Virus record (IMG/VR): IMGVR_UViG_3300034072_002187
Span: 1 to 49,387 of that record
Source: a virus
DNA: 49,387 nucleotides
Reading direction: 5' to 3' (one strand)
The stretch's first letter is position 1. Every line of letters starts with the position of its first letter. Made by a program: the position numbers and the translations under genes. Below the pieces are notes generated by a model. That model ran no database searches. It was not told the DNA's origin and saw nothing but the letters and a program-made list of their open reading frames with translations. Shown piece after piece: positions 1 to 49,387 of this stretch.

Positions 1-12
1 GCCTCGCCCAAT

Positions 13-222
13 TTGAGCGATCAACGGCTCGATGAAATTGCCGCACATCTGCGGCAGGCTTTTGCCGTCAACAGTGACGACAACGTGATGCTTTCGGATC
101 TTGCAACGGCGCTGGACTCGCCGGAACTCGCGGAGATTTTCCAGGAAATCGCGACCCTGCGCAACGAGGAGCTGCAACGGCTCGAGCGCCTGCTCGGCCG
201 GTTCGCACACAACGACCGCTGA
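13..222 (+). CDS. Small hypothetical protein, chromosomal flank
   Basis: A 69-residue acidic, helical protein rich in Leu, Glu and Ala with no family I recognise. The only in-frame start is a TTG at 13, and the frame is open to the window edge, so this may be the C-terminal part of a longer gene. It lies outside the prophage, five bases before the tRNA fragment, and so belongs to the host side of the attachment site. Confidence 0.5.
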   Translation: MSDQRLDEIAAHLRQAFAVNSDDNVMLSDLATALDSPELAEIFQEIATLRNEELQRLERLLGRFAHNDR

Positions 223-226
223 AAAA

Positions 227-272
227 TGGTGCCGGCTACAGGATTCGAACCCGTGGCCCCCTGATTACAAAT
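227..272 (-). tRNA. 3' half of tRNA-Thr(UGU), attachment-site remnant
   Basis: On the minus strand this reads from the anticodon loop (TTTGTAA, anticodon TGT), through the 3' anticodon stem (TCAGG), a variable loop, a T arm (ACGGG / CCTGT around TTCGAAT) and the acceptor end AGCCGGC-A, to an encoded CCA. The match to a tRNA stops abruptly at 272, where the 5' anticodon stem should begin, so D arm and 5' acceptor strand are missing. That is what remains on the host side when a phage integrates into a tRNA 3' end carrying its own copy of that end. The integrase 550 bp away supports this. Confidence 0.85.
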
Positions 273-273
273 T

Positions 274-822
274 ATAGCGTCTTGCTGAAAACATTAGGTT
301 TTTATGTAAACCGCACGTTTTCCCGCTCTTGTTTTTCAATAGCTTGCGTGAACGTGTAAACCGAAATCAGGCCGTCTACAGTGCCGGGAAGGTTGAAATC
401 GTGGGGGACGAAGCCCCCACGATCATCAGAAAATGAAGTCCTTGATTAGCATTCCGAGCTGACCTGCCGAGACGAGCACAGCAAGGTACAGGCGGAGCCT
501 TCGAAGATTGCGCATAGCGTAAACTTTCGCAGGCCGTGACGACACGGCTGTTGAACCGTGCGTGTGCACACACATTTGACGATGGTGTCTGGATGTCGAA
601 ATTGGCACGAGCTCGCGAAGCTGTGCAGTCGGGCTGAGTGGCAGGTCGCGATCGCTTGGACTCTCGGATTATCCTGGGCCGATCCTGGCTGGGTCCGAGT
701 GGGTCTGCGAATCGGATTTTCTGTCTCAGTTATCCGTTCGGGACGCGGCATATCACGCAGGAGCAGTATGTCTAGCCCACCATGACTATTTTTTGCTACC
801 CGCCTTATGCGGTGAGACGATA
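274..822. other. Non-coding attachment arm between att site and integrase
   Basis: About 550 bp without a convincing gene. It holds a 9-bp direct repeat TGTAAACCG at 305-313 and 355-363 (50 bp apart), which could be integrase arm-type or excisionase sites. It also holds a perfect inverted repeat, ATCGTGGGGG (398-407) with CCCCCACGAT (414-423) around ACGAAG. The hairpin has no T run, so it is not a clear intrinsic terminator. A possible 75-codon frame at 558-785 shows no recognisable protein and no good ribosome site. Confidence 0.5.
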
Positions 823-1935
823 TCAGGCGCTTAGACGGTCTACCAAGCTGACAATCACGCGCTCTTCGTCGACGTATCTCGCGCGGATTTCGCCGATGCG
901 TTGGGTGGTCCATCCGACGATGCGCGAGATTTCCTGATCGGTCAGGCGGTGCTGCGCGAGGAACGTGACATAGGTGCCGCGCAGATCGTGCAGCACCCTG
1001 TCAAAGCCTTCGGGCTTCACCCTTTGCCAGACCGATTTGACGCCGGATTCGCCCCAGCCTTCGCCGCGGGTGTTGCGCAGGACTGGCCCCGTGCGGCTCT
1101 GTGCGCCGGTACGCTTCCCGTTTTCGTCCCTGTCCTTCGGGATCTGCTTCTCGAGGCGTTGCAGCAGCTGGCGCAGCTCAGGTAGGATGGGGATGACGGC
1201 GCGGCTCTTTCGCTTCTGCGTGCGCTCGATCACGATGGCTTTCTCGCCAACCTGTTCCCATGACAGGCGCACCAGATCCCCCAGGCGCAGCCCGGTTAGC
1301 CGGGCCAAGCGGATGACGTCCATCAGGTGCGACGGGATGGCGGGGTTGCCGTCCTTGTCCCTGGCATCGTCCAGCGCTTTCCAGTGGCGGGCTTCCCAAA
1401 CCTGATCGGCCTTGTTCACGCGGTGCATCTGCGGGATGCGCGCGGCAACGTTGATGGTGACGATCGCGCGCTCCATCGCCCAACCGAGCAGCGTGGCCAT
1501 CATCGCGCTGGCGCGATCGGCGCTGCGTGGCTGGTTGCGCCAACCATCGCGCCACGCGATCACTTCGCGGCGCATACGCTGATCATTGAAGGCCCCGACC
1601 GGTGCTCCGCCGAAGCGGGCGCTGATGCGATCGAGCCACATCCGGTAATCTTCCTGCGTGCGCGTGGCCAACACAGCGAATTCAGGGCTGGCGCGGTAAT
1701 CATCGATCACGTCGTCAAGCGACTCAATGCGGCCGCCGCGACCAGTGGACTTCGCCTGCTCCGCCAGCGCAAGGGAAAGCAATTCGGGGCCGATGACGGG
1801 GCGGTTGCCGGTGCATTTGTGGATGCTGGGTCCGCCGCGCCATGCGTAAACGTGCCAAGTATCGAGGCCGGACTTACTGGGCTTTCTGACGACGTGGACG
1901 CCGGTCACGATCCTGTTCCTTGTTCTTCCAGGCAT
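823..1935 (-). CDS. int: Tyrosine recombinase (phage integrase)
   Basis: This enzyme would insert and excise the prophage at the adjacent tRNA-Thr. The C-terminal catalytic domain is clear: the first Arg is in TGLRLGDLVRLSW, the HxxR box is HDLR (about residues 316-319) and the nucleophile is the Tyr of RARYVD (about 354 of 370). A SAM-like core-binding domain precedes it. I chose the ATG at 1935; a GTG at 1908 is an alternative. Either start overlaps the upstream 82-aa gene. It is the last gene of the leftward operon and the one nearest the att site, as usual for lambdoid integrases. Confidence 0.93.
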   Translation of the reverse strand: MPGRTRNRIVTGVHVVRKPSKSGLDTWHVYAWRGGPSIHKCTGNRPVIGPELLSLALAEQAKSTGRGGRIESLDDVIDDYRASPEFAVLATRTQEDYRMWLDRISARFGGAPVGAFNDQRMRREVIAWRDGWRNQPRSADRASAMMATLLGWAMERAIVTINVAARIPQMHRVNKADQVWEARHWKALDDARDKDGNPAIPSHLMDVIRLARLTGLRLGDLVRLSWEQVGEKAIVIERTQKRKSRAVIPILPELRQLLQRLEKQIPKDRDENGKRTGAQSRTGPVLRNTRGEGWGESGVKSVWQRVKPEGFDRVLHDLRGTYVTFLAQHRLTDQEISRIVGWTTQRIGEIRARYVDEERVIVSLVDRLSA

Positions 1936-2122
1936 CGAACGGACTCTCCGCGGCGGCCGTGTTGGCAGCAGGCGGCAAGAAAGCGATGCCATCGGTGCGA
2001 ATGTCAATGCCGAAACGATTGGGATCTACGCCGTTGCGCAGCAGTGCCTGAAACGCGCGATCGATTTCGCGGTCGCTGATCAGCGTGCGACGGGGATTGC
2101 GAGGGGCTATCGGGCGGGTCAT
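1874..2122 (-). CDS. Hypothetical protein upstream of integrase
   Basis: An 82-residue basic protein beginning MTRPIAPRNPRRT and ending in a charged Lys/Arg-rich tail. Its ATG overlaps the stop of the upstream gene (ATGA at 2122), and its 3' end overlaps the integrase start by about 60 bp. Its position and size would suit an excisionase or other small recombination directionality factor, but I see no clear winged-helix signature, so that is a positional guess. Confidence 0.65.
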   Translation of the reverse strand: MTRPIAPRNPRRTLISDREIDRAFQALLRNGVDPNRFGIDIRTDGIAFLPPAANTAAAESPFDAWKNKEQDRDRRPRRQKAQ

Positions 2123-2421
2123 CAGCTTTCCAGCCAGGGCAAGAGTTCGCGGCGGACGGCGCGGCCGAAGTTGGTCAGGTCGCGGCCATCGGAGATCTTC
2201 GACGGGGTGTCGCACAGGCCGTGGCGGCGCAGGATGATGGCATCCATCTTATCCCTGGCACGCGGGCCATTGCGGCCCTGCTCGACACGGCCAAGAGCGT
2301 CGACGACGTGCAGGGGCAGTTCGTGCGCGAAGTCTGCCGGGTCAGGCAGATCGGCGAGGTACTGCCTCAGGGCGCGCGCCTCGGCCGAGAACGCATAGTC
2401 GGCATCGGGCATGTAGCTCAT
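2122..2421 (-). CDS. Hypothetical protein
   Basis: A 99-residue protein starting MSYMPDADYAFSAEARALRQ, helical and charged, ending LPWLES. It is coupled by ATGA overlaps on both sides, to the methyltransferase upstream (2418-2421) and to the 82-aa gene downstream (2122-2124). The spacing supports translation. I do not recognise the family. Confidence 0.7.
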   Translation of the reverse strand: MSYMPDADYAFSAEARALRQYLADLPDPADFAHELPLHVVDALGRVEQGRNGPRARDKMDAIILRRHGLCDTPSKISDGRDLTNFGRAVRRELLPWLES

Positions 2422-3038
2422 GCCGCTACCTCGCCCAGCTTGCCGACCTGGTTGCCCCAGCTGCTCCAGCCTTCGCGGGTGGAGCGGGCGAAGAGTTCGA
2501 CCCTCGGGAAATAGCCGAACATCCTTTCGAGATCGGCATAGATGCGATCGGGCTTGCGGCTGTGTTCGCGCTTCGGTTCGACGATCAGCTGCGCAACCGA
2601 GTGATCGAGAACGCGCAGGCCCTTGCCGTGCTTGAACAGCAGGCAGGGTTCCACCTGCTTGCGCGTGTACTTGCCCATGCCGATCGGGCAGGGGGCCACA
2701 TCATCGGTGAAGAGGTCTGCCTGGTTGGGCTTCAGCTGGCGCTGCTTGGCCCAGTAGAACAGGTCCGTGACATAGGTGAAGCCCCACGCGCGGCCGAGCT
2801 CGATCGCCTGATCGAGATGGCTGCCGATCGCCCACATGGCAAGTACGGCATTGTTGGCCGAGATCTCTGCCACGGGCAGGGCCTTCATGTCGTCGATCGA
2901 CATGGTGTCGTAATGGTCCTCGCCCTGCTTTTGCGTGGGCGTGCGCTGCGCACCGGACCATAGCACGGTCTGCCATGGCGGATCGGCGTAGAGCAGCTGG
3001 AAGCGCTTGCCGGCGAGGGAGGCGAAGGGGGAGGTCAT
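2418..3038 (-). CDS. MT-A70-family N6-adenine DNA methyltransferase
   Basis: The N-terminal motif FQLLYADPPWQ carries the catalytic DPPW of the MT-A70 family, followed by YDTMSIDDMKALPV and FVEPKREHSRKPD-type segments typical of phage members of this family. The expected reaction is SAM-dependent methylation of adenine N6, probably protecting phage DNA or altering regulation. The ATG at 3038 overlaps the stop of the upstream Cys-rich gene (ATGA), which decides the start (206 aa). A GTG at 3098 would add 20 residues but would run into the upstream gene. Confidence 0.88.
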   Translation of the reverse strand: MTSPFASLAGKRFQLLYADPPWQTVLWSGAQRTPTQKQGEDHYDTMSIDDMKALPVAEISANNAVLAMWAIGSHLDQAIELGRAWGFTYVTDLFYWAKQRQLKPNQADLFTDDVAPCPIGMGKYTRKQVEPCLLFKHGKGLRVLDHSVAQLIVEPKREHSRKPDRIYADLERMFGYFPRVELFARSTREGWSSWGNQVGKLGEVAA

Positions 3039-3286
3039 TTGCGGCTCGGCGGGGGTGGCGAGGGCATCTTCTCGAAGAAGCGACCCGATGGGCCACACTT
3101 CTCGCGGCCAAGCAGAGTTCGCTCAGTTGCCCGCTCGCTGTACGGATTAAAGGACCCGTGTACGAAATGTGGACCGGTCACCACGTTCGTCTTCTCACGG
3201 ACGATGCGGTGACAGCGTTCTCGCCTGCTCCGAAAGCCCGGCAAATACCAACGGCAATAGCAGCAGAAGGGTGTGCCGCCGCTCAT
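3035..3286 (-). CDS. Small Cys-rich, possibly zinc-binding protein
   Basis: An 83-residue basic protein with Cys8, Cys11, Cys25 and a late Cys in EKCGPSGRFFE, a spacing that could hold one zinc ion. The central part (RCHRIVREKTNVVTGPHF) looks conserved in style rather than random. The start ATG sits one base after the stop of the DUF4326 gene, and its stop overlaps the methyltransferase start. Function unknown. Confidence 0.7.
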   Translation of the reverse strand: MSGGTPFCCYCRWYLPGFRSRRERCHRIVREKTNVVTGPHFVHGSFNPYSERATERTLLGREKCGPSGRFFEKMPSPPPPSRK

Positions 3287-3287
3287 G

Positions 3288-3731
3288 TCAGCCCTGCCCC
3301 TTTGTAGCGTGCTTGCGCTTCGCGGCGAGATAATCGTCAATCGACATGCCGAGGCGCATGCGGCGCAGGGTGACGCCCTGGGCCAGCCATGCGGGTAGGG
3401 GCAGATCAGGGTTGGCGAGGGCGAGCAGGACGTCGGCGTGGCAGGCGCCGCCATCCAGGGCGCACCAGCAGGCCACGTCCTTGCCCTTCAGGTCCGGCAA
3501 CGCGCGATGGATGACGCGGTGGGCCTTCACCTGTAGATCAGGGTCGACATTTTCGCTGACGGAGATGAAGCCGCGGGCGAGCTGCAGGTACTTGGCCGCG
3601 CACTCCGCCCGGGTGCCGTGCTTGCCGACGATGAACACGTTGCCGAGCTTGTCGGGCCGCGCGACGTTGACCGCGCCTTCCGGCAAGCGCCAGCCCTTGG
3701 CGCGGGAGAGGCGGATGCGCTGGGGCATCAT
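3288..3731 (-). CDS. DUF4326 family protein
   Basis: Starts MMPQRIRLSRAKGWRLPEGA and continues NVARPDKLGNVFIVG, the N-terminal signature of DUF4326. A conserved Cys-rich core (DVACWCALDGGACHADVLLALAN) follows. At 147 residues it is of the usual length for the family. DUF4326 proteins are frequent in phage accessory regions, but no biochemical role is established that I can name. It overlaps the upstream gene's stop at 3728-3731. Confidence 0.85.
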   Translation of the reverse strand: MMPQRIRLSRAKGWRLPEGAVNVARPDKLGNVFIVGKHGTRAECAAKYLQLARGFISVSENVDPDLQVKAHRVIHRALPDLKGKDVACWCALDGGACHADVLLALANPDLPLPAWLAQGVTLRRMRLGMSIDDYLAAKRKHATKGQG

Positions 3732-4060
3732 GAAAACAGACTCGGCATGGTGAGAACACGTTCAAACAGTGCGTTGGGATCGACCTCCTCGACGCGCGAA
3801 TAGCCGACTTCGAATTCACCTGTTCCTGACTGCATGTCAGCGACCTGATCGGCGGCGACTTCCTTCGCTTCGGCTGCATCGCTGGCCTTGACGTACACCG
3901 TGTCTGATCCCTCGACAGTCCAGTCGACGCGCACCTTGAACGTGCGAAGCTCCCCTTCGTCGGGTTCGGGGAAGCCCCACGATGGATCATGGTACTTGCG
4001 CATCGCGGTGACAGACGCCGGGAATGGCATTGCCGCGATATCGTGAAGGGTTGGTGCCAT
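3728..4060 (-). CDS. Hypothetical protein
   Basis: A 110-residue acidic protein. The middle segment (LRTFKVRVDWTVEGSDTVYVKASDAAEAKEVAADQVAD) looks like a short beta-alpha unit seen in many small phage proteins, but no named family is recognised. The stop overlaps the next start (ATGA) and the start lies 13 bases after the P-loop gene. Confidence 0.7.
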   Translation of the reverse strand: MAPTLHDIAAMPFPASVTAMRKYHDPSWGFPEPDEGELRTFKVRVDWTVEGSDTVYVKASDAAEAKEVAADQVADMQSGTGEFEVGYSRVEEVDPNALFERVLTMPSLFS

Positions 4061-4073
4061 CGCTCAGCCCCCC

Positions 4074-4337
4074 TTAGACATAACGCCGCTTGGAAAGCGG
4101 GCGCTGATTGGTGATCGGGGCGGAGGCTGTGGCGTCGAACTGCAGATCGGCGAAGTTGAACGATCGGGCTTCCGGCCCGTCATGAGGCTGGTGCGACAGA
4201 TGCAGCGCGTGCGGCGTGAGCCGGTGCTGCTTCGGGTTCCAGTCATCCACCACGATATCGAGGCCGAAGTGTGCGGCGAGAGCGGCGGCGTTGCGGGTCT
4301 TTCCGCAAGCCATCGGGCCATAAACGACAACCTGCAT
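4074..4337 (-). CDS. Small P-loop NTPase-like protein
   Basis: 87 residues with a Walker A motif (GPMACGKT, residues 7-14) directly after an N-terminal beta strand (MQVVVYG), and a VVDDW that could be the second strand. It is too short for a complete kinase, so it may be a minimal nucleotide-binding protein or a reduced kinase. It begins three bases before the end of the ParB-like gene and shares its operon. Confidence 0.75.
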   Translation of the reverse strand: MQVVVYGPMACGKTRNAAALAAHFGLDIVVDDWNPKQHRLTPHALHLSHQPHDGPEARSFNFADLQFDATASAPITNQRPLSKRRYV

Positions 4338-4340
4338 CGC

Positions 4341-5915
4341 TCAGCCCTCCGCCTCGTCGGTCACCAGTTCGTCGGTGCCGTCGTCTTCGTCTTCGGGCTG
4401 CGCAGCCGCCTCTTTGGCTTCGCGTTCCGCCTTCAGTTCGGCGATGAGCTTTTCGCGCTCCTCGGCGGCGAGCTCCTCGTCATAGAGCCGCGTCGCCTCG
4501 GCCTTCTTCGCCTCGACATCGGCCACGGGCACGCGGATCTGCACGGCGACGAGCACGAAGTTCTCGTCGGTTGGATCATCTTCGACCATGCGGGGCTGGT
4601 ACTTGGGCCAGAAGGTGCAGCCGTCGAGCGCGGTATCCTTCAGCAAGCCGCCGGTCAGCTGCGGAACAGCAAGACGCGCGGCGCGGATGCCGATGTGGTA
4701 TTCACGCGCGGACGCGCGCCGCTCCGCTTCCCAGTCGCGCTCTTCATGCGCCGTCTGTTTCTCCTCGGGCCGATACACGCCGATCAGGCGGACCTTGTGG
4801 ATGCCGTCCTCGTCATCCTTGTCGAGAGCGTAGACGCCGATCAGTTCCTTGCGCTTGGCCTTGCCGAGATCGGCCAGATCTTCGAACGAATTGATTCCCC
4901 ATGTCTTAACATAGCCGCCGGGGGCCTTTGGCCACTTGGCGTAGTAGCCGATGCCTTGGCCGGGGGCGTAGAGGCCTTCCTTCAGACCGTGTTCCTTGAC
5001 CAGCGCCGGGATGGCGGCTTCGGCGATCTGCGTGGCCAGCTTTTCGAGCAGGGTGACGTCGACCAGGCGCTGCTGGCCTTCGGTGCCCATGAACATTTCA
5101 CTTTCGATCCGGCCGCCTTCGGCCTGATAGGTGACGAGGCCGACGAACTCCGCCAGCGGGTGATCAAGCGGCAGGGTGCGCTGCCGGACGGCATCGCGGA
5201 TGGTGCTGGGCTTGTGGCCGTTCCACGTATCCTTGGCGCGCTCCTTGAACACCTTCAGCTGCAGCGCGTGATCGGTGGTGGTGGCATAGGCCTTGGCCGC
5301 TTCCAGCCCGATCTCGTTGGTGCGCAGCGCCTCGAGCACTTCGGGGCAGAGACTGGCGAGGCGCATGCGGCCTTCGACGTGGCGCACGCTCTTGCCGAAG
5401 CGGCGGGCAGTGTAGGCAATGGCATCGGCCTCGCTGTTGCCGAGCTTCACCTGCTGCTGCACGATCGTCTGGAACGCGGCGAACTCGTCGGCCGGGTTCA
5501 TGGCGACCTTGTGCAGGTTTTCCGACAGCGACGTTTCGCTGGCTTCGGCGCGGTCCTCGATCATGACCGGTACCGGGTGATCATCGGGCAGGCGTCCGTC
5601 TGCAGCGAGCAACTTCATCGCCTGGAACCTACGGCCGCCGGCGATGACTTCGAACTTGCCGGCCCAGCGATTGGTGCCTTCGGTCTCTTCCACCTTGCTG
5701 GTGGTGAAGTGGGCGGGCACCACGACGAGGTTCTGCTTCAGCCCGCGCGCGGCGATATCGTCGGCCAGGGCGGCGATATCGGCATCGCGTTCGGTGGTGC
5801 GCACGTTGAGATCGGAGAGCAGCAGGGCGCTGAGCGGCAGGGTGGTGATGCCGGAAGTTGCCACCTGCGGGGCGGCGGTTGCGGCGACGGATTCGGACTT
5901 CTTGGGGCGGGCCAT
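4341..5915 (-). CDS. ParB/RepB/Spo0J-like nuclease-domain protein
   Basis: 524 residues. The N-terminal ParB/Srx domain (about 22-150) has LPLSALLLSDLNVR, LADDIAARGLKQNLVV and the nucleotide-binding box VIAGGRRFQAMKLL. A KorB-like helical region follows (FGKSVRHVEGRMRLASL, a plausible helix-turn-helix). The C-terminus is an acidic, Glu-rich tail. ParB-fold proteins bind CTP/ATP and DNA; phage versions may act in regulation or nicking rather than segregation, as no ParA is present here. The start has a strong ribosome site (AAGGAA) eight bases upstream. Confidence 0.88.
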   Translation of the reverse strand: MARPKKSESVAATAAPQVATSGITTLPLSALLLSDLNVRTTERDADIAALADDIAARGLKQNLVVVPAHFTTSKVEETEGTNRWAGKFEVIAGGRRFQAMKLLAADGRLPDDHPVPVMIEDRAEASETSLSENLHKVAMNPADEFAAFQTIVQQQVKLGNSEADAIAYTARRFGKSVRHVEGRMRLASLCPEVLEALRTNEIGLEAAKAYATTTDHALQLKVFKERAKDTWNGHKPSTIRDAVRQRTLPLDHPLAEFVGLVTYQAEGGRIESEMFMGTEGQQRLVDVTLLEKLATQIAEAAIPALVKEHGLKEGLYAPGQGIGYYAKWPKAPGGYVKTWGINSFEDLADLGKAKRKELIGVYALDKDDEDGIHKVRLIGVYRPEEKQTAHEERDWEAERRASAREYHIGIRAARLAVPQLTGGLLKDTALDGCTFWPKYQPRMVEDDPTDENFVLVAVQIRVPVADVEAKKAEATRLYDEELAAEEREKLIAELKAEREAKEAAAQPEDEDDGTDELVTDEAEG

Positions 5916-5938
5916 GGGGTGGTTTCCTTTCAGGGGAA

Positions 5939-7033
5939 TCAGGTGTGGGGGCGGGCTTTGCAGAAGCGGTCAGTGCAGGCGGATGCCTTCGCGCGGCTGA
6001 CGAGCTGTTCGCACTGGGAGCACCAGCCCTTGCCGGTGGTGCCGAAGGCAAAGTCAGAAGGTTTTGCCGTCGGCCTTGGGGCCGAAGGGCGCGGCTCCAC
6101 CAGTGCCGGCTTTGCCGCCATGCCCGGAGCCTTGGAGCTTGCGACCTGCGTTGCAGCAGCTGCGGTCTGCTTTGCAGCGATGTAGGCCTCTTTGGTGCTG
6201 ACAGGTTTTGCACTGGGCACATCTTCGCCCTTGGCGGCGGCGATCATGGTGGCGGCGATCGCGCCGACGATGGACATGGCGGGGAAGCGTTCGCGGTGAA
6301 TGATGCCGCGGCTGAGCCATGTATCGGGCTGGACAGCGCCGATTGCCGCGATCAGGGCGGCGGTGGGAACGGGATCCTGCAGCATCATGTCAAACGCATC
6401 GATCAGCGCCTTGAGCAGCGTGGCCGACTGACGGACCGGCGTTTCGGGATAAGCGGCGCGCAGGGCGGAGAGGGCGAAGCGGACCGGGGCTTCGCCCTTG
6501 AAGGCGTAGACCTTGACCAGCATCGGCGCGCATTCGAGATCGCCGGGCTTGTAGACGGCGGTGTTGCTGCCTTTGCGCACTGTCCAACCTGTCTGCGTGA
6601 TCAGATCGGCAACGGCCTTGGCCTTCGGATCACCAGCGGCGAGCATGCCGTGGAACACCTCGGCCTGGGTAAGCCGCTGGCGCCGGGTATTGAGCTCGAC
6701 AAAGGTCTTGGCCTCGCCCTCGATGCCCAGCGACGACAGGACGACACAAGGCAGGAAGTGGATATCGCCGCGCTCGATCGCGCCGGCATGGCGGTGCTGG
6801 CCATCAAGGATCAGCAGATCGCCATCGGCGCGGCGGGAAACGACAAGGGGCTGGCACAGGGCCCAATCCCATTTCTTCACCATGCCGATGATGATGCGCC
6901 GCGAGGCTGGGCTGTCAGTCGCGCGCTGATAGCTGGGATCGACGGAAAGGCGACCGACCGGGACCTGTTCAAGGCTGGGCGGCGCGCCGACCTGCGGGCC
7001 GCAGGCGACGCGGTTCTGGACGGGGGCGATCAT
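5939..7033 (-). CDS. Second ParB-like (DGQHR-type) protein
   Basis: 364 residues. The N-terminal third has VPVGRLSVDPSYQR, a PLVVSRRADGDLLILDGQHR box and FVELNTRRQRLTQAE, a ParB/DGQHR-type nucleotide-binding fold. The C-terminus is Ala/Pro-rich and ends in a four-Cys unit (WCSQCEQLVSRAKASACTDRFC) that could bind zinc. The ATG overlaps the upstream stop (7030-7033). The two adjacent ParB-like proteins differ in length and tail, so they are paralogous at best. Confidence 0.85.
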   Translation of the reverse strand: MIAPVQNRVACGPQVGAPPSLEQVPVGRLSVDPSYQRATDSPASRRIIIGMVKKWDWALCQPLVVSRRADGDLLILDGQHRHAGAIERGDIHFLPCVVLSSLGIEGEAKTFVELNTRRQRLTQAEVFHGMLAAGDPKAKAVADLITQTGWTVRKGSNTAVYKPGDLECAPMLVKVYAFKGEAPVRFALSALRAAYPETPVRQSATLLKALIDAFDMMLQDPVPTAALIAAIGAVQPDTWLSRGIIHRERFPAMSIVGAIAATMIAAAKGEDVPSAKPVSTKEAYIAAKQTAAAATQVASSKAPGMAAKPALVEPRPSAPRPTAKPSDFAFGTTGKGWCSQCEQLVSRAKASACTDRFCKARPHT

Positions 7034-7401
7034 GCTTGAAACACCTCTAGGAAGCGGGTGAGGGCGCGCTGCATTTCGAGGATGGCGGTGGGGCCTTCCT
7101 GACTTGCGGGGCAATCCCCGGCGAAGTCCCTGGCGAGGGTGCAGGCGCGGGGATGTTCGATCTTCAGCGCGGCGAGCATGGCGCTGGCGAGCAGGGCGAC
7201 AGTCTCTTCCTCGAACGCAAAGGAGGGACTCATCTGGCCTTCGCGGGCGAAGCGCAGCAGCTCTGCCGTGGCGCAACTGGCGGCAGCGGCAGCGACGATC
7301 GCTGCGCTTTGTTCCACCACGCACAGGCACTGTTCCATGCAGAAGCCGGCGTAATCGGTGAAGCCGTGGCCCTGGCAGCGGGTGCATTTCGGATCAGGCA
7401 T
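7030..7401 (-). CDS. Hypothetical protein with DnaJ-like CxxCxGxG motif
   Basis: 123 residues starting MPDPKCTRCQGHGF, a single CxxCxGxG unit followed by Cys residues in FCMEQCLC, so a probable zinc-binding N-terminus. The rest is an alanine-rich helical domain. I chose the ATG at 7401, which overlaps the end of the DUF5131 gene by eight bases; an upstream ATG at 7437 lies deeper inside that gene. Function unknown. Confidence 0.7.
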   Translation of the reverse strand: MPDPKCTRCQGHGFTDYAGFCMEQCLCVVEQSAAIVAAAAASCATAELLRFAREGQMSPSFAFEEETVALLASAMLAALKIEHPRACTLARDFAGDCPASQEGPTAILEMQRALTRFLEVFQA

Positions 7402-8443
7402 GGTGCGCCTCCGGCATACCGTTGTGTTCGATGCCATCGAGCAGGCGACCGGCGCGCTTCTTGCCGACGCGCCAACTCCTCACCTTGGTATCCAAGTCGA
7501 GGACCTCGTCATTGCCGTTAACGTCAGCGGGGTTGCCCGAACGAAAGCTTGGCCAGCTTGCGACGGGCGCCCACTCGCCCCACTGCTTGAAGTGGAAAGG
7601 GACGCCAGCGGCGGCGCATTGGTCGCGCAGGGAGCGGGCCCAGTCGGGGTGCATCGGGCGGGCACCGGGGCCGCTTTCGCCGCCTGCGATTACCCAGTCG
7701 ATTTTCGCACCGGTTCCTTGCGCAATCCCGCCCCCATCAGGCGCAGTATCCACCTCAAACCAGTGGCCAGTGAGCCAATCACGCGCCTCGTCGGAATCGT
7801 GGCGATGAAGATCAACCGGCCCCAACAGCGGTTCGCAGGAGAGGAAGCGGACGGCGGCGGGGGTGGCGAGCAGATGGGGGATGCGCTCGTCGGCGCGGGT
7901 CTGGTCCTCGACGCTGACGCCAAGCCAGACGTTAGGCAGCACGCGGATGGTCGGCTGATAGCGATCAAGCAAGCCATGCTCGATCGCCATGTTCTGCGCG
8001 ACGTCCCACACGATCGACATGCTGTCGCACACACCGTCACAGACGCGGACCTTGGTGAAGTATTCCCGCATACGCTTGCTGCGCTTGGTCAGGATCATGT
8101 GGGTGTGCTGCGGGGTGAGCGCGGCGACGGCGAAGATGCGATCGATCCACTCGTCTGGCACGGCATCGTGGAAGGTATCGCCGTGGGCGTTCCAGAAGAT
8201 GCGGCGCGGCTTTGACCAGGACAGCGGCTGCAGCAGGGCGGGTTCGTGCAGGCGGACCTCGCCGTTCCAGACGGGACCCGCTTTCGTCTCGACTGTCAGG
8301 CCCTCGCGCGACGGGTGCGTCTTCATCCGCGTGCCGGCCAGCTTCATGGCATAGCAGTTTGTGCAGCCGGGGCTGGTGACGCTGCAGCCGTTGATGGCGT
8401 TGACCGTGGCATCGGCCCATTCGATCCGGGTTTTGTCGGCCAT
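7394..8443 (-). CDS. Phage Gp37/Gp68-like protein (DUF5131)
   Basis: 349 residues. It opens KTRIEWADATVNAINGC and carries CSVTSPGCTNCYAMKLA, the CX6CX2C pattern of this family. Downstream are IFWNAHGDTFHDAVPDEWIDRIF and HMILTKRSKRMREY, also characteristic, and a C-terminal WVIAGGESGPGARPMHPDWARSLRDQ. Members are common in phages and mobile elements; the three cysteines and TIM-barrel-like layout suggest an iron-sulfur (radical-SAM-like) enzyme, which is an inference. Confidence 0.9.
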   Translation of the reverse strand: MADKTRIEWADATVNAINGCSVTSPGCTNCYAMKLAGTRMKTHPSREGLTVETKAGPVWNGEVRLHEPALLQPLSWSKPRRIFWNAHGDTFHDAVPDEWIDRIFAVAALTPQHTHMILTKRSKRMREYFTKVRVCDGVCDSMSIVWDVAQNMAIEHGLLDRYQPTIRVLPNVWLGVSVEDQTRADERIPHLLATPAAVRFLSCEPLLGPVDLHRHDSDEARDWLTGHWFEVDTAPDGGGIAQGTGAKIDWVIAGGESGPGARPMHPDWARSLRDQCAAAGVPFHFKQWGEWAPVASWPSFRSGNPADVNGNDEVLDLDTKVRSWRVGKKRAGRLLDGIEHNGMPEAHHA

Positions 8444-8455
8444 TGGGGAAAGCTT

Positions 8456-8575
8456 TCAGAAGAAGGCGGTGCGGATGAACATCGCGATGGCGAGGACAAC
8501 GGCGGCGATGGGTGCGGCCAGTTCGCGCAGCAGCTGCCCGCGGGTTGGCGGTGGCGGCGGGGCGGGGTGGATCAT
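8456..8575 (-). CDS. Small membrane peptide
   Basis: 39 residues: a proline-rich head (MIHPAPPPPPTRGQLL) and one hydrophobic helix (APIAAVVLAIAMFI). The start overlaps the stop of the preceding 40-aa peptide (ATGA). Too short for a firm identity; it could be a small holin-like or accessory membrane peptide. Confidence 0.5.
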   Translation of the reverse strand: MIHPAPPPPPTRGQLLRELAAPIAAVVLAIAMFIRTAFF

Positions 8576-8694
8576 GGCACGCAGCGCTTCATGAGAACGG
8601 CGAGTGCGAGGATCGCGGGCCAAGCCAGTACCGCCAGAATGACTGCGGCGAGGAATGCGCAGCCGCGAAAGCGGGGGCGGGGCGGCTGCTTCAT
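8572..8694 (-). CDS. Small membrane peptide
   Basis: 40 residues beginning MKQPPRPRFRGCAF, then a hydrophobic helix (LAAVILAVLAWPAILALAVL) and a short MKRCVP end. It starts inside the stop of the preceding frame (ATGA at 8691-8694) and ends overlapping the next start, which is the main evidence that it is translated. Unknown function. Confidence 0.5.
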   Translation of the reverse strand: MKQPPRPRFRGCAFLAAVILAVLAWPAILALAVLMKRCVP

Positions 8695-8810
8695 GCCGGT
8701 GCCCCGGCAAGAATGACCGCTGCCAGCGCCGCGCCGAGCGAGACCAAGCAGAACAGCGCGGGCAGGATTACCAGCAGCAGGCGAAAATCACGCCTGTCCT
8801 GATCGGTAAC
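8691..8810 (-). CDS. Possible small membrane peptide, start unresolved
   Basis: The frame encodes TDQDRRDFRLLLVILP followed by a second hydrophobic stretch ending AAVILAGAPA, like its two downstream neighbours, and ends in an ATGA overlap with the next gene. No ATG, GTG or TTG lies in frame near the N-terminus: the codon where a start would fit is GTT. The start is either non-canonical or the frame is a decayed or wrongly read gene. The left coordinate is firm; the right is approximate. Confidence 0.3.
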   Translation of the reverse strand, partial: VTDQDRRDFRLLLVILPALFCLVSLGAALAAVILAGAPA

Positions 8811-9074
8811 CCCGATCGGGACCGGTCCGACCGATGCGACCCGAAGGGCCGGTCCCGAAGGGGTGGGGAGGCTGGCTCGTCTACTTCCGACCTCCCCGAT
8901 GGGGAGACAGGCGCTCGAACAATTGCCAGCCTCCCCGATGGGGAGACAGGCCAAGGGGTAAAAACCCGGCTCCCCGGTGAACTTGCCGCGCGGCACGAAT
9001 TGGCTGCACTGGCTTGTGGCATTTTCCCCATTCGCTAGGCTGACCGAAGGATCGACCGGAAAAGGGGAGCCGTA
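8811..9074. promoter_or_regulatory. Divergent intergenic region with repeated hairpins
   Basis: This spacer separates the leftward operon from the rightward gene at 9075, so the operon promoter should lie here. It contains two copies of a unit including CTCCCCGATGGGGAG (about 8891-8905 and 8930-8944), each a short hairpin, and a larger inverted repeat GGGACCGG / CCGGTCCC (about 8818-8825 and 8849-8856). I could not identify a convincing -35/-10 pair. Confidence 0.4.
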
Positions 9075-9443
9075 ATGGGAATGGGGATGCTTGGCCCGGA
9101 AATGCCCGAAATGACGGTGTGCGACGGGCTGATCGATGCGTGGTGCACCGATGAACATGGCCAGCGGGACGGCTTCGTGATGGAGCCGGTTGGCGCGATG
9201 TGCGCCGGCATCAAGTTGATCGCGCTGGCATCGGACCTGCTTGTTCGCACGCATCCGGGAGAACCGGCGCCAACGATTGCCAACGTGCCGATCAAATGCG
9301 TTCCTGCAGACGCGCCCGGCGAAGAATTTGCCGCCAGCATTGTCCTGAACTTCGGTAGCGCACCTGTGGCTTTCGCACTTGGTGCAGGCGAACTTGCTGA
9401 ATTGGCTGCGGCATTGACGGCAGCGTCTCGCGCAGTTGGCTGA
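9075..9443 (+). CDS. Hypothetical protein
   Basis: 122 residues starting MGMGMLGPEMPEM, with a possible alternative ATG at 9087. A GGGGAG ribosome site lies six bases upstream of the chosen start. The sequence is a mixed alpha/beta protein without a recognisable motif. It is transcribed toward the leftward gene at 9476 and away from the left operon, so it is a single-gene unit. Confidence 0.65.
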   Translation: MGMGMLGPEMPEMTVCDGLIDAWCTDEHGQRDGFVMEPVGAMCAGIKLIALASDLLVRTHPGEPAPTIANVPIKCVPADAPGEEFAASIVLNFGSAPVAFALGAGELAELAAALTAASRAVG

Positions 9444-9475
9444 AGCGGTGATTGAGTGATGGACGGGCTCCATTT

Positions 9476-9973
9476 TCACGCAGCCTCCGCTTCGCGAAGC
9501 CGCTCAAGCGCCGGTTGCGCCGGCGCCGGGTATGGCGGGATGTGAATGCCGTTCAGATCGTGGCCAAGGTGCAGGGCAATCCGCTGCAGAGCGACAGCTG
9601 CGGCGCGGTTGGGTTCGCAACCATCGGCAACGAAACGATCAAACGAGGCGTTCCGCGCCTTGAACAACAGCGGCGCCCATGTGCGGCGCGGGCAGATATC
9701 TTCGCCCACCAGCCAGCGGGCTTCCATTTCGGTCATATTCCAGTGCCCGAGGGTGTCCTTCACCCGCCAATCGCCGATGGGATCGACCAGTTCGGGGAGA
9801 TCGGCACCGCAAAGGCAGGCGATGGCAAGCCAGGGCCGCAGATGCTGTTCGGCCTGAGAGGCGAGCATGCGGCGCGTACGAACCGCTTCAACGGCGGTGC
9901 GCTGGCGCTGCCGGTATTCATTGGCCGCAATGATGGAGATGGGGGCGGCGGTGAAAGAGTTGGCTGCTGACAT
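9476..9973 (-). CDS. Hypothetical protein under operator-like sites
   Basis: 165 residues, helical, with a pattern of charged and hydrophobic residues (NEYRQRQRTAVEAVRTRRMLASQAEQ) and a WLVGEDICPRRTWAPLLFKARN segment. No family recognised. Its start is within 40 bp of two operator-like palindromes (10010-10053), so it is likely controlled by the phage repressor or Cro. It converges with the gene at 9075. Confidence 0.65.
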   Translation of the reverse strand: MSAANSFTAAPISIIAANEYRQRQRTAVEAVRTRRMLASQAEQHLRPWLAIACLCGADLPELVDPIGDWRVKDTLGHWNMTEMEARWLVGEDICPRRTWAPLLFKARNASFDRFVADGCEPNRAAAVALQRIALHLGHDLNGIHIPPYPAPAQPALERLREAEAA

Positions 9974-10009
9974 GATGACAGTCCTTGCTGACTGCCTTTA
10001 AGCATATTG

Positions 10010-10053
10010 TCAGCGTTTGCTGATCGTCAAGCGATAAAATCAGCAAATGCTTT
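10010..10053. promoter_or_regulatory. Operator-like palindrome pair
   Basis: Two near-palindromes, TCAGCGTTTGCTGA (10010-10023) and TCAGCAAATGCTTT (10040-10053), are centred exactly 30 bp apart, about three helical turns. They share the half site TCAGCA/TGCTGA with the sites beside the repressor gene. They sit between the divergent genes starting at 9973 and 10111, so a bound repressor could control both. Confidence 0.6.
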
Positions 10054-10110
10054 CAGTGCTTCTGACGGCTGCTTGCGTTAGCATCAGCCAGTTTACCGTC
10101 CGGGGGAATC

Positions 10111-10476
10111 ATGTTCGAGAAGCGGGGCCGGACAGGCATGGGTTCCAGCCTGTCGATTGTGCTGGGATTGGCGGTTGGGGCGTGCAGCGCCAAGGTTCAG
10201 GAAGATCCGGCGCTTGAGCGCGAGATCGACCGGCAACTGGTAGCGGCGGAGCAGATCAGCCTGAAGTTTGGCGAGCTGGTGGACACGCCAGACGACTATT
10301 CATCGTTCACGGATATTCGCGATGCCGAGCGCCCGCTTCGGCAGTTGCACACGGCCTGTGCCACGCGCATTGCCGATCGCACGCGGGTGTTGCTGGTGGA
10401 CGGGCGCGGGCCGATCGTTGACGGACCGGCCCAAGGGCCCTGGTTCGACTATGCGTGGCGAAAGGCGGGTTGCTGA
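10111..10476 (+). CDS. Putative phage lipoprotein
   Basis: 121 residues. The N-terminus has a basic head (FEKRGR), a hydrophobic stretch (SSLSIVLGLAVG) and a lipobox ending in GAC at about residue 25, typical of export and lipidation. The mature part is acidic and helical with two further Cys residues. A GGGGG ribosome site precedes the ATG. Its operator-flanked position, facing the repressor gene's 3' end, fits a gene expressed or repressed with lysogeny, for example surface exclusion; that role is inference. Confidence 0.6.
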   Translation: MFEKRGRTGMGSSLSIVLGLAVGACSAKVQEDPALEREIDRQLVAAEQISLKFGELVDTPDDYSSFTDIRDAERPLRQLHTACATRIADRTRVLLVDGRGPIVDGPAQGPWFDYAWRKAGC

Positions 10477-10495
10477 TCAGGCAGTGTGCAGTTGA

Positions 10496-11275
10496 TCAGA
10501 CCAGTTCATCGAGCCGCATGACGCGCTGAATCTTGGCGATCGAATCGGTCTCGATGCGGAAAGTCTGCGGCGGGTTGTATTGCTGCAGTTCTACCCAGCT
10601 GCTCGACCGCCGGACCAGGCGCTTGACCATGGTGCGCACGATGCGGTGTTCATCGGCGTGTTCGACAAAGCCATTCCTGCATTGCACCACCACGTAATCG
10701 TTGATCGCGGGGGCACGGTTGCCATCAACGTAGATCAGTTCTCCGGCTTCCTTCCATGGCGCCATGGAATCACCAATCACGTAGAGAGCATATATGTTCC
10801 GCTTGCCGATGAGGCTGGACGGGCGGAGGCGGTATTCAACAACTTCATCCTGATCCATGGTCATGGCATCAGTGAGAACAGTATTGCCATCTTCGTCAAC
10901 AGGAGTTGCCGCCCCTTCGGCTGTACCAAAGACTGGAATATCGCGCGGCAATTCATTGTTGACCACGGCGTTGCCAAGCAAATCGGCGGGCCTGGTGGCA
11001 AAGGCCACACGGGTATCGGCCATGCGTGATTGACCGGCCGATGCGGGCATTGCCTGCGTTGCATCGAATTCGGCCCAGCTGCGGCCAGCGGCGACAAGCA
11101 ATGCTTCGATCGTCTTGTGGGAAAGCGAGCCGCGCTTTTTCAGGTCAGTAAAAGCCTGACGACTGACGCCCGCTTCACGCGCCCAATCGGCATTGGTCCA
11201 GCCATCGGGCCGGAGCGCGCTTAACCGGCGCTCCAGTTCATTGCTTGCGGGATCTTCATGCGTGTTGGCAGCCAT
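10496..11275 (-). CDS. CI/LexA-like phage repressor (S24 peptidase)
   Basis: 259 residues. The N-terminal helix-turn-helix is about residues 30-62 (DWAREAGVSRQAFTDLKKRG). The C-terminal S24 domain has the catalytic Ser170 in VIGDSM and a candidate Lys218 in RTMVKRL. An AEGAA segment near 119-123 could be the self-cleavage site. It should hold the lytic genes silent and be inactivated by RecA-stimulated autocleavage. The ATG at 11275 lies five bases from operator site A, suggesting autoregulation. Confidence 0.9.
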   Translation of the reverse strand: MAANTHEDPASNELERRLSALRPDGWTNADWAREAGVSRQAFTDLKKRGSLSHKTIEALLVAAGRSWAEFDATQAMPASAGQSRMADTRVAFATRPADLLGNAVVNNELPRDIPVFGTAEGAATPVDEDGNTVLTDAMTMDQDEVVEYRLRPSSLIGKRNIYALYVIGDSMAPWKEAGELIYVDGNRAPAINDYVVVQCRNGFVEHADEHRIVRTMVKRLVRRSSSWVELQQYNPPQTFRIETDSIAKIQRVMRLDELV

Positions 11276-11279
11276 GCGC

Positions 11280-11359
11280 ACAGCAATAGCTGACAAAGGC
11301 TGCTGATCACAGAAAAGCAATTGCTTGCTGATTATGCTTGCGCAGTCAGCAAATGCTGA
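11280..11359. promoter_or_regulatory. Repressor/Cro operator cluster (three sites)
   Basis: Three related 14-mers lie between the divergent repressor and Cro-like genes: ACAGCAATAGCTGA (11280-11293), AAAGCAATTGCTTG (11314-11327) and TCAGCAAATGCTGA (11346-11359). Their centres are 34 and 32 bp apart. This is the lambda OR layout, with three operators controlling two opposed promoters. I could not place the promoters themselves with confidence. Confidence 0.7.
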
Positions 11360-11375
11360 TTTATGTGTCGCGGCC

Positions 11376-11669
11376 ATGCAGATTCCATCCATGCCCCAAA
11401 TCCTCGAGAGCATCGAAGCGTTTCTGAAGCGCCACGATATGCCGCCATCCACCTTCGGCCGCGAGGCGACCGGAGAACCGCAACTGATCAAGTCCATGCG
11501 CGAGGGCCGATCGCCTTCGCATCGCGTGCTTGAGCGGATCTCCGCCTTCATGACCGAACATGAGCAGCGGCTTTTATCGGAAAGCGCGGAAGGTTCATCC
11601 GATAAGCCGCTGGATTCTATCGCTTCACCGGCGGATCGGGCTGCGGTCGCTGGCGGAGTGCAGGCATGA
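11376..11669 (+). CDS. Cro-like helix-turn-helix regulator
   Basis: 97 residues from the ATG at 11376, with an alternative ATG at 11391. The segment FLKRHDMPPSTFGREATGEP and LIKSMREGRSPSHRVLERISAFM form a compact helix-turn-helix like that of small phage and alphaproteobacterial regulators. It is divergent from the repressor gene and begins 17 bp after the last operator, the classic position of Cro. The C-terminus is acidic and likely unstructured. Confidence 0.75.
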   Translation: MQIPSMPQILESIEAFLKRHDMPPSTFGREATGEPQLIKSMREGRSPSHRVLERISAFMTEHEQRLLSESAEGSSDKPLDSIASPADRAAVAGGVQA

Positions 11670-12205
11670 GCACGGACCGGCAGGTGCGGCTGAGCCCGCA
11701 GCAACTGGCATTGAAGGCCGCGACCCGCGATGCGGTGCGCGCGGCGGGCGGGCAGGAGTTCGTTGCGGGCGAGGTCGGCCGCACCCAGTCACGCATATCC
11801 GACTACTGCTCGCCCAACGTGGCGGAATTCATGCCGCTCGACATCGTGGCCAAGGTTGAAGCGCTGGGCGCGGGATCGCCGGAAGCGCCGCACATCACCC
11901 GCGCGCTGGCCCGAGCTTCGGGGGTGGCCGTGGTGGACCGCGATGCGGCGGGCGAGGGGCCTGCCGAGCTGGCGCAGTGGCTGGCGGCGATCGCGGGCGA
12001 AAGTGGCGACGTGATCCGCGGGCTTGCAGCAGGCGTGCTGCATCGAGGCGCAGCTGCCGAAGCGGTGCTGGCGATGAAGCCGGACGAGCGCCACCGCCTG
12101 GCCTGCGAAGTGGCGCAGCTGGTGGACCTGCTGGTCAACTTCAGCGGATTGCTGGGTGGCTGCGCGGTAGACGGGGCAGCGATCAAGCGCGCCGATTCCT
12201 CCTGA
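11666..12205 (+). CDS. CII-type or early regulatory HTH protein
   Basis: 179 residues. The N-terminal region (RDAVRAAGGQEFVAGEVGRTQSRISDYCSPN) looks like a helix-turn-helix that recognises DNA, as in CII-like or Rha-like early regulators. The C-terminal half is hydrophobic and helical (VAQLVDLLVNFSGLLGG). Its ATG overlaps the Cro stop (ATGA). A CII-like role is inferred from position. Confidence 0.6.
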   Translation: MSTDRQVRLSPQQLALKAATRDAVRAAGGQEFVAGEVGRTQSRISDYCSPNVAEFMPLDIVAKVEALGAGSPEAPHITRALARASGVAVVDRDAAGEGPAELAQWLAAIAGESGDVIRGLAAGVLHRGAAAEAVLAMKPDERHRLACEVAQLVDLLVNFSGLLGGCAVDGAAIKRADSS

Positions 12206-12295
12206 TCCCGAGGGGGGAGGGAAATGCCGCGCCGGTGCGCCGGGTGGCGATGTTGAGAACGGCCGGATGAGGCCAGAAGCTTCGGGACACTACCC

Positions 12296-12598
12296 ATGAC
12301 TTTCGGATTTGCAGAACAGGCTCCTGCCGCGCCAGCGGTTGGAGACGGGCCCGTGCGCCCGCCATCGCGCGAGCGAATGAAGCAGTGGGTTACGGCGGCG
12401 CAGGCAGGCGCGCGGATCGCGCTGGGCAGTGGGCCATCGCAGCGGCAGGCGCTGGGCGGGGAGCTGTTCGACCTCGTCACCTCGCTCCACGGCCTTGGCT
12501 ACCTGACGCCGCACACCACGCGCCACCCCGTCACGCGTGAGCTGGTCTACATCGCGGTGCGGACCGCGCAGCCGCTGTTCCGGAGCACGCGCCTGTGA
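12296..12598 (+). CDS. Hypothetical protein
   Basis: 100 residues; Pro/Ala-rich N-terminus followed by a helical body (RERMKQWVTAAQAGARIALG) and LGYLTPHTTRHPVTRELVYIAVRT. No family recognised. The stop overlaps the next start (GTGA), so it belongs to the replication operon. Confidence 0.65.
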   Translation: MTFGFAEQAPAAPAVGDGPVRPPSRERMKQWVTAAQAGARIALGSGPSQRQALGGELFDLVTSLHGLGYLTPHTTRHPVTRELVYIAVRTAQPLFRSTRL

Positions 12599-12999
12599 GC
12601 GGATCTGGCATGATACCCGCAATCCGTGGGATCGCCCGCCGCTGGGTGCCGGGTCTTCGCGCCGCTGCCGAGATCCGCGAGCATCCCGATGCGGTGGAAA
12701 CGGTGACCGCGGGTGCCGAAGCTGAAGGCTGGTCGATTACTGGCGGGGCGCTGCCGGCATGCCCGATCCACGAGGCGGTGTACTGGCTCGACGTCGCCGT
12801 TGGCGGACGCCTTGATACGGTGTGGCTTAACGAAGAGCGCGCGCGGTGGATGCTGATGCGGGTCGAGCTGGCGGCTTCCAGATCGAACTGGGGCGACGAG
12901 ATCGTGATGGCGCGCGGGATTCCTTTCAGCCCGGCCGAGATCCGCGCGATGCACAAGGTGCTGCTTGGTCTGCTTGAGCCGGAAAGTGCGACAGAATGA
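12595..12999 (+). CDS. Hypothetical protein, GTG start
   Basis: 134 residues starting at a GTG that overlaps the preceding stop by four bases; an ATG at 12610 is an alternative. It contains IHEAVYWLDVAVGGRLDTVWLNEERARWMLMRVELA and ends EPESATE. The layout of a Trp-rich helical domain has no family I can name. The gene is coupled to the next by an ATGA overlap at 12996. Confidence 0.65.
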   Translation: MSGSGMIPAIRGIARRWVPGLRAAAEIREHPDAVETVTAGAEAEGWSITGGALPACPIHEAVYWLDVAVGGRLDTVWLNEERARWMLMRVELAASRSNWGDEIVMARGIPFSPAEIRAMHKVLLGLLEPESATE

Positions 13000-13256
13000 G
13001 GGCGTCTGCCACCAAGCCCGTTCGGCCTGATGCCGAACCGCATGATGCCGCCGAACGCAGCGCCTGCCTGAGTTTGATTGAGGGCATCCATGAGCGGCTG
13101 AGCGCCATCGATATCGACGAACAGGACGGCATGGCGCTGGTTTGTGGCGATGCCATCCGGCTCGAACTGCGCCGCATCGAAGCGGTGATCGAAAGCGTGC
13201 GGCAGGGGCTGCATCGCACCACTCCTACTGAAAGGACCGATGATGTCGGTGCATGA
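12996..13256 (+). CDS. Hypothetical protein
   Basis: 86 residues, acidic and helical (LSLIEGIHERLSAIDIDEQDGMALVCGDAIRLELRRIEAVIESV). The 3' end overlaps the beta-clamp gene start by 17 bp. No motif gives a function; it may be a small clamp-operon accessory protein. Confidence 0.6.
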   Translation: MRASATKPVRPDAEPHDAAERSACLSLIEGIHERLSAIDIDEQDGMALVCGDAIRLELRRIEAVIESVRQGLHRTTPTERTDDVGA

Positions 13257-14472
13257 TACGCGAAAGGCGGCGACACGCGTGAAGGCTGGCACGCTGCTGG
13301 GCGTGCTGAAGGACCTGGAGAAGATCGTTCCGGCCAGGGATTCCATTCCCGTCCTGGGCTTCGTGTTGCTGAGCGCCTGCAGTGGCGTGATCACGTGCAC
13401 GGCTACCAATCTGGACATGTGGGGCGAGCGCGACTGCGCCAGCGACGATCGCGATGGGCCCGGGTCAAAGGAATGGATCGAATCCATCCGCGCGTTCACG
13501 GCGCTGCTGCCCGGCAAGGTGCTGCGCAAGCTGCTGGCCGAGTTCGACAGCGAGGCGATGATCACGATCGATGCCGGCGAGTGCAACAACAAGCCGGGGC
13601 GTGCAACCATCAGCGCCGGGCGTGCGCGGTTCCGGCTTAATGCTCTGGACCCGGCGGACTTCCCGCGCGTGCCGATGGTTGAGCCTGCCTACAGCTATGA
13701 CATGCAGTGCAGCCAGCTGGCCGATGCGCTGGCGGCAGTGCGGCATGCGATGAGCAGCGAAGAGACGCGCTATTACCTGAACGGCGTGCTGGTGCATCCG
13801 GTAAACCTACACCTGCGGTTCGCGGCGACAGACGGCCATCGGCTTGCCCGGCGTTCGATCGATGTACCTGATGGTGGGGCATCGTTCCCGCAGGGCATCG
13901 TCTCGCGCCGCACGGTGGAGCTGCTCGACCAGCTGCTGACGGCTGCGGCAAAGGCGGACGAGGCTGCGCTGGTCAGCGTGGAATGTGCCAGCGAGGAGCG
14001 CGGTGCGATCATTCGATGGGAGATGCCGGCGAGCGATGGCGGCACGGTGACGATCACTGCCAAGACGGTGGACGGAGACTTTCCCGATTATGCCCGCGTG
14101 ATCCCGGCGAACCCGCCGATCCGTGCGGTTATCGCCAAGGCGGCGCTGGCAGAAGCGGTGAAGCGCGTGAGCGTGCTGGCCAGCGACAAGAGCAGCGCCA
14201 TGAAGGCCGAGTTCGAGGCGGAGGTGCTGCGGCTATCGGTGATCACGCCCGAACTGGGCGAGGCGGTGGAAGAGCTGCCCTGCGCCACCACCGGTGGCAC
14301 GGTGAGCGTGGGGCTGGATCACCGCTACTGGCGCGATGCGCTGGGCGCGCTGGCCTGCGACGAGGTGGCGATGCTGCTGACCGACGAAGGCGCGCCGATC
14401 CGCTTGCAAAATGCCGCGGCCGATGCCGATGCGGAAGCGCTGGTGCAGGTGATCATGCCGGTGAGGGTGTGA
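13240..14472 (+). CDS. dnaN: Phage-encoded DNA polymerase III beta sliding clamp
   Basis: 410 residues. The clamp signatures are plain: SIPVLGFVLL near the start, RFAATDGHRLARRSI in the middle domain, VDGDFPDYARVIP in the third domain, and the terminal IMPVRV, equivalent to the clamp's C-terminal MPxR tail. It would form a ring on DNA for processive replication, here supplied by the phage. A GAAAGGA ribosome site precedes the ATG. It is longer than the 366-residue E. coli protein. No clamp loader or polymerase is visible, so it must work with host enzymes. Confidence 0.92.
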   Translation: MMSVHDTRKAATRVKAGTLLGVLKDLEKIVPARDSIPVLGFVLLSACSGVITCTATNLDMWGERDCASDDRDGPGSKEWIESIRAFTALLPGKVLRKLLAEFDSEAMITIDAGECNNKPGRATISAGRARFRLNALDPADFPRVPMVEPAYSYDMQCSQLADALAAVRHAMSSEETRYYLNGVLVHPVNLHLRFAATDGHRLARRSIDVPDGGASFPQGIVSRRTVELLDQLLTAAAKADEAALVSVECASEERGAIIRWEMPASDGGTVTITAKTVDGDFPDYARVIPANPPIRAVIAKAALAEAVKRVSVLASDKSSAMKAEFEAEVLRLSVITPELGEAVEELPCATTGGTVSVGLDHRYWRDALGALACDEVAMLLTDEGAPIRLQNAAADADAEALVQVIMPVRV

Positions 14473-14666
14473 TGGAGCGCGCCGATCTTGGCCCGGTGCT
14501 GCCGCCGCGAGGGGCAGTCTACAACCAGGCGCACGAGATTGCCGAGCTGGCGAAGCTGGCGATGGAACTGACCACGCCGGGGCAGTCTGACCTGTCGCGC
14601 GCGGTGGCGCAGCTGGACAAGATCCGGGTGCTGCTGGGGCCGGACAGTCGGAGTACGGCGGAATGA
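14472..14666 (+). CDS. Small hypothetical protein between clamp and primase
   Basis: 64 residues beginning MERADLGPVLPPRGAVYNQ, mostly helical and ending GPDSRSTAE. The ATG shares one base with the clamp stop (TGATG), and its own stop overlaps the primase start (ATGA). Tight coupling on both sides supports translation; function unknown. Confidence 0.65.
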   Translation: MERADLGPVLPPRGAVYNQAHEIAELAKLAMELTTPGQSDLSRAVAQLDKIRVLLGPDSRSTAE

Positions 14667-16000
14667 ACGAGCGCCTTTCCATCTCGGAACGCATCGCGAG
14701 GGTGAAGGCGAAGCTGCCGATCCATGACGTGATCGGGCGTGACGTGGTGTTGCGCGGCGGCGGGCAGAAGCGGCGGGGCAAGTGCCCGTTCCATGGCAGC
14801 AAGTCGACCAGCTTTTCTGTCGAGACGGGCGGCAACCGGCCGGAGAACGGCTTTGCCCACTGCTTCGGCTGCGCCTGGCATGGCGACGTGATCGGCTATG
14901 TCCGTGACATGCGGGGGCTTTCGTTCCTCGACGCCCTGGCCGCGTGCGAGGGAGAGGCGGGGCTGGCTGAAGGAGAGCAGGCCGTGCGGACCGGTGGCGG
15001 CATGGTGCGCCGCGAGAAGGCGTCCGAGCCGCAGCGCGAGCGCAAGTTCGTCTCCTCGCTCGACATGGCGCGGGCGATCTGGCGCATGGCGCGGACCGAC
15101 CACGAAAAGGTGGCGCGGTACTTTTCCGGGCGCGGCGTGCCGCAGGCGCTGCTGAGCGAGGCGCGGCTTTCCGGCTTCCGCTATCTGGCGGACTGCCCCT
15201 GCATGGCATGGCCAGAAAATGAGGGGGTGGAAGGCGCGCGGCCGCGCAGCGTGATGATCGCGCCGGCGATCATGGTGATGATGCGGCGGCCTGTTTGGCT
15301 CGATGGGGAGACGGGGGGGCGCCTCGAGTTCGTGCCGTCCGGGCTGCACGTGACCTATCTCGATCCAGATGGCAGCGGCACGATGGTGCGGCGCAAGCCA
15401 TGGGCCAAGCCCGACGACGAGGACCCGCACCTGCCCAAACGGCGCATGCTGGGCGAGGCGAGCGGCGCGTGCGTGCTGCTGGGCGACTATCGCCCCGATG
15501 CGCGGCTGTTCATCGGCGAGGGCAACGAGACTGTGCTTTCAGCCATGGCCCTTGCCGGGGCCGAAGAGGCCGACGTTGGCGTGGCAACGCTGAGCCTGGG
15601 CAACCTGCAGGGCGAGCCCCGCCTGCGCCATGGGCCCAAGGGCCGCATCTGGCCGCTGCATGCGATCGAGCCCAGCACCGAGCGGCCACCGTTCGACATT
15701 CCCGGCCATCGCGGACCGGTGGTGGGGCTGATCGATTCCGACATGGCGCCGCTGAAGGGCATGAAGGACCAGCAGACCGGAACCTTCCCCGGCGAGAACG
15801 TGATCGAGCGCAAGGGCGGGCCGATCGTGCGCCGCGCGATCACCGGCGCCGAGCGTGCGCAGATCTGCGCCGACCTGTTCGTGAAGGGCTGGCGCGCCCG
15901 GGGCGCCTCATGGGTGACTGCGATGCGCGCGCCCCTGGGCATGGACTTCAACGATGTCGCCAGAGCCGAACAAGCCAAGGCGGAAGGGGCGAAGGTATGA
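14663..16000 (+). CDS. DnaG-type DNA primase
   Basis: 445 residues. The N-terminal CHC2 zinc-binding domain is visible as Cys41-x2-His44 and Cys67-x2-Cys70 (CPFH ... CFGC), with the usual FSV and DVIGYVRD elements. The Toprim domain carries FIGEGNET (about residue 285) and GLIDSDMAP (about 355), which supply the catalytic Glu and Asp. It should synthesise RNA primers on phage DNA. It is shorter than bacterial DnaG and lacks an obvious DnaB-binding C-terminal domain. Confidence 0.9.
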   Translation: MNERLSISERIARVKAKLPIHDVIGRDVVLRGGGQKRRGKCPFHGSKSTSFSVETGGNRPENGFAHCFGCAWHGDVIGYVRDMRGLSFLDALAACEGEAGLAEGEQAVRTGGGMVRREKASEPQRERKFVSSLDMARAIWRMARTDHEKVARYFSGRGVPQALLSEARLSGFRYLADCPCMAWPENEGVEGARPRSVMIAPAIMVMMRRPVWLDGETGGRLEFVPSGLHVTYLDPDGSGTMVRRKPWAKPDDEDPHLPKRRMLGEASGACVLLGDYRPDARLFIGEGNETVLSAMALAGAEEADVGVATLSLGNLQGEPRLRHGPKGRIWPLHAIEPSTERPPFDIPGHRGPVVGLIDSDMAPLKGMKDQQTGTFPGENVIERKGGPIVRRAITGAERAQICADLFVKGWRARGASWVTAMRAPLGMDFNDVARAEQAKAEGAKV

Positions 16001-16125
16001 ATCTGCTACCGGAATTGTCCGTCGCTCTTGTGGGGTCGGAACCGGGCGTGCGGGCGGGTGTCATGATCAGCCTGCGCTGGTTCCGCTGTGGCGTTTCGCT
16101 CGTGCTGGTGCGGTGGCTGCGATGA
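15997..16125 (+). CDS. Tiny hypothetical peptide
   Basis: 42 residues (MNLLPELSVALVGSEP to VLVRWLR). Its ATG overlaps the primase stop and its stop overlaps the next start, both as ATGA, so it may serve as a translational bridge. It has a hydrophobic C-terminal half and no known motif. Confidence 0.45.
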   Translation: MNLLPELSVALVGSEPGVRAGVMISLRWFRCGVSLVLVRWLR

Positions 16126-16406
16126 TGTGCGGGCATGGAAACTGGAAGCCCGGCGACCAGGCCGAGTGCATCGATGTCAGCGACATCCGTCTTGGCCGGC
16201 GCGGCTATTATGTGGCGCAGGGCGGGAAGTTCCTGGCGCTCGGTGCGGTCTATGGCGTCGGGCGGGTGGATATCGGCCCATATGGTGAGCTCTGCCTTGA
16301 ACTGGGTGGTGTGGATGGCGGGCCGAAGCTGGCGCGCCGGTTCCGGCCGATCCGCTTCGGCGTGCTGAAATCCGCTCTGCGCCAGCGTGAAAGGGAGGAC
16401 GCCTGA
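16122..16406 (+). CDS. Hypothetical protein
   Basis: 94 residues starting MMCGHGNWKPGDQAECIDVSD. The pattern of short beta strands (YYVAQGGKFLALGAVYGVG, VDIGPYGELCLELGG) and KLARRFRPIRFGVL suggests a small SH3-like barrel. This type of small barrel protein is common in alphaproteobacterial phage operons. Coupled to the GapR-like gene by one-base overlap at 16406. Confidence 0.65.
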   Translation: MMCGHGNWKPGDQAECIDVSDIRLGRRGYYVAQGGKFLALGAVYGVGRVDIGPYGELCLELGGVDGGPKLARRFRPIRFGVLKSALRQREREDA

Positions 16407-17098
16407 TGGCTGCCGACGATCGGCTGCGCGGCTTGATCCAGCGTGTGCGCAACCTCGAGGACGAGCGCGCCGACATCAACAAGGATATCGGCGACGTCTT
16501 CAGCGAGGCGAAGTCGCTCGGCTATGACACCCGCATCATGCGCCAGCTGCTCAAGCGCATGCGCATGCGGCCGGAGGATCGCACCGAGGCCGACGCGATG
16601 CTGGAGCGCTACGAGGAAGCGGTGGGCGTCGACGGGCCCGAACATGCCCATGTCGACATGGCGCCGCGCAAGCGGGACACTTATGTCGCGCCGCCCGATG
16701 CCACCACCGAGCAGCAGCTGCGCGCGATCATCGCCAAGGTGCTGGAGCTGCGCGCCGAGCGTACCGAGACGGGCAAGACGATCGCGCTGGAACTGCGCAA
16801 GGCGCGCAGCCTGGGCTTCAGCCCGGTGAAGATCACCGAGGCGTGCCGCTGGCTCGAGAAGTGCGACGAGCATGGCCGCGACCGGATGATGGACGCCGAG
16901 GAGCTGTTCCGCATCTACCGCGAGATCGGCGAGGGGCCGCAGCCCGAACTGAAGGTCGAAGGGGATTCCAAGCTCGTGGCGATGTTCGCTGGCGGTGAAG
17001 CCGCGGCGCCGAAGAAGGCGGCGACGCTGAAACAGAAGCAGGTTGGCGACGCGATCGCGTTGGCGGCGATAGCCCGCATGAACAGGGGGATTCGTTGA
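16406..17098 (+). CDS. Tandem GapR/DUF2312-domain protein
   Basis: 230 residues with two related helical domains. Domain 1 (about 5-74) is a good GapR/DUF2312 match: VRNLEDERADINKDIGDVF, SEAKSLGYDTRIMRQLLK, EADAMLERYEEAVG. Domain 2 (about 104-175) repeats the pattern: KVLELRAERTETGKTIALEL, RKARSLGFSPVKITEACR, EELFRIYREIG. A Lys-rich tail follows. Host GapR is a single-domain protein of about 90 residues that binds overtwisted DNA ahead of the fork and stimulates topoisomerases. A fused tandem form next to the primase suggests a role in phage replication topology; that function is inferred. Confidence 0.8.
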   Translation: MAADDRLRGLIQRVRNLEDERADINKDIGDVFSEAKSLGYDTRIMRQLLKRMRMRPEDRTEADAMLERYEEAVGVDGPEHAHVDMAPRKRDTYVAPPDATTEQQLRAIIAKVLELRAERTETGKTIALELRKARSLGFSPVKITEACRWLEKCDEHGRDRMMDAEELFRIYREIGEGPQPELKVEGDSKLVAMFAGGEAAAPKKAATLKQKQVGDAIALAAIARMNRGIR

Positions 17099-18828
17099 GC
17101 TCTCCGCTTATCTCGGTGCCGGTTGATGATCCGCTCGAACTCGCGTGGTTCGATTGCAATGACTATGGCAACGGGCGGCGCCTGGTGGTGCTGTCCAAGG
17201 GGCTGCTCAAGTGGGTGGACGATGCCTACTGGGTGGCGTTCGACGGCCAGCGCTGGAGCGAGCGCGAGGGCGCCTATCGTGCGCGTCAGCTGGCGCACGA
17301 TGTCTCGCTGCATATCCGCGAGGAACTGGCCGCGCTGGCCGCGCTGATCGGTGATCCCAAGAACCCTGACGGCGAGGCACTGGCCGAGCGCTATGGCGAC
17401 TGGTGCACGACCGAGCGCGCGCTCGACCGCATCAAGCTGCTGGGGGCGCATTCGATCAAGAGCGGCAACGCCAACCAGACCGACAACATGCTCAAGCAGG
17501 CCAAGGACATGGCCGAGATGCGGGCGTGGAGCGAAGAGTTCGATGTCGATCCGCTTACATACAATGTGCAGAACGGTACGCTGCGCTTCGGCCTCGTGGG
17601 GCAGGTGACCGGCTTCGGCAAGCTGGTGGCGACGAAAGACGCGCCCGATGGCCGGAAATGGGGTGCATGGTTCCGCGAGGGGCATGATGCCGCCGACATG
17701 CTGCGCCAGATCTCGAACTGGGTGTTCGATGCCGAGGCGACGTGCCCGATGTGGACCGAGCGCCTCGTACTCGTCCAGCCCGAGGATGACGTGCGCGCGG
17801 TGCTGCCGCGCATGTACGGGCAGACGCTGACCGGGCTGACCGATGGCGAGGAGTTCTACGTCCACAAGGGGCGCGGCGGCGACGGCAAGACCAAGACGCA
17901 CGAGGTCATCGCGCACGGGCACGGCGATTACTATCGCGACACCTCGATCAAGACGTTCCTGCAGGCCAGCTTCCAGAAGAGCGGATCGGAGCATCGCAGC
18001 GACCTTGTGCGCCTGGCGGGCGATATCCGCATGGTGGTGGCACCCGAGCCGCCGCCGCGATCGACGTGGGACGGCGAAGTGATCAAGCAGGTGACCGGCG
18101 GCGGCACGGTGACGGCGCGCGGGTCTGGCGCCAAGGCCGAGATCACATACAAGCCGCGGTGGAAGCTGTTCGTGGAAGTGAACCCGACGCCGGCCATGCC
18201 GGGCGACGACAAGGGCTTCAGGCGGCGTTTCCGCCTCATTCCGTGGCTGGTGGACCTCAACAAGATCCCCGGCGGGTTCGAGAGCCCTGCGGCGCTGCGT
18301 GAGCGCCTTTGGAGCGAAGCCAGCGGCGTGCTCAACTGGCTGATCGCCGGTTGCCTCGAATGGCTGGGCGACCGGCGCGTGCCGATGCCTGAGCGCGAGG
18401 CCGATGCACTGGCCGACTTCTGGGCCACCGGTAATCCTCTGAGCGAGTGGTTGGACGAGGAATGCGACCTCGGCGACAAGGACGCCCAGACCGGCACTTC
18501 CATCCTGCACAAGGCCTTCAAGGATTGGATGGAGCGCAACGAGGTCGAAGAGGACGCGATCAAGAAGTGGAACATCACAAAGTTTGGCCGTGATCTCGGC
18601 CAGAGGCAGATCGTGGGCAAGAAGGATCGCCGGGGCAACAAGGTGCGCGTGGGCATCCGTTTGCGCGCCGATGGCCTGCTGACGGGGCAAGATGAGGGCT
18701 CTCCTGCCGACAGGCCAGCGCAGGGGTCGGCGGAGCCGACCCGCGATTTGCCGGACAGTGATGACTGGTCAGGGCGGGGCTTCGACGACGACTTCGACCC
18801 GTTCGGGCCGGGGAGCGGCACGCGATGA
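17095..18828 (+). CDS. D5-like primase/SF3 helicase
   Basis: 577 residues from a TTG start overlapping the previous stop (TTGA). A D5 N-terminal region (about 120-230) leads into an SF3 helicase with Walker A GRGGDGKT (about 260-267) and a downstream LVRLAGDIRMVVAPEP strand. A sensor/Arg region with WKLFVEVNPTPAMPGDDKGFRRR follows. It should unwind phage DNA at the origin. The C-terminal 60 residues are acidic and disordered. It lies directly before the iteron-like repeats, as an initiator helicase often does. Confidence 0.88.
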   Translation: MSSPLISVPVDDPLELAWFDCNDYGNGRRLVVLSKGLLKWVDDAYWVAFDGQRWSEREGAYRARQLAHDVSLHIREELAALAALIGDPKNPDGEALAERYGDWCTTERALDRIKLLGAHSIKSGNANQTDNMLKQAKDMAEMRAWSEEFDVDPLTYNVQNGTLRFGLVGQVTGFGKLVATKDAPDGRKWGAWFREGHDAADMLRQISNWVFDAEATCPMWTERLVLVQPEDDVRAVLPRMYGQTLTGLTDGEEFYVHKGRGGDGKTKTHEVIAHGHGDYYRDTSIKTFLQASFQKSGSEHRSDLVRLAGDIRMVVAPEPPPRSTWDGEVIKQVTGGGTVTARGSGAKAEITYKPRWKLFVEVNPTPAMPGDDKGFRRRFRLIPWLVDLNKIPGGFESPAALRERLWSEASGVLNWLIAGCLEWLGDRRVPMPEREADALADFWATGNPLSEWLDEECDLGDKDAQTGTSILHKAFKDWMERNEVEEDAIKKWNITKFGRDLGQRQIVGKKDRRGNKVRVGIRLRADGLLTGQDEGSPADRPAQGSAEPTRDLPDSDDWSGRGFDDDFDPFGPGSGTR

Positions 18829-18867
18829 TGCGCTCATGCCTGCATGGCCCGAGCCACAAGATATGGC

Positions 18868-19167
18868 TGACGGATGGTGACGGACGGTTGGGCCTAACTA
18901 TCCGTCATCTTGCAAGGGGGCGCGGGGTTCGCCAGCATGGTGAGGCCGGAAAGCGGGGCGCTGGCGCGCGCGCCGGACGGTTCGGACGGATAGTCCACGG
19001 ATGGTTTGCGCCGCAACTGTCCTTCGCTCAAGTGGCGGAACCGCAACGGTTTTCCAGAATGACGGACGGTGACGGACGGTTTGCCCAGCCTCCCACATAG
19101 CATGTGCCTGTGCGCCTATGTGTGAGCCCGACCTGTAACTATCCGTACCGTCCTTCACCGTCCGTCA
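18868..19167. repeat. Tandem 10-bp iteron-like repeats, candidate origin
   Basis: The 10-mer TGACGGAYGG occurs in back-to-back pairs at 18868-18887 and 19060-19079. An inverse pair (CCGTCCTTCA then CCGTCCGTCA) lies at 19148-19167. Single or partial copies occur at 18900-18907 (inverted) and about 18974-18999. The unit equals one helical turn. This 367-bp stretch between 18829 and 19195 has no convincing gene. Its place after primase and helicase genes suggests a replication origin or initiator-binding region. Confidence 0.6.
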
Positions 19168-19195
19168 TACCAAATCTAGTTGTGGAGATCTTCAA

Positions 19196-19921
19196 ATGGT
19201 CAGCATTCTCAGGAGCGAAGTCAGGCAGGCCCGGGAAGGCGTGGGCAAGCCTGCGCGGCCATGGGAGCGCACGGGCTCGATCGATGTCGAGGCGCTGGCG
19301 GCGTGGGCCTTCGGGGTGCAGATGGTCGACCGGTTCGAGCGGTCGGGCCTGCATGCGATCGAGGCGGCGGCGTTCGGCTATGAGGTGCGGGCCATGTCCT
19401 CGGATGGCGTGGGGCGCATGATGCAGATCGGGCACCTCGGCTGCCGCATCGACAATGGCGGGGTGCTGGTGTCGGACCAGGTGCACCCGGCCGCCTATGC
19501 GCTGGCTCAGGAACTGGCGGCGGTGGAAGGGGCGGGGCTGGTGCGCAGCCACGCCCTTGCCGGCACGCGGCCTACGGCATGGATCGAACCGGAGCACAAG
19601 GTGCGCGCTGCGGTGTGGGTGCGGCCCGGTGTCGAGGCGCAGGTGGAGTATCAGGGACCGGGGCGCAAGGGTGGCTATTGTCAGGTGATCTGGACGTGGG
19701 ACCTCGGTCGGCAGGCCTATGGCCGGGCAGAGTACATGACGTGGTGGAACGCGCTCGAGGAGCTGGCCTTCCGCATGTCGACGCGTACCCTCGGGTTCAT
19801 GGTGACAGGGCCAGCGGCTCCGGCCGAGCCATGGTCGAAATCGGAAGGCGGGCGTCCGATTGTCCTTGACGAATCGGTCGGGGGTGGGGGTGCCCCCCGC
19901 GGGTCCTCCCGGGCCCCCTGA
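19196..19921 (+). CDS. Hypothetical phage protein before terminase
   Basis: 241 residues with a GTGGAG ribosome site upstream. It contains an ordered alpha/beta region (WAFGVQMVDRFERSGLHAIEAAAFGYEV and YCQVIWTWDLGRQAYGRAEYMTWWNALEELAFRM) and a low-complexity end (SVGGGGAPRGSSRAP). Such a protein is common just before small terminase in this phage type, but I know no function. Its last 45 bases contain several palindromes. Confidence 0.7.
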   Translation: MVSILRSEVRQAREGVGKPARPWERTGSIDVEALAAWAFGVQMVDRFERSGLHAIEAAAFGYEVRAMSSDGVGRMMQIGHLGCRIDNGGVLVSDQVHPAAYALAQELAAVEGAGLVRSHALAGTRPTAWIEPEHKVRAAVWVRPGVEAQVEYQGPGRKGGYCQVIWTWDLGRQAYGRAEYMTWWNALEELAFRMSTRTLGFMVTGPAAPAEPWSKSEGGRPIVLDESVGGGGAPRGSSRAP

Positions 19922-20072
19922 CAGCAATGCGGTGCGGCAGCGCGGGGGGTGGGAGTTTTTGGTTTTTCTGTGAAAGTCGCGGTTTTGTTTGGGTTTTTTG
20001 TTCTGATGCGGGCCGGTGGGTCGGGACGGGACGAAAGAAAGTTACGGGCAAAAACAGGAAATTGCGTTGGGC
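19880..20072. other. Palindrome-rich region before small terminase, candidate cos
   Basis: Between 19880 and 19930 lie several short palindromes (CCCGCGGG, CCCGGG, GGGG-GTGC-CCCC), followed by a T-rich stretch with G-runs up to 20020. In lambda the packaging site cos sits directly upstream of the small terminase, as here. The position and structure are suggestive only, since no cut site can be read from sequence. Confidence 0.3.
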
Positions 20073-20615
20073 ATGATCGTCAACCTGGATGAGTTCTCGG
20101 AGCTGTGCGGGGTCACCTCGGAAACGATGCGGGTGCATATCCGCTCGGTCGAGGGCGAACCGGCGTGGCTGGTCGAGCGTGGCGATCGGGGCCGGGGCTA
20201 CAAGATCGAGGCCGAAGGCGGGCTCGACTGGTGGCGCGCCAAGCGCGAGGCCGACGAGAATGCCAGCGCGGAACGCCGGGCCCAGTTGAACCAGCTGCGT
20301 CTGGACCTGCTTGGCGAGGCGGCGGATTCGCAGGAGGCGCTGGCGCTTTCGGGCAAGCAGCGCCGCGAGGAATATTCGGCTGTCATGGAACGGATCAAGC
20401 TGCGCCGGATGATGGGTGAACTGGTCGAGCGCTCGGCGATCGAGCCCCTGCTTGCCCAGGCTGCGGTGGAAGCGCGGCGGCAGCTGATGCTGGTCCCCGC
20501 CGAATTCGCGACCATGACCGGCATGTCGGCCGAGGAGGTCAAGCCGTTGGCTATTTTGATCGAGCGTGCTGTACAGAAGTTCGTGGGAAGCTTGCGTCTG
20601 CCGAAAGGGGGTTAG
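20073..20615 (+). CDS. Small terminase subunit (Nu1-like)
   Basis: 180 residues. The N-terminus (VNLDEFSELCGVTSETMRVH) is a winged helix-turn-helix like that of lambda Nu1 and binds the packaging site. A long charged coiled-coil middle (READENASAERRAQLNQLRL) follows, and the C-terminal part would contact the large subunit. It is followed, after one small gene, by the large subunit. Start chosen at the ATG at 20073; the upstream 19 in-frame codons carry no conserved sequence. Confidence 0.85.
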   Translation: MIVNLDEFSELCGVTSETMRVHIRSVEGEPAWLVERGDRGRGYKIEAEGGLDWWRAKREADENASAERRAQLNQLRLDLLGEAADSQEALALSGKQRREEYSAVMERIKLRRMMGELVERSAIEPLLAQAAVEARRQLMLVPAEFATMTGMSAEEVKPLAILIERAVQKFVGSLRLPKGG

Positions 20616-20618
20616 GCT

Positions 20619-20819
20619 ATGATCACCGAGGAAGAAAATTTACAACTCAGAAGGCAGGGGGGAATTGCGCGCGCAATGGGTCAGAGTGAGTTCGATAATC
20701 CCTTCTACAAAAGCGATGCAATGCCTGGCGTGACCGGTGAGCCTATGGACCTCTGGAAGGCTAAGCAGGCTGCTTGGCATCACGGTTGGGCAATTGAAGA
20801 CGCGATGCGGAACGATTGA
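20619..20819 (+). CDS. Small Rmf/CrpP-like protein
   Basis: 66 residues. The pattern of ARAMGQSEFDNPFYKS followed by LWKAKQAAWHHGWAIEDAM resembles the Rmf/CrpP fold, in which an NPY/NPF turn and a W-x3-GW helix recur. Rmf binds ribosomes; CrpP-like proteins are frequent in phages and plasmids. It is inserted between small and large terminase genes, and its stop overlaps the large terminase start. Function is uncertain. Confidence 0.55.
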   Translation: MITEEENLQLRRQGGIARAMGQSEFDNPFYKSDAMPGVTGEPMDLWKAKQAAWHHGWAIEDAMRND

Positions 20820-22963
20820 TGCTCGACGTGGGGCAGCACGAGCCGTTGGTCTTTGCCGATGCCGGCGAGATCGTGGCCGTGTGCCTGGGGGAGATCAGGT
20901 TCCCCGAGAAGGTGCTGCCATCGGAGGCGGCGCGGCGGCATCGCGTGCTGAGCAACCCGGGCGCTTATTCGGGGCCGTGGGGCGGGGGGCCGTACTTCGT
21001 GCGGCACCTCGACCGGATCATGGATTGCCTGGCGACCGAGTCCCCCTTCCGGGAAGTGGGCGTGATGGGGCCTGCGCAGACCGGCAAGTCCGAGATCGGC
21101 AACAACTGGCAGCTGGCTTCGATCATCTATGACCCGGCCGACATGCTGTTCATCGCGCCGGACAGGGTGCTGATCGAGGCCTACGTCAAGAAAGAGTTCG
21201 ACAAGATGATCGAGCTCACGCCCGCGCTGCAGGAGAAGATGCTGGCGGGCGCCAGTGCCGACACGATGAGCATGAAGCGGTTCCGCGGTGCCGAGCTGTT
21301 CTTCTACTGGCCGACCGGTCCGCGCTTGCGCGGGTTGCCGTTTCCGCGCGTGCGCGTGGACGACGTGGACGATGTGCCAACCGATATCGGCGACCAGGGC
21401 GATATCTTCAGCCTTGCGCGCGGGCGCATGGGCAGCTTCTCCGCCTTCGGCAACACGATGCTCTATGCCAACTCCACGCCGAAGCTGGGGCCGCTGGCGG
21501 GGATCGAGGCCTTCGTTGCCGGCGGAACGGCCGAGCGGCTGTTCGTGGATTGCCTGGCCTGCGGCGAGCCCTTCGCGCTCTATGGCGACCGGCTCGACTT
21601 CGACCGGACGGGAAGCCCGCGCGATGCGGCGATGTCGGCCGCGGTGGTGTGCCCGGAATGCGGCGGCGCGCACCTGCAGAAGGACAAGCGGGCGATGCTC
21701 GAATCCTTCCGCTGGGTGGGCAAGGGCGAGCAGGCCGTCAGTCGCGCCGAGGAGCCTGCTGGCAAGGTGGGCGAGCTGGAGCCGAACGTGCGCGCCGGAT
21801 TCTTCCTCGACGGGCTGTTCGGCTTCCGGCCCTGGTCGGAGATCGCGCAGCTGGGGCGCGAGGCGGAACTCAAGTTCGAGTACGAGCAGGACGACGCCGC
21901 GCTGAAGGCGTGGGACCAGACGGTGATCGGCCGCAACCACAAGCCGCGATCTGGCAACAGCGATCCGGTGAGCGAGAGCGACCTGCAGAAGCGGGCCAAG
22001 GCATCGCCCTATGCCATGGGCGAAGTGCCGCCGGGGGTGGAAGTGCTGATCGCCTCGATCGACCAGCAGGGCAACCGCTTCGAGGTTTCGGTGTGGGGCT
22101 TTGGCCAGAGCTTCAAGGCCTGGCTGATCGACCGCTTTGCCCTGCTGACGGTGGAAGAGAACGGGCGCGAGCGGCCGCTTTCGCCGTTTCGCAAGCCCGA
22201 GGACTGGTCCGTCATCCACCGCAAGGTGATGATGAAGACGTACCCGCTGGCGGGCGCGCCGCACCTGCAGATGAAGATCTTCAATACCGTGGTCGACACG
22301 GGCGGGTTGGACAACGCGACCGATAACGCCTTCACCTGGTGGCATGCGATGGTGGCGGGCGACGTGGCGTCGGCACGGGCGCCGCTGCCGGACACGGCGA
22401 TCACGCTGTACAAGGGCGGCAACAATCCCAAGGGCAGGCTGCTGCCAACGCCGACGCCCGATGCCAAGCGCCAGATCAAGGGTGCGCCCCAGGCGCTGCT
22501 CTACGTGCCGAACGTCAACCGGATGAAGGACATCCTCGACGTGCGCATCAACCGCAAGGACGACGGGCCGGGATACGTCAGCTTCCCTTACGACGTGCCG
22601 CACGCCTACCTTGCCGAGCTGCGCGCCGAGACCAAGGTGGGCGAGCAGTGGACGCGCCCGCCCCACACCGCGAACGAGACCATGGACCTTTACGTCATGG
22701 CCTATACCGTGGTGCTGCGGTTCGGCGGTGGCGATGCCAGCCTGAGCTGGGTGCCGGCATGGGCGCGGCCACCAAGGGGTGGACCGATCAAGCTTTCGCA
22801 GCCGGATCCGCAAGCGGTGGCAGCAGCTGCGACCAGCGCAGAAGCGCCTCCGCCGGAGCCTGCGCCGGTGCAGCGAATCGGGCGTGCGATTCCGCCTGCA
22901 GCGGGTGCACGAATCGGGCAGCGGAATGGCCGGAGAGGCATCCGATCGGTTCGTTCCCGATAA
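20819..22963 (+). CDS. Large terminase subunit (GpA-like)
   Basis: 714 residues. ATPase domain: Walker A-like GPAQTGKSEIGN (about 84) and Walker B with VDDVDDVP (about 180). A Cys4 zinc ribbon (CLACG ... CPECGG) sits at about 245-285. A nuclease region follows at about 400-560 with IDQQGNRFEVSVWGFG. The architecture is that of lambda gpA, the motor that packages and cuts concatemers at cos. Start is the ATG at 20819; a TTG directly upstream is possible. The C-terminus is a basic Pro/Ala-rich tail. Confidence 0.93.
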   Translation: MLDVGQHEPLVFADAGEIVAVCLGEIRFPEKVLPSEAARRHRVLSNPGAYSGPWGGGPYFVRHLDRIMDCLATESPFREVGVMGPAQTGKSEIGNNWQLASIIYDPADMLFIAPDRVLIEAYVKKEFDKMIELTPALQEKMLAGASADTMSMKRFRGAELFFYWPTGPRLRGLPFPRVRVDDVDDVPTDIGDQGDIFSLARGRMGSFSAFGNTMLYANSTPKLGPLAGIEAFVAGGTAERLFVDCLACGEPFALYGDRLDFDRTGSPRDAAMSAAVVCPECGGAHLQKDKRAMLESFRWVGKGEQAVSRAEEPAGKVGELEPNVRAGFFLDGLFGFRPWSEIAQLGREAELKFEYEQDDAALKAWDQTVIGRNHKPRSGNSDPVSESDLQKRAKASPYAMGEVPPGVEVLIASIDQQGNRFEVSVWGFGQSFKAWLIDRFALLTVEENGRERPLSPFRKPEDWSVIHRKVMMKTYPLAGAPHLQMKIFNTVVDTGGLDNATDNAFTWWHAMVAGDVASARAPLPDTAITLYKGGNNPKGRLLPTPTPDAKRQIKGAPQALLYVPNVNRMKDILDVRINRKDDGPGYVSFPYDVPHAYLAELRAETKVGEQWTRPPHTANETMDLYVMAYTVVLRFGGGDASLSWVPAWARPPRGGPIKLSQPDPQAVAAAATSAEAPPPEPAPVQRIGRAIPPAAGARIGQRNGRRGIRSVRSR

Positions 22964-23135
22964 ATCTGCATGCCTTATCGGCGCTTCGGCCCATGACCTG
23001 CGCGGCGAAAATTTGCCTTCAGCGCGGCTGAAAAACGATAAGGGACAAAGGCTTGCGCGATATTTTCGCGGGGCGTTGAAAGGGGCCGAATTATTTGACA
23101 GCCTAAGAACCATCGAAAAAGTGCGTCCGATGAAG

Positions 23136-23168
23136 ACCCGCCCGGAATTGCCGAGGCGGGTTTTTCTT
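23136..23168 (+). terminator. Intrinsic terminator between large terminase and gpW-like gene
   Basis: ACCCGCC (23136-23142) pairs with GGCGGGT (23155-23161). An inner CGG/CCG stem sits in the loop, and TTTTTCTTT follows. The shape and T run are those of a rho-independent terminator for rightward transcripts. The rest of the 237-bp spacer (22964-23200) is unusually A+T-rich for this genome, has a TTGACA box at 23095-23100, and holds no gene I can support. Confidence 0.7.
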
Positions 23169-23200
23169 TGCGCGCAGATCACCCGACAGGAACTGACCCG

Positions 23201-23437
23201 ATGGCATCCAGCGAGGAAATCGCGCGGCTGCAGGAACTCGTCACTGCCTACCAGCAGGCCGAGCTCGCAGCGCTGCGCAACCAGTCCTACCGCATGCCTG
23301 ACGGCCGCGAACTGACCCGCGCAAGCCTGGCCGAGATCCGCAAGGGCCGGAAGGATGCCGAAGCGCAGTACGCTGCTGCTGTCGGCACGCCAATCGTGCG
23401 CGGCCGGGCCCGTCGCTTCGTGAACATGAGCCGCTGA
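23201..23437 (+). CDS. Head-tail joining protein, gpW-like
   Basis: 78 residues with helices EEIARLQELVTAYQQAELAAL and LTRASLAEIRKGRKDAEAQYAAAV, and a basic end (VRGRARRFVNMSR). Size, helical content and place between terminase and portal match lambda gpW, which sits in the portal channel and closes the head. The ATG at 23201 was chosen over an upstream in-frame start. Confidence 0.8.
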   Translation: MASSEEIARLQELVTAYQQAELAALRNQSYRMPDGRELTRASLAEIRKGRKDAEAQYAAAVGTPIVRGRARRFVNMSR

Positions 23438-23438
23438 G

Positions 23439-25160
23439 ATGGAACGGGTGCGCGCAACCTTTGTGGACCGCATGATCGCAGCGGTTGCACCAGGCCGTGC
23501 GGCCCGACGTCTCGCGGAGCGGGCGAGCTATACCGCGATTGCCGCGACCGTGACGGAGCCCGGTGGCCGGCTCGATACCCGGGGGGGATATCGCGCCGGC
23601 CAGTCGGACAGGCGGCAGACGCGCGGTTGGTTCGCCCGCACCCGTTCGGCCAACAGCGATGCGCTGGCCCGGCAGGAAAAGCTGATCGCGCGCAGCCGCG
23701 ACGCGGCGATGAACCTGCCGCCTGCAACGGCCGCGATCGAGCGCAATGTCAGCTTCACGATCGGCACTGGCCTGATGGCGCTGCCAGATCTCGATGCGGA
23801 CCTGCTCGGCCTGACGCCTGAGGAAAAGACGGCGTGGACTTCGCGCATCATGCGCGACTTCGACGCCTACATGTCTTCACGCGATCCGGACGCAGAGCGT
23901 GCATGCACCGGTTATGGCCTGCAGGAAGTCATGCTGCGCGCCATGCTCGAATCCGGTGACGTGCTGAAGCTGCGGTGCATGCCGGAAAATCAGCCGGGCC
24001 GAGTGAACCTGACGGCGTGGAAGCTGGTGGAAGCCGAGCGCGTGGCGAGCCCGAGCGGCCACGTGGAAGGCACCAAGCTGTCGGGGACTGACAGGATCGT
24101 GGTGGGCGGAGTCCAGCTCGATCCCTATGGCGCGGCCGAAGGCTATCACGTGATCCAGAAAGCGCCGGGGCCACGCGGCCTGCTGCGCGGCGCGAACGAC
24201 ACGAAGTTCTACCCGGCATGGGGCGCCAATACGCAGCTGCCGACCGCGGTGCTGGTGTTCGACAAGCGCCGCCCGGAACAGGCGCGCGGGGTGCCGTTCC
24301 TGGCGCCGGTGCTGGAACTGGTGAAGATCTTCAGCGACGCGACCGACGCGGCGGCGCTGAGCCTGGTCCTGCAATCCATGCTGGCCGTGGTCTACAAGAG
24401 CCCCGGCGCGACGGCACTGCCCGAGCCGGAATATGGCACGGGCGAGATCGTCCAGGCCGAGGGGCAGCCCGAAGTCCTGCAGCAGTCGGCCGGCAGCAAC
24501 ATCGCGATGGAGCCGGGCATGGTGCTCGAGCTCGACAGTGGGGACGGTTCGGAACTGGACCTGAAGAGCCCGGGCAAGGACAACCCGGTCTACAAGGAGT
24601 TCTTTGAAGCCGTGCTGACGCAGATCGGCGCGGCGACCGGCACGCCGTTCGGTGTGCTGATGACCCGGTTCAACAACAGCTATACCGCCAGCAAGGGCGA
24701 GCTGGAAGTCTTCTACAAGGAGATCATCCGCCGCGTTGCCCGGTTCGCACCGATGGCCTGCGACCCGATGTTCGAAAGCTGGATGCACGAGCAGGTTTCG
24801 ACGGGCATGTACGACATTCCTGGATTCCTGGAGGACCTGCGCATTCGCCGGGGCTGGTGCAGCGTGCGCTGGGCGGGTGACGGGCAGATCAGCCTCGATC
24901 CGTATCGCGAGCGGCAGGCATTCGCCATCGACGAAGCACATGGCTGGCAGACCGGCCAGCAGATCACCGCGCGGATCAACGGCGGCGATTACGATGCGAA
25001 CATCGAGCGCCGCGGCGGTGAACTGCAGCGGATGAAGGTTGCGGGCATGCAGGTGCCGAGCGCGCCAGGGACGCAGGCTGCGCCGCAGGGCGGTGGCCAG
25101 CAGCAACTGGACAACGCCGGTGGCCAGCAGAACAACGGAGACGGCAACAATGGCCAGTAG
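23439..25160 (+). CDS. Portal protein (lambda gpB family)
   Basis: 573 residues. Family features include NSDALARQEKLIARSRDAAMNLP, AAIERNVSFTIGTGL, LESGDVLKLRC, LVEAERVASP, GAATGTPFGVLMTRFNNSYTASKGE and FYKEIIRRVARF. It forms the dodecameric gate through which DNA is packaged. A Gln/Asn/Gly-rich tail ends the protein and overlaps the protease start by 11 bases. Length matches lambda gpB. Confidence 0.93.
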   Translation: MERVRATFVDRMIAAVAPGRAARRLAERASYTAIAATVTEPGGRLDTRGGYRAGQSDRRQTRGWFARTRSANSDALARQEKLIARSRDAAMNLPPATAAIERNVSFTIGTGLMALPDLDADLLGLTPEEKTAWTSRIMRDFDAYMSSRDPDAERACTGYGLQEVMLRAMLESGDVLKLRCMPENQPGRVNLTAWKLVEAERVASPSGHVEGTKLSGTDRIVVGGVQLDPYGAAEGYHVIQKAPGPRGLLRGANDTKFYPAWGANTQLPTAVLVFDKRRPEQARGVPFLAPVLELVKIFSDATDAAALSLVLQSMLAVVYKSPGATALPEPEYGTGEIVQAEGQPEVLQQSAGSNIAMEPGMVLELDSGDGSELDLKSPGKDNPVYKEFFEAVLTQIGAATGTPFGVLMTRFNNSYTASKGELEVFYKEIIRRVARFAPMACDPMFESWMHEQVSTGMYDIPGFLEDLRIRRGWCSVRWAGDGQISLDPYRERQAFAIDEAHGWQTGQQITARINGGDYDANIERRGGELQRMKVAGMQVPSAPGTQAAPQGGGQQQLDNAGGQQNNGDGNNGQ

Positions 25161-26565
25161 GGCTTATTCGCGCGCCGGGATCATCGCGCGCCTGTTCAAC
25201 CAGCCCCTTGCGGTGCTGCCCGACACGGCGGCGATCGTGCTCGGCGCGATTGGCCAGCGGTTCGATGTGCAGCAGATGTTCGTTTCCACCGAAGGCCGCA
25301 CGCTGCAGCTGGCCGAGCTGGAACAGATGGCCGCTGACAAGCGTGCCGAAATCTCGGCACGCGCCAACGTCGATCGTGGGGCAAAGCTGGAGCCTGCTTC
25401 CCGCCTGATGCCGGTCATCAACGGTGTGGCCCATGTGGCGGTGCGCGGCGAGACGGTGGCCGAGAACGGCATCGGGCCCATGTCTGGCTTCACCGGGTAC
25501 GACGGGATCGTGGCATCGGTGCAGAGCGCGGACGCCGACCCGACAGTGAAGGGCATCTTGCTCGATATCGACAGCCCCGGCGGCGAGGTTTCCGGCATGG
25601 TCGAGGCTGTGCAGATCCTGATGGCGCGCCGCGGGGCCAAGCCAATGCGGGCACTGATCCGCGGTGTCGGAGCATCGGCGGCCTATGCGCTGGCATGCTG
25701 CGCCGACGAGATCACGCTGCACGAACTGGGCATTGCCGGATCGGTGGGCTGCATCTCGATGCATGCGGACTTTTCGGGCTCGCTCGAGCAGGACGGGATC
25801 AAGGTTACGCTGTTCGCGTCTGGACAGCACAAGGCGGACGGCAACCCGTTCGAGCCGCTGCCGGCCGATGTGATCGAGCGCGTGCAGGCGATGGTGAACA
25901 CCAGTGCGGCGCGCTTCATCGCCCACGTTGCCGAGGCGCGCGGCCTTTCGGTCGACGCCGTCACTGCGCAACAAGCACAAGTCTACATGGGCGAGGAGGC
26001 GGTTGCCGCCGGCCTCGTCGACAAGGTCATGAGCTGGCAGGACTCGATGGACGAGTTCGAAGCGGCCGTGAACGGTGCGCCGCTTGTGCGTGCCGCCCCT
26101 GCTCCGACCGGAGCGCGCTCAGCGAAAGGAACTTCCATGAGCACCCAGAATCCCGCGCCGGCGGCGGAGCAGCAGCCGGAAAACCTTCAGGCGTCGATCG
26201 ACGCTGCCCGTGCCGAAGGGCACGCCGCCGGACGGGCTGAAGGCCTCGCCGCCGGTGCCACTGCCGAGCGCGAGCGCTTCACCGCGCTGGCCGAGCTCGA
26301 CAGCGGATCGAAGATCTCGGCCTCGCTTGCCGAAGCCATGTCGGCGGGCACCAGCGTTGCCGACTTCGCCCTGGCGCAGGCCCGCGCGAAGAAAGGCCAG
26401 ATCGAGGCCGCGGCGAACGGTGCCAAGGCTGATGCCGTGAAGCCCGGTGATCTGCCTGAAGGTTCGGCGCAGGCCGGATCGGGCGGACAGAAGCCGACCG
26501 CCAACCGCGGGCAGGCCTTCATCGAACGCCAGCGCGCCGCCGCCGCCTCACAGGCCAAGGCCTGA
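25150..26565 (+). CDS. S49-family capsid protease (lambda gpC-like)
   Basis: 471 residues from ATG at 25150. An SppA-type S49 domain occupies about 70-300: ILLDIDSPGGEVSGM, then RGVGASAAYALACCADEI with the likely nucleophile Ser near 176, and HKADGNPFEPL with the probable catalytic Lys. The C-terminal 140 residues are Ala/Gln/Glu-rich and helical, as in scaffolds. It should mature the prohead. A second in-frame start inside the gene probably produces the scaffold alone. Confidence 0.92.
   Translation: MASRAYSRAGIIARLFNQPLAVLPDTAAIVLGAIGQRFDVQQMFVSTEGRTLQLAELEQMAADKRAEISARANVDRGAKLEPASRLMPVINGVAHVAVRGETVAENGIGPMSGFTGYDGIVASVQSADADPTVKGILLDIDSPGGEVSGMVEAVQILMARRGAKPMRALIRGVGASAAYALACCADEITLHELGIAGSVGCISMHADFSGSLEQDGIKVTLFASGQHKADGNPFEPLPADVIERVQAMVNTSAARFIAHVAEARGLSVDAVTAQQAQVYMGEEAVAAGLVDKVMSWQDSMDEFEAAVNGAPLVRAAPAPTGARSAKGTSMSTQNPAPAAEQQPENLQASIDAARAEGHAAGRAEGLAAGATAERERFTALAELDSGSKISASLAEAMSAGTSVADFALAQARAKKGQIEAAANGAKADAVKPGDLPEGSAQAGSGGQKPTANRGQAFIERQRAAAASQAKA
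26137..26565 (+). CDS. Nested scaffolding protein (Nu3-like), in-frame within protease
   Basis: An internal ATG at 26137 is preceded by AAAGGAAC, a strong ribosome site seven bases away, inside the protease frame. The 142-residue product (MSTQNPAPAAEQQ onward) is Ala/Glu-rich and helical with no protease domain, matching lambda Nu3, which is made the same way from the 3' part of C. It would guide capsid assembly. Confidence 0.7.
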   Translation: MSTQNPAPAAEQQPENLQASIDAARAEGHAAGRAEGLAAGATAERERFTALAELDSGSKISASLAEAMSAGTSVADFALAQARAKKGQIEAAANGAKADAVKPGDLPEGSAQAGSGGQKPTANRGQAFIERQRAAAASQAKA

Positions 26566-26628
26566 TCCCTCCACCCACTTCGCCCATGAAGGCCCGGGGG
26601 TGGGCACCCCGGTTTGAGGAGAAATCCC

Positions 26629-26991
26629 ATGTACGACAACGCGGCCTACACGCAGGGCAGCACCTTCGCCGTGAAGCAGCTTCTGGCGAACGGCAACTAT
26701 ACCACCCGCAAGGTGACCCTGCTTTCGGGACAGAATCAGGTTGCCGGCGCAGTGCTTGGCAAGATCACCAGCGGTGGCAAGTACAAGCTTTCGCTTTCTG
26801 CAGCTTCGGACGGTTCGGAAGTGCCTGACATGATCCTTGCCCACGACTGTGACGCCAGCGGCGGCGACAAGGAATGCATTGTCATCGAAACTGGCAATGT
26901 CGTCGGCACGGCGCTGACGCTTGGCGCAAGCCACACCATCGCCAGCATCCGCGAGGGTCTGCGCGTCAAGGGCATCCTGATCGACGATTGA
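26629..26991 (+). CDS. Head decoration protein (gpD-like)
   Basis: 120 residues with the beta-tulip-like pattern of lambda gpD: MYDNAAYTQGSTFAVKQLL, GAVLGKITSGGKYKLSL, VPDMILAHDCDASGG, IREGLRVKGILIDD. It would trimerise on the capsid surface to stabilise it. A GGAGAA ribosome site sits six bases upstream. A hairpin (CCGGGG/CCCCGG, 26594-26612) precedes the gene. Confidence 0.85.
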   Translation: MYDNAAYTQGSTFAVKQLLANGNYTTRKVTLLSGQNQVAGAVLGKITSGGKYKLSLSAASDGSEVPDMILAHDCDASGGDKECIVIETGNVVGTALTLGASHTIASIREGLRVKGILIDD

Positions 26992-27041
26992 TCCGCTGCC
27001 TGACCTGCCAATGCCTGCGCGCGGCTTTGCGCGCTGATGGT

Positions 27042-27075
27042 GCCCGCCCGGTTCGTTCCGGGCGGGCTTTTCTTT
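27042..27075 (+). terminator. Intrinsic terminator between gpD and capsid genes
   Basis: A perfect 10-bp stem, GCCCGCCCGG (27042-27051) with CCGGGCGGGC (27058-27067), around the loop TTCGTT, is followed by TTTTCTTT. The T run leads straight into the capsid gene's ribosome site (CAGGAG). It likely lowers or terminates read-through, or protects the upstream transcript end. Confidence 0.75.
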
Positions 27076-27088
27076 CAGGAGATTCGCC

Positions 27089-28129
27089 ATGGGCGATATG
27101 AACTACGGCACCTTTTCGCCTGACGAGCTGATGCCGCTCGTCCCCAGCCTCTTCATCGGCGGCAGCTTCCTGCAGGCCGCCTTCTTCCCCGGGATTTTCG
27201 AATTCGACACGGCCGAAGTCCATTTCGACCGCGTGCTGGATGACATGCGCGCCGCGCCCTACGTCGCGCCGCTTTCGCCGGGCAAGATCCAGCAGCCGCG
27301 CGGCTTCCGCAAGGAAACCATCGTTCCGGCCAGCATGAAGCCCAAGAACCAGGTGAACCCGAACGAGGTGCTTGCGCGCCTTCCCGGTGAAGCCATCGGC
27401 GGCGAGATGTCAGCCGCGGACCGCGAATCCGCTATCCGCCAGATGTACCTGCAGAAGCACATCGAACGGATCGCCCGCCAGCGCGAGATCCAGGCCAGCG
27501 CGATCCTGCGCACCGGCTCGGTCACGATCACCGGCGACGACTATCCTTCGACCGTGGTCAACTTTGCGCGCGACAGCTCGCTGACCAAGGCGCTGACCAG
27601 CACGGCCCGTTGGGGCGAGTCCGGCGTTTCGCCTTACGACAACCTTGACGGTTGGATGGACGAGACCGCAACGCTGAGCGGCGCGGCCGTGAACATCGTG
27701 GTCATGGACCGCCTTGCTTGGCAGCTCTACTCGGCTGACCCGAAGGTCGAGAAGGTGCTCGACCGCACGCTGGGCCAGACTGCGGCGATGACGCTGGGCT
27801 TCACCCCGACAACGCCGGGGGCCCCGGTGTTCAAGGGTCGCGACGGTGGCGTGGAATTCTACGTCTACAACGACATCGTGATGGACGAGTCCTTCGCGAC
27901 TTCGAAGCTGATCCCGGATTACACCGTGATGTTCGGTTCACAGGGCGGCTATCAGGGCGCCAAGCTGTGCGGCGTCGTCCAGCATGCCGAGAATCACTTC
28001 GGCAAGGGCGAATACTTCCCGCACGAGTGGATCGATCAGAACACCGGCGCGCAGTTCGTGGAAACGATTACCGCGCCGATCCTTGCGCCCAAGCGCGTCA
28101 ACGCATCGGGCTGCGCCACCGTCCGCTGA
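27089..28129 (+). CDS. Major capsid protein (gpE family)
   Basis: 346 residues of the lambda gpE type: LVPSLFIGGSFLQAAFF, FPGIFEFDTAEVHFDRV, APLSPGKIQQPRGFRKETIVPA, RQREIQASAILRTGSV, TLSGAAVNIVVMDRLAWQLY. It forms the HK97-fold shell. The strong AGGAG site and terminator before it would support high, separately adjusted expression. Length is close to lambda gpE (341). Confidence 0.93.
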   Translation: MGDMNYGTFSPDELMPLVPSLFIGGSFLQAAFFPGIFEFDTAEVHFDRVLDDMRAAPYVAPLSPGKIQQPRGFRKETIVPASMKPKNQVNPNEVLARLPGEAIGGEMSAADRESAIRQMYLQKHIERIARQREIQASAILRTGSVTITGDDYPSTVVNFARDSSLTKALTSTARWGESGVSPYDNLDGWMDETATLSGAAVNIVVMDRLAWQLYSADPKVEKVLDRTLGQTAAMTLGFTPTTPGAPVFKGRDGGVEFYVYNDIVMDESFATSKLIPDYTVMFGSQGGYQGAKLCGVVQHAENHFGKGEYFPHEWIDQNTGAQFVETITAPILAPKRVNASGCATVR

Positions 28130-28245
28130 GACGGCAGCAGCTGATCCGGCCTTTAGGCCAAACCAATACCTGCCGGGAAGGGCGGCGCGTCATCTCGCAT
28201 GGCGCGTCGCCCGTTGCGGTGGGCGCAAACTCCGGGAGATTCCCC

Positions 28246-28575
28246 ATGGCAAAGAGCACTCACATCCTCGTCGCTGCGGTGCAGCTTGTCGGCGCCGCCG
28301 GCTTCACGCTGCAGGCCGGCGAGGAATTCACCGACAAGATCGCCAAGAAGCTCGGCATCGATGATGCTGAAGCCGGAACACTGAAGGGCCGCGGCGTGCT
28401 GGTCGAAGTCGAAGCACGCACGGCCGAACCGGTCACCGATGGCGATGCCGCCGCGCTCGAAGAGGCCATTGCCCGCGCCGAGAAGGCTGAGGCCGATCTG
28501 AAGGCAGCCAATGACAAGCTGGCCGACCTGCAGAAGCAGATCGACGCGGCACAGGCCAAGGCCGCGAAGGCCTGA
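28246..28575 (+). CDS. Hypothetical head protein with coiled coil (FI-like position)
   Basis: 109 residues with a short globular head (THILVAAVQLVGAAGFTLQ) and a C-terminal Ala/Glu/Lys coiled coil (AIARAEKAEADLKAANDKL onward). In lambda the gene at this position is FI, a packaging-assisting protein that is also helical. A 10-bp hairpin (28180-28189 with 28203-28212) lies in the leader. Identity is by position only. Confidence 0.65.
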   Translation: MAKSTHILVAAVQLVGAAGFTLQAGEEFTDKIAKKLGIDDAEAGTLKGRGVLVEVEARTAEPVTDGDAAALEEAIARAEKAEADLKAANDKLADLQKQIDAAQAKAAKA

Positions 28576-28578
28576 TCG

Positions 28579-28929
28579 ATGTCCGTCGAGACCGCCGCCG
28601 ACCTCGCCTCGATGTTCGATGACGAAGAGTTCGCGGAAGGCGCGGTCTACACCGGGCCCGAGCCTGATGCGGAAAGCGTGCCCTGCAGCGTGATCGTGGA
28701 TCGCGGGCAGGCGCGCGGTCGTTTCAAGGCTGGCGAGGCCTCTGCCCAGACCAGCGAACGCCAGCTGTGGGTGCAACGTGCACAGCTTGCCAGCGTGGCG
28801 CGCGACGGCCGCTTCGCCATCGTGGACGTGGCCGGCGTGCCGACCGGCGAGCTGTTCCAGGTCGTGGGTCTGCCCAAGCTAGACGAGACCGGCAAACTCT
28901 GGTCCGCCGATCTGGTGATCATGGACTGA
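28579..28929 (+). CDS. Head-tail connector (gpFII-like)
   Basis: 116 residues ending in a beta-rich segment: LWVQRAQLASVARDGRFAIVDVAGVPTG, FQVVGLPKLDETGKLWSADLVIMD. The pattern is that of the lambda FII connector family that completes the head for tail docking. The start follows the previous stop by three bases. Confidence 0.8.
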   Translation: MSVETAADLASMFDDEEFAEGAVYTGPEPDAESVPCSVIVDRGQARGRFKAGEASAQTSERQLWVQRAQLASVARDGRFAIVDVAGVPTGELFQVVGLPKLDETGKLWSADLVIMD

Positions 28930-28933
28930 CGCC

Positions 28934-29659
28934 ATGGTGATGATCGGCAACAGCGGGGTAAAGGGCGCAGGGTCCTTCACCGGACAGGGCTTCCGCGTCG
29001 AGTTCGAACGGCCAAGCCCGGGGCCTTGCGAGGCGCTGCGCGACGAGGCGATAGCGATCCGCGGCGCCAGCGTGGACGCGGTCTATGCCACCACCGAAGA
29101 GGTGAAGGAGCGCATCCGCGATTACATCGATGCGCACTTCAGCGGATCCGAGGTGCATTCGAACAATCGCCGGCGCGTGTCGAACGCATCGGCGCAGAGC
29201 ACCTATTACGACGATATCGAGGGCAAGGGGCAGTATGCCGGCCTTGTTTATTCAAAGTTCGGCAAGCGCGATGCCGGCGGGTTCGTGGACTTCCTGCTGC
29301 TGCACGTGCGCGGCGGAACTATCAAGCCGCGCGGCGACTGGTTGCGCCTGGTCAACGAAAAGGCCGGGGGGACAGCGGGCATTGCCGCGCAGACCGGGTA
29401 CTTCAAGCTTTCGGACTCCGACATCTTCTTTCGCCCGTCGAAGGACGGAAAGAAGCTGTTCCAGCTGCGGCGCTATCGCAAGAGCAGCACCGGGCCGAAC
29501 CGGGGCCGCACGGTCCTTCTGGCCACGCTGTTCAAGGAACTGACCGTCCCCGCACGCCTGACCGGGATCGACGAGATCGCGCGCAGCCGGGCCGATCTGT
29601 TCGAGGGCTACTTTGCCGAGGCCGTGGGCGTGCGGCGCATGATGCAAGGTGTTCAGTAA
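28934..29659 (+). CDS. Minor tail protein (gpZ position)
   Basis: 241 residues. It holds EVKERIRDYIDAHFSGSEVHSNN and YSKFGKRDAGGFVDFLLLHVRGG, patterns of phage tail-completion proteins at the gpZ position (DUF6441-like). The start lies four bases after the connector gene and the stop shares a base with the following start. Confidence 0.7.
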   Translation: MVMIGNSGVKGAGSFTGQGFRVEFERPSPGPCEALRDEAIAIRGASVDAVYATTEEVKERIRDYIDAHFSGSEVHSNNRRRVSNASAQSTYYDDIEGKGQYAGLVYSKFGKRDAGGFVDFLLLHVRGGTIKPRGDWLRLVNEKAGGTAGIAAQTGYFKLSDSDIFFRPSKDGKKLFQLRRYRKSSTGPNRGRTVLLATLFKELTVPARLTGIDEIARSRADLFEGYFAEAVGVRRMMQGVQ

Positions 29660-30126
29660 TGCCATCGGTACGCGCACAGATCTTGTCCGCGGTGGAGACC
29701 AAACTCCGCGACGTGGTGGCCCAGCTGGGCTGGAAGGAACTGGTGCGCAATCCGCGCGTGCCGATCGGCGAGGACCAGTTCAACGCCGTGGTGATGATGG
29801 ATGGCGGCGACCGCGAGCCGGTCAACCTCACCGGCTTCGTCGAGCAGAACAGCCTGGAATTCTCGGTGGCATGGCTCGTGCAGGAAACGCGCGATGCGCG
29901 CGCCGAGGAGCTACTCGACGCGGGCTTCGTGGCGATCGTCGACGCGCTGATCGACCCGACCGACATTCAGCTTGGCGGCATTGCCATCGGCGTGATGCGT
30001 GGGGCGATCACCGATCCAGCGATCGGCCGATCGGCGCAGGGCGCGCGCATCGTTGGCGGGCAATCGATGGACTTCACCGTGCAGTACCTGGCGCGCGAAG
30101 GCGATGCCAGCACGGCTGCACCATAA
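29659..30126 (+). CDS. Tail terminator-like protein (gpU position)
   Basis: 155 residues: VRAQILSAVETKLRDVV, IGEDQFNAVVMMDGGDREPVN, ELLDAGFVAIVDALIDPTD, and a terminal VGGQSMDFTVQYLAREGD. The order helix-strand-helix-strand and location match lambda gpU, which caps the tail tube. No more specific motif is visible. Confidence 0.7.
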   Translation: MPSVRAQILSAVETKLRDVVAQLGWKELVRNPRVPIGEDQFNAVVMMDGGDREPVNLTGFVEQNSLEFSVAWLVQETRDARAEELLDAGFVAIVDALIDPTDIQLGGIAIGVMRGAITDPAIGRSAQGARIVGGQSMDFTVQYLAREGDASTAAP

Positions 30127-30139
30127 CAGGAGACTGCAC

Positions 30140-30343
30140 ATGTCGGGCGATACTCCCGCACACCGCTTTGCACCCACGGTGCGCAGCGGCGATTCCCACG
30201 TGATCGGCGACGATGGCGCAATCCGCAACGTCGACCGGCCTGACGCTGCCGAAGGCGAAGCGCACGAAGCCGCAGCCGAAGGCGAAGCGCACGAAGCCGC
30301 AGCCGAAGGCGACGGGGCCAAGCCGCCCCGCCAGCGCAAGTAA
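30140..30343 (+). CDS. Small hypothetical protein with tandem repeat
   Basis: 67 residues. The C-terminal half is a repeat of about nine residues, AEGEAHEAA, encoded by 2.4 copies of a 27-bp unit (30248-30312). The end is PPRQRK. A CAGGAG ribosome site precedes the start. No known function; repeat number probably varies. Confidence 0.6.
   Translation: MSGDTPAHRFAPTVRSGDSHVIGDDGAIRNVDRPDAAEGEAHEAAAEGEAHEAAAEGDGAKPPRQRK
30248..30312 (+). repeat. 27-bp tandem repeat within small gene
   Basis: Two exact copies of a 27-bp unit starting GCCGAAGGCGAAGCGCAC (30248-30274 and 30275-30301) and an 11-base partial third copy. The length is a multiple of three, so the reading frame is kept. Copy-number change by slippage would alter protein length without breaking it. 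Confidence 0.85.
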
Positions 30344-30367
30344 CAGAACCACTGAAAGGACCCGCGC

Positions 30368-31531
30368 ATGAGCGACTTTCTCACCCGCAACCGGCTGCAG
30401 CTGGTGAAGACCGAGGTTACCCCGGGCACCGATCCATCGCCCACGCCCGGTTCCGATGCCGTGCTGGTGGAAGAGCCGCGCGGCAGCCCGAACATCGAAG
30501 TGGAGCAGACCGACGAGGTCACCGGCTCGCTAGACAAGACGCAGTCGATCGTCGGCGGCGGCTATGGCCAGCACACCGGCCGCTTCTTCGCCAAGGGATC
30601 CGGCGTGCCGGGCACTTCGCCCGAGGCCAAGCCGTACCTGCAGGCAGCAGCGATGGGCGAAACCACGCTGGCCAGCGACAGCACCGGCACGGCCCAGGCG
30701 GGCGCTTCCGGTTCGATCACGCTGGCGGCCGGCGCGCCGAGCACGGACCTGACCGGCTTCGTGGTGGAGACCACCGGTGGCACCGGCACCGGGCAGGCGC
30801 GCGTGATCACCGCCTACAACACCAGCACCAAGGTGGCCTCGGTCTACCCGAACTGGGCGACGAACCCGGATGCGACCACGGTCTACGCCGTGCGGGCCGG
30901 TAACCTGTTCGTGCCGGTTTCGACCAGCCTCAAGACGCTGACCAGCTACCTCTACAAGAAGAACTCTGGGTCTGGCGATGCCATCCTCGAGAAGCTGATC
31001 GGCGCGGCGGCGCAGCTTTCGTTCGCGGTGCAGACGCGCCAAACCGGCAAGTTCACCTATACCCTGCGCGGGCAGCTGACCGATCCGGAAAGCGTCAGCA
31101 ATCCGACCGGCGCAGTGTTCGACAGCGTGCGCCCGCGCCCCTTGCGTGATGCCGACGCCTACCTGGGCGGCGCATCGGTGTGCTTCCGCAACTTCACGCT
31201 CGACTGGGGCAACACCGTGACGCAGGGCGATTGCCCACGCGCGAAGTATGGCTATGACCCGGCCTTCGTGATCGAGCGCAAGCCGACCGGCCGCATCAAT
31301 CCGCAGCTGACCACGCTGGCATCGCGCAATCCGTTCCAGGACATGATGGACGGCACGCCGAAGAAGCTGTGGCTGAACTGGGGTGAGACGCCGGGCAACC
31401 GCGTGTCGATGTATCTCCCCTCGATCGTCTACACCGGCAAGGAAGACGACGATCTGGACGGCATCAGCGCAGACGGCCTGCCGTTCGAGGCGGTCGGCGT
31501 CGATTCCTGGGTCTACCTCCTGTTCTGGTGA
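30368..31531 (+). CDS. Major tail tube protein (gpV position)
   Basis: 387 residues, Ser/Thr/Gly-rich, with SDFLTRNRLQLVKTEVTPGT, a middle beta domain (STDLTGFVVETTGGTGTGQA) and VKTLTSYLYKKNSGSGDAI. Place between tail terminator and G/GT points to the tube subunit. It is longer than lambda gpV, which may reflect an added Ig-like surface domain in the middle. Confidence 0.75.
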   Translation: MSDFLTRNRLQLVKTEVTPGTDPSPTPGSDAVLVEEPRGSPNIEVEQTDEVTGSLDKTQSIVGGGYGQHTGRFFAKGSGVPGTSPEAKPYLQAAAMGETTLASDSTGTAQAGASGSITLAAGAPSTDLTGFVVETTGGTGTGQARVITAYNTSTKVASVYPNWATNPDATTVYAVRAGNLFVPVSTSLKTLTSYLYKKNSGSGDAILEKLIGAAAQLSFAVQTRQTGKFTYTLRGQLTDPESVSNPTGAVFDSVRPRPLRDADAYLGGASVCFRNFTLDWGNTVTQGDCPRAKYGYDPAFVIERKPTGRINPQLTTLASRNPFQDMMDGTPKKLWLNWGETPGNRVSMYLPSIVYTGKEDDDLDGISADGLPFEAVGVDSWVYLLFW

Positions 31532-31534
31532 GCC

Positions 31535-32158
31535 ATGACCGCGAGCACGAAGGAAATCCTGTCCTGTCCGATCGGGGGCGTGGATTACAGTTTCCGCACC
31601 CCCGACGTGTACGACCCGGCCCGTGCCCGGCGGGTTCTGACCCGCCAGCGGGTGCGGCGGCCTTCGATCGAGGAATTTCGGGTGGCGGCGCTGGCCGGCG
31701 TCGCCGCCTTGGCCGCAGCCGTCAATGATCCGGCAGAGGGCCTGCGCCAGCGGGAGCTGGTGGAAGACTGGTATCGGCTGCTTAAGCCGATCGACGAGGA
31801 CGAGATCGACGAGCCGGATCTGGAATTGCGCGCTGCCGAACTGGCCCGCATGAAGGATGAGCGCGAAGCGGCGCTGCAGGAGATATTCCCTCAGATCGCG
31901 GCGATCGAGGCGAACCTTGAGCGGCACTGGCAGCCCTATACCGAACTGAAGGCCGACCGTGAATTCTGGGATGATGTTTCGCGGATCGATATCGTCCGGC
32001 TGCTGCTTGTAGCAATTGATGGGCGCATGCTTGCCCGCGGCGATGACGGCCTGTTGCGGCAGGACATCTACCAGTCAATTGACAAGGCGCACCGCCTGCC
32101 TCTGGCCCAGTTTGCATTCGGGCTGCTGGAACCTGACGAGGCCACAAGAAAAAACTGA
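31535..32158 (+). CDS. Tail assembly chaperone G-like
   Basis: 207 residues with a phage assembly-chaperone layout: helical, acidic, ending QFAFGLLEPDEATRKN. It precedes the tape-measure module, as G does in lambda. The last codons are A AAA AAC followed by the TGA, so ribosomes can slip into the -1 frame to make the longer GT product. The shorter protein should be the abundant form. Confidence 0.82.
   Translation: MTASTKEILSCPIGGVDYSFRTPDVYDPARARRVLTRQRVRRPSIEEFRVAALAGVAALAAAVNDPAEGLRQRELVEDWYRLLKPIDEDEIDEPDLELRAAELARMKDEREAALQEIFPQIAAIEANLERHWQPYTELKADREFWDDVSRIDIVRLLLVAIDGRMLARGDDGLLRQDIYQSIDKAHRLPLAQFAFGLLEPDEATRKN
32149..32155 (+). promoter_or_regulatory. -1 programmed frameshift site (A AAA AAC)
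   Basis: The canonical slippery heptamer A AAA AAC lies directly before the TGA at 32156. Slipping back one base continues reading with CTG ATC ATC. Seven bases downstream, CGCCGCCG (32163-32170) can pair with CGGCGGCG (32209-32216), a perfect 8-bp stem at the distance that stimulates slippage. This is the strongest regulatory signal in the window. Confidence 0.9.
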
Positions 32159-32472
32159 TCATCGCCGCCGCCTATGCCTTCGATCCCGAGGGCTTTGCCG
32201 GCGGCGAGGATTACACCCCGGCCTGCCCATTGCGGGGCGACAGCTTCGCGGCGCAGCAGCCGGCAGGCATCCGCTGGCTGCATGTTCACCCGCGTTATCT
32301 CGTGGATGAGGATGGCTGGGCAATCGTGCGGCTTGCCAGCAACTGGCGGGATGGGCGCCTGCCGGAAGCGGGTGGGGTGAACGATCAGGCGGCCTGGACG
32401 GCGGCGGCTGTGGAGATCGTGCTTTCGGCATGGGCGAAGCTGCGTGCGGCGCGGGACAAGAAGCGGGATTGA
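32155..32472 (+). CDS. GT extension read in the -1 frame
   Basis: A 105-codon open frame continues from the slippery site (LIIAAAYAFDPEGFAGG onward) to the TGA at 32470, giving a G-GT fusion of about 312 residues. It has no good start of its own near the slip site. In lambda the GT fusion binds tape measure and tail subunits; the same role is expected. Confidence 0.85.
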   Translation: MIIAAAYAFDPEGFAGGEDYTPACPLRGDSFAAQQPAGIRWLHVHPRYLVDEDGWAIVRLASNWRDGRLPEAGGVNDQAAWTAAAVEIVLSAWAKLRAARDKKRD

Positions 32473-32557
32473 TGTGATTTTCGTCCTATTTTTGAAGGCC
32501 ATTTCTCAACATGGGGCTGCGCGAACCCGCATAGACGGGTTCTTTCAGGGAGTTTCC

Positions 32558-33178
32558 ATGATGAAGAGCTTTTTCGTTGCGGCTGCGGCTGCTACTGCCC
32601 TGTCCGCCGCACCTGCCATGGCGCAGGACGCAACGCCCACGGGTCTGTACGTTGGCGCGCTGGTCGGTTGGGATCACCTCGAGACCAAGGGCGATCTCGG
32701 CAGCGGGGGCAAGGATGGCGTCGTGTTTGGCGCGATCGTTGGTTACGATGCGAAGATCGGCGGATCGGCGCTGGTCGGCTTCGAAGCAGAGATTGATGGC
32801 GCCAGCACCAAGCGTCAAGAGCGTGACCTGCTGGTGACCGGCGATCGTGGTGCGATCAAGTCCGGCCGGGATCTCTACGCAGGCGTGCGCCTTGGCTTCG
32901 AAGCATCGCCGGGCCTCGTGATCTATGCCAAGGGTGGCTACACCAACGCCAAGATCATCGCTGAATACGACGATGGCGCTGGCTTCAAGGAATCCGAGCG
33001 AGTCGTTGCCGATGGCTACCGCCTCGGCGGTGGCGTGCAGAAGGCGCTGACCTCGCGCATCGCCGCGCGGCTTGAATACCGCTATTCGGATTACGGCACG
33101 CTGCGTTACCAGGGCTTCTCGCTTGATCAGGACGCCCGCCGCCAGCAAGTGGTTTTCGCGCTGACCGGCACGTTCTGA
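32558..33178 (+). CDS. Outer membrane beta-barrel protein (moron)
   Basis: 206 residues. A clear signal peptide (KSFFVAAAAATALSAAPAMA, cut before QDA) precedes a barrel with alternating strands: LYVGALVGWDHLE, VFGAIVGYDAKIGGSALVGFEAEID, LYAGVRLGFEASPGLVIYAKGGYTNA, ARLEYRYSDYG, and a terminal aromatic residue (LTGTF). This is the Omp25/31-like porin family of alphaproteobacteria. It has a CAGGGAG ribosome site and lies between tail chaperone and tape-measure genes, where it has no role in tail assembly. An A+T-rich leader and downstream terminator mark it as an independently expressed cargo gene. Confidence 0.9.
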   Translation: MMKSFFVAAAAATALSAAPAMAQDATPTGLYVGALVGWDHLETKGDLGSGGKDGVVFGAIVGYDAKIGGSALVGFEAEIDGASTKRQERDLLVTGDRGAIKSGRDLYAGVRLGFEASPGLVIYAKGGYTNAKIIAEYDDGAGFKESERVVADGYRLGGGVQKALTSRIAARLEYRYSDYGTLRYQGFSLDQDARRQQVVFALTGTF

Positions 33179-33219
33179 ATCCAGCGCATAGGTGGGTGCC
33201 TGCACTCACCCACAATGAA

Positions 33220-33250
33220 GGGGGCGGCCTGCAGGGGCTGCCCCCTTTTT
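33220..33250 (+). terminator. Intrinsic terminator after OMP gene
   Basis: GGGGGCGGCC (33220-33229) pairs with GGCTGCCCCC (33236-33245) with one G-T pair, loop TGCAGG, followed by TTTTT. A smaller hairpin (GGTGGGTG / CACTCACC) lies just upstream. This would separate the moron transcript from the tape-measure gene unless antitermination allows read-through. Confidence 0.78.
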
Positions 33251-33272
33251 CGTTCCAACGGAGTGATCGAAA

Positions 33273-36005
33273 GTGGCTGGAGCTGACCGCGCCATCAACA
33301 TGGCCTTGCGCGTGCTGGGCATTGGCGAGGTCGAGAGGGACTTCAAGCGGGTTGGCAATGCCGGAACCAAGAGCTTTGCCGAGGTCGAGAAGGCGGCGAA
33401 CGGATCGGCGCGCGAGGTTTCCGAATACACGGCGCGCCTGAAGCGCGCGGCGGCCGAGGCCAAGGCTGCGTTCGCCAACATGCAGGAAGCCCATCGGGGC
33501 AGCCCGCAGCAGGTGGCGCAGAACCGGCGAGACTTCATCATCGGGCGTGTCGAGGGCGAGAAGGAGCGTATTCGCGCCGGATTGCCCGACCTGACGCAAG
33601 GTGTCGAGGAAGCGGCAAGCGCGACTGATGGGCTCGCTGAATCAGTCAGCTCGGCAATTGGCAAGTATGTCGCGCTCGGAACTGCTATCGGCACAGTGAC
33701 CAAGTTCACGCTCGATTCACTGGTAGCGTTTGCAGAGCACGAGCAAACCCTGGCGGCGTTCAATGCTGAGCTGACCCTGACTGGCAACCGGTCCAGTGTA
33801 GCATCGTCACAAGTACAGGCGATGGCGGAAGCCATAGCCGCTTCGACCGGGCAGACCGAACAGGCGGTGCTTTCGGCTGCGGCGACGCTAGCCAAGATCC
33901 CGGGCATGACCAGCGAGGGCCTGCAGGCCGCGCTGCAGGCGGCGTCCGAGTTTGCCGATACGCTGGGCGTCGAGGTGACGCAGGTGATCGAGGATCGCGT
34001 GGCCCCGGCCTTCCAGGCGCTGGCCGATCGCGACATGAAGGCGCTGTTCAAGGCGACCGAGGATCTCAACCCGCAACTGCGCCTGACGATCCTGACCCTG
34101 GCAGAAGCAGGACGGACAGCTGACGCGCAAACTGCGTTGGTGAAGGGCCTTGCTGCGGCAGCAGGTGAAGGGCCCGGGGGGCTCTCCACCGCCAGTGCAC
34201 AGGCCGAGAAGGCGTGGGGCCGTTTCAAGAACTCGGTTGGTGAGACGTTTGCCCCGGCTGCCATTGCATCGCTCAACGCAATCACGGGTTATCTCGATCG
34301 ACTGCGGGAAAAGGCAGAGCAGACGAAGCTGGGCTGGTCGGGCATGATTGCCGTGATGGGTAGCGGGGGCTTCCTTGCTTCTCCGTTCCTTGGTGGCTCT
34401 ACCGCGAAGAAGGTATCACAACCGCTTGCGGGACAGGATCGGGTTGATACCGCCTATAACCAGAAGTTGCTGGGGGAGCTCACTGCTTCAAACGCGGCGC
34501 GTGCGCAGGCAGAGATCGATCGACGCTTCGGTTCCCTGGCTGGCGGCAGCACGCGGCGGCGGAGCGGCGGAAGCGGTGGTGGACGGGGCAGTTCGGAAGC
34601 GGACCAGGCCAAGCGCGCAGCCGAACAGGCGCGTGATGCGGCAGATCGCATCAGCGAGGCCAACGCCGACGTAATCGACAGCTATCGCCTGCGTGCAAGC
34701 GAGGCCCGGGCCAAGATCGGTCTGGAAGGTGCGGCGCTTGAAGCCGTGGAACGGCAGCAGCAGATCGACGCGGCGGCGCGCCGGATCAACACCGAACTGA
34801 TCGAGAAAGAGGTCGAGGCGCGGCGCAAGGCGGCAGCTGTTGCAGGCAAGCAGTTCGATGCCGCGACAGCAACGCGCGAAGCGACTGCCGCAGTACAGGG
34901 CCAGCAAGCTGAAGTGCGCAAGCTGGCCGCCGAGTACTATGACGCCGAAAAGGCGATCGCCGATTTCAACCGCCGCCAGAAGGAAGCGCAGGCGGTGCTC
35001 GAGCAGGTCAAAACCCCTCTGGAGAAGGCGCGCGAGGAAGTGGGCCGGCTGCAGAAGATGCTGGCCGCCGGCGACATTTCGGGCGAGGCCTTCAACCGCC
35101 GGATGGACCAGATCGCCAACGACATGGTCGACGCCGCCGAGCGTGCAGGCAATGCCTGGCAGGGGTTCGGATCCGACGTGGGGCGCACGCTGACCGATGC
35201 GATCCTGCATGGAGACAATGCGCTAGACGTCTTGCAGCAGCTGGTGCAGCTGCCGCTCGAGCGGCTGCTCTACAGCCAGGTCGAAAGCCCGATCGCCAAC
35301 TGGATCGACGGACTGACCGGGAACAACCGGGACAAGAACGTGGCCAATGCCCGTGCCCAGCTTCCGGTGGCGGCCGATGGTGCAGCGGCATCCGTGGCGG
35401 TGCTGGGTAGCAATTCGCAGACGGCGGCACAATCGCTGGCGCAGATCTCGATCGCGCTGGGTGATCCGGTATCGCGCCTTGCCAGCGAAACGGATTCCGC
35501 GACAACGGCAATGGGTGGCCTTGTGCCGATAACCGGCCAGTTCGGCGGCGCGCTCAACCAGGTGATCGCCATGCTGTCGAACAGCGGCGGAGGTGGTGGC
35601 GGTGGTGGTATCGGCGGCCTGCTGGGTCTTGGCCTGCAACTGTTCGGTGGCGGAGCCGGGCCGGTAGCAAGCCTCGCGCCGGATGCCGCCGCGACGATCG
35701 CCGCCAATCCGGCGCTGTTTGCATCGGGCACGGACCGCGTGCCGGTGGGCAAGCCCTTCTGGGTGGGCGAGAACGGCCGCGAGCTGATGGAGCTGACACG
35801 CGGCGGCGGGCTGCGGGTGCACAGCAACCAGCAGTCACACCGCATTATGGATGGCGGGGGCGGGGGCGGCGGCTTCCACAACACGCAGATCATCAACATT
35901 CCCGAACGTGCCGATCCGCGCCGCACGGCATCCGGGGTGGCCAGGTCTACGCAATCGGCCTTGTTCAGATCCGCCCGCAAGGGCCTTGCCGCGGTGGGAA
36001 ACTGA
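33273..36005 (+). CDS. Tail tape measure protein
   Basis: 910 residues from a GTG start. Long helical coiled-coil segments, several hydrophobic stretches (GKYVALGTAIGTVTKFTLDSL), Gly-rich region near 760-785, and a C-terminal WVGENGRELMELTRGGG motif typical of tape measures. Tail length scales with this protein, so a tail of roughly 130-140 nm is expected. It follows the chaperones as in other siphophages. Confidence 0.92.
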   Translation: MAGADRAINMALRVLGIGEVERDFKRVGNAGTKSFAEVEKAANGSAREVSEYTARLKRAAAEAKAAFANMQEAHRGSPQQVAQNRRDFIIGRVEGEKERIRAGLPDLTQGVEEAASATDGLAESVSSAIGKYVALGTAIGTVTKFTLDSLVAFAEHEQTLAAFNAELTLTGNRSSVASSQVQAMAEAIAASTGQTEQAVLSAAATLAKIPGMTSEGLQAALQAASEFADTLGVEVTQVIEDRVAPAFQALADRDMKALFKATEDLNPQLRLTILTLAEAGRTADAQTALVKGLAAAAGEGPGGLSTASAQAEKAWGRFKNSVGETFAPAAIASLNAITGYLDRLREKAEQTKLGWSGMIAVMGSGGFLASPFLGGSTAKKVSQPLAGQDRVDTAYNQKLLGELTASNAARAQAEIDRRFGSLAGGSTRRRSGGSGGGRGSSEADQAKRAAEQARDAADRISEANADVIDSYRLRASEARAKIGLEGAALEAVERQQQIDAAARRINTELIEKEVEARRKAAAVAGKQFDAATATREATAAVQGQQAEVRKLAAEYYDAEKAIADFNRRQKEAQAVLEQVKTPLEKAREEVGRLQKMLAAGDISGEAFNRRMDQIANDMVDAAERAGNAWQGFGSDVGRTLTDAILHGDNALDVLQQLVQLPLERLLYSQVESPIANWIDGLTGNNRDKNVANARAQLPVAADGAAASVAVLGSNSQTAAQSLAQISIALGDPVSRLASETDSATTAMGGLVPITGQFGGALNQVIAMLSNSGGGGGGGGIGGLLGLGLQLFGGGAGPVASLAPDAAATIAANPALFASGTDRVPVGKPFWVGENGRELMELTRGGGLRVHSNQQSHRIMDGGGGGGGFHNTQIINIPERADPRRTASGVARSTQSALFRSARKGLAAVGN

Positions 36006-36008
36006 CCG

Positions 36009-36635
36009 ATGGTCGATGACGTTCGCTTGCCCGACAAATGGTCAAAAGGGTCCGCCGGCGGGCCGGAATTCCTGACCGACGTGGTCGATCTGTCTTCCGG
36101 CGATGAATACCGCGAGCAGCGCTGGATCCGTCCGCGCTGGCGATACGAGATCGCCCACAACATCAAGTCGATCGAACAGATTGCCGAGCTGCGCGCCTTT
36201 CACCTTGCCCGCCGCGGCCGGGGCCGTTCCTTCCTGCTGAAAGACTGGCTGGACTGGACCAGCGCGGCCGATGGCGTGGCCGCACCGACGATGGCCGATC
36301 AGTCCCTGGGCACCGGCACCGGCGCGTTGACGACGTTTCAGTTGGTCAAGCGCTATGCCGATGGGGTGAACCCCTATGACCGGGCGATCAAGTGGCCGGT
36401 GGCGGGCACGCTGAAAGTGGCGGTGAACGGCGTGCTGAAGACCAGCGGCGTTGCCGTGAACCGCGGAACGGGCGTGGTGACGCTGACGCCTGCGCCTGCG
36501 AGCGGTGCCACGATAACCGCGGGCTTCGAGTTCGACGTGCCGGTGCGGTTCGAGGACGACTGGCTTTCGGTCAGCTGGGACACGATCAATTCGCGCAGCG
36601 CCGGCAGCGTGCCGCTGATCGAGGTGCGGGAATAG
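36009..36635 (+). CDS. DUF2460 tail protein (GTA gp12-like)
   Basis: 208 residues with DUF2460 signatures: VRLPDKWSKGSAGGPEFLTDV, EYREQRWIRPRWRYEIAHNI, ELRAFHLARRGRGRSFLLKDW, VPVRFEDDWLSVSW. Homologues lie in the gene-transfer-agent tail module (distal tail protein). It replaces lambda gpM in this order. Confidence 0.9.
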   Translation: MVDDVRLPDKWSKGSAGGPEFLTDVVDLSSGDEYREQRWIRPRWRYEIAHNIKSIEQIAELRAFHLARRGRGRSFLLKDWLDWTSAADGVAAPTMADQSLGTGTGALTTFQLVKRYADGVNPYDRAIKWPVAGTLKVAVNGVLKTSGVAVNRGTGVVTLTPAPASGATITAGFEFDVPVRFEDDWLSVSWDTINSRSAGSVPLIEVRE

Positions 36636-36646
36636 GGATTCATGCC

Positions 36647-36709
36647 TCCGCCTGCGGCGGAGTCGGCGGCGCCCGTACTGATGTCGGCTTCGCCTCCATG
36701 CCGCCGGGC
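36647..36709. repeat. 63-bp dispersed repeat, copy 1
   Basis: Begins with the palindrome TCCGCCTGCGGCGGA and ends ATGCCGCCGGGC. It matches copy 2 (37601-37663) at 55 of 63 positions with no gap. It lies in the 100-bp spacer between the DUF2460 and DUF2163 genes, which otherwise holds no gene. Confidence 0.85.
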
Positions 36710-36735
36710 TTGGTCTTTGCACTTGAGGTTCATAC

Positions 36736-37593
36736 GTGACACGAGCAATTCCCACCGCATTGGCCAGCGCGTTTGCCCAAGTCTCGGTCATCGCGGGTGA
36801 ATGCGTGGCGCTGGTTGCGCGCGATGGAACAACGGTGGGTTTCACTTCGCTTGACGAGGAGCAGGTTATCGACCTGTCCGACGATGGCGGCCCTGCCGAT
36901 CTGAGCTGCGATCAAGGCATGGTGCTTTCCGCGATCACGCTGGCGGTGGGGCTGGATGCCAGCTTTGCCGAAGTGCAGGGTCCGGTCGGGCCAGTGGTGA
37001 CCGCACCTGCCGTTGATGGCGGCAAGTGGGATGGCGCCGAGGCGTGGCTGGTACGGGTTTCGCCGGGGGTGGCGGGCTTTGCCCCGATACTGCGCGGGCA
37101 CGTGGCCGAGGCGCGCGTGGAAGGCCCGCGCTTCGTGTTCGAGATCCGCAACCAGGCCGACATGCTGAACCAGCAGATCGGACGCACGATCACCGCCTAT
37201 TGCGATGCCACGTTCGGCGACGCGCGATGCGGCTTTGCCGTGGCGGCCGAAGCTGCGACCGTGACCGCGGTGACCGATGCCTTGCGCTTCACCGTCAGCA
37301 CGGGCGGCAGCTTTGCCGACGAGTATTTCAACCTGGGCAAGGTGACCTTTACCAGTGGCGCGTTGAACGGCGTGATTGCCGACAACATCGCAAGCTGGAC
37401 CTCCGCCGGCGCAATCGAACTGTTCGAGCCGCTGCCTGCCGCACCCGAGGTGGGCGACACGCTGGATCTGGCGCGGGGATGCGGCAAGACGCGAACAGAC
37501 TGCATGGGGTTTGGCAACATCGTGAACTTTCGCGGCTTCCCCGATGTGCCCGGAACAGACCAGGTTCTCCGTTACCCGAATCCGGGAGGTTGA
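36736..37593 (+). CDS. DUF2163 tail protein (GTA gp13-like)
   Basis: 285 residues from a GTG start. Recognisable regions are TSLDEEQVIDLSDDGG, LVRVSPGVAGFAPILRGHVAEARVEGPRF, RNQADMLNQQIGRTITAYCDATFGDARCGF and RGCGKTRTDCMGFGNIVNFRGFPDVPG, the last with the paired Cys residues characteristic of DUF2163. It is a hub protein of the GTA tail tip and corresponds in place to lambda gpL. Confidence 0.9.
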   Translation: MTRAIPTALASAFAQVSVIAGECVALVARDGTTVGFTSLDEEQVIDLSDDGGPADLSCDQGMVLSAITLAVGLDASFAEVQGPVGPVVTAPAVDGGKWDGAEAWLVRVSPGVAGFAPILRGHVAEARVEGPRFVFEIRNQADMLNQQIGRTITAYCDATFGDARCGFAVAAEAATVTAVTDALRFTVSTGGSFADEYFNLGKVTFTSGALNGVIADNIASWTSAGAIELFEPLPAAPEVGDTLDLARGCGKTRTDCMGFGNIVNFRGFPDVPGTDQVLRYPNPGG

Positions 37594-37594
37594 T

Positions 37595-38119
37595 ATGGCG
37601 TCCGCCTGCGGCGGAGTCGCCGCCGACCGTACTAATGTCGCCTTCGGCGCCATGCCGCCGGCCGGACGATTCCATGAGAGTTTCGTGCCGGTCGGGCTTC
37701 GTGTTGCCGCGCTGGCCGAGGAATGGATCGACGTTCCGTTCCACTGGCAGGGCACGGTGCGGGCGGGGTGCGACTGCAAGGGGCTGGTGGCCGGAATCGC
37801 GCGCGAGCTGGGCAGACCGGAGGCCGACAGCGTGGAAGCGCTGGCGGGCGATTATGGCGGCAAGGTGGACGTGGCGCGGCTGAAGGCCGGGCTGGCGCGG
37901 ATGTTTGACCGGGCCAGCGACCGGCAGCCGGGTGACGTGCTGCTGCTGCGCATGGGCGGACTGGCGCAGCACCTTGCGATCTGTGCGCCGACGCAGGCGA
38001 ACGTTGACCGGATCATAGAAGCGATGCCGAGCGGACCGGGGCGGGTGCGCCCGGCACGGGCAGGCATGGGCCGGATCGACAGCATCTGGCGCTGGAAAGA
38101 GATTGGGTTGCGGGACTGA
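37595..38119 (+). CDS. NlpC/P60-family tail peptidase (GTA gp14-like)
   Basis: 174 residues. The catalytic Cys is in AGCDCKGLVAGIARELG, and the His is in QHLAICAP. It should cleave peptide links in peptidoglycan during DNA entry. The first 23 codons from the ATG at 37595 are largely encoded by the 63-bp repeat, so they are probably a late addition; an in-frame ATG at 37652 would leave most of it out. The conserved protein begins near FVPVGLRVAALAEEW. Confidence 0.85.
   Translation: MASACGGVAADRTNVAFGAMPPAGRFHESFVPVGLRVAALAEEWIDVPFHWQGTVRAGCDCKGLVAGIARELGRPEADSVEALAGDYGGKVDVARLKAGLARMFDRASDRQPGDVLLLRMGGLAQHLAICAPTQANVDRIIEAMPSGPGRVRPARAGMGRIDSIWRWKEIGLRD
37601..37663. repeat. 63-bp dispersed repeat, copy 2
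   Basis: Same unit as 36647-36709, again starting TCCGCCTGCGGCGGA, and containing a second short palindrome CGCCTTCGGCG. Here it overlaps the 5' end of the NlpC/P60 gene. On the minus strand both copies could encode a similar short peptide (ADIST.../GDIST... ending DSAAGG), which may be incidental. Confidence 0.85.
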
Positions 38120-41100
38120 TGGTTGCCAAGCTGCTCGTTACCGCGGCGCTGTTTGCGGCGAACACCGCGCTTTCGATGTCGCGCAAGATCGAGGGGCCGC
38201 GCACCGAGACGAAGTTCACCAGCGGGGATTACGGCGCGGGGCTGGACAATGTCTGGGGCAAGCGGCGCACATCGCCGCCGATCTTCTGGGCGGAAGACCT
38301 GAAGGAGGTGAAGCGCCGCCGCAAGACCAAGGGCGGGAAATACAACGAATACAGCTATTATGGAAGCTTCGGGGTTGCCCTTGCTGGCCATGAGATTGAA
38401 CAGGTCACGCGCATCTGGTTCGATACGCATCTGGTGTTCGACCTGACCAGGGCCGGGCCGGTTACGCCGTTCGATTTTGGCGATGCTTCGGCTTCCAAGC
38501 CGTTTGCCGCTGCCGCGAGTGGCGGGCAATCGTGGTCCAGTTTCATGTCGATCTACACCGGCACCGAGACGCAGGAGCCGGACCCGCGCATGCAGGCGAC
38601 GGTCGAGGCGGAGCATGGCGAGGGATCATGCCCGGCCTATCGGGGTACGGCTTATATCGTGTTCAAGGACGTGCCGCTGGAAAAGCTGGGCAACCGCATC
38701 CCGCAAGTGTCCGTGGAGTTCATCGGTGCAGGGGCGGCGCAGTCGATCATCACGCTAGATGAAGAACAGCCGGTCATAACGCTGTGGACCATCGCAAAAT
38801 TCTCAAGTGACTTTTCGAGAATCCTGTTTGCCACTTCGAACCTGATTACGAACGAAACGTCTTTCGAAATCTGGGATTCAGCAGCACACAAGCCAATTAT
38901 ATGGGGTTCTCTGGGTGAGGTCGAGCTTTCAAACAACAGTGCGCTGGGGATGTTCGCCAATGGCAGCTTTATGGCCGTGGGCGACCTCTTCCAGACTTTG
39001 TATCTATTCTCGGCAGATGGCGCGACCAAGACAGTAATCGACACGTGGTCACTCCCTTATCAGGACGGCGTTTTCGTTATTGCCGATGGCTCTGGCGTAG
39101 AGCATTGGATGACCTATCCCATCGCGCCTTACACCGGCTTTGTCATGGATGCAGCTGATAACGATCTGGATTTCGGGACAGCTCCAACACATTTCTTTTC
39201 TGATGCTTACGGAGACATCTGGGCAGTATGCCGTCCCTGGGGTGCTTCGTCGCAAGTTTCGTTCATTCGGGTGCATGATGACGGAAATGGGCCGGGCTGG
39301 CCGACAAGTTTTGCCCTCTCCGGTCTGCCAACGGCAACCTCGCCAGAATGCTTTGCTACACACTCGCGCACTGCAGACGCTGATGTGTTCATTTTGCAAC
39401 GGCAAGGTCTCCGCTATCTGGTCGATCCATCCGATGGGTCTTGGGTTGCAGTTCCGGGCGCGAGCATCGGCGGGGCAACGCCCTACGCCATCTGGTCGAA
39501 TATCGTGCCGGGATCAGCGACGGTATGGCAGGGTGGAAACGAGGTTAGCCTGATAACGGGCGAGATCGTGAGGACCATTACTGGCGGGCTGTCTGTGACA
39601 CGCTCAGTCTATGATCCGATCAGCCACGCCATTATTCAGGATGTGACCGGGAGTGTGTTGCGCTGGTACTATCTGGACCGCGTAAGCAGTGATGGGGTTA
39701 CGCTGGGTGCCATCGTTGCTAATGTCTGTTCGCGTAGCGGCATCAGCCCTGACCAGATCGATGCTGCGGCCCTGACGCAGACGGTGCCGGGCTATTCCAC
39801 CGCTGGCGGATCGGGCAAGGACTGGCTCGACCCGCTGCTCGATCTATTTGACAGCGATGCGCGGCCGCACGGCTTTGCGCTGGAGTTCATCAAGCGCGGC
39901 GGGACGTCGGGCGGCACGCTGGCGGATAGCGGGTTTGCACGAAGCGAAGGTCAGGCAATCTATTCTGCCTCGCGCGGCGGACCGACCGACGTGCCCGCAC
40001 GGGTGACGCTGAATTTTGCCGACGTGGCCGCCGACCAGCAGCCCAATGCCGCGCCTTCCGGGCCGCTGGCGGGGGCGACAGGCAAGGCCGAAACCACGCT
40101 GGACATGAGCACGCTGGCACTGGACGTGGATGCGGCGCGCCAGCTGGTTGCGCGTTATCACCGCCGCGCGCTGTTCGATCGCACCGGGTACACGCTTTCA
40201 CTTCCTGCCGCGCAGGCGAGTCTGGAGCCGGGCGATGTCCGCACGCTCCAGCTGCCGACTGGCAACGTGCTTGCCCGCCTTTCCAGCCTGGTGCTGACGG
40301 CGGACCGGCAGATCGAGGCGCGGTGGAAGCGGGACGATCCTGCGGTGGCGGTGCCGGGCGGGCAGGGCGGCGCGCCGTTCGATGGCCGCACCCCGGCAAC
40401 GATCATCGTGCCGCTGGTTTCAAAGGGGTTTGTCCTGGATATTCCACTGCTGCGCGATGCCGACAGCGTGACAACGCCGGTGGTCTATCTGGCGGCAGCG
40501 CCCTATGTAACCGGGGCGTGGCCGGGCGCATCGTTCTTCCAGGCAATAGATGGCGAATATTCGGAAGAGATCGCCAGCGTGGCATCGTCATCGCAGGCGG
40601 CGTGGGGCTATGCTACCGACGTGCTGGCCGATGCCGATCCGAATGTCTGGGATCGCGGCAATGCGGTGAACGTGAAGCTGCAGGTTGGCACGTTGACCGG
40701 CACGACTGAGGCGGCGATCAATGCTTCGCCCACGACCAATCTTGCCCTTATCGGTAACGAGCTTGTCAACTTTACGACCGCCACGCTGGAAACGGACGGT
40801 AGTTATACGCTGTCTGGCTTGAAGCGCGGGCGCAGGGGCACGGAATGGGCGACGGCGAGCCATGCGGAGCGCGATGTGTTCCTGTTGCTGGATACGGCTG
40901 AAACCGAGGCTATGGGGCTTTCGGAAGTCGGGACCGACCTGTCGTTCAAGGCGATCACGTCGGGCCGCAGTGAAAGCAGCGCCTTTCCGATTGATCTGTC
41001 TTTCACCGGGGCAAGCCTGAAGCCCTATGCGCCGTGCCATCTGCGCGCGGAACTTTCGGGCAGCGACTGGGTGCTGGGCTGGACGCGGCGCACGCGCGTG

Positions 41101-41340
41101 GGCGGTGCATGGACTTCGGGCACCTCAATCCCGCTTTCGGAAGCAGCTGAGGAATACGAAATCGAGATCATGGACGGGGCGACAGTCAAGCGCACCGTGA
41201 CCGGCCTGACCTCGCCCGCCTACACCTACCTGAGCGCAGACCAGACAACTGACTTCGGCGCACCGCTGACCAGCGCGCCATCCTTCCGCGTTTACCAGAT
41301 AAGCGATGCGGTGGGCCGGGGCTTCGTGGCGACAGCTTAA
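38119..41340 (+). CDS. Large tail-tip protein (GTA gp15/J-like)
   Basis: 1073 residues. The N-terminal 210 (SGDYGAGLDNVWGKRRTSPPIFWAEDL, YGSFGVALAGHEIEQVTRIWFD, GTAYIVFKDVPLEKLGNRIPQVSVEF) and the part from about residue 515 (VTLGAIVANVCSRSGISP onward) belong to the GTA-type tail-tip family. Between them about 300 residues look like a beta-propeller insert, and the DNA (about 38760-39660) is visibly less GC-rich. The C-terminus has fibronectin-like strands. This is the likely receptor-contacting protein. Confidence 0.88.
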   Translation: MVAKLLVTAALFAANTALSMSRKIEGPRTETKFTSGDYGAGLDNVWGKRRTSPPIFWAEDLKEVKRRRKTKGGKYNEYSYYGSFGVALAGHEIEQVTRIWFDTHLVFDLTRAGPVTPFDFGDASASKPFAAAASGGQSWSSFMSIYTGTETQEPDPRMQATVEAEHGEGSCPAYRGTAYIVFKDVPLEKLGNRIPQVSVEFIGAGAAQSIITLDEEQPVITLWTIAKFSSDFSRILFATSNLITNETSFEIWDSAAHKPIIWGSLGEVELSNNSALGMFANGSFMAVGDLFQTLYLFSADGATKTVIDTWSLPYQDGVFVIADGSGVEHWMTYPIAPYTGFVMDAADNDLDFGTAPTHFFSDAYGDIWAVCRPWGASSQVSFIRVHDDGNGPGWPTSFALSGLPTATSPECFATHSRTADADVFILQRQGLRYLVDPSDGSWVAVPGASIGGATPYAIWSNIVPGSATVWQGGNEVSLITGEIVRTITGGLSVTRSVYDPISHAIIQDVTGSVLRWYYLDRVSSDGVTLGAIVANVCSRSGISPDQIDAAALTQTVPGYSTAGGSGKDWLDPLLDLFDSDARPHGFALEFIKRGGTSGGTLADSGFARSEGQAIYSASRGGPTDVPARVTLNFADVAADQQPNAAPSGPLAGATGKAETTLDMSTLALDVDAARQLVARYHRRALFDRTGYTLSLPAAQASLEPGDVRTLQLPTGNVLARLSSLVLTADRQIEARWKRDDPAVAVPGGQGGAPFDGRTPATIIVPLVSKGFVLDIPLLRDADSVTTPVVYLAAAPYVTGAWPGASFFQAIDGEYSEEIASVASSSQAAWGYATDVLADADPNVWDRGNAVNVKLQVGTLTGTTEAAINASPTTNLALIGNELVNFTTATLETDGSYTLSGLKRGRRGTEWATASHAERDVFLLLDTAETEAMGLSEVGTDLSFKAITSGRSESSAFPIDLSFTGASLKPYAPCHLRAELSGSDWVLGWTRRTRVGGAWTSGTSIPLSEAAEEYEIEIMDGATVKRTVTGLTSPAYTYLSADQTTDFGAPLTSAPSFRVYQISDAVGRGFVATA

Positions 41341-41356
41341 CCAAGGAACGAACGGA

Positions 41357-42073
41357 ATGACCACCACCCCGCGCCTTGGCGCGCCTGAACTCGTGTCTTC
41401 GCAGGCCACGCCAGAAACGACCGTCAACGAGCAGATCCGCTATGTCGAACAGGGCGCGTCCTATTTCATCGTCAAGGACAAGGACCTGACCGCAGCGCCG
41501 GGTTCGCCTTCGGACGGTGATGCCTACATCGTGGCGGCGGGCGCAACCGGAACATGGTCGGGCAAGGACGGCAAGATTGCCTTCCGCATGTCCACTGGCT
41601 GGCTTTACATCACGCCTATCGAGGGCATGCTGGCCTATGCGCAGGATGAGAATGCGCGCTATGTGTTCAACGGATCGGCATGGGCGACTGACGCGACGGG
41701 AAGCGCACCAACGCCCACCGAAAGCCTCATCATCGCCTGTTCAGATGAAACCACGGCGCTGACGACGGGCACAGGCAAGGTCACGTTTCGAATGCCCTAT
41801 GCCTTCACCCTTTCGGCAGTGCGGGCAAGCCTGACTGCGGCGCAGGCATCCGGCTCGATCTTCACCGTCGATATAAACGAGGGAGGAACGTCCATTCTCT
41901 CGACAAAGCTGACCATCGACAACACCGAAAAAACATCGACCACGGCTGCGACAGCAGCGGTTATCTCCGACACTTCCCTCGCTGATGACGCTGAAATGAC
42001 TATCGACATTGATCAGGTGGGTGATGGGACTGCGAAGGGCCTGAAGGTGGTTCTGATCGGAACGCGCACATGA
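41357..42073 (+). CDS. DUF2793 tail fibre-associated protein
   Basis: 238 residues. The N-terminal DUF2793 domain is clear: TTPRLGAPELVSSQATPETTVNEQIRYVE, SPSDGDAYIVAAGATGTWSGKDGKIAFRM, GWLYITPIEGMLAYAQDE. The C-terminal 90 residues are a Thr/Ser-rich beta domain. Such proteins are common tail appendages in sphingomonad and rhodobacter phages. The stop overlaps the next start. Confidence 0.85.
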   Translation: MTTTPRLGAPELVSSQATPETTVNEQIRYVEQGASYFIVKDKDLTAAPGSPSDGDAYIVAAGATGTWSGKDGKIAFRMSTGWLYITPIEGMLAYAQDENARYVFNGSAWATDATGSAPTPTESLIIACSDETTALTTGTGKVTFRMPYAFTLSAVRASLTAAQASGSIFTVDINEGGTSILSTKLTIDNTEKTSTTAATAAVISDTSLADDAEMTIDIDQVGDGTAKGLKVVLIGTRT

Positions 42074-43311
42074 GCATGATGGTCAACCCTTACGCCTTCG
42101 CGTCGCCCGCTGCGGGCGACGTTGTGATTGCCGCGCAGGATTTCACCAGCGGAACCACTACAGGCACCATATCCGCCACGACAACGGCATTCGGTGGCCG
42201 CACCCCAAAGGCTGCGATTATTCTTGGATCGGCAAATCTTGTTGCAAATGAACCAGGCGAAAGCGTCGATGCGTCATGGTCAATGTGCATTACAGATGGC
42301 GCGTCAGGCCGACACGTTCAAAGTTTTTCAAACGACAATGGCACGGTCACTGGCGCAAGTCGGCTGATGAAGGTTGATAACACATTCAATCTTGCCGGTA
42401 CAACGAGTGCCGGAACCACCATGATCGCCACTCCGTCCATGACAACCGGCGGAATATCTTTGAACGTCACAACTGGGGCCGGAACCAATCGCAGATGTGC
42501 GTTTATTGGCTTTTCTGGTGACGACGTTCAGGCTGCTATTGCCACTGTCAATCTTGGCACGGGGACAAGTGCATTAGATGTAAATACCATAGGGTTTCAG
42601 CCAACGGCGGTTATTGCAATCGGAGCTTGTACATCATCCCCCGCGACCGTTACAAATTTACAAACAACATTAGGCTTCGCGACGGCAGAAGGTTCCCAAA
42701 GAACCGTAATAAGCACAGAACTTAGCGGAAACGCGACCGGCGCACCGCTACAGGCTATTTTGTCGAACAGGATAGGTGGAAAAATCAGCACCGCAGGCGC
42801 GCTGAACTATCATCTTACAATTTCAGACTTTGATAGTTCGGGCTTTTCCATAACGCCATCAGCTTCGGCGGGTGGCGATTCTCTGCTATGCCTCGCGCTT
42901 AGGTGCGGTAGCCGCAGAGCCAAAATCATTGACTTCACCACACCAACATCAACCGGAACCGCGACGATAACTGGGGTTGGCTTCAAGCCGCAGGCAGCGA
43001 TTGCGATTCTCACAAATCTTGAAGGTGTTGACCCGACGTTTTCAATCAGCACGAGTGCGCTCATGTCGGGCCTGTCGATCTGCCTTATTGCAGAGGGTAA
43101 GCAGTGGTGTGCATCAACCCGGATCGACAGTGGTGTTGAAACCACTGACACGGCTACGCAATTCAAAGCGGCGGCGCTTGTAGGAGCTTCGAATGCTGAC
43201 TGCGATGCGATAACCGCAACGCTGACCAGCTTCGACAATGACGGCCTGACGCTGAATTATACGGCGGTTCAGGGCACCGGGAAAAAGGGCTTCATGGTCT
43301 GTTTCGAGTAG
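42070..43311 (+). CDS. Tail fibre protein of three internal repeats
   Basis: 413 residues, Thr/Ser/Gly-rich, made of three tandem units: about 18-150, 152-280 and 283-413. Each has a matching strand (TPKAAIILG, QPTAVIAIG, KPQAAIAIL) and a matching end (RRCAFIGFSG, SLLCLALRCG, KGFMVCFE). The DNA is lower in GC than the neighbours, as host-range genes often are. A receptor-binding or fibre role is inferred from position. Confidence 0.7.
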   Translation: MSMMVNPYAFASPAAGDVVIAAQDFTSGTTTGTISATTTAFGGRTPKAAIILGSANLVANEPGESVDASWSMCITDGASGRHVQSFSNDNGTVTGASRLMKVDNTFNLAGTTSAGTTMIATPSMTTGGISLNVTTGAGTNRRCAFIGFSGDDVQAAIATVNLGTGTSALDVNTIGFQPTAVIAIGACTSSPATVTNLQTTLGFATAEGSQRTVISTELSGNATGAPLQAILSNRIGGKISTAGALNYHLTISDFDSSGFSITPSASAGGDSLLCLALRCGSRRAKIIDFTTPTSTGTATITGVGFKPQAAIAILTNLEGVDPTFSISTSALMSGLSICLIAEGKQWCASTRIDSGVETTDTATQFKAAALVGASNADCDAITATLTSFDNDGLTLNYTAVQGTGKKGFMVCFE

Positions 43312-43489
43312 CCATATCCGCCAGCACCTGTTTGACCGCCTTCCGGTGGCTTTGGCGCCGGTTCCACCGCCGGAATGCCCAGGCCAGCGCCAAGGCGCCG
43401 ATCAGGGTGAACCAGAAAAGGCCGATGACCGCCGCGCTTTGGGCAGGTGTGAGGCCGGTGAATTCCAACGTACGGACCAAGCGTTTCAT
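43292..43489 (-). CDS. Small membrane protein, opposite strand
   Basis: 65 residues (MKRLVRTLEFTGLTPAQSA then the helix VIGLFWFTLIGALALAWAF, then a basic tail RRWNRRQSHRK). An AGGATGG ribosome site is eight bases upstream. It converges with the fibre gene and overlaps its end by 20 bp. It is the only minus-strand gene in the late region that I consider plausible. Confidence 0.5.
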   Translation of the reverse strand: MKRLVRTLEFTGLTPAQSAAVIGLFWFTLIGALALAWAFRRWNRRQSHRKAVKQVLADMATRNRP

Positions 43490-43597
43490 GCCGCCATCCT
43501 GCGATCCGGCGCGGAGTGCATAAACCGATAATTCAACCGTGGTATCCCGCCCTGCTGCTGAGGGCGGGCCACGGAAGCCGGGGCATAGGGGGCAGAC

Positions 43598-43918
43598 TTG
43601 GACATTGCTGGAATGGGAGCTGCCGTATTCGGCGGCGGAGGCGCGCTGGCCGTGATCGGCGGCGGCGTGAAATTCCTCTGGGGCAAGATCGAGGCGCGCT
43701 TCAGCAAGATCGAGACCGAGCTTGAGGAGTGCCGCCGGCGCGAGCGCGAGGCGCTCGAGCGCGAGGCTGAGAGCCGGGAGCGGCGGGCGATCCAGATCAC
43801 GGTGATCGAACTGCTCTGGCTGAAGGTGAAGGAGCTCGACCCGGCAGCGCACGTGCTCGACCGGGCCAAGCACTTGCTGGACGAACTGAAGGAAAGAGCC
43901 GCGAAAGACGCGGACTGA
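43598..43918 (+). CDS. Membrane protein with coiled coil, lysis region
   Basis: 106 residues from a TTG start with an AGGGGG ribosome site; an ATG at 43613 is an alternative. A Gly-rich hydrophobic N-terminal segment (MGAAVFGGGGALAVIGGGVKFLW) precedes a Glu/Arg-rich coiled coil. It stands just before the endolysin, so a holin or lysis-accessory role is possible but unproven. Confidence 0.65.
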   Translation: MDIAGMGAAVFGGGGALAVIGGGVKFLWGKIEARFSKIETELEECRRREREALEREAESRERRAIQITVIELLWLKVKELDPAAHVLDRAKHLLDELKERAAKDAD

Positions 43919-43929
43919 GGGGAGAACCC

Positions 43930-44613
43930 ATGAACATCGCTGAATTGCAGAAGGCTGTCGGCACCACGCCGGACGGCAGGTGGGGGCCTGCGTCGAGGAA
44001 GGCGCTGCTCTCGGCCTTCGCCAACCGGCAGGCGGCCGCGATCACCGTACACGATCTGGCGGCAGCGGCGCACCGGCTCGGCTGCTCGATCCTGCAGCTG
44101 CAGGCCGTGCGCGAAGTGGAAGCTGCCGGCAGCGGATTTGATGCGGCAGGCCGTCCGAAGATCCTGTGGGAGCGCCACCGCTTTCACAAGCAGACCGGCG
44201 GGCGATACAGCCCTTCGAGCTTCAGCCAGTCCATCGCGGGCGGCTACACCTATGACGCCAACAGGGACGGCGTGGTGGACAGTTGGGACCGCCTGTCCGA
44301 TGCCATCGCCACCGGTGAGGTGGACGCCGCCTTCCAATCGTGCAGCTGGGGCGCGTTCCAGATCATGGGCGATTGGTGGGACGAGCTGGACTATGCGAGC
44401 CCGTTCGAGATGGCCTGGTTCTGTCGCGGCAGTGAGGCCAGGCACCTCGACATGCTGGTGCGCTTCATCGAGCACAACAGCCTGCAGGACGAGATCCGCG
44501 CGCTGACCAGCAACCCGGCCACCTGCCGCGCCTTCGCCGCCGCCTACAACGGGCGGGCCTATCGCAAGAACCGGTACGACGAGAAGCTGGCTGCCGTGAT
44601 GGGAGGGCGGTGA
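43930..44613 (+). CDS. Endolysin, N-acetylmuramidase (DUF3380)
   Basis: 227 residues. The N-terminus (IAELQKAVGTTPDGRWGPASRKAL) resembles a peptidoglycan-binding domain of the PG_binding_1 type. The catalytic DUF3380 domain follows: VREVEAAGSGFDAAGRPKILWERHRF, SFSQSIAGGYTYD, SWGAFQIMGDWW. It should cut the glycan backbone at lysis; no signal peptide is visible, so it depends on a holin. A GGGGAG site is upstream. Confidence 0.9.
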   Translation: MNIAELQKAVGTTPDGRWGPASRKALLSAFANRQAAAITVHDLAAAAHRLGCSILQLQAVREVEAAGSGFDAAGRPKILWERHRFHKQTGGRYSPSSFSQSIAGGYTYDANRDGVVDSWDRLSDAIATGEVDAAFQSCSWGAFQIMGDWWDELDYASPFEMAWFCRGSEARHLDMLVRFIEHNSLQDEIRALTSNPATCRAFAAAYNGRAYRKNRYDEKLAAVMGGR

Positions 44614-44885
44614 TGTCCGAACCGCTCGACCTGATCGACCTGACAGCCAAGCCCCGCGAGACCTTCCGCGCCGTCATCGGCTTCCTTGCCGTGATCGGCG
44701 GACTGGCTGGCCTGGGCGCGCTGTTCTTCGTGGAAGTGCCGGCGGGCAATCGAGACGCGCTGATGCTGGGGCTGGGCGCGGTTCTGGGCTGGGGCGCAGC
44801 TGTGATCGGCCACGAATTCGGCGGGTCCGTGGCAGGCCGCAAGGCGGCTGAGGCTGGGATCAAGACGGGAAGGAGCGGGGTCTGA
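44613..44885 (+). CDS. Putative holin, two membrane helices
   Basis: 90 residues with two hydrophobic helices (AVIGFLAVIGGLAGLGALFF and ALMLGLGAVLGWGAAVIG) and a short basic end (AGRKAAEAGIKTGRSGV). Both size and position between endolysin and spanin fit a class II holin that releases the endolysin. Start ATG at 44613, with a GTG directly before it. Confidence 0.75.
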   Translation: MSEPLDLIDLTAKPRETFRAVIGFLAVIGGLAGLGALFFVEVPAGNRDALMLGLGAVLGWGAAVIGHEFGGSVAGRKAAEAGIKTGRSGV

Positions 44886-45445
44886 TGGGGTTCTTGCGCG
44901 AAAATATCTGGCGCGCTGCAGCGCTGGCGCTGGCCGGGATCGTGCTGGCGCTGCTGGCGCAGGTGCATGGCCTGCCGCTGCTCGGTGGTGGGCTGAAAGC
45001 CGATCTCGCCGAGATGACCAATGCGCGCGATGCCGAGATCCGCGCGCATCGCGAGACCAAGGACGTTTACCGCGCCGCCCAGGCCGAGGCGGCGCTGCAG
45101 CAGACGTTCCGCAACGCCCGGGTGAAAGCCCAACAGGAAAGGATCAGTGCCGATGCCGAAGCTTCTGCCAATCGCCGCCTTGATGATCTGCGCCGCCGCT
45201 ATGACGGCCTGCTCGCACAAGCCAGAGCCGGTGCTGCGGGTGCTGCCGGTGGCCAGCACTTGCCCGGCCTTTCCGGTGCCGCCGGCGGAGCTGATGAAGC
45301 GGCCCGACCGCACGGATTACCTGAAGCCGGATTGACGCTGGCCGAGCGGTACCAGTGCAGCGTCTCTGCCACGCAGCTGGATGAGCTGATCAGCTGGATC
45401 GAACTGCAAGCCGCGATCGACGTGAACGCGAAACCGGAAGACTGA
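44885..45445 (+). CDS. Rz: Inner-membrane spanin (Rz-like)
   Basis: 186 residues: one N-terminal membrane helix (AAALALAGIVLALLAQVHGL), then a long charged coiled coil (RAHRETKDVYRAAQAEAAL, RVKAQQERISADAEASANRR), and an Ala/Gly-rich linker. With the nested outer-membrane spanin it would bridge the periplasm and fuse membranes in the last lysis step. Confidence 0.8.
   Translation: MGFLRENIWRAAALALAGIVLALLAQVHGLPLLGGGLKADLAEMTNARDAEIRAHRETKDVYRAAQAEAALQQTFRNARVKAQQERISADAEASANRRLDDLRRRYDGLLAQARAGAAGAAGGQHLPGLSGAAGGADEAARPHGLPEAGLTLAERYQCSVSATQLDELISWIELQAAIDVNAKPED
45147..45335 (+). CDS. Rz1: Outer-membrane spanin lipoprotein (Rz1-like), nested in Rz
   Basis: 62 residues in a different frame, wholly inside the Rz gene. 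The signal is PKLLPIAALMICAAAMTAC with the lipobox ending at Cys22 or so, followed by a short Pro-rich mature part (PEPVLRVLPVASTCPAFPVPP). This matches nested Rz1 lipoproteins. The start is ATG at 45147, or 45153. Confidence 0.82.
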   Translation: MPMPKLLPIAALMICAAAMTACSHKPEPVLRVLPVASTCPAFPVPPAELMKRPDRTDYLKPD

Positions 45446-45446
45446 A

Positions 45447-45794
45447 ATGTCCATCATTGGTGAATTCCGCTGCGGCGAGGACATCCTCGTCGCGCTCGAT
45501 GCCGTGTCCGGCGATCCCGACACGGTGGACGCCATCACGGCGAAGCTGGCACCTGCCGAAACGCGCGGCGGGGCGGCCGTGATCAGCGAAGGCGCGGTGC
45601 GGCATGCCATGACAGTGACCGCGCGGCCGGCTGCGGGCGATATCCCGGCGGGCTGGACGCTGCTGCTGCCCGCTGCAACATCGGCGACGCTGGCGCCCGG
45701 GCTGTACGGCATCGATGCGCGCCTGGTGATCGGCAGCGGCGTGGACATCACCGATAACACCGCCTTCGTGCGGCTGACGCGGCCTGCGCTGTGA
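45447..45794 (+). CDS. Hypothetical tail-associated protein
   Basis: 115 residues, beta-rich (MSIIGEFRCGEDILVALDAV, WTLLLPAATSATLAPGLYGIDARLVIG, NTAFVRLTRPAL). It begins one base after the spanin gene and its stop overlaps the next start. Similar short beta proteins accompany appendage genes; function unknown. Confidence 0.65.
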   Translation: MSIIGEFRCGEDILVALDAVSGDPDTVDAITAKLAPAETRGGAAVISEGAVRHAMTVTARPAAGDIPAGWTLLLPAATSATLAPGLYGIDARLVIGSGVDITDNTAFVRLTRPAL

Positions 45795-46129
45795 CGCTGG
45801 TCCTGCGCTGGCGAGTGCCGCCACCTGCAATTGTCACGCGCTGGCGCGGCCCGATGGGCATGCTGGAATCCGTGCGCCGCAACCCTGCGCTGCCGATTGC
45901 AGCCATCGTGGGGCTGGTCGGTCCCGCTGGGCCAGCGGGGGAGGCGAGGCGATACGACGTCAGCTCTCCGGCGGGCACGTGGATCCTGCCCCACGATCTG
46001 GGCCGAGTGCCGTCCGTGGCCGTCTACCTCGCCAGCGGCGAGGCGGTGATCGCCGACGTTTCAGCAAGCACCACCACCATCACTGTGACTTTCGCGACCG
46101 CGCAAACGGGATTCGTGCTCGCGCATTAA
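45791..46129 (+). CDS. Hypothetical appendage protein with collagen-like motif
   Basis: 112 residues from a GTG start. It has a short collagen-like segment (GPAGPAGE) followed by a compact beta domain (YDVSSPAGTWILPHDLGRVPSVAVYLASG) and an end TAQTGFVLAH. Collagen-like triplets before a small knob domain are typical of phage fibres. A GGAGGG site precedes the next gene. Confidence 0.65.
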   Translation: MTLVLRWRVPPPAIVTRWRGPMGMLESVRRNPALPIAAIVGLVGPAGPAGEARRYDVSSPAGTWILPHDLGRVPSVAVYLASGEAVIADVSASTTTITVTFATAQTGFVLAH

Positions 46130-46142
46130 GGAGGGAAGACCA

Positions 46143-46934
46143 ATGAAGATCATGAACGGGCTGGATCTGCAGAGCCAGCGCATCACGGCTCTTGCCGATC
46201 CTTCGAGCGCGACCGATGCTGCCAACAAGCAGTATGTCGATAACGTGGCGCGCGGGCTGTACTGGAAGGCCCCGGTGCGCGTGGCGACCACCGCCAACGG
46301 CACCCTGGCCACGGCCTTTGCCAACGGGCAGTCGGTTGACGGGGTTACGCTGGCCACGGGCGACCGCATCCTGCTTAAGAACCAGTCGACGGCATCGGAA
46401 AACGGCATCTGCACCGTGAACGCAAGCGGCGCGCCGACCCGCGCGGCCGATGCTGACGGCGGGACCGAGCTTGCGCCTGGCACCGCGGTAACCGTGACGG
46501 AAGGCACGACCAACGGCGACAAGGTGTTCATCCTGACGTCGGACGCGGCGATCACCGTGGGCACCACGGCGCAGACCTGGGGCGTGCTGGGCGGCGGCAC
46601 TACCTACACCGCCAGCAACGGCGTGCAGCTGGTCGGCTCTGACTTCCGCGCAGTGGCAGCAGCGAGCGGCGGCATCAGTGTGGGCGCCGGCGGCATCAGC
46701 CTCGACACCACGATCGCCGCCCGCAAGGCCAGTGCCAACATCGGCAACGGATCGAGCACCAGCATCGCCTTTGCGCATAACCTGGGCACCAAGGACGTGA
46801 CCGTGGCGATCCGCGAGAACGCAACCGACGCGCACGTGTTCGCAGACATCGTGTCGACCGATACCAACACGGTGACGATCACCTTTGCCTCAGCCCCGGC
46901 GAGCAACGCCTTCCGCGTGACGGTGGTGGGCTGA
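46143..46934 (+). CDS. Tail fibre/appendage protein
   Basis: 263 residues. The start MKIMNGLDLQSQRITALADPSSATDAANKQYVD is the fibre head seen in many phage tail fibre proteins. A Thr/Ala/Gly-rich repeated beta region follows (GVTLATGDRILLKNQSTASENGI), and a terminal beta domain (GTKDVTVAIRENATDAHVFADIV). Good candidate for a fibre or fibre-base component. Confidence 0.8.
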   Translation: MKIMNGLDLQSQRITALADPSSATDAANKQYVDNVARGLYWKAPVRVATTANGTLATAFANGQSVDGVTLATGDRILLKNQSTASENGICTVNASGAPTRAADADGGTELAPGTAVTVTEGTTNGDKVFILTSDAAITVGTTAQTWGVLGGGTTYTASNGVQLVGSDFRAVAAASGGISVGAGGISLDTTIAARKASANIGNGSSTSIAFAHNLGTKDVTVAIRENATDAHVFADIVSTDTNTVTITFASAPASNAFRVTVVG

Positions 46935-47722
46935 TGACGATCGCGTCCCTTGACGGGCTGATCGCGGCGGCGAAGCAGTCCATTTCGTTCGCCAAGACGG
47001 CTTCGCGCACCGCAGTGGCGGCTTCATGGTTCTCTGTTTTCGATCAGAACGGCAATCCCGGCGGGGGCACGCTTGCCGGCACTTCGACCACGACAGGCGT
47101 GGTGCCGACCGACGCGACCACGGGCTGCCCCACGATCAATGCCTTCGGTGCGGGCAGCACCGGCTATCTCGCTCAGGTGGACTTCGGATCATCTGTAGCT
47201 TGTCGGATCAAGCTCTTCGATCTGCTATGGAAGGGCGGCGCTTACGCATTCAACGTTTCCACCAGCGGCAACACCCCGGCCAGTTATGCAAGTCGAATTC
47301 CTGGCGGAGTTTATGGCGATGAGCAGATCTGGCTTGAGCAGGTGACGGCGGGGACAGGCGTTCAGAACGTCCAAGTCCAATACCTCAATCAGGCAGGCGT
47401 AACAAAGAATACGGGTGTTGTCGCGACGGCCGCAAACATCGTAGGTCGTATGTGGCAGCTTCCGCTGGCTTCAGGGGATACCGGGGTGCAGGGCGTTACC
47501 GGTGTTGTTGGATCGGTCGCCACGGTGGGCACGTTCAACATCCTGGTCATGCGCCCGCTTTGGTCTGGCCGGGTGAAGATTGCCAACGATGGCGATGTCC
47601 ATGATTTCACCAAGACTGGAATGCCGGAAATCTTCGCAGACAGTGCCCTGTTCATGGCGATATCGCCTGATGGCACGGCGACGGGCATTCCCGAGCTCGA
47701 GCTGATGATCGCCAATGGCTAG
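46934..47722 (+). CDS. Phage structural protein, unknown
   Basis: 262 residues starting MTIASLDGLIAAAKQSISFAKTASRT, beta-rich with GSTGYLAQVDFGSSVACRIKLFDLLWKGG and ending GIPELELMIANG. Its start overlaps the previous stop by one base. A tail appendage role is likely by position; no family name recognised with certainty. Confidence 0.7.
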   Translation: MTIASLDGLIAAAKQSISFAKTASRTAVAASWFSVFDQNGNPGGGTLAGTSTTTGVVPTDATTGCPTINAFGAGSTGYLAQVDFGSSVACRIKLFDLLWKGGAYAFNVSTSGNTPASYASRIPGGVYGDEQIWLEQVTAGTGVQNVQVQYLNQAGVTKNTGVVATAANIVGRMWQLPLASGDTGVQGVTGVVGSVATVGTFNILVMRPLWSGRVKIANDGDVHDFTKTGMPEIFADSALFMAISPDGTATGIPELELMIANG

Positions 47723-47933
47723 GCTGCGTTTCCCGATAATCCGCCCCGGCAGCGTGGCAGCCGTCGCGAGGTTGCCGCAAAGTGGGGCTGCGGGCGCGAT
47801 CTTCAACGCGACGTACTTCGAACCTGCAGCGGTGCAGGCCGTCTACCGGGGGGCGAAAGTGCGATCGCAGGCCTATCGCGGCACCCGAACCGATGGTCAG
47901 CTGTATCGCGGGGCAAAGACGCTGTTCCCCTGA
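47715..47933 (+). CDS. Small basic protein with YRG repeats
   Basis: 72 residues, strongly basic. The C-terminal half contains VYRGAKVRSQ, AYRGTRTDGQ and LYRGAKTLFP, a repeated YRG(A/T)(K/R) unit of about ten residues. The start overlaps the end of the preceding structural gene. Function unknown; might bind the fibre or DNA. Confidence 0.6.
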   Translation: MARLRFPIIRPGSVAAVARLPQSGAAGAIFNATYFEPAAVQAVYRGAKVRSQAYRGTRTDGQLYRGAKTLFP

Positions 47934-48221
47934 AGGCACTTATCCAAGACTTGCCCCAGCCCACCAGTGGATCAGTCAAGCGGGCTGGGGATCGCGGTTC
48001 AGGGAGGAAGTCCTAAAGCGATAGATGCATTTAAACACCGGCGCCGCCCACTGCAACAGAGCGCTGGTGCAAGCTTACAATCTTCTGCGATATCCCCCGA
48101 AACGGGGGGAGAGGCGTTGGCGCGCCTCCCCCGACGGTACGACGCACCGTCATGACCTGCCGGCCGCACAGGCCACCACCGCACCCTGCATGGGCGGTGG
48201 CTGTATGGAAGGACATGCCAC
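47934..48221. other. Intergenic spacer with hairpins
   Basis: No supportable gene in this 288-bp spacer. It has a 9-bp inverted repeat CCCCAGCCC (47954-47962) with GGGCTGGGG (47982-47990), a second G/C-rich stem near 48100-48130, and a GACGGT/ACCGTC pair near 48133-48150. The first is terminator-like without a T run, and could close the late transcript. Confidence 0.5.
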
Positions 48222-49058
48222 ATGGTGTCGACTCCGCTTTTTTCCGAAATGGTTGAAGACGTGCATCCGGCCGCCGCGTACATCGGTGGCAAGCGGAAGC
48301 TCTCGCGCATGCTGTGCCGCGCGATCGACCGAATTCCTCACCGCACCTATGGCGAAGTGTTTATGGGCATGGGCGGTGTGTTTCTGCGCCGATCGCGCGC
48401 CGCCCCGGCCGAGTTCATCAATGACTGGTCCGAGGACGTCTCGACCTTCTTCCGCATCCTGCAGCGCCATTACATCGCCTTCCTCGACATGCTTCGATTC
48501 CAGCTTGCGACGCGCGCGGGTTTCGAACGGCTTCTGAAGGTTGATCCTTCGACGCAGACAGATCTCGAACGGGCAGCGCGCTTCCTTTACCTGCAGCGCC
48601 TGGCGTATGGCGGGAAAGTGACAGGCCGCAGCTTCGGCGTGGACCCGCACAATGCCAGCGGGTTCGACATGTCGAAGATCGCACCGCTTCTCGAGGCGAT
48701 CCACGAACGGCTCAGCGGGGTGACGATCGAGCGGTTGCCCTGGTCCGACTTCGTCCGGCGATACGATACGCCGGCCACCCTGTTCTATCTCGATCCGCCC
48801 TATTACGGCAGCGAAGGTGACTACGGCAAAGATCTGTTCGACCGCACGCAGTTCGATGGGATGGCCGAACAACTCGCCGGCATCGAGGGCCGCTTCCTGC
48901 TCAGCCTCAACGATCATCCCGACGTGCGGCGGATCTTCGCGCGGTTCGCGATGGGGGATGTGCAGCTGCTCTACACGATCTCAGGAACACCCACCGAGGC
49001 GCGTGAGCTGGTCATTTCCAACCTCGACCAAGCGGAACTGGAGAGAGTGCTGCGATAG
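48222..49058 (+). CDS. DNA adenine methylase (D12/Dam class)
   Basis: 278 residues. Motif I is AAYIGGKRKL (about residues 17-27) and motif IV is LDPPYYG (about 190-196), the D12 class of N6-adenine methyltransferases. FMGMGGVF and RAARFLYLQRLAYGGKV are also typical. It would methylate adenines in phage DNA for protection or control. With the MT-A70 gene it makes two adenine methylases in one prophage. Confidence 0.92.
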   Translation: MVSTPLFSEMVEDVHPAAAYIGGKRKLSRMLCRAIDRIPHRTYGEVFMGMGGVFLRRSRAAPAEFINDWSEDVSTFFRILQRHYIAFLDMLRFQLATRAGFERLLKVDPSTQTDLERAARFLYLQRLAYGGKVTGRSFGVDPHNASGFDMSKIAPLLEAIHERLSGVTIERLPWSDFVRRYDTPATLFYLDPPYYGSEGDYGKDLFDRTQFDGMAEQLAGIEGRFLLSLNDHPDVRRIFARFAMGDVQLLYTISGTPTEARELVISNLDQAELERVLR

Positions 49059-49111
49059 GCTGCAGCGCTTTTCCCTTGTCAGATTGTTCCGCTTCCGTTC
49101 TTGCAGGACGC

Positions 49112-49387
49112 ATGGGCAAGAACGCACCCCTAAAGCCGAACTGGGTGATGACGCTGGATGGTCTGATCGGCCAAGGTGTGCGGGTGACGGTCAGCTGCAC
49201 GCAATGCAGCAAGCATGACATTGTCGATCTGGAGCGCCTGCGTGAGCGGACCAGCGGATCCTATTCGCTATGGAACAGGCGATGCCGGTGCCGACTGACC
49301 GAGGGCTGCACGGGCTGGAACCGCTTCCGGTACGTCAACGGGATGGCCTGGGCCATGTGGGATGATGAAGGGGCGGCGCGCTGGTGA
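49112..49387 (+). CDS. Cys-rich zinc-ribbon-like protein
   Basis: 91 residues starting MGKNAPLKPNWVMTLDGLIG. Pairs CTQC and RCRC plus a further Cys (LTEGCTGWNRF) suggest a zinc ribbon. The pattern PNWVMTLDGLIGQG... HDIVDLERLRE is seen in small proteins of alphaproteobacterial phages. The TTG at 49076 is an alternative start; the ATG has an AGGA site. The stop is the last base of the window. Confidence 0.7.
   Translation: MGKNAPLKPNWVMTLDGLIGQGVRVTVSCTQCSKHDIVDLERLRERTSGSYSLWNRRCRCRLTEGCTGWNRFRYVNGMAWAMWDDEGAARW

Follow-up and report, generated by a model that had tools for sequence, protein, structure and literature searches.

A temperate tailed phage of alphaproteobacteria encodes a 230-residue protein that carries two GapR domains in tandem, a first of canonical type (D1) and a divergent second (D2), followed by a C-terminal extension with a basic tail. 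The protein very probably belongs to the replication machinery of the phage group in which it occurs. GapR forms a tetrameric ring that encircles DNA, prefers overtwisted, AT-rich DNA and stimulates topoisomerases. Its single-domain ring form is well characterized (PMC6853979, PMC7498317, PMC7373187).

The DNA analysed, called the window below, is a 49,387-nucleotide stretch of an IMG/VR virus record. An integrase and an S24-type repressor are found at the left end, followed by the replication block and then by the terminase, portal, capsid and tail genes. A leftward block encodes an MT-A70-type methyltransferase (2418-3098), a DUF4326 protein (3288-3731) and a ParB-like protein (4341-5915), all on the minus strand. 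The hosts of the tandem-GapR phage are alphaproteobacterial and its lifestyle is temperate.

The order of genes in the replication block is beta clamp, CHC2 primase, a doubtful 150-aa ORF, tandem GapR and D5-type helicase (Table 1). The placement between a primase and the initiator helicase, proposed in a sequence-only reading of the same DNA, is confirmed by the family matches of both neighbors. The tandem gene is clearly coding, with a GC3 of 0.88. Its ATG lies one base inside the end of the small upstream ORF. The TTG start of the helicase overlaps the tandem GapR stop (TTGA), and tandem GapR and helicase are therefore probably translationally coupled. The small ORF itself overlaps the end of the primase gene and has a weak coding signal; it could result from a wrongly called start site or could encode a protein that evolves fast. 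The phage's own DNA polymerase III beta clamp adjoins the primase, and a clamp is likewise present in 18 of 44 related loci.

Table 1. Features of the tandem GapR protein, its neighbors in the window, and fused forms at related loci (numbers with the prefix L).
Feature	Position	Strand	Evidence or remark
Tandem GapR protein, 230 aa (D1-linker-D2-tail)	16406..17098	+	ATG ORF, Pfam, AlphaFold
D1, canonical-type GapR domain, aa 3-74	16412..16627	+	PF10073, E 1.5e-22
Linker, aa 75-99	16628..16702	+	Little conserved; model confidence low in part
D2, divergent GapR domain, aa 100-176	16703..16933	+	Weak PF10073 match, D2-family profile, shuffles
D2 hinge insertion KCDEHG, aa 152-157	16859..16876	+	Alignments; GapR positions 67-68
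Basic C-terminal tail, aa 203-230, net charge +6	17012..17095	+	Helix 208-226 predicted with modest confidence; co-varies with helicase
Sliding clamp (DNA polymerase III beta) homologue	13240..14472	+	Three DNA_pol3_beta domains, Pfam
CHC2/DnaG-type primase	14663..16000	+	Zn_ribbon_DnaG 1.1e-17; phrog_510 2e-41; CHC2 zinc finger
150-aa ORF in the primase/tandem GapR gap	15954..16406	+	Matches no family; doubtful as a gene
D5-type helicase	17095..18828	+	D5_N 5.8e-13; phrog_1156 1.8e-90
GapR at C-terminus of DnaG-type primase, with its own C-terminal extension	L003:3564-5357; L010:3623-5398; L195:4257-5939; L203:4188-5924; L198:1-1080
FtsK-gamma winged helix-GapR, directly upstream of helicase	L146, L147, L194, L207-L210, L216

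The assignment of D1 is straightforward. Its score against PF10073 (GapR/DUF2312) is 79.4 bits, above the curated cut-off of 22.6, and phmmer matched solved GapR chains, the best at 2.8e-12. The window D2 taken alone gave 11.8 bits (E 0.0078), under the Pfam cut-off, with a match that spans 16709-16921 in the same frame as D1 and in whole-domain register (profile positions 2-68 of 72). This is weak by itself, and relatives were therefore needed to decide homology. The D2 of a related locus, L180, exceeds the Pfam cut-off alone at 26.7 bits, as do single-domain orthologues at L093 (30-31.5 bits) and L102 (29.7 bits). When 28 D2-type rows were made into a profile from which canonical GapR was absent, its search of all PDB chains matched the seven distinct GapR sequences there at 2e-7 to 7e-6, over the length of the domain, the next-best match being 0.09. 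None of 1000 shuffles reached the score of the window D2 against a profile whose source sequences included no D2, and the D1 and D2 halves align to each other at 5e-6. The D2 of L222 is unclear alone, since 3 of 1000 shuffles equal or exceed its score with the canonical profile; it is tied to GapR through the D2 family. Judged from these comparisons, D2 is a GapR homologue and not a canonical GapR.

The proposal of two GapR copies within one 230-residue protein, the second more diverged, is thus upheld by the profiles of D1 and D2, and the boundaries suggested for them (5-74 and 104-175) were correct to within a few residues. As regards the profile comparison of the two halves, D1 alone passed the Pfam cut-off, and the homology of the window D2 is established through L180, L093, L102 and the D2 profile. 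Other families were considered and rejected. DUF494 matched D2 at E 0.014-0.03, and the N-terminal domains of seryl-tRNA synthetase and of an N-acyltransferase were candidates for the whole protein; all fell far under their cut-offs and are explained by helical composition.

AlphaFold predicts the GapR helix order, long-short-short, in both halves, with helices at 3-37, 42-52 and 56-73 in D1 and at 101-135, 140-156 and 158-176 in D2. The models are of single chains, with pTM values of 0.38-0.44. Foldseek found no GapR with either model, isolated open helical chains of low pTM making poor queries. The claim of a common fold accordingly rests on the sequence profiles and the helix pattern, and not on a structural match.

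The DNA contacts of Caulobacter GapR are made by K34, K42, K49, K56, K59, K60, R63 and K66 (PMC7498317), and basic residues of helix 2 are important (PMC7373187). These eight positions were mapped onto all GapR domains, with K or R scored as basic. The window D1 retains K or R at 6 of the 8 positions, having G at 42 and Q at 60; the window D2 retains 3, and positions 60 and 66 are acidic. Mean values were 6.9 for canonical GapR, 4.74 for tandem D1 and 3.0 for D2, and D1 has fewer basic contacts than host GapR in many tandem members. Every D1 of the 19 tandem proteins has a basic residue at position 59, where no D2 has one, and every D2 has an acidic residue at position 66. A further mark of D2-type domains is an insertion of four residues at GapR positions 67-68, with the consensus W-x-EKC-x-KHG (KCxKHG). 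In GapR, residues 67-68 form the loop where alpha2 kinks or splits, closing the tetramer and switching between extended and closed forms (PMC7498317). Because the contact residues and the hinge differ in this way, D1 has probably kept its grip on DNA, whereas D2 probably lacks the usual mode of binding.

In the dimer core, hydrophobic residues are kept at 13 of 13 positions in the window D1 and at 11 of 13 in D2. Since the long first helix mediates dimer formation in GapR (PMC7498317) and a 25-residue linker would be long enough, D1 and D2 could pair within one chain as a GapR-like dimer, so that two chains would encircle DNA with a fixed stoichiometry, the geometry suggested in the sequence-only reading. 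We regard such a covalent ring as unlikely. D2-type domains stand alone in 12 relatives, which shows that D2 does not require D1 as a partner; most D2 contacts are lost and a hinge insertion is gained; and the single-chain model has no confident D1-D2 packing (pTM 0.38).

With the whole protein or D2 as query, no relative of D2 was found among viral contigs and phage records, and relatives were reached only via the neighboring helicase. An alignment of seven helicases led to 80 viral loci. The final set of viral and prophage loci, after removal of near-identical ones, contains 52 with a GapR-domain protein upstream of the helicase. Four architectures occupy this one position: tandem GapR (19), single GapR (20), FtsK-gamma-GapR (8) and a primase-GapR fusion (5, one of them cut by a contig end). 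These proportions are not natural frequencies, because the sample was drawn by similarity to the window helicase. The tandem form, recurring at 19 non-redundant phage and prophage loci, is no lone oddity. The same tandem is present in a Novosphingobium prophage (L092), whose helicase is 76% identical to that of the window. In Croceicoccus (L093) and in a virus (L102), with helicases about 63% identical, a single 149-aa protein corresponds to D2 plus tail. Outside this set no tandem was seen: at 80% cover none was found among 50,697 records of phages or 72,556 of plasmids, none is among 85 other phage GapRs, and the only one in 385 alphaproteobacterial genomes is in the Novosphingobium of L092. 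A BLAST match (2-149) at L013 was rejected as a tandem, because the GapR gene there has one domain and the rest belongs to a separate ORF downstream.

In the helicase tree the GapR-associated loci fall in one clade of 55 (SH-aLRT 96). An upstream GapR-domain protein is encoded at 52 of these, within 100 nt of the helicase in 44. Of the 44 loci with enough flank, 41 have a primase-like gene upstream. The three members without GapR are L215 and two contigs that start at or near the helicase, so that the gene is kept in 52 of 53 testable loci. L215 is the only one with full upstream sequence yet no GapR; its GapR gap is filled by a 410-aa ORF (L215:4775-6007) that contains an SGGKDS motif and looks PAPS-reductase/DndC-like by eye. 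No GapR adjoins the more distant helicases, and at L101 and L236 one is located several kilobases away. We propose a helicase-linked GapR group, marked by a GapR domain directly upstream of a helicase of this D5-type clade and by a C-terminal extension; the window protein has both features.

This retention bears on the view that the protein is an ordinary phage nucleoid or transcription protein that happens to lie near replication genes. Single GapR genes do occur in varied surroundings in other phages, and T4 DsbA, a double-strand DNA-binding protein, is a reported phage GapR homologue (PMC7824862). Against mere linkage, which we consider very unlikely, stand the 52 of 53 loci and the primase-GapR fusions, which are a direct physical link of a GapR domain to primase. 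A still more remote reading is that D2, or D1, co-assembles with host GapR and either strips it from the chromosome, in line with the displacement suggested in the sequence-only reading, or recruits it to the phage fork. GapR is present in most alphaproteobacteria searched, among them Novosphingobium and Croceicoccus, in which relatives reside, D1 resembles the host protein, and the dimer core is kept; the gene, however, is locked to primase and helicase, is fused to primase in relatives and is located away from early takeover genes. The replication role put forward in the sequence-only reading is, by comparison, strongly supported by context, with 52 relatives keeping the slot and five fusing GapR to primase.

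The two domains do not stem from a recent internal duplication, as the nearest group to D2 is that of the single helicase-linked domains, while D1 falls among GapRs that are canonical or linked to FtsK or primase. In a GapR-domain tree of only 80 columns, in which the fine branching is unsure, the 19 D2 domains are united (97), and their group in turn joins the single helicase-linked ones (99). The tandem state requires at least six changes on the helicase tree. The simplest reading is that one or a few fusions joined two old branches of GapR and that exchange between phages would have followed. Modules do travel separately: identity between the window and L227 is 39% in D1 and 73% in D2.

The window protein extends 54-55 residues past D2. 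An extension of 41-66 residues after the last GapR domain is found in all 52 helicase-linked proteins, whereas in other phage GapRs the median is 3 residues and 79 of 85 have fewer than 40. The sequence-only reading missed this extension, the last 25 or so residues of which co-vary with the helicase. Similarity of the last 28 residues correlates with helicase similarity at r 0.70 (partial r 0.63 with GapR-domain similarity fixed), compared to a partial r of 0.17 between GapR-domain and helicase similarity with the tail fixed. At L092, L178 and L194, where the GapR part has been exchanged, the tail goes with the helicase. In the comparison of the window with L092 the helicase is 77% identical, D1 43%, D2 31% and the tail 91%. 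Within the tail, 12 of 22 third codon positions have changed and 2 residues differ, and because the third positions diverged while the residues were kept, this tail is held at the protein level. The constraint is clear for this pair and modest in others (ratio 0.39-0.64). The co-variation is partly confounded by DNA adjacency, which alone would give some. The tails of L093, L102, L142 and L178 are window-like despite 223-319 nt between gene and helicase; together with the codon pattern, this favors selection on the tail. The predicted tail helix is not detectably amphipathic, its moment being no greater than in shuffles.

GapR occupies overtwisted DNA ahead of replication forks and stimulates gyrase and topo IV. 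In the phage we propose a replisome accessory protein in which D1 would act on duplex DNA, and D2 and the tail would couple it to primase and helicase; we give this proposal as a whole an even chance. D1, which likely grips DNA, would wrap the parental duplex near the fork as GapR does. D2, with most direct DNA contacts and the normal tetramer-closing hinge gone, would serve in assembly or as an adaptor, and the tail may dock on the phage helicase or on a primase-helicase complex; that D2 and the tail form a protein adaptor is about evenly balanced. The protein would hold the unwinding machine on DNA, help to handle positive supercoils ahead of the fork, or both, with relief of overtwist only tentatively suggested as the actual benefit. 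D1 is not essential to the slot, because single-domain relatives manage without it.

The main rival, prompted by the FtsK-gamma form, is helicase loading at the origin. A variable DNA-targeting module, which would be canonical GapR, the FtsK-gamma winged helix or primase, would combine with a common GapR-plus-tail part to deliver the helicase to the phage origin, and any handling of supercoils would be incidental. FtsK-gamma, N-terminal to GapR in eight same-slot relatives, is a winged helix that reads DNA sequence in the protein from which it is known; the C-terminal extension is common to all forms; and many origins are AT-rich. A preference of GapR for AT-rich DNA (PMC8510090) also counts for this reading. 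No origin was located in the window, and in twenty relatives a lone GapR domain is present with no DNA-targeting module added to it. We know of no loader activity of GapR, and a loader is on balance rather unlikely.

To return to the accessory protein, the fusions and the conserved slot tie GapR domains to primase and helicase, and crosstalk between GapR and replication could be tested with small phage proteins. A natural two-domain GapR may also be a tool for separating the parts of the ring needed for DNA binding and for assembly. More broadly, it is conceivable, if still doubtful, that alphaproteobacterial phages have a class of GapR-derived replisome couplers, with a DNA-gripping copy, an adaptor copy and a helicase-matched tail, which place a topology-sensing ring in the replisome.

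To our knowledge no physical link of GapR to a replisome has been reported. In the literature covered, which takes in few subscription journals, no report was found of a tandem GapR, of a primase-GapR fusion or of GapR as a fixed neighbor of a phage helicase; this search does not prove the novelty of a GapR-replisome link. Single GapRs are already present in many phage records. A 2025 paper claims the first GapR in a phage genome (PMC12185513); Azospirillum phage Cd and others already carried DUF2312 genes in earlier records.

Each half of the window protein has in common with GapR (UPF0335/DUF2312, PF10073; Caulobacter CC_3319; PDB 6cg8, 6jyk, 6ozx) the sequence profile, in D2 by way of its relatives, and the order of helices. 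It differs from Caulobacter GapR in having two domains, a hinge insertion and acidic contact sites in D2, a C-terminal extension and a location in a phage primase-helicase operon. Single-domain phage GapRs, such as Azospirillum phage Cd gp10 and those of Komagataeibacter phage phiKX1 and Erythrobacter phage R34L1, belong to the family of D1 and to alphaproteobacterial phages. In contrast to the tandem they have one domain, usually no tail and, in the loci inspected, no linkage to a window-type helicase. T4 DsbA is described as a late-promoter DNA-binding protein and not as a neighbor of primase or helicase. Similar FtsK-gamma-GapR fusions also occur at unlinked phage loci (L014, L016, L055, L066). 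The FtsK-gamma-GapR proteins (PHROG 4212, no assigned function) share the GapR domain, and their helicase-linked members share both slot and extension. Their N-terminal partner is a winged helix in place of a second GapR, and the match of tandem proteins to the PHROG 4212 profile is confined to its GapR part.
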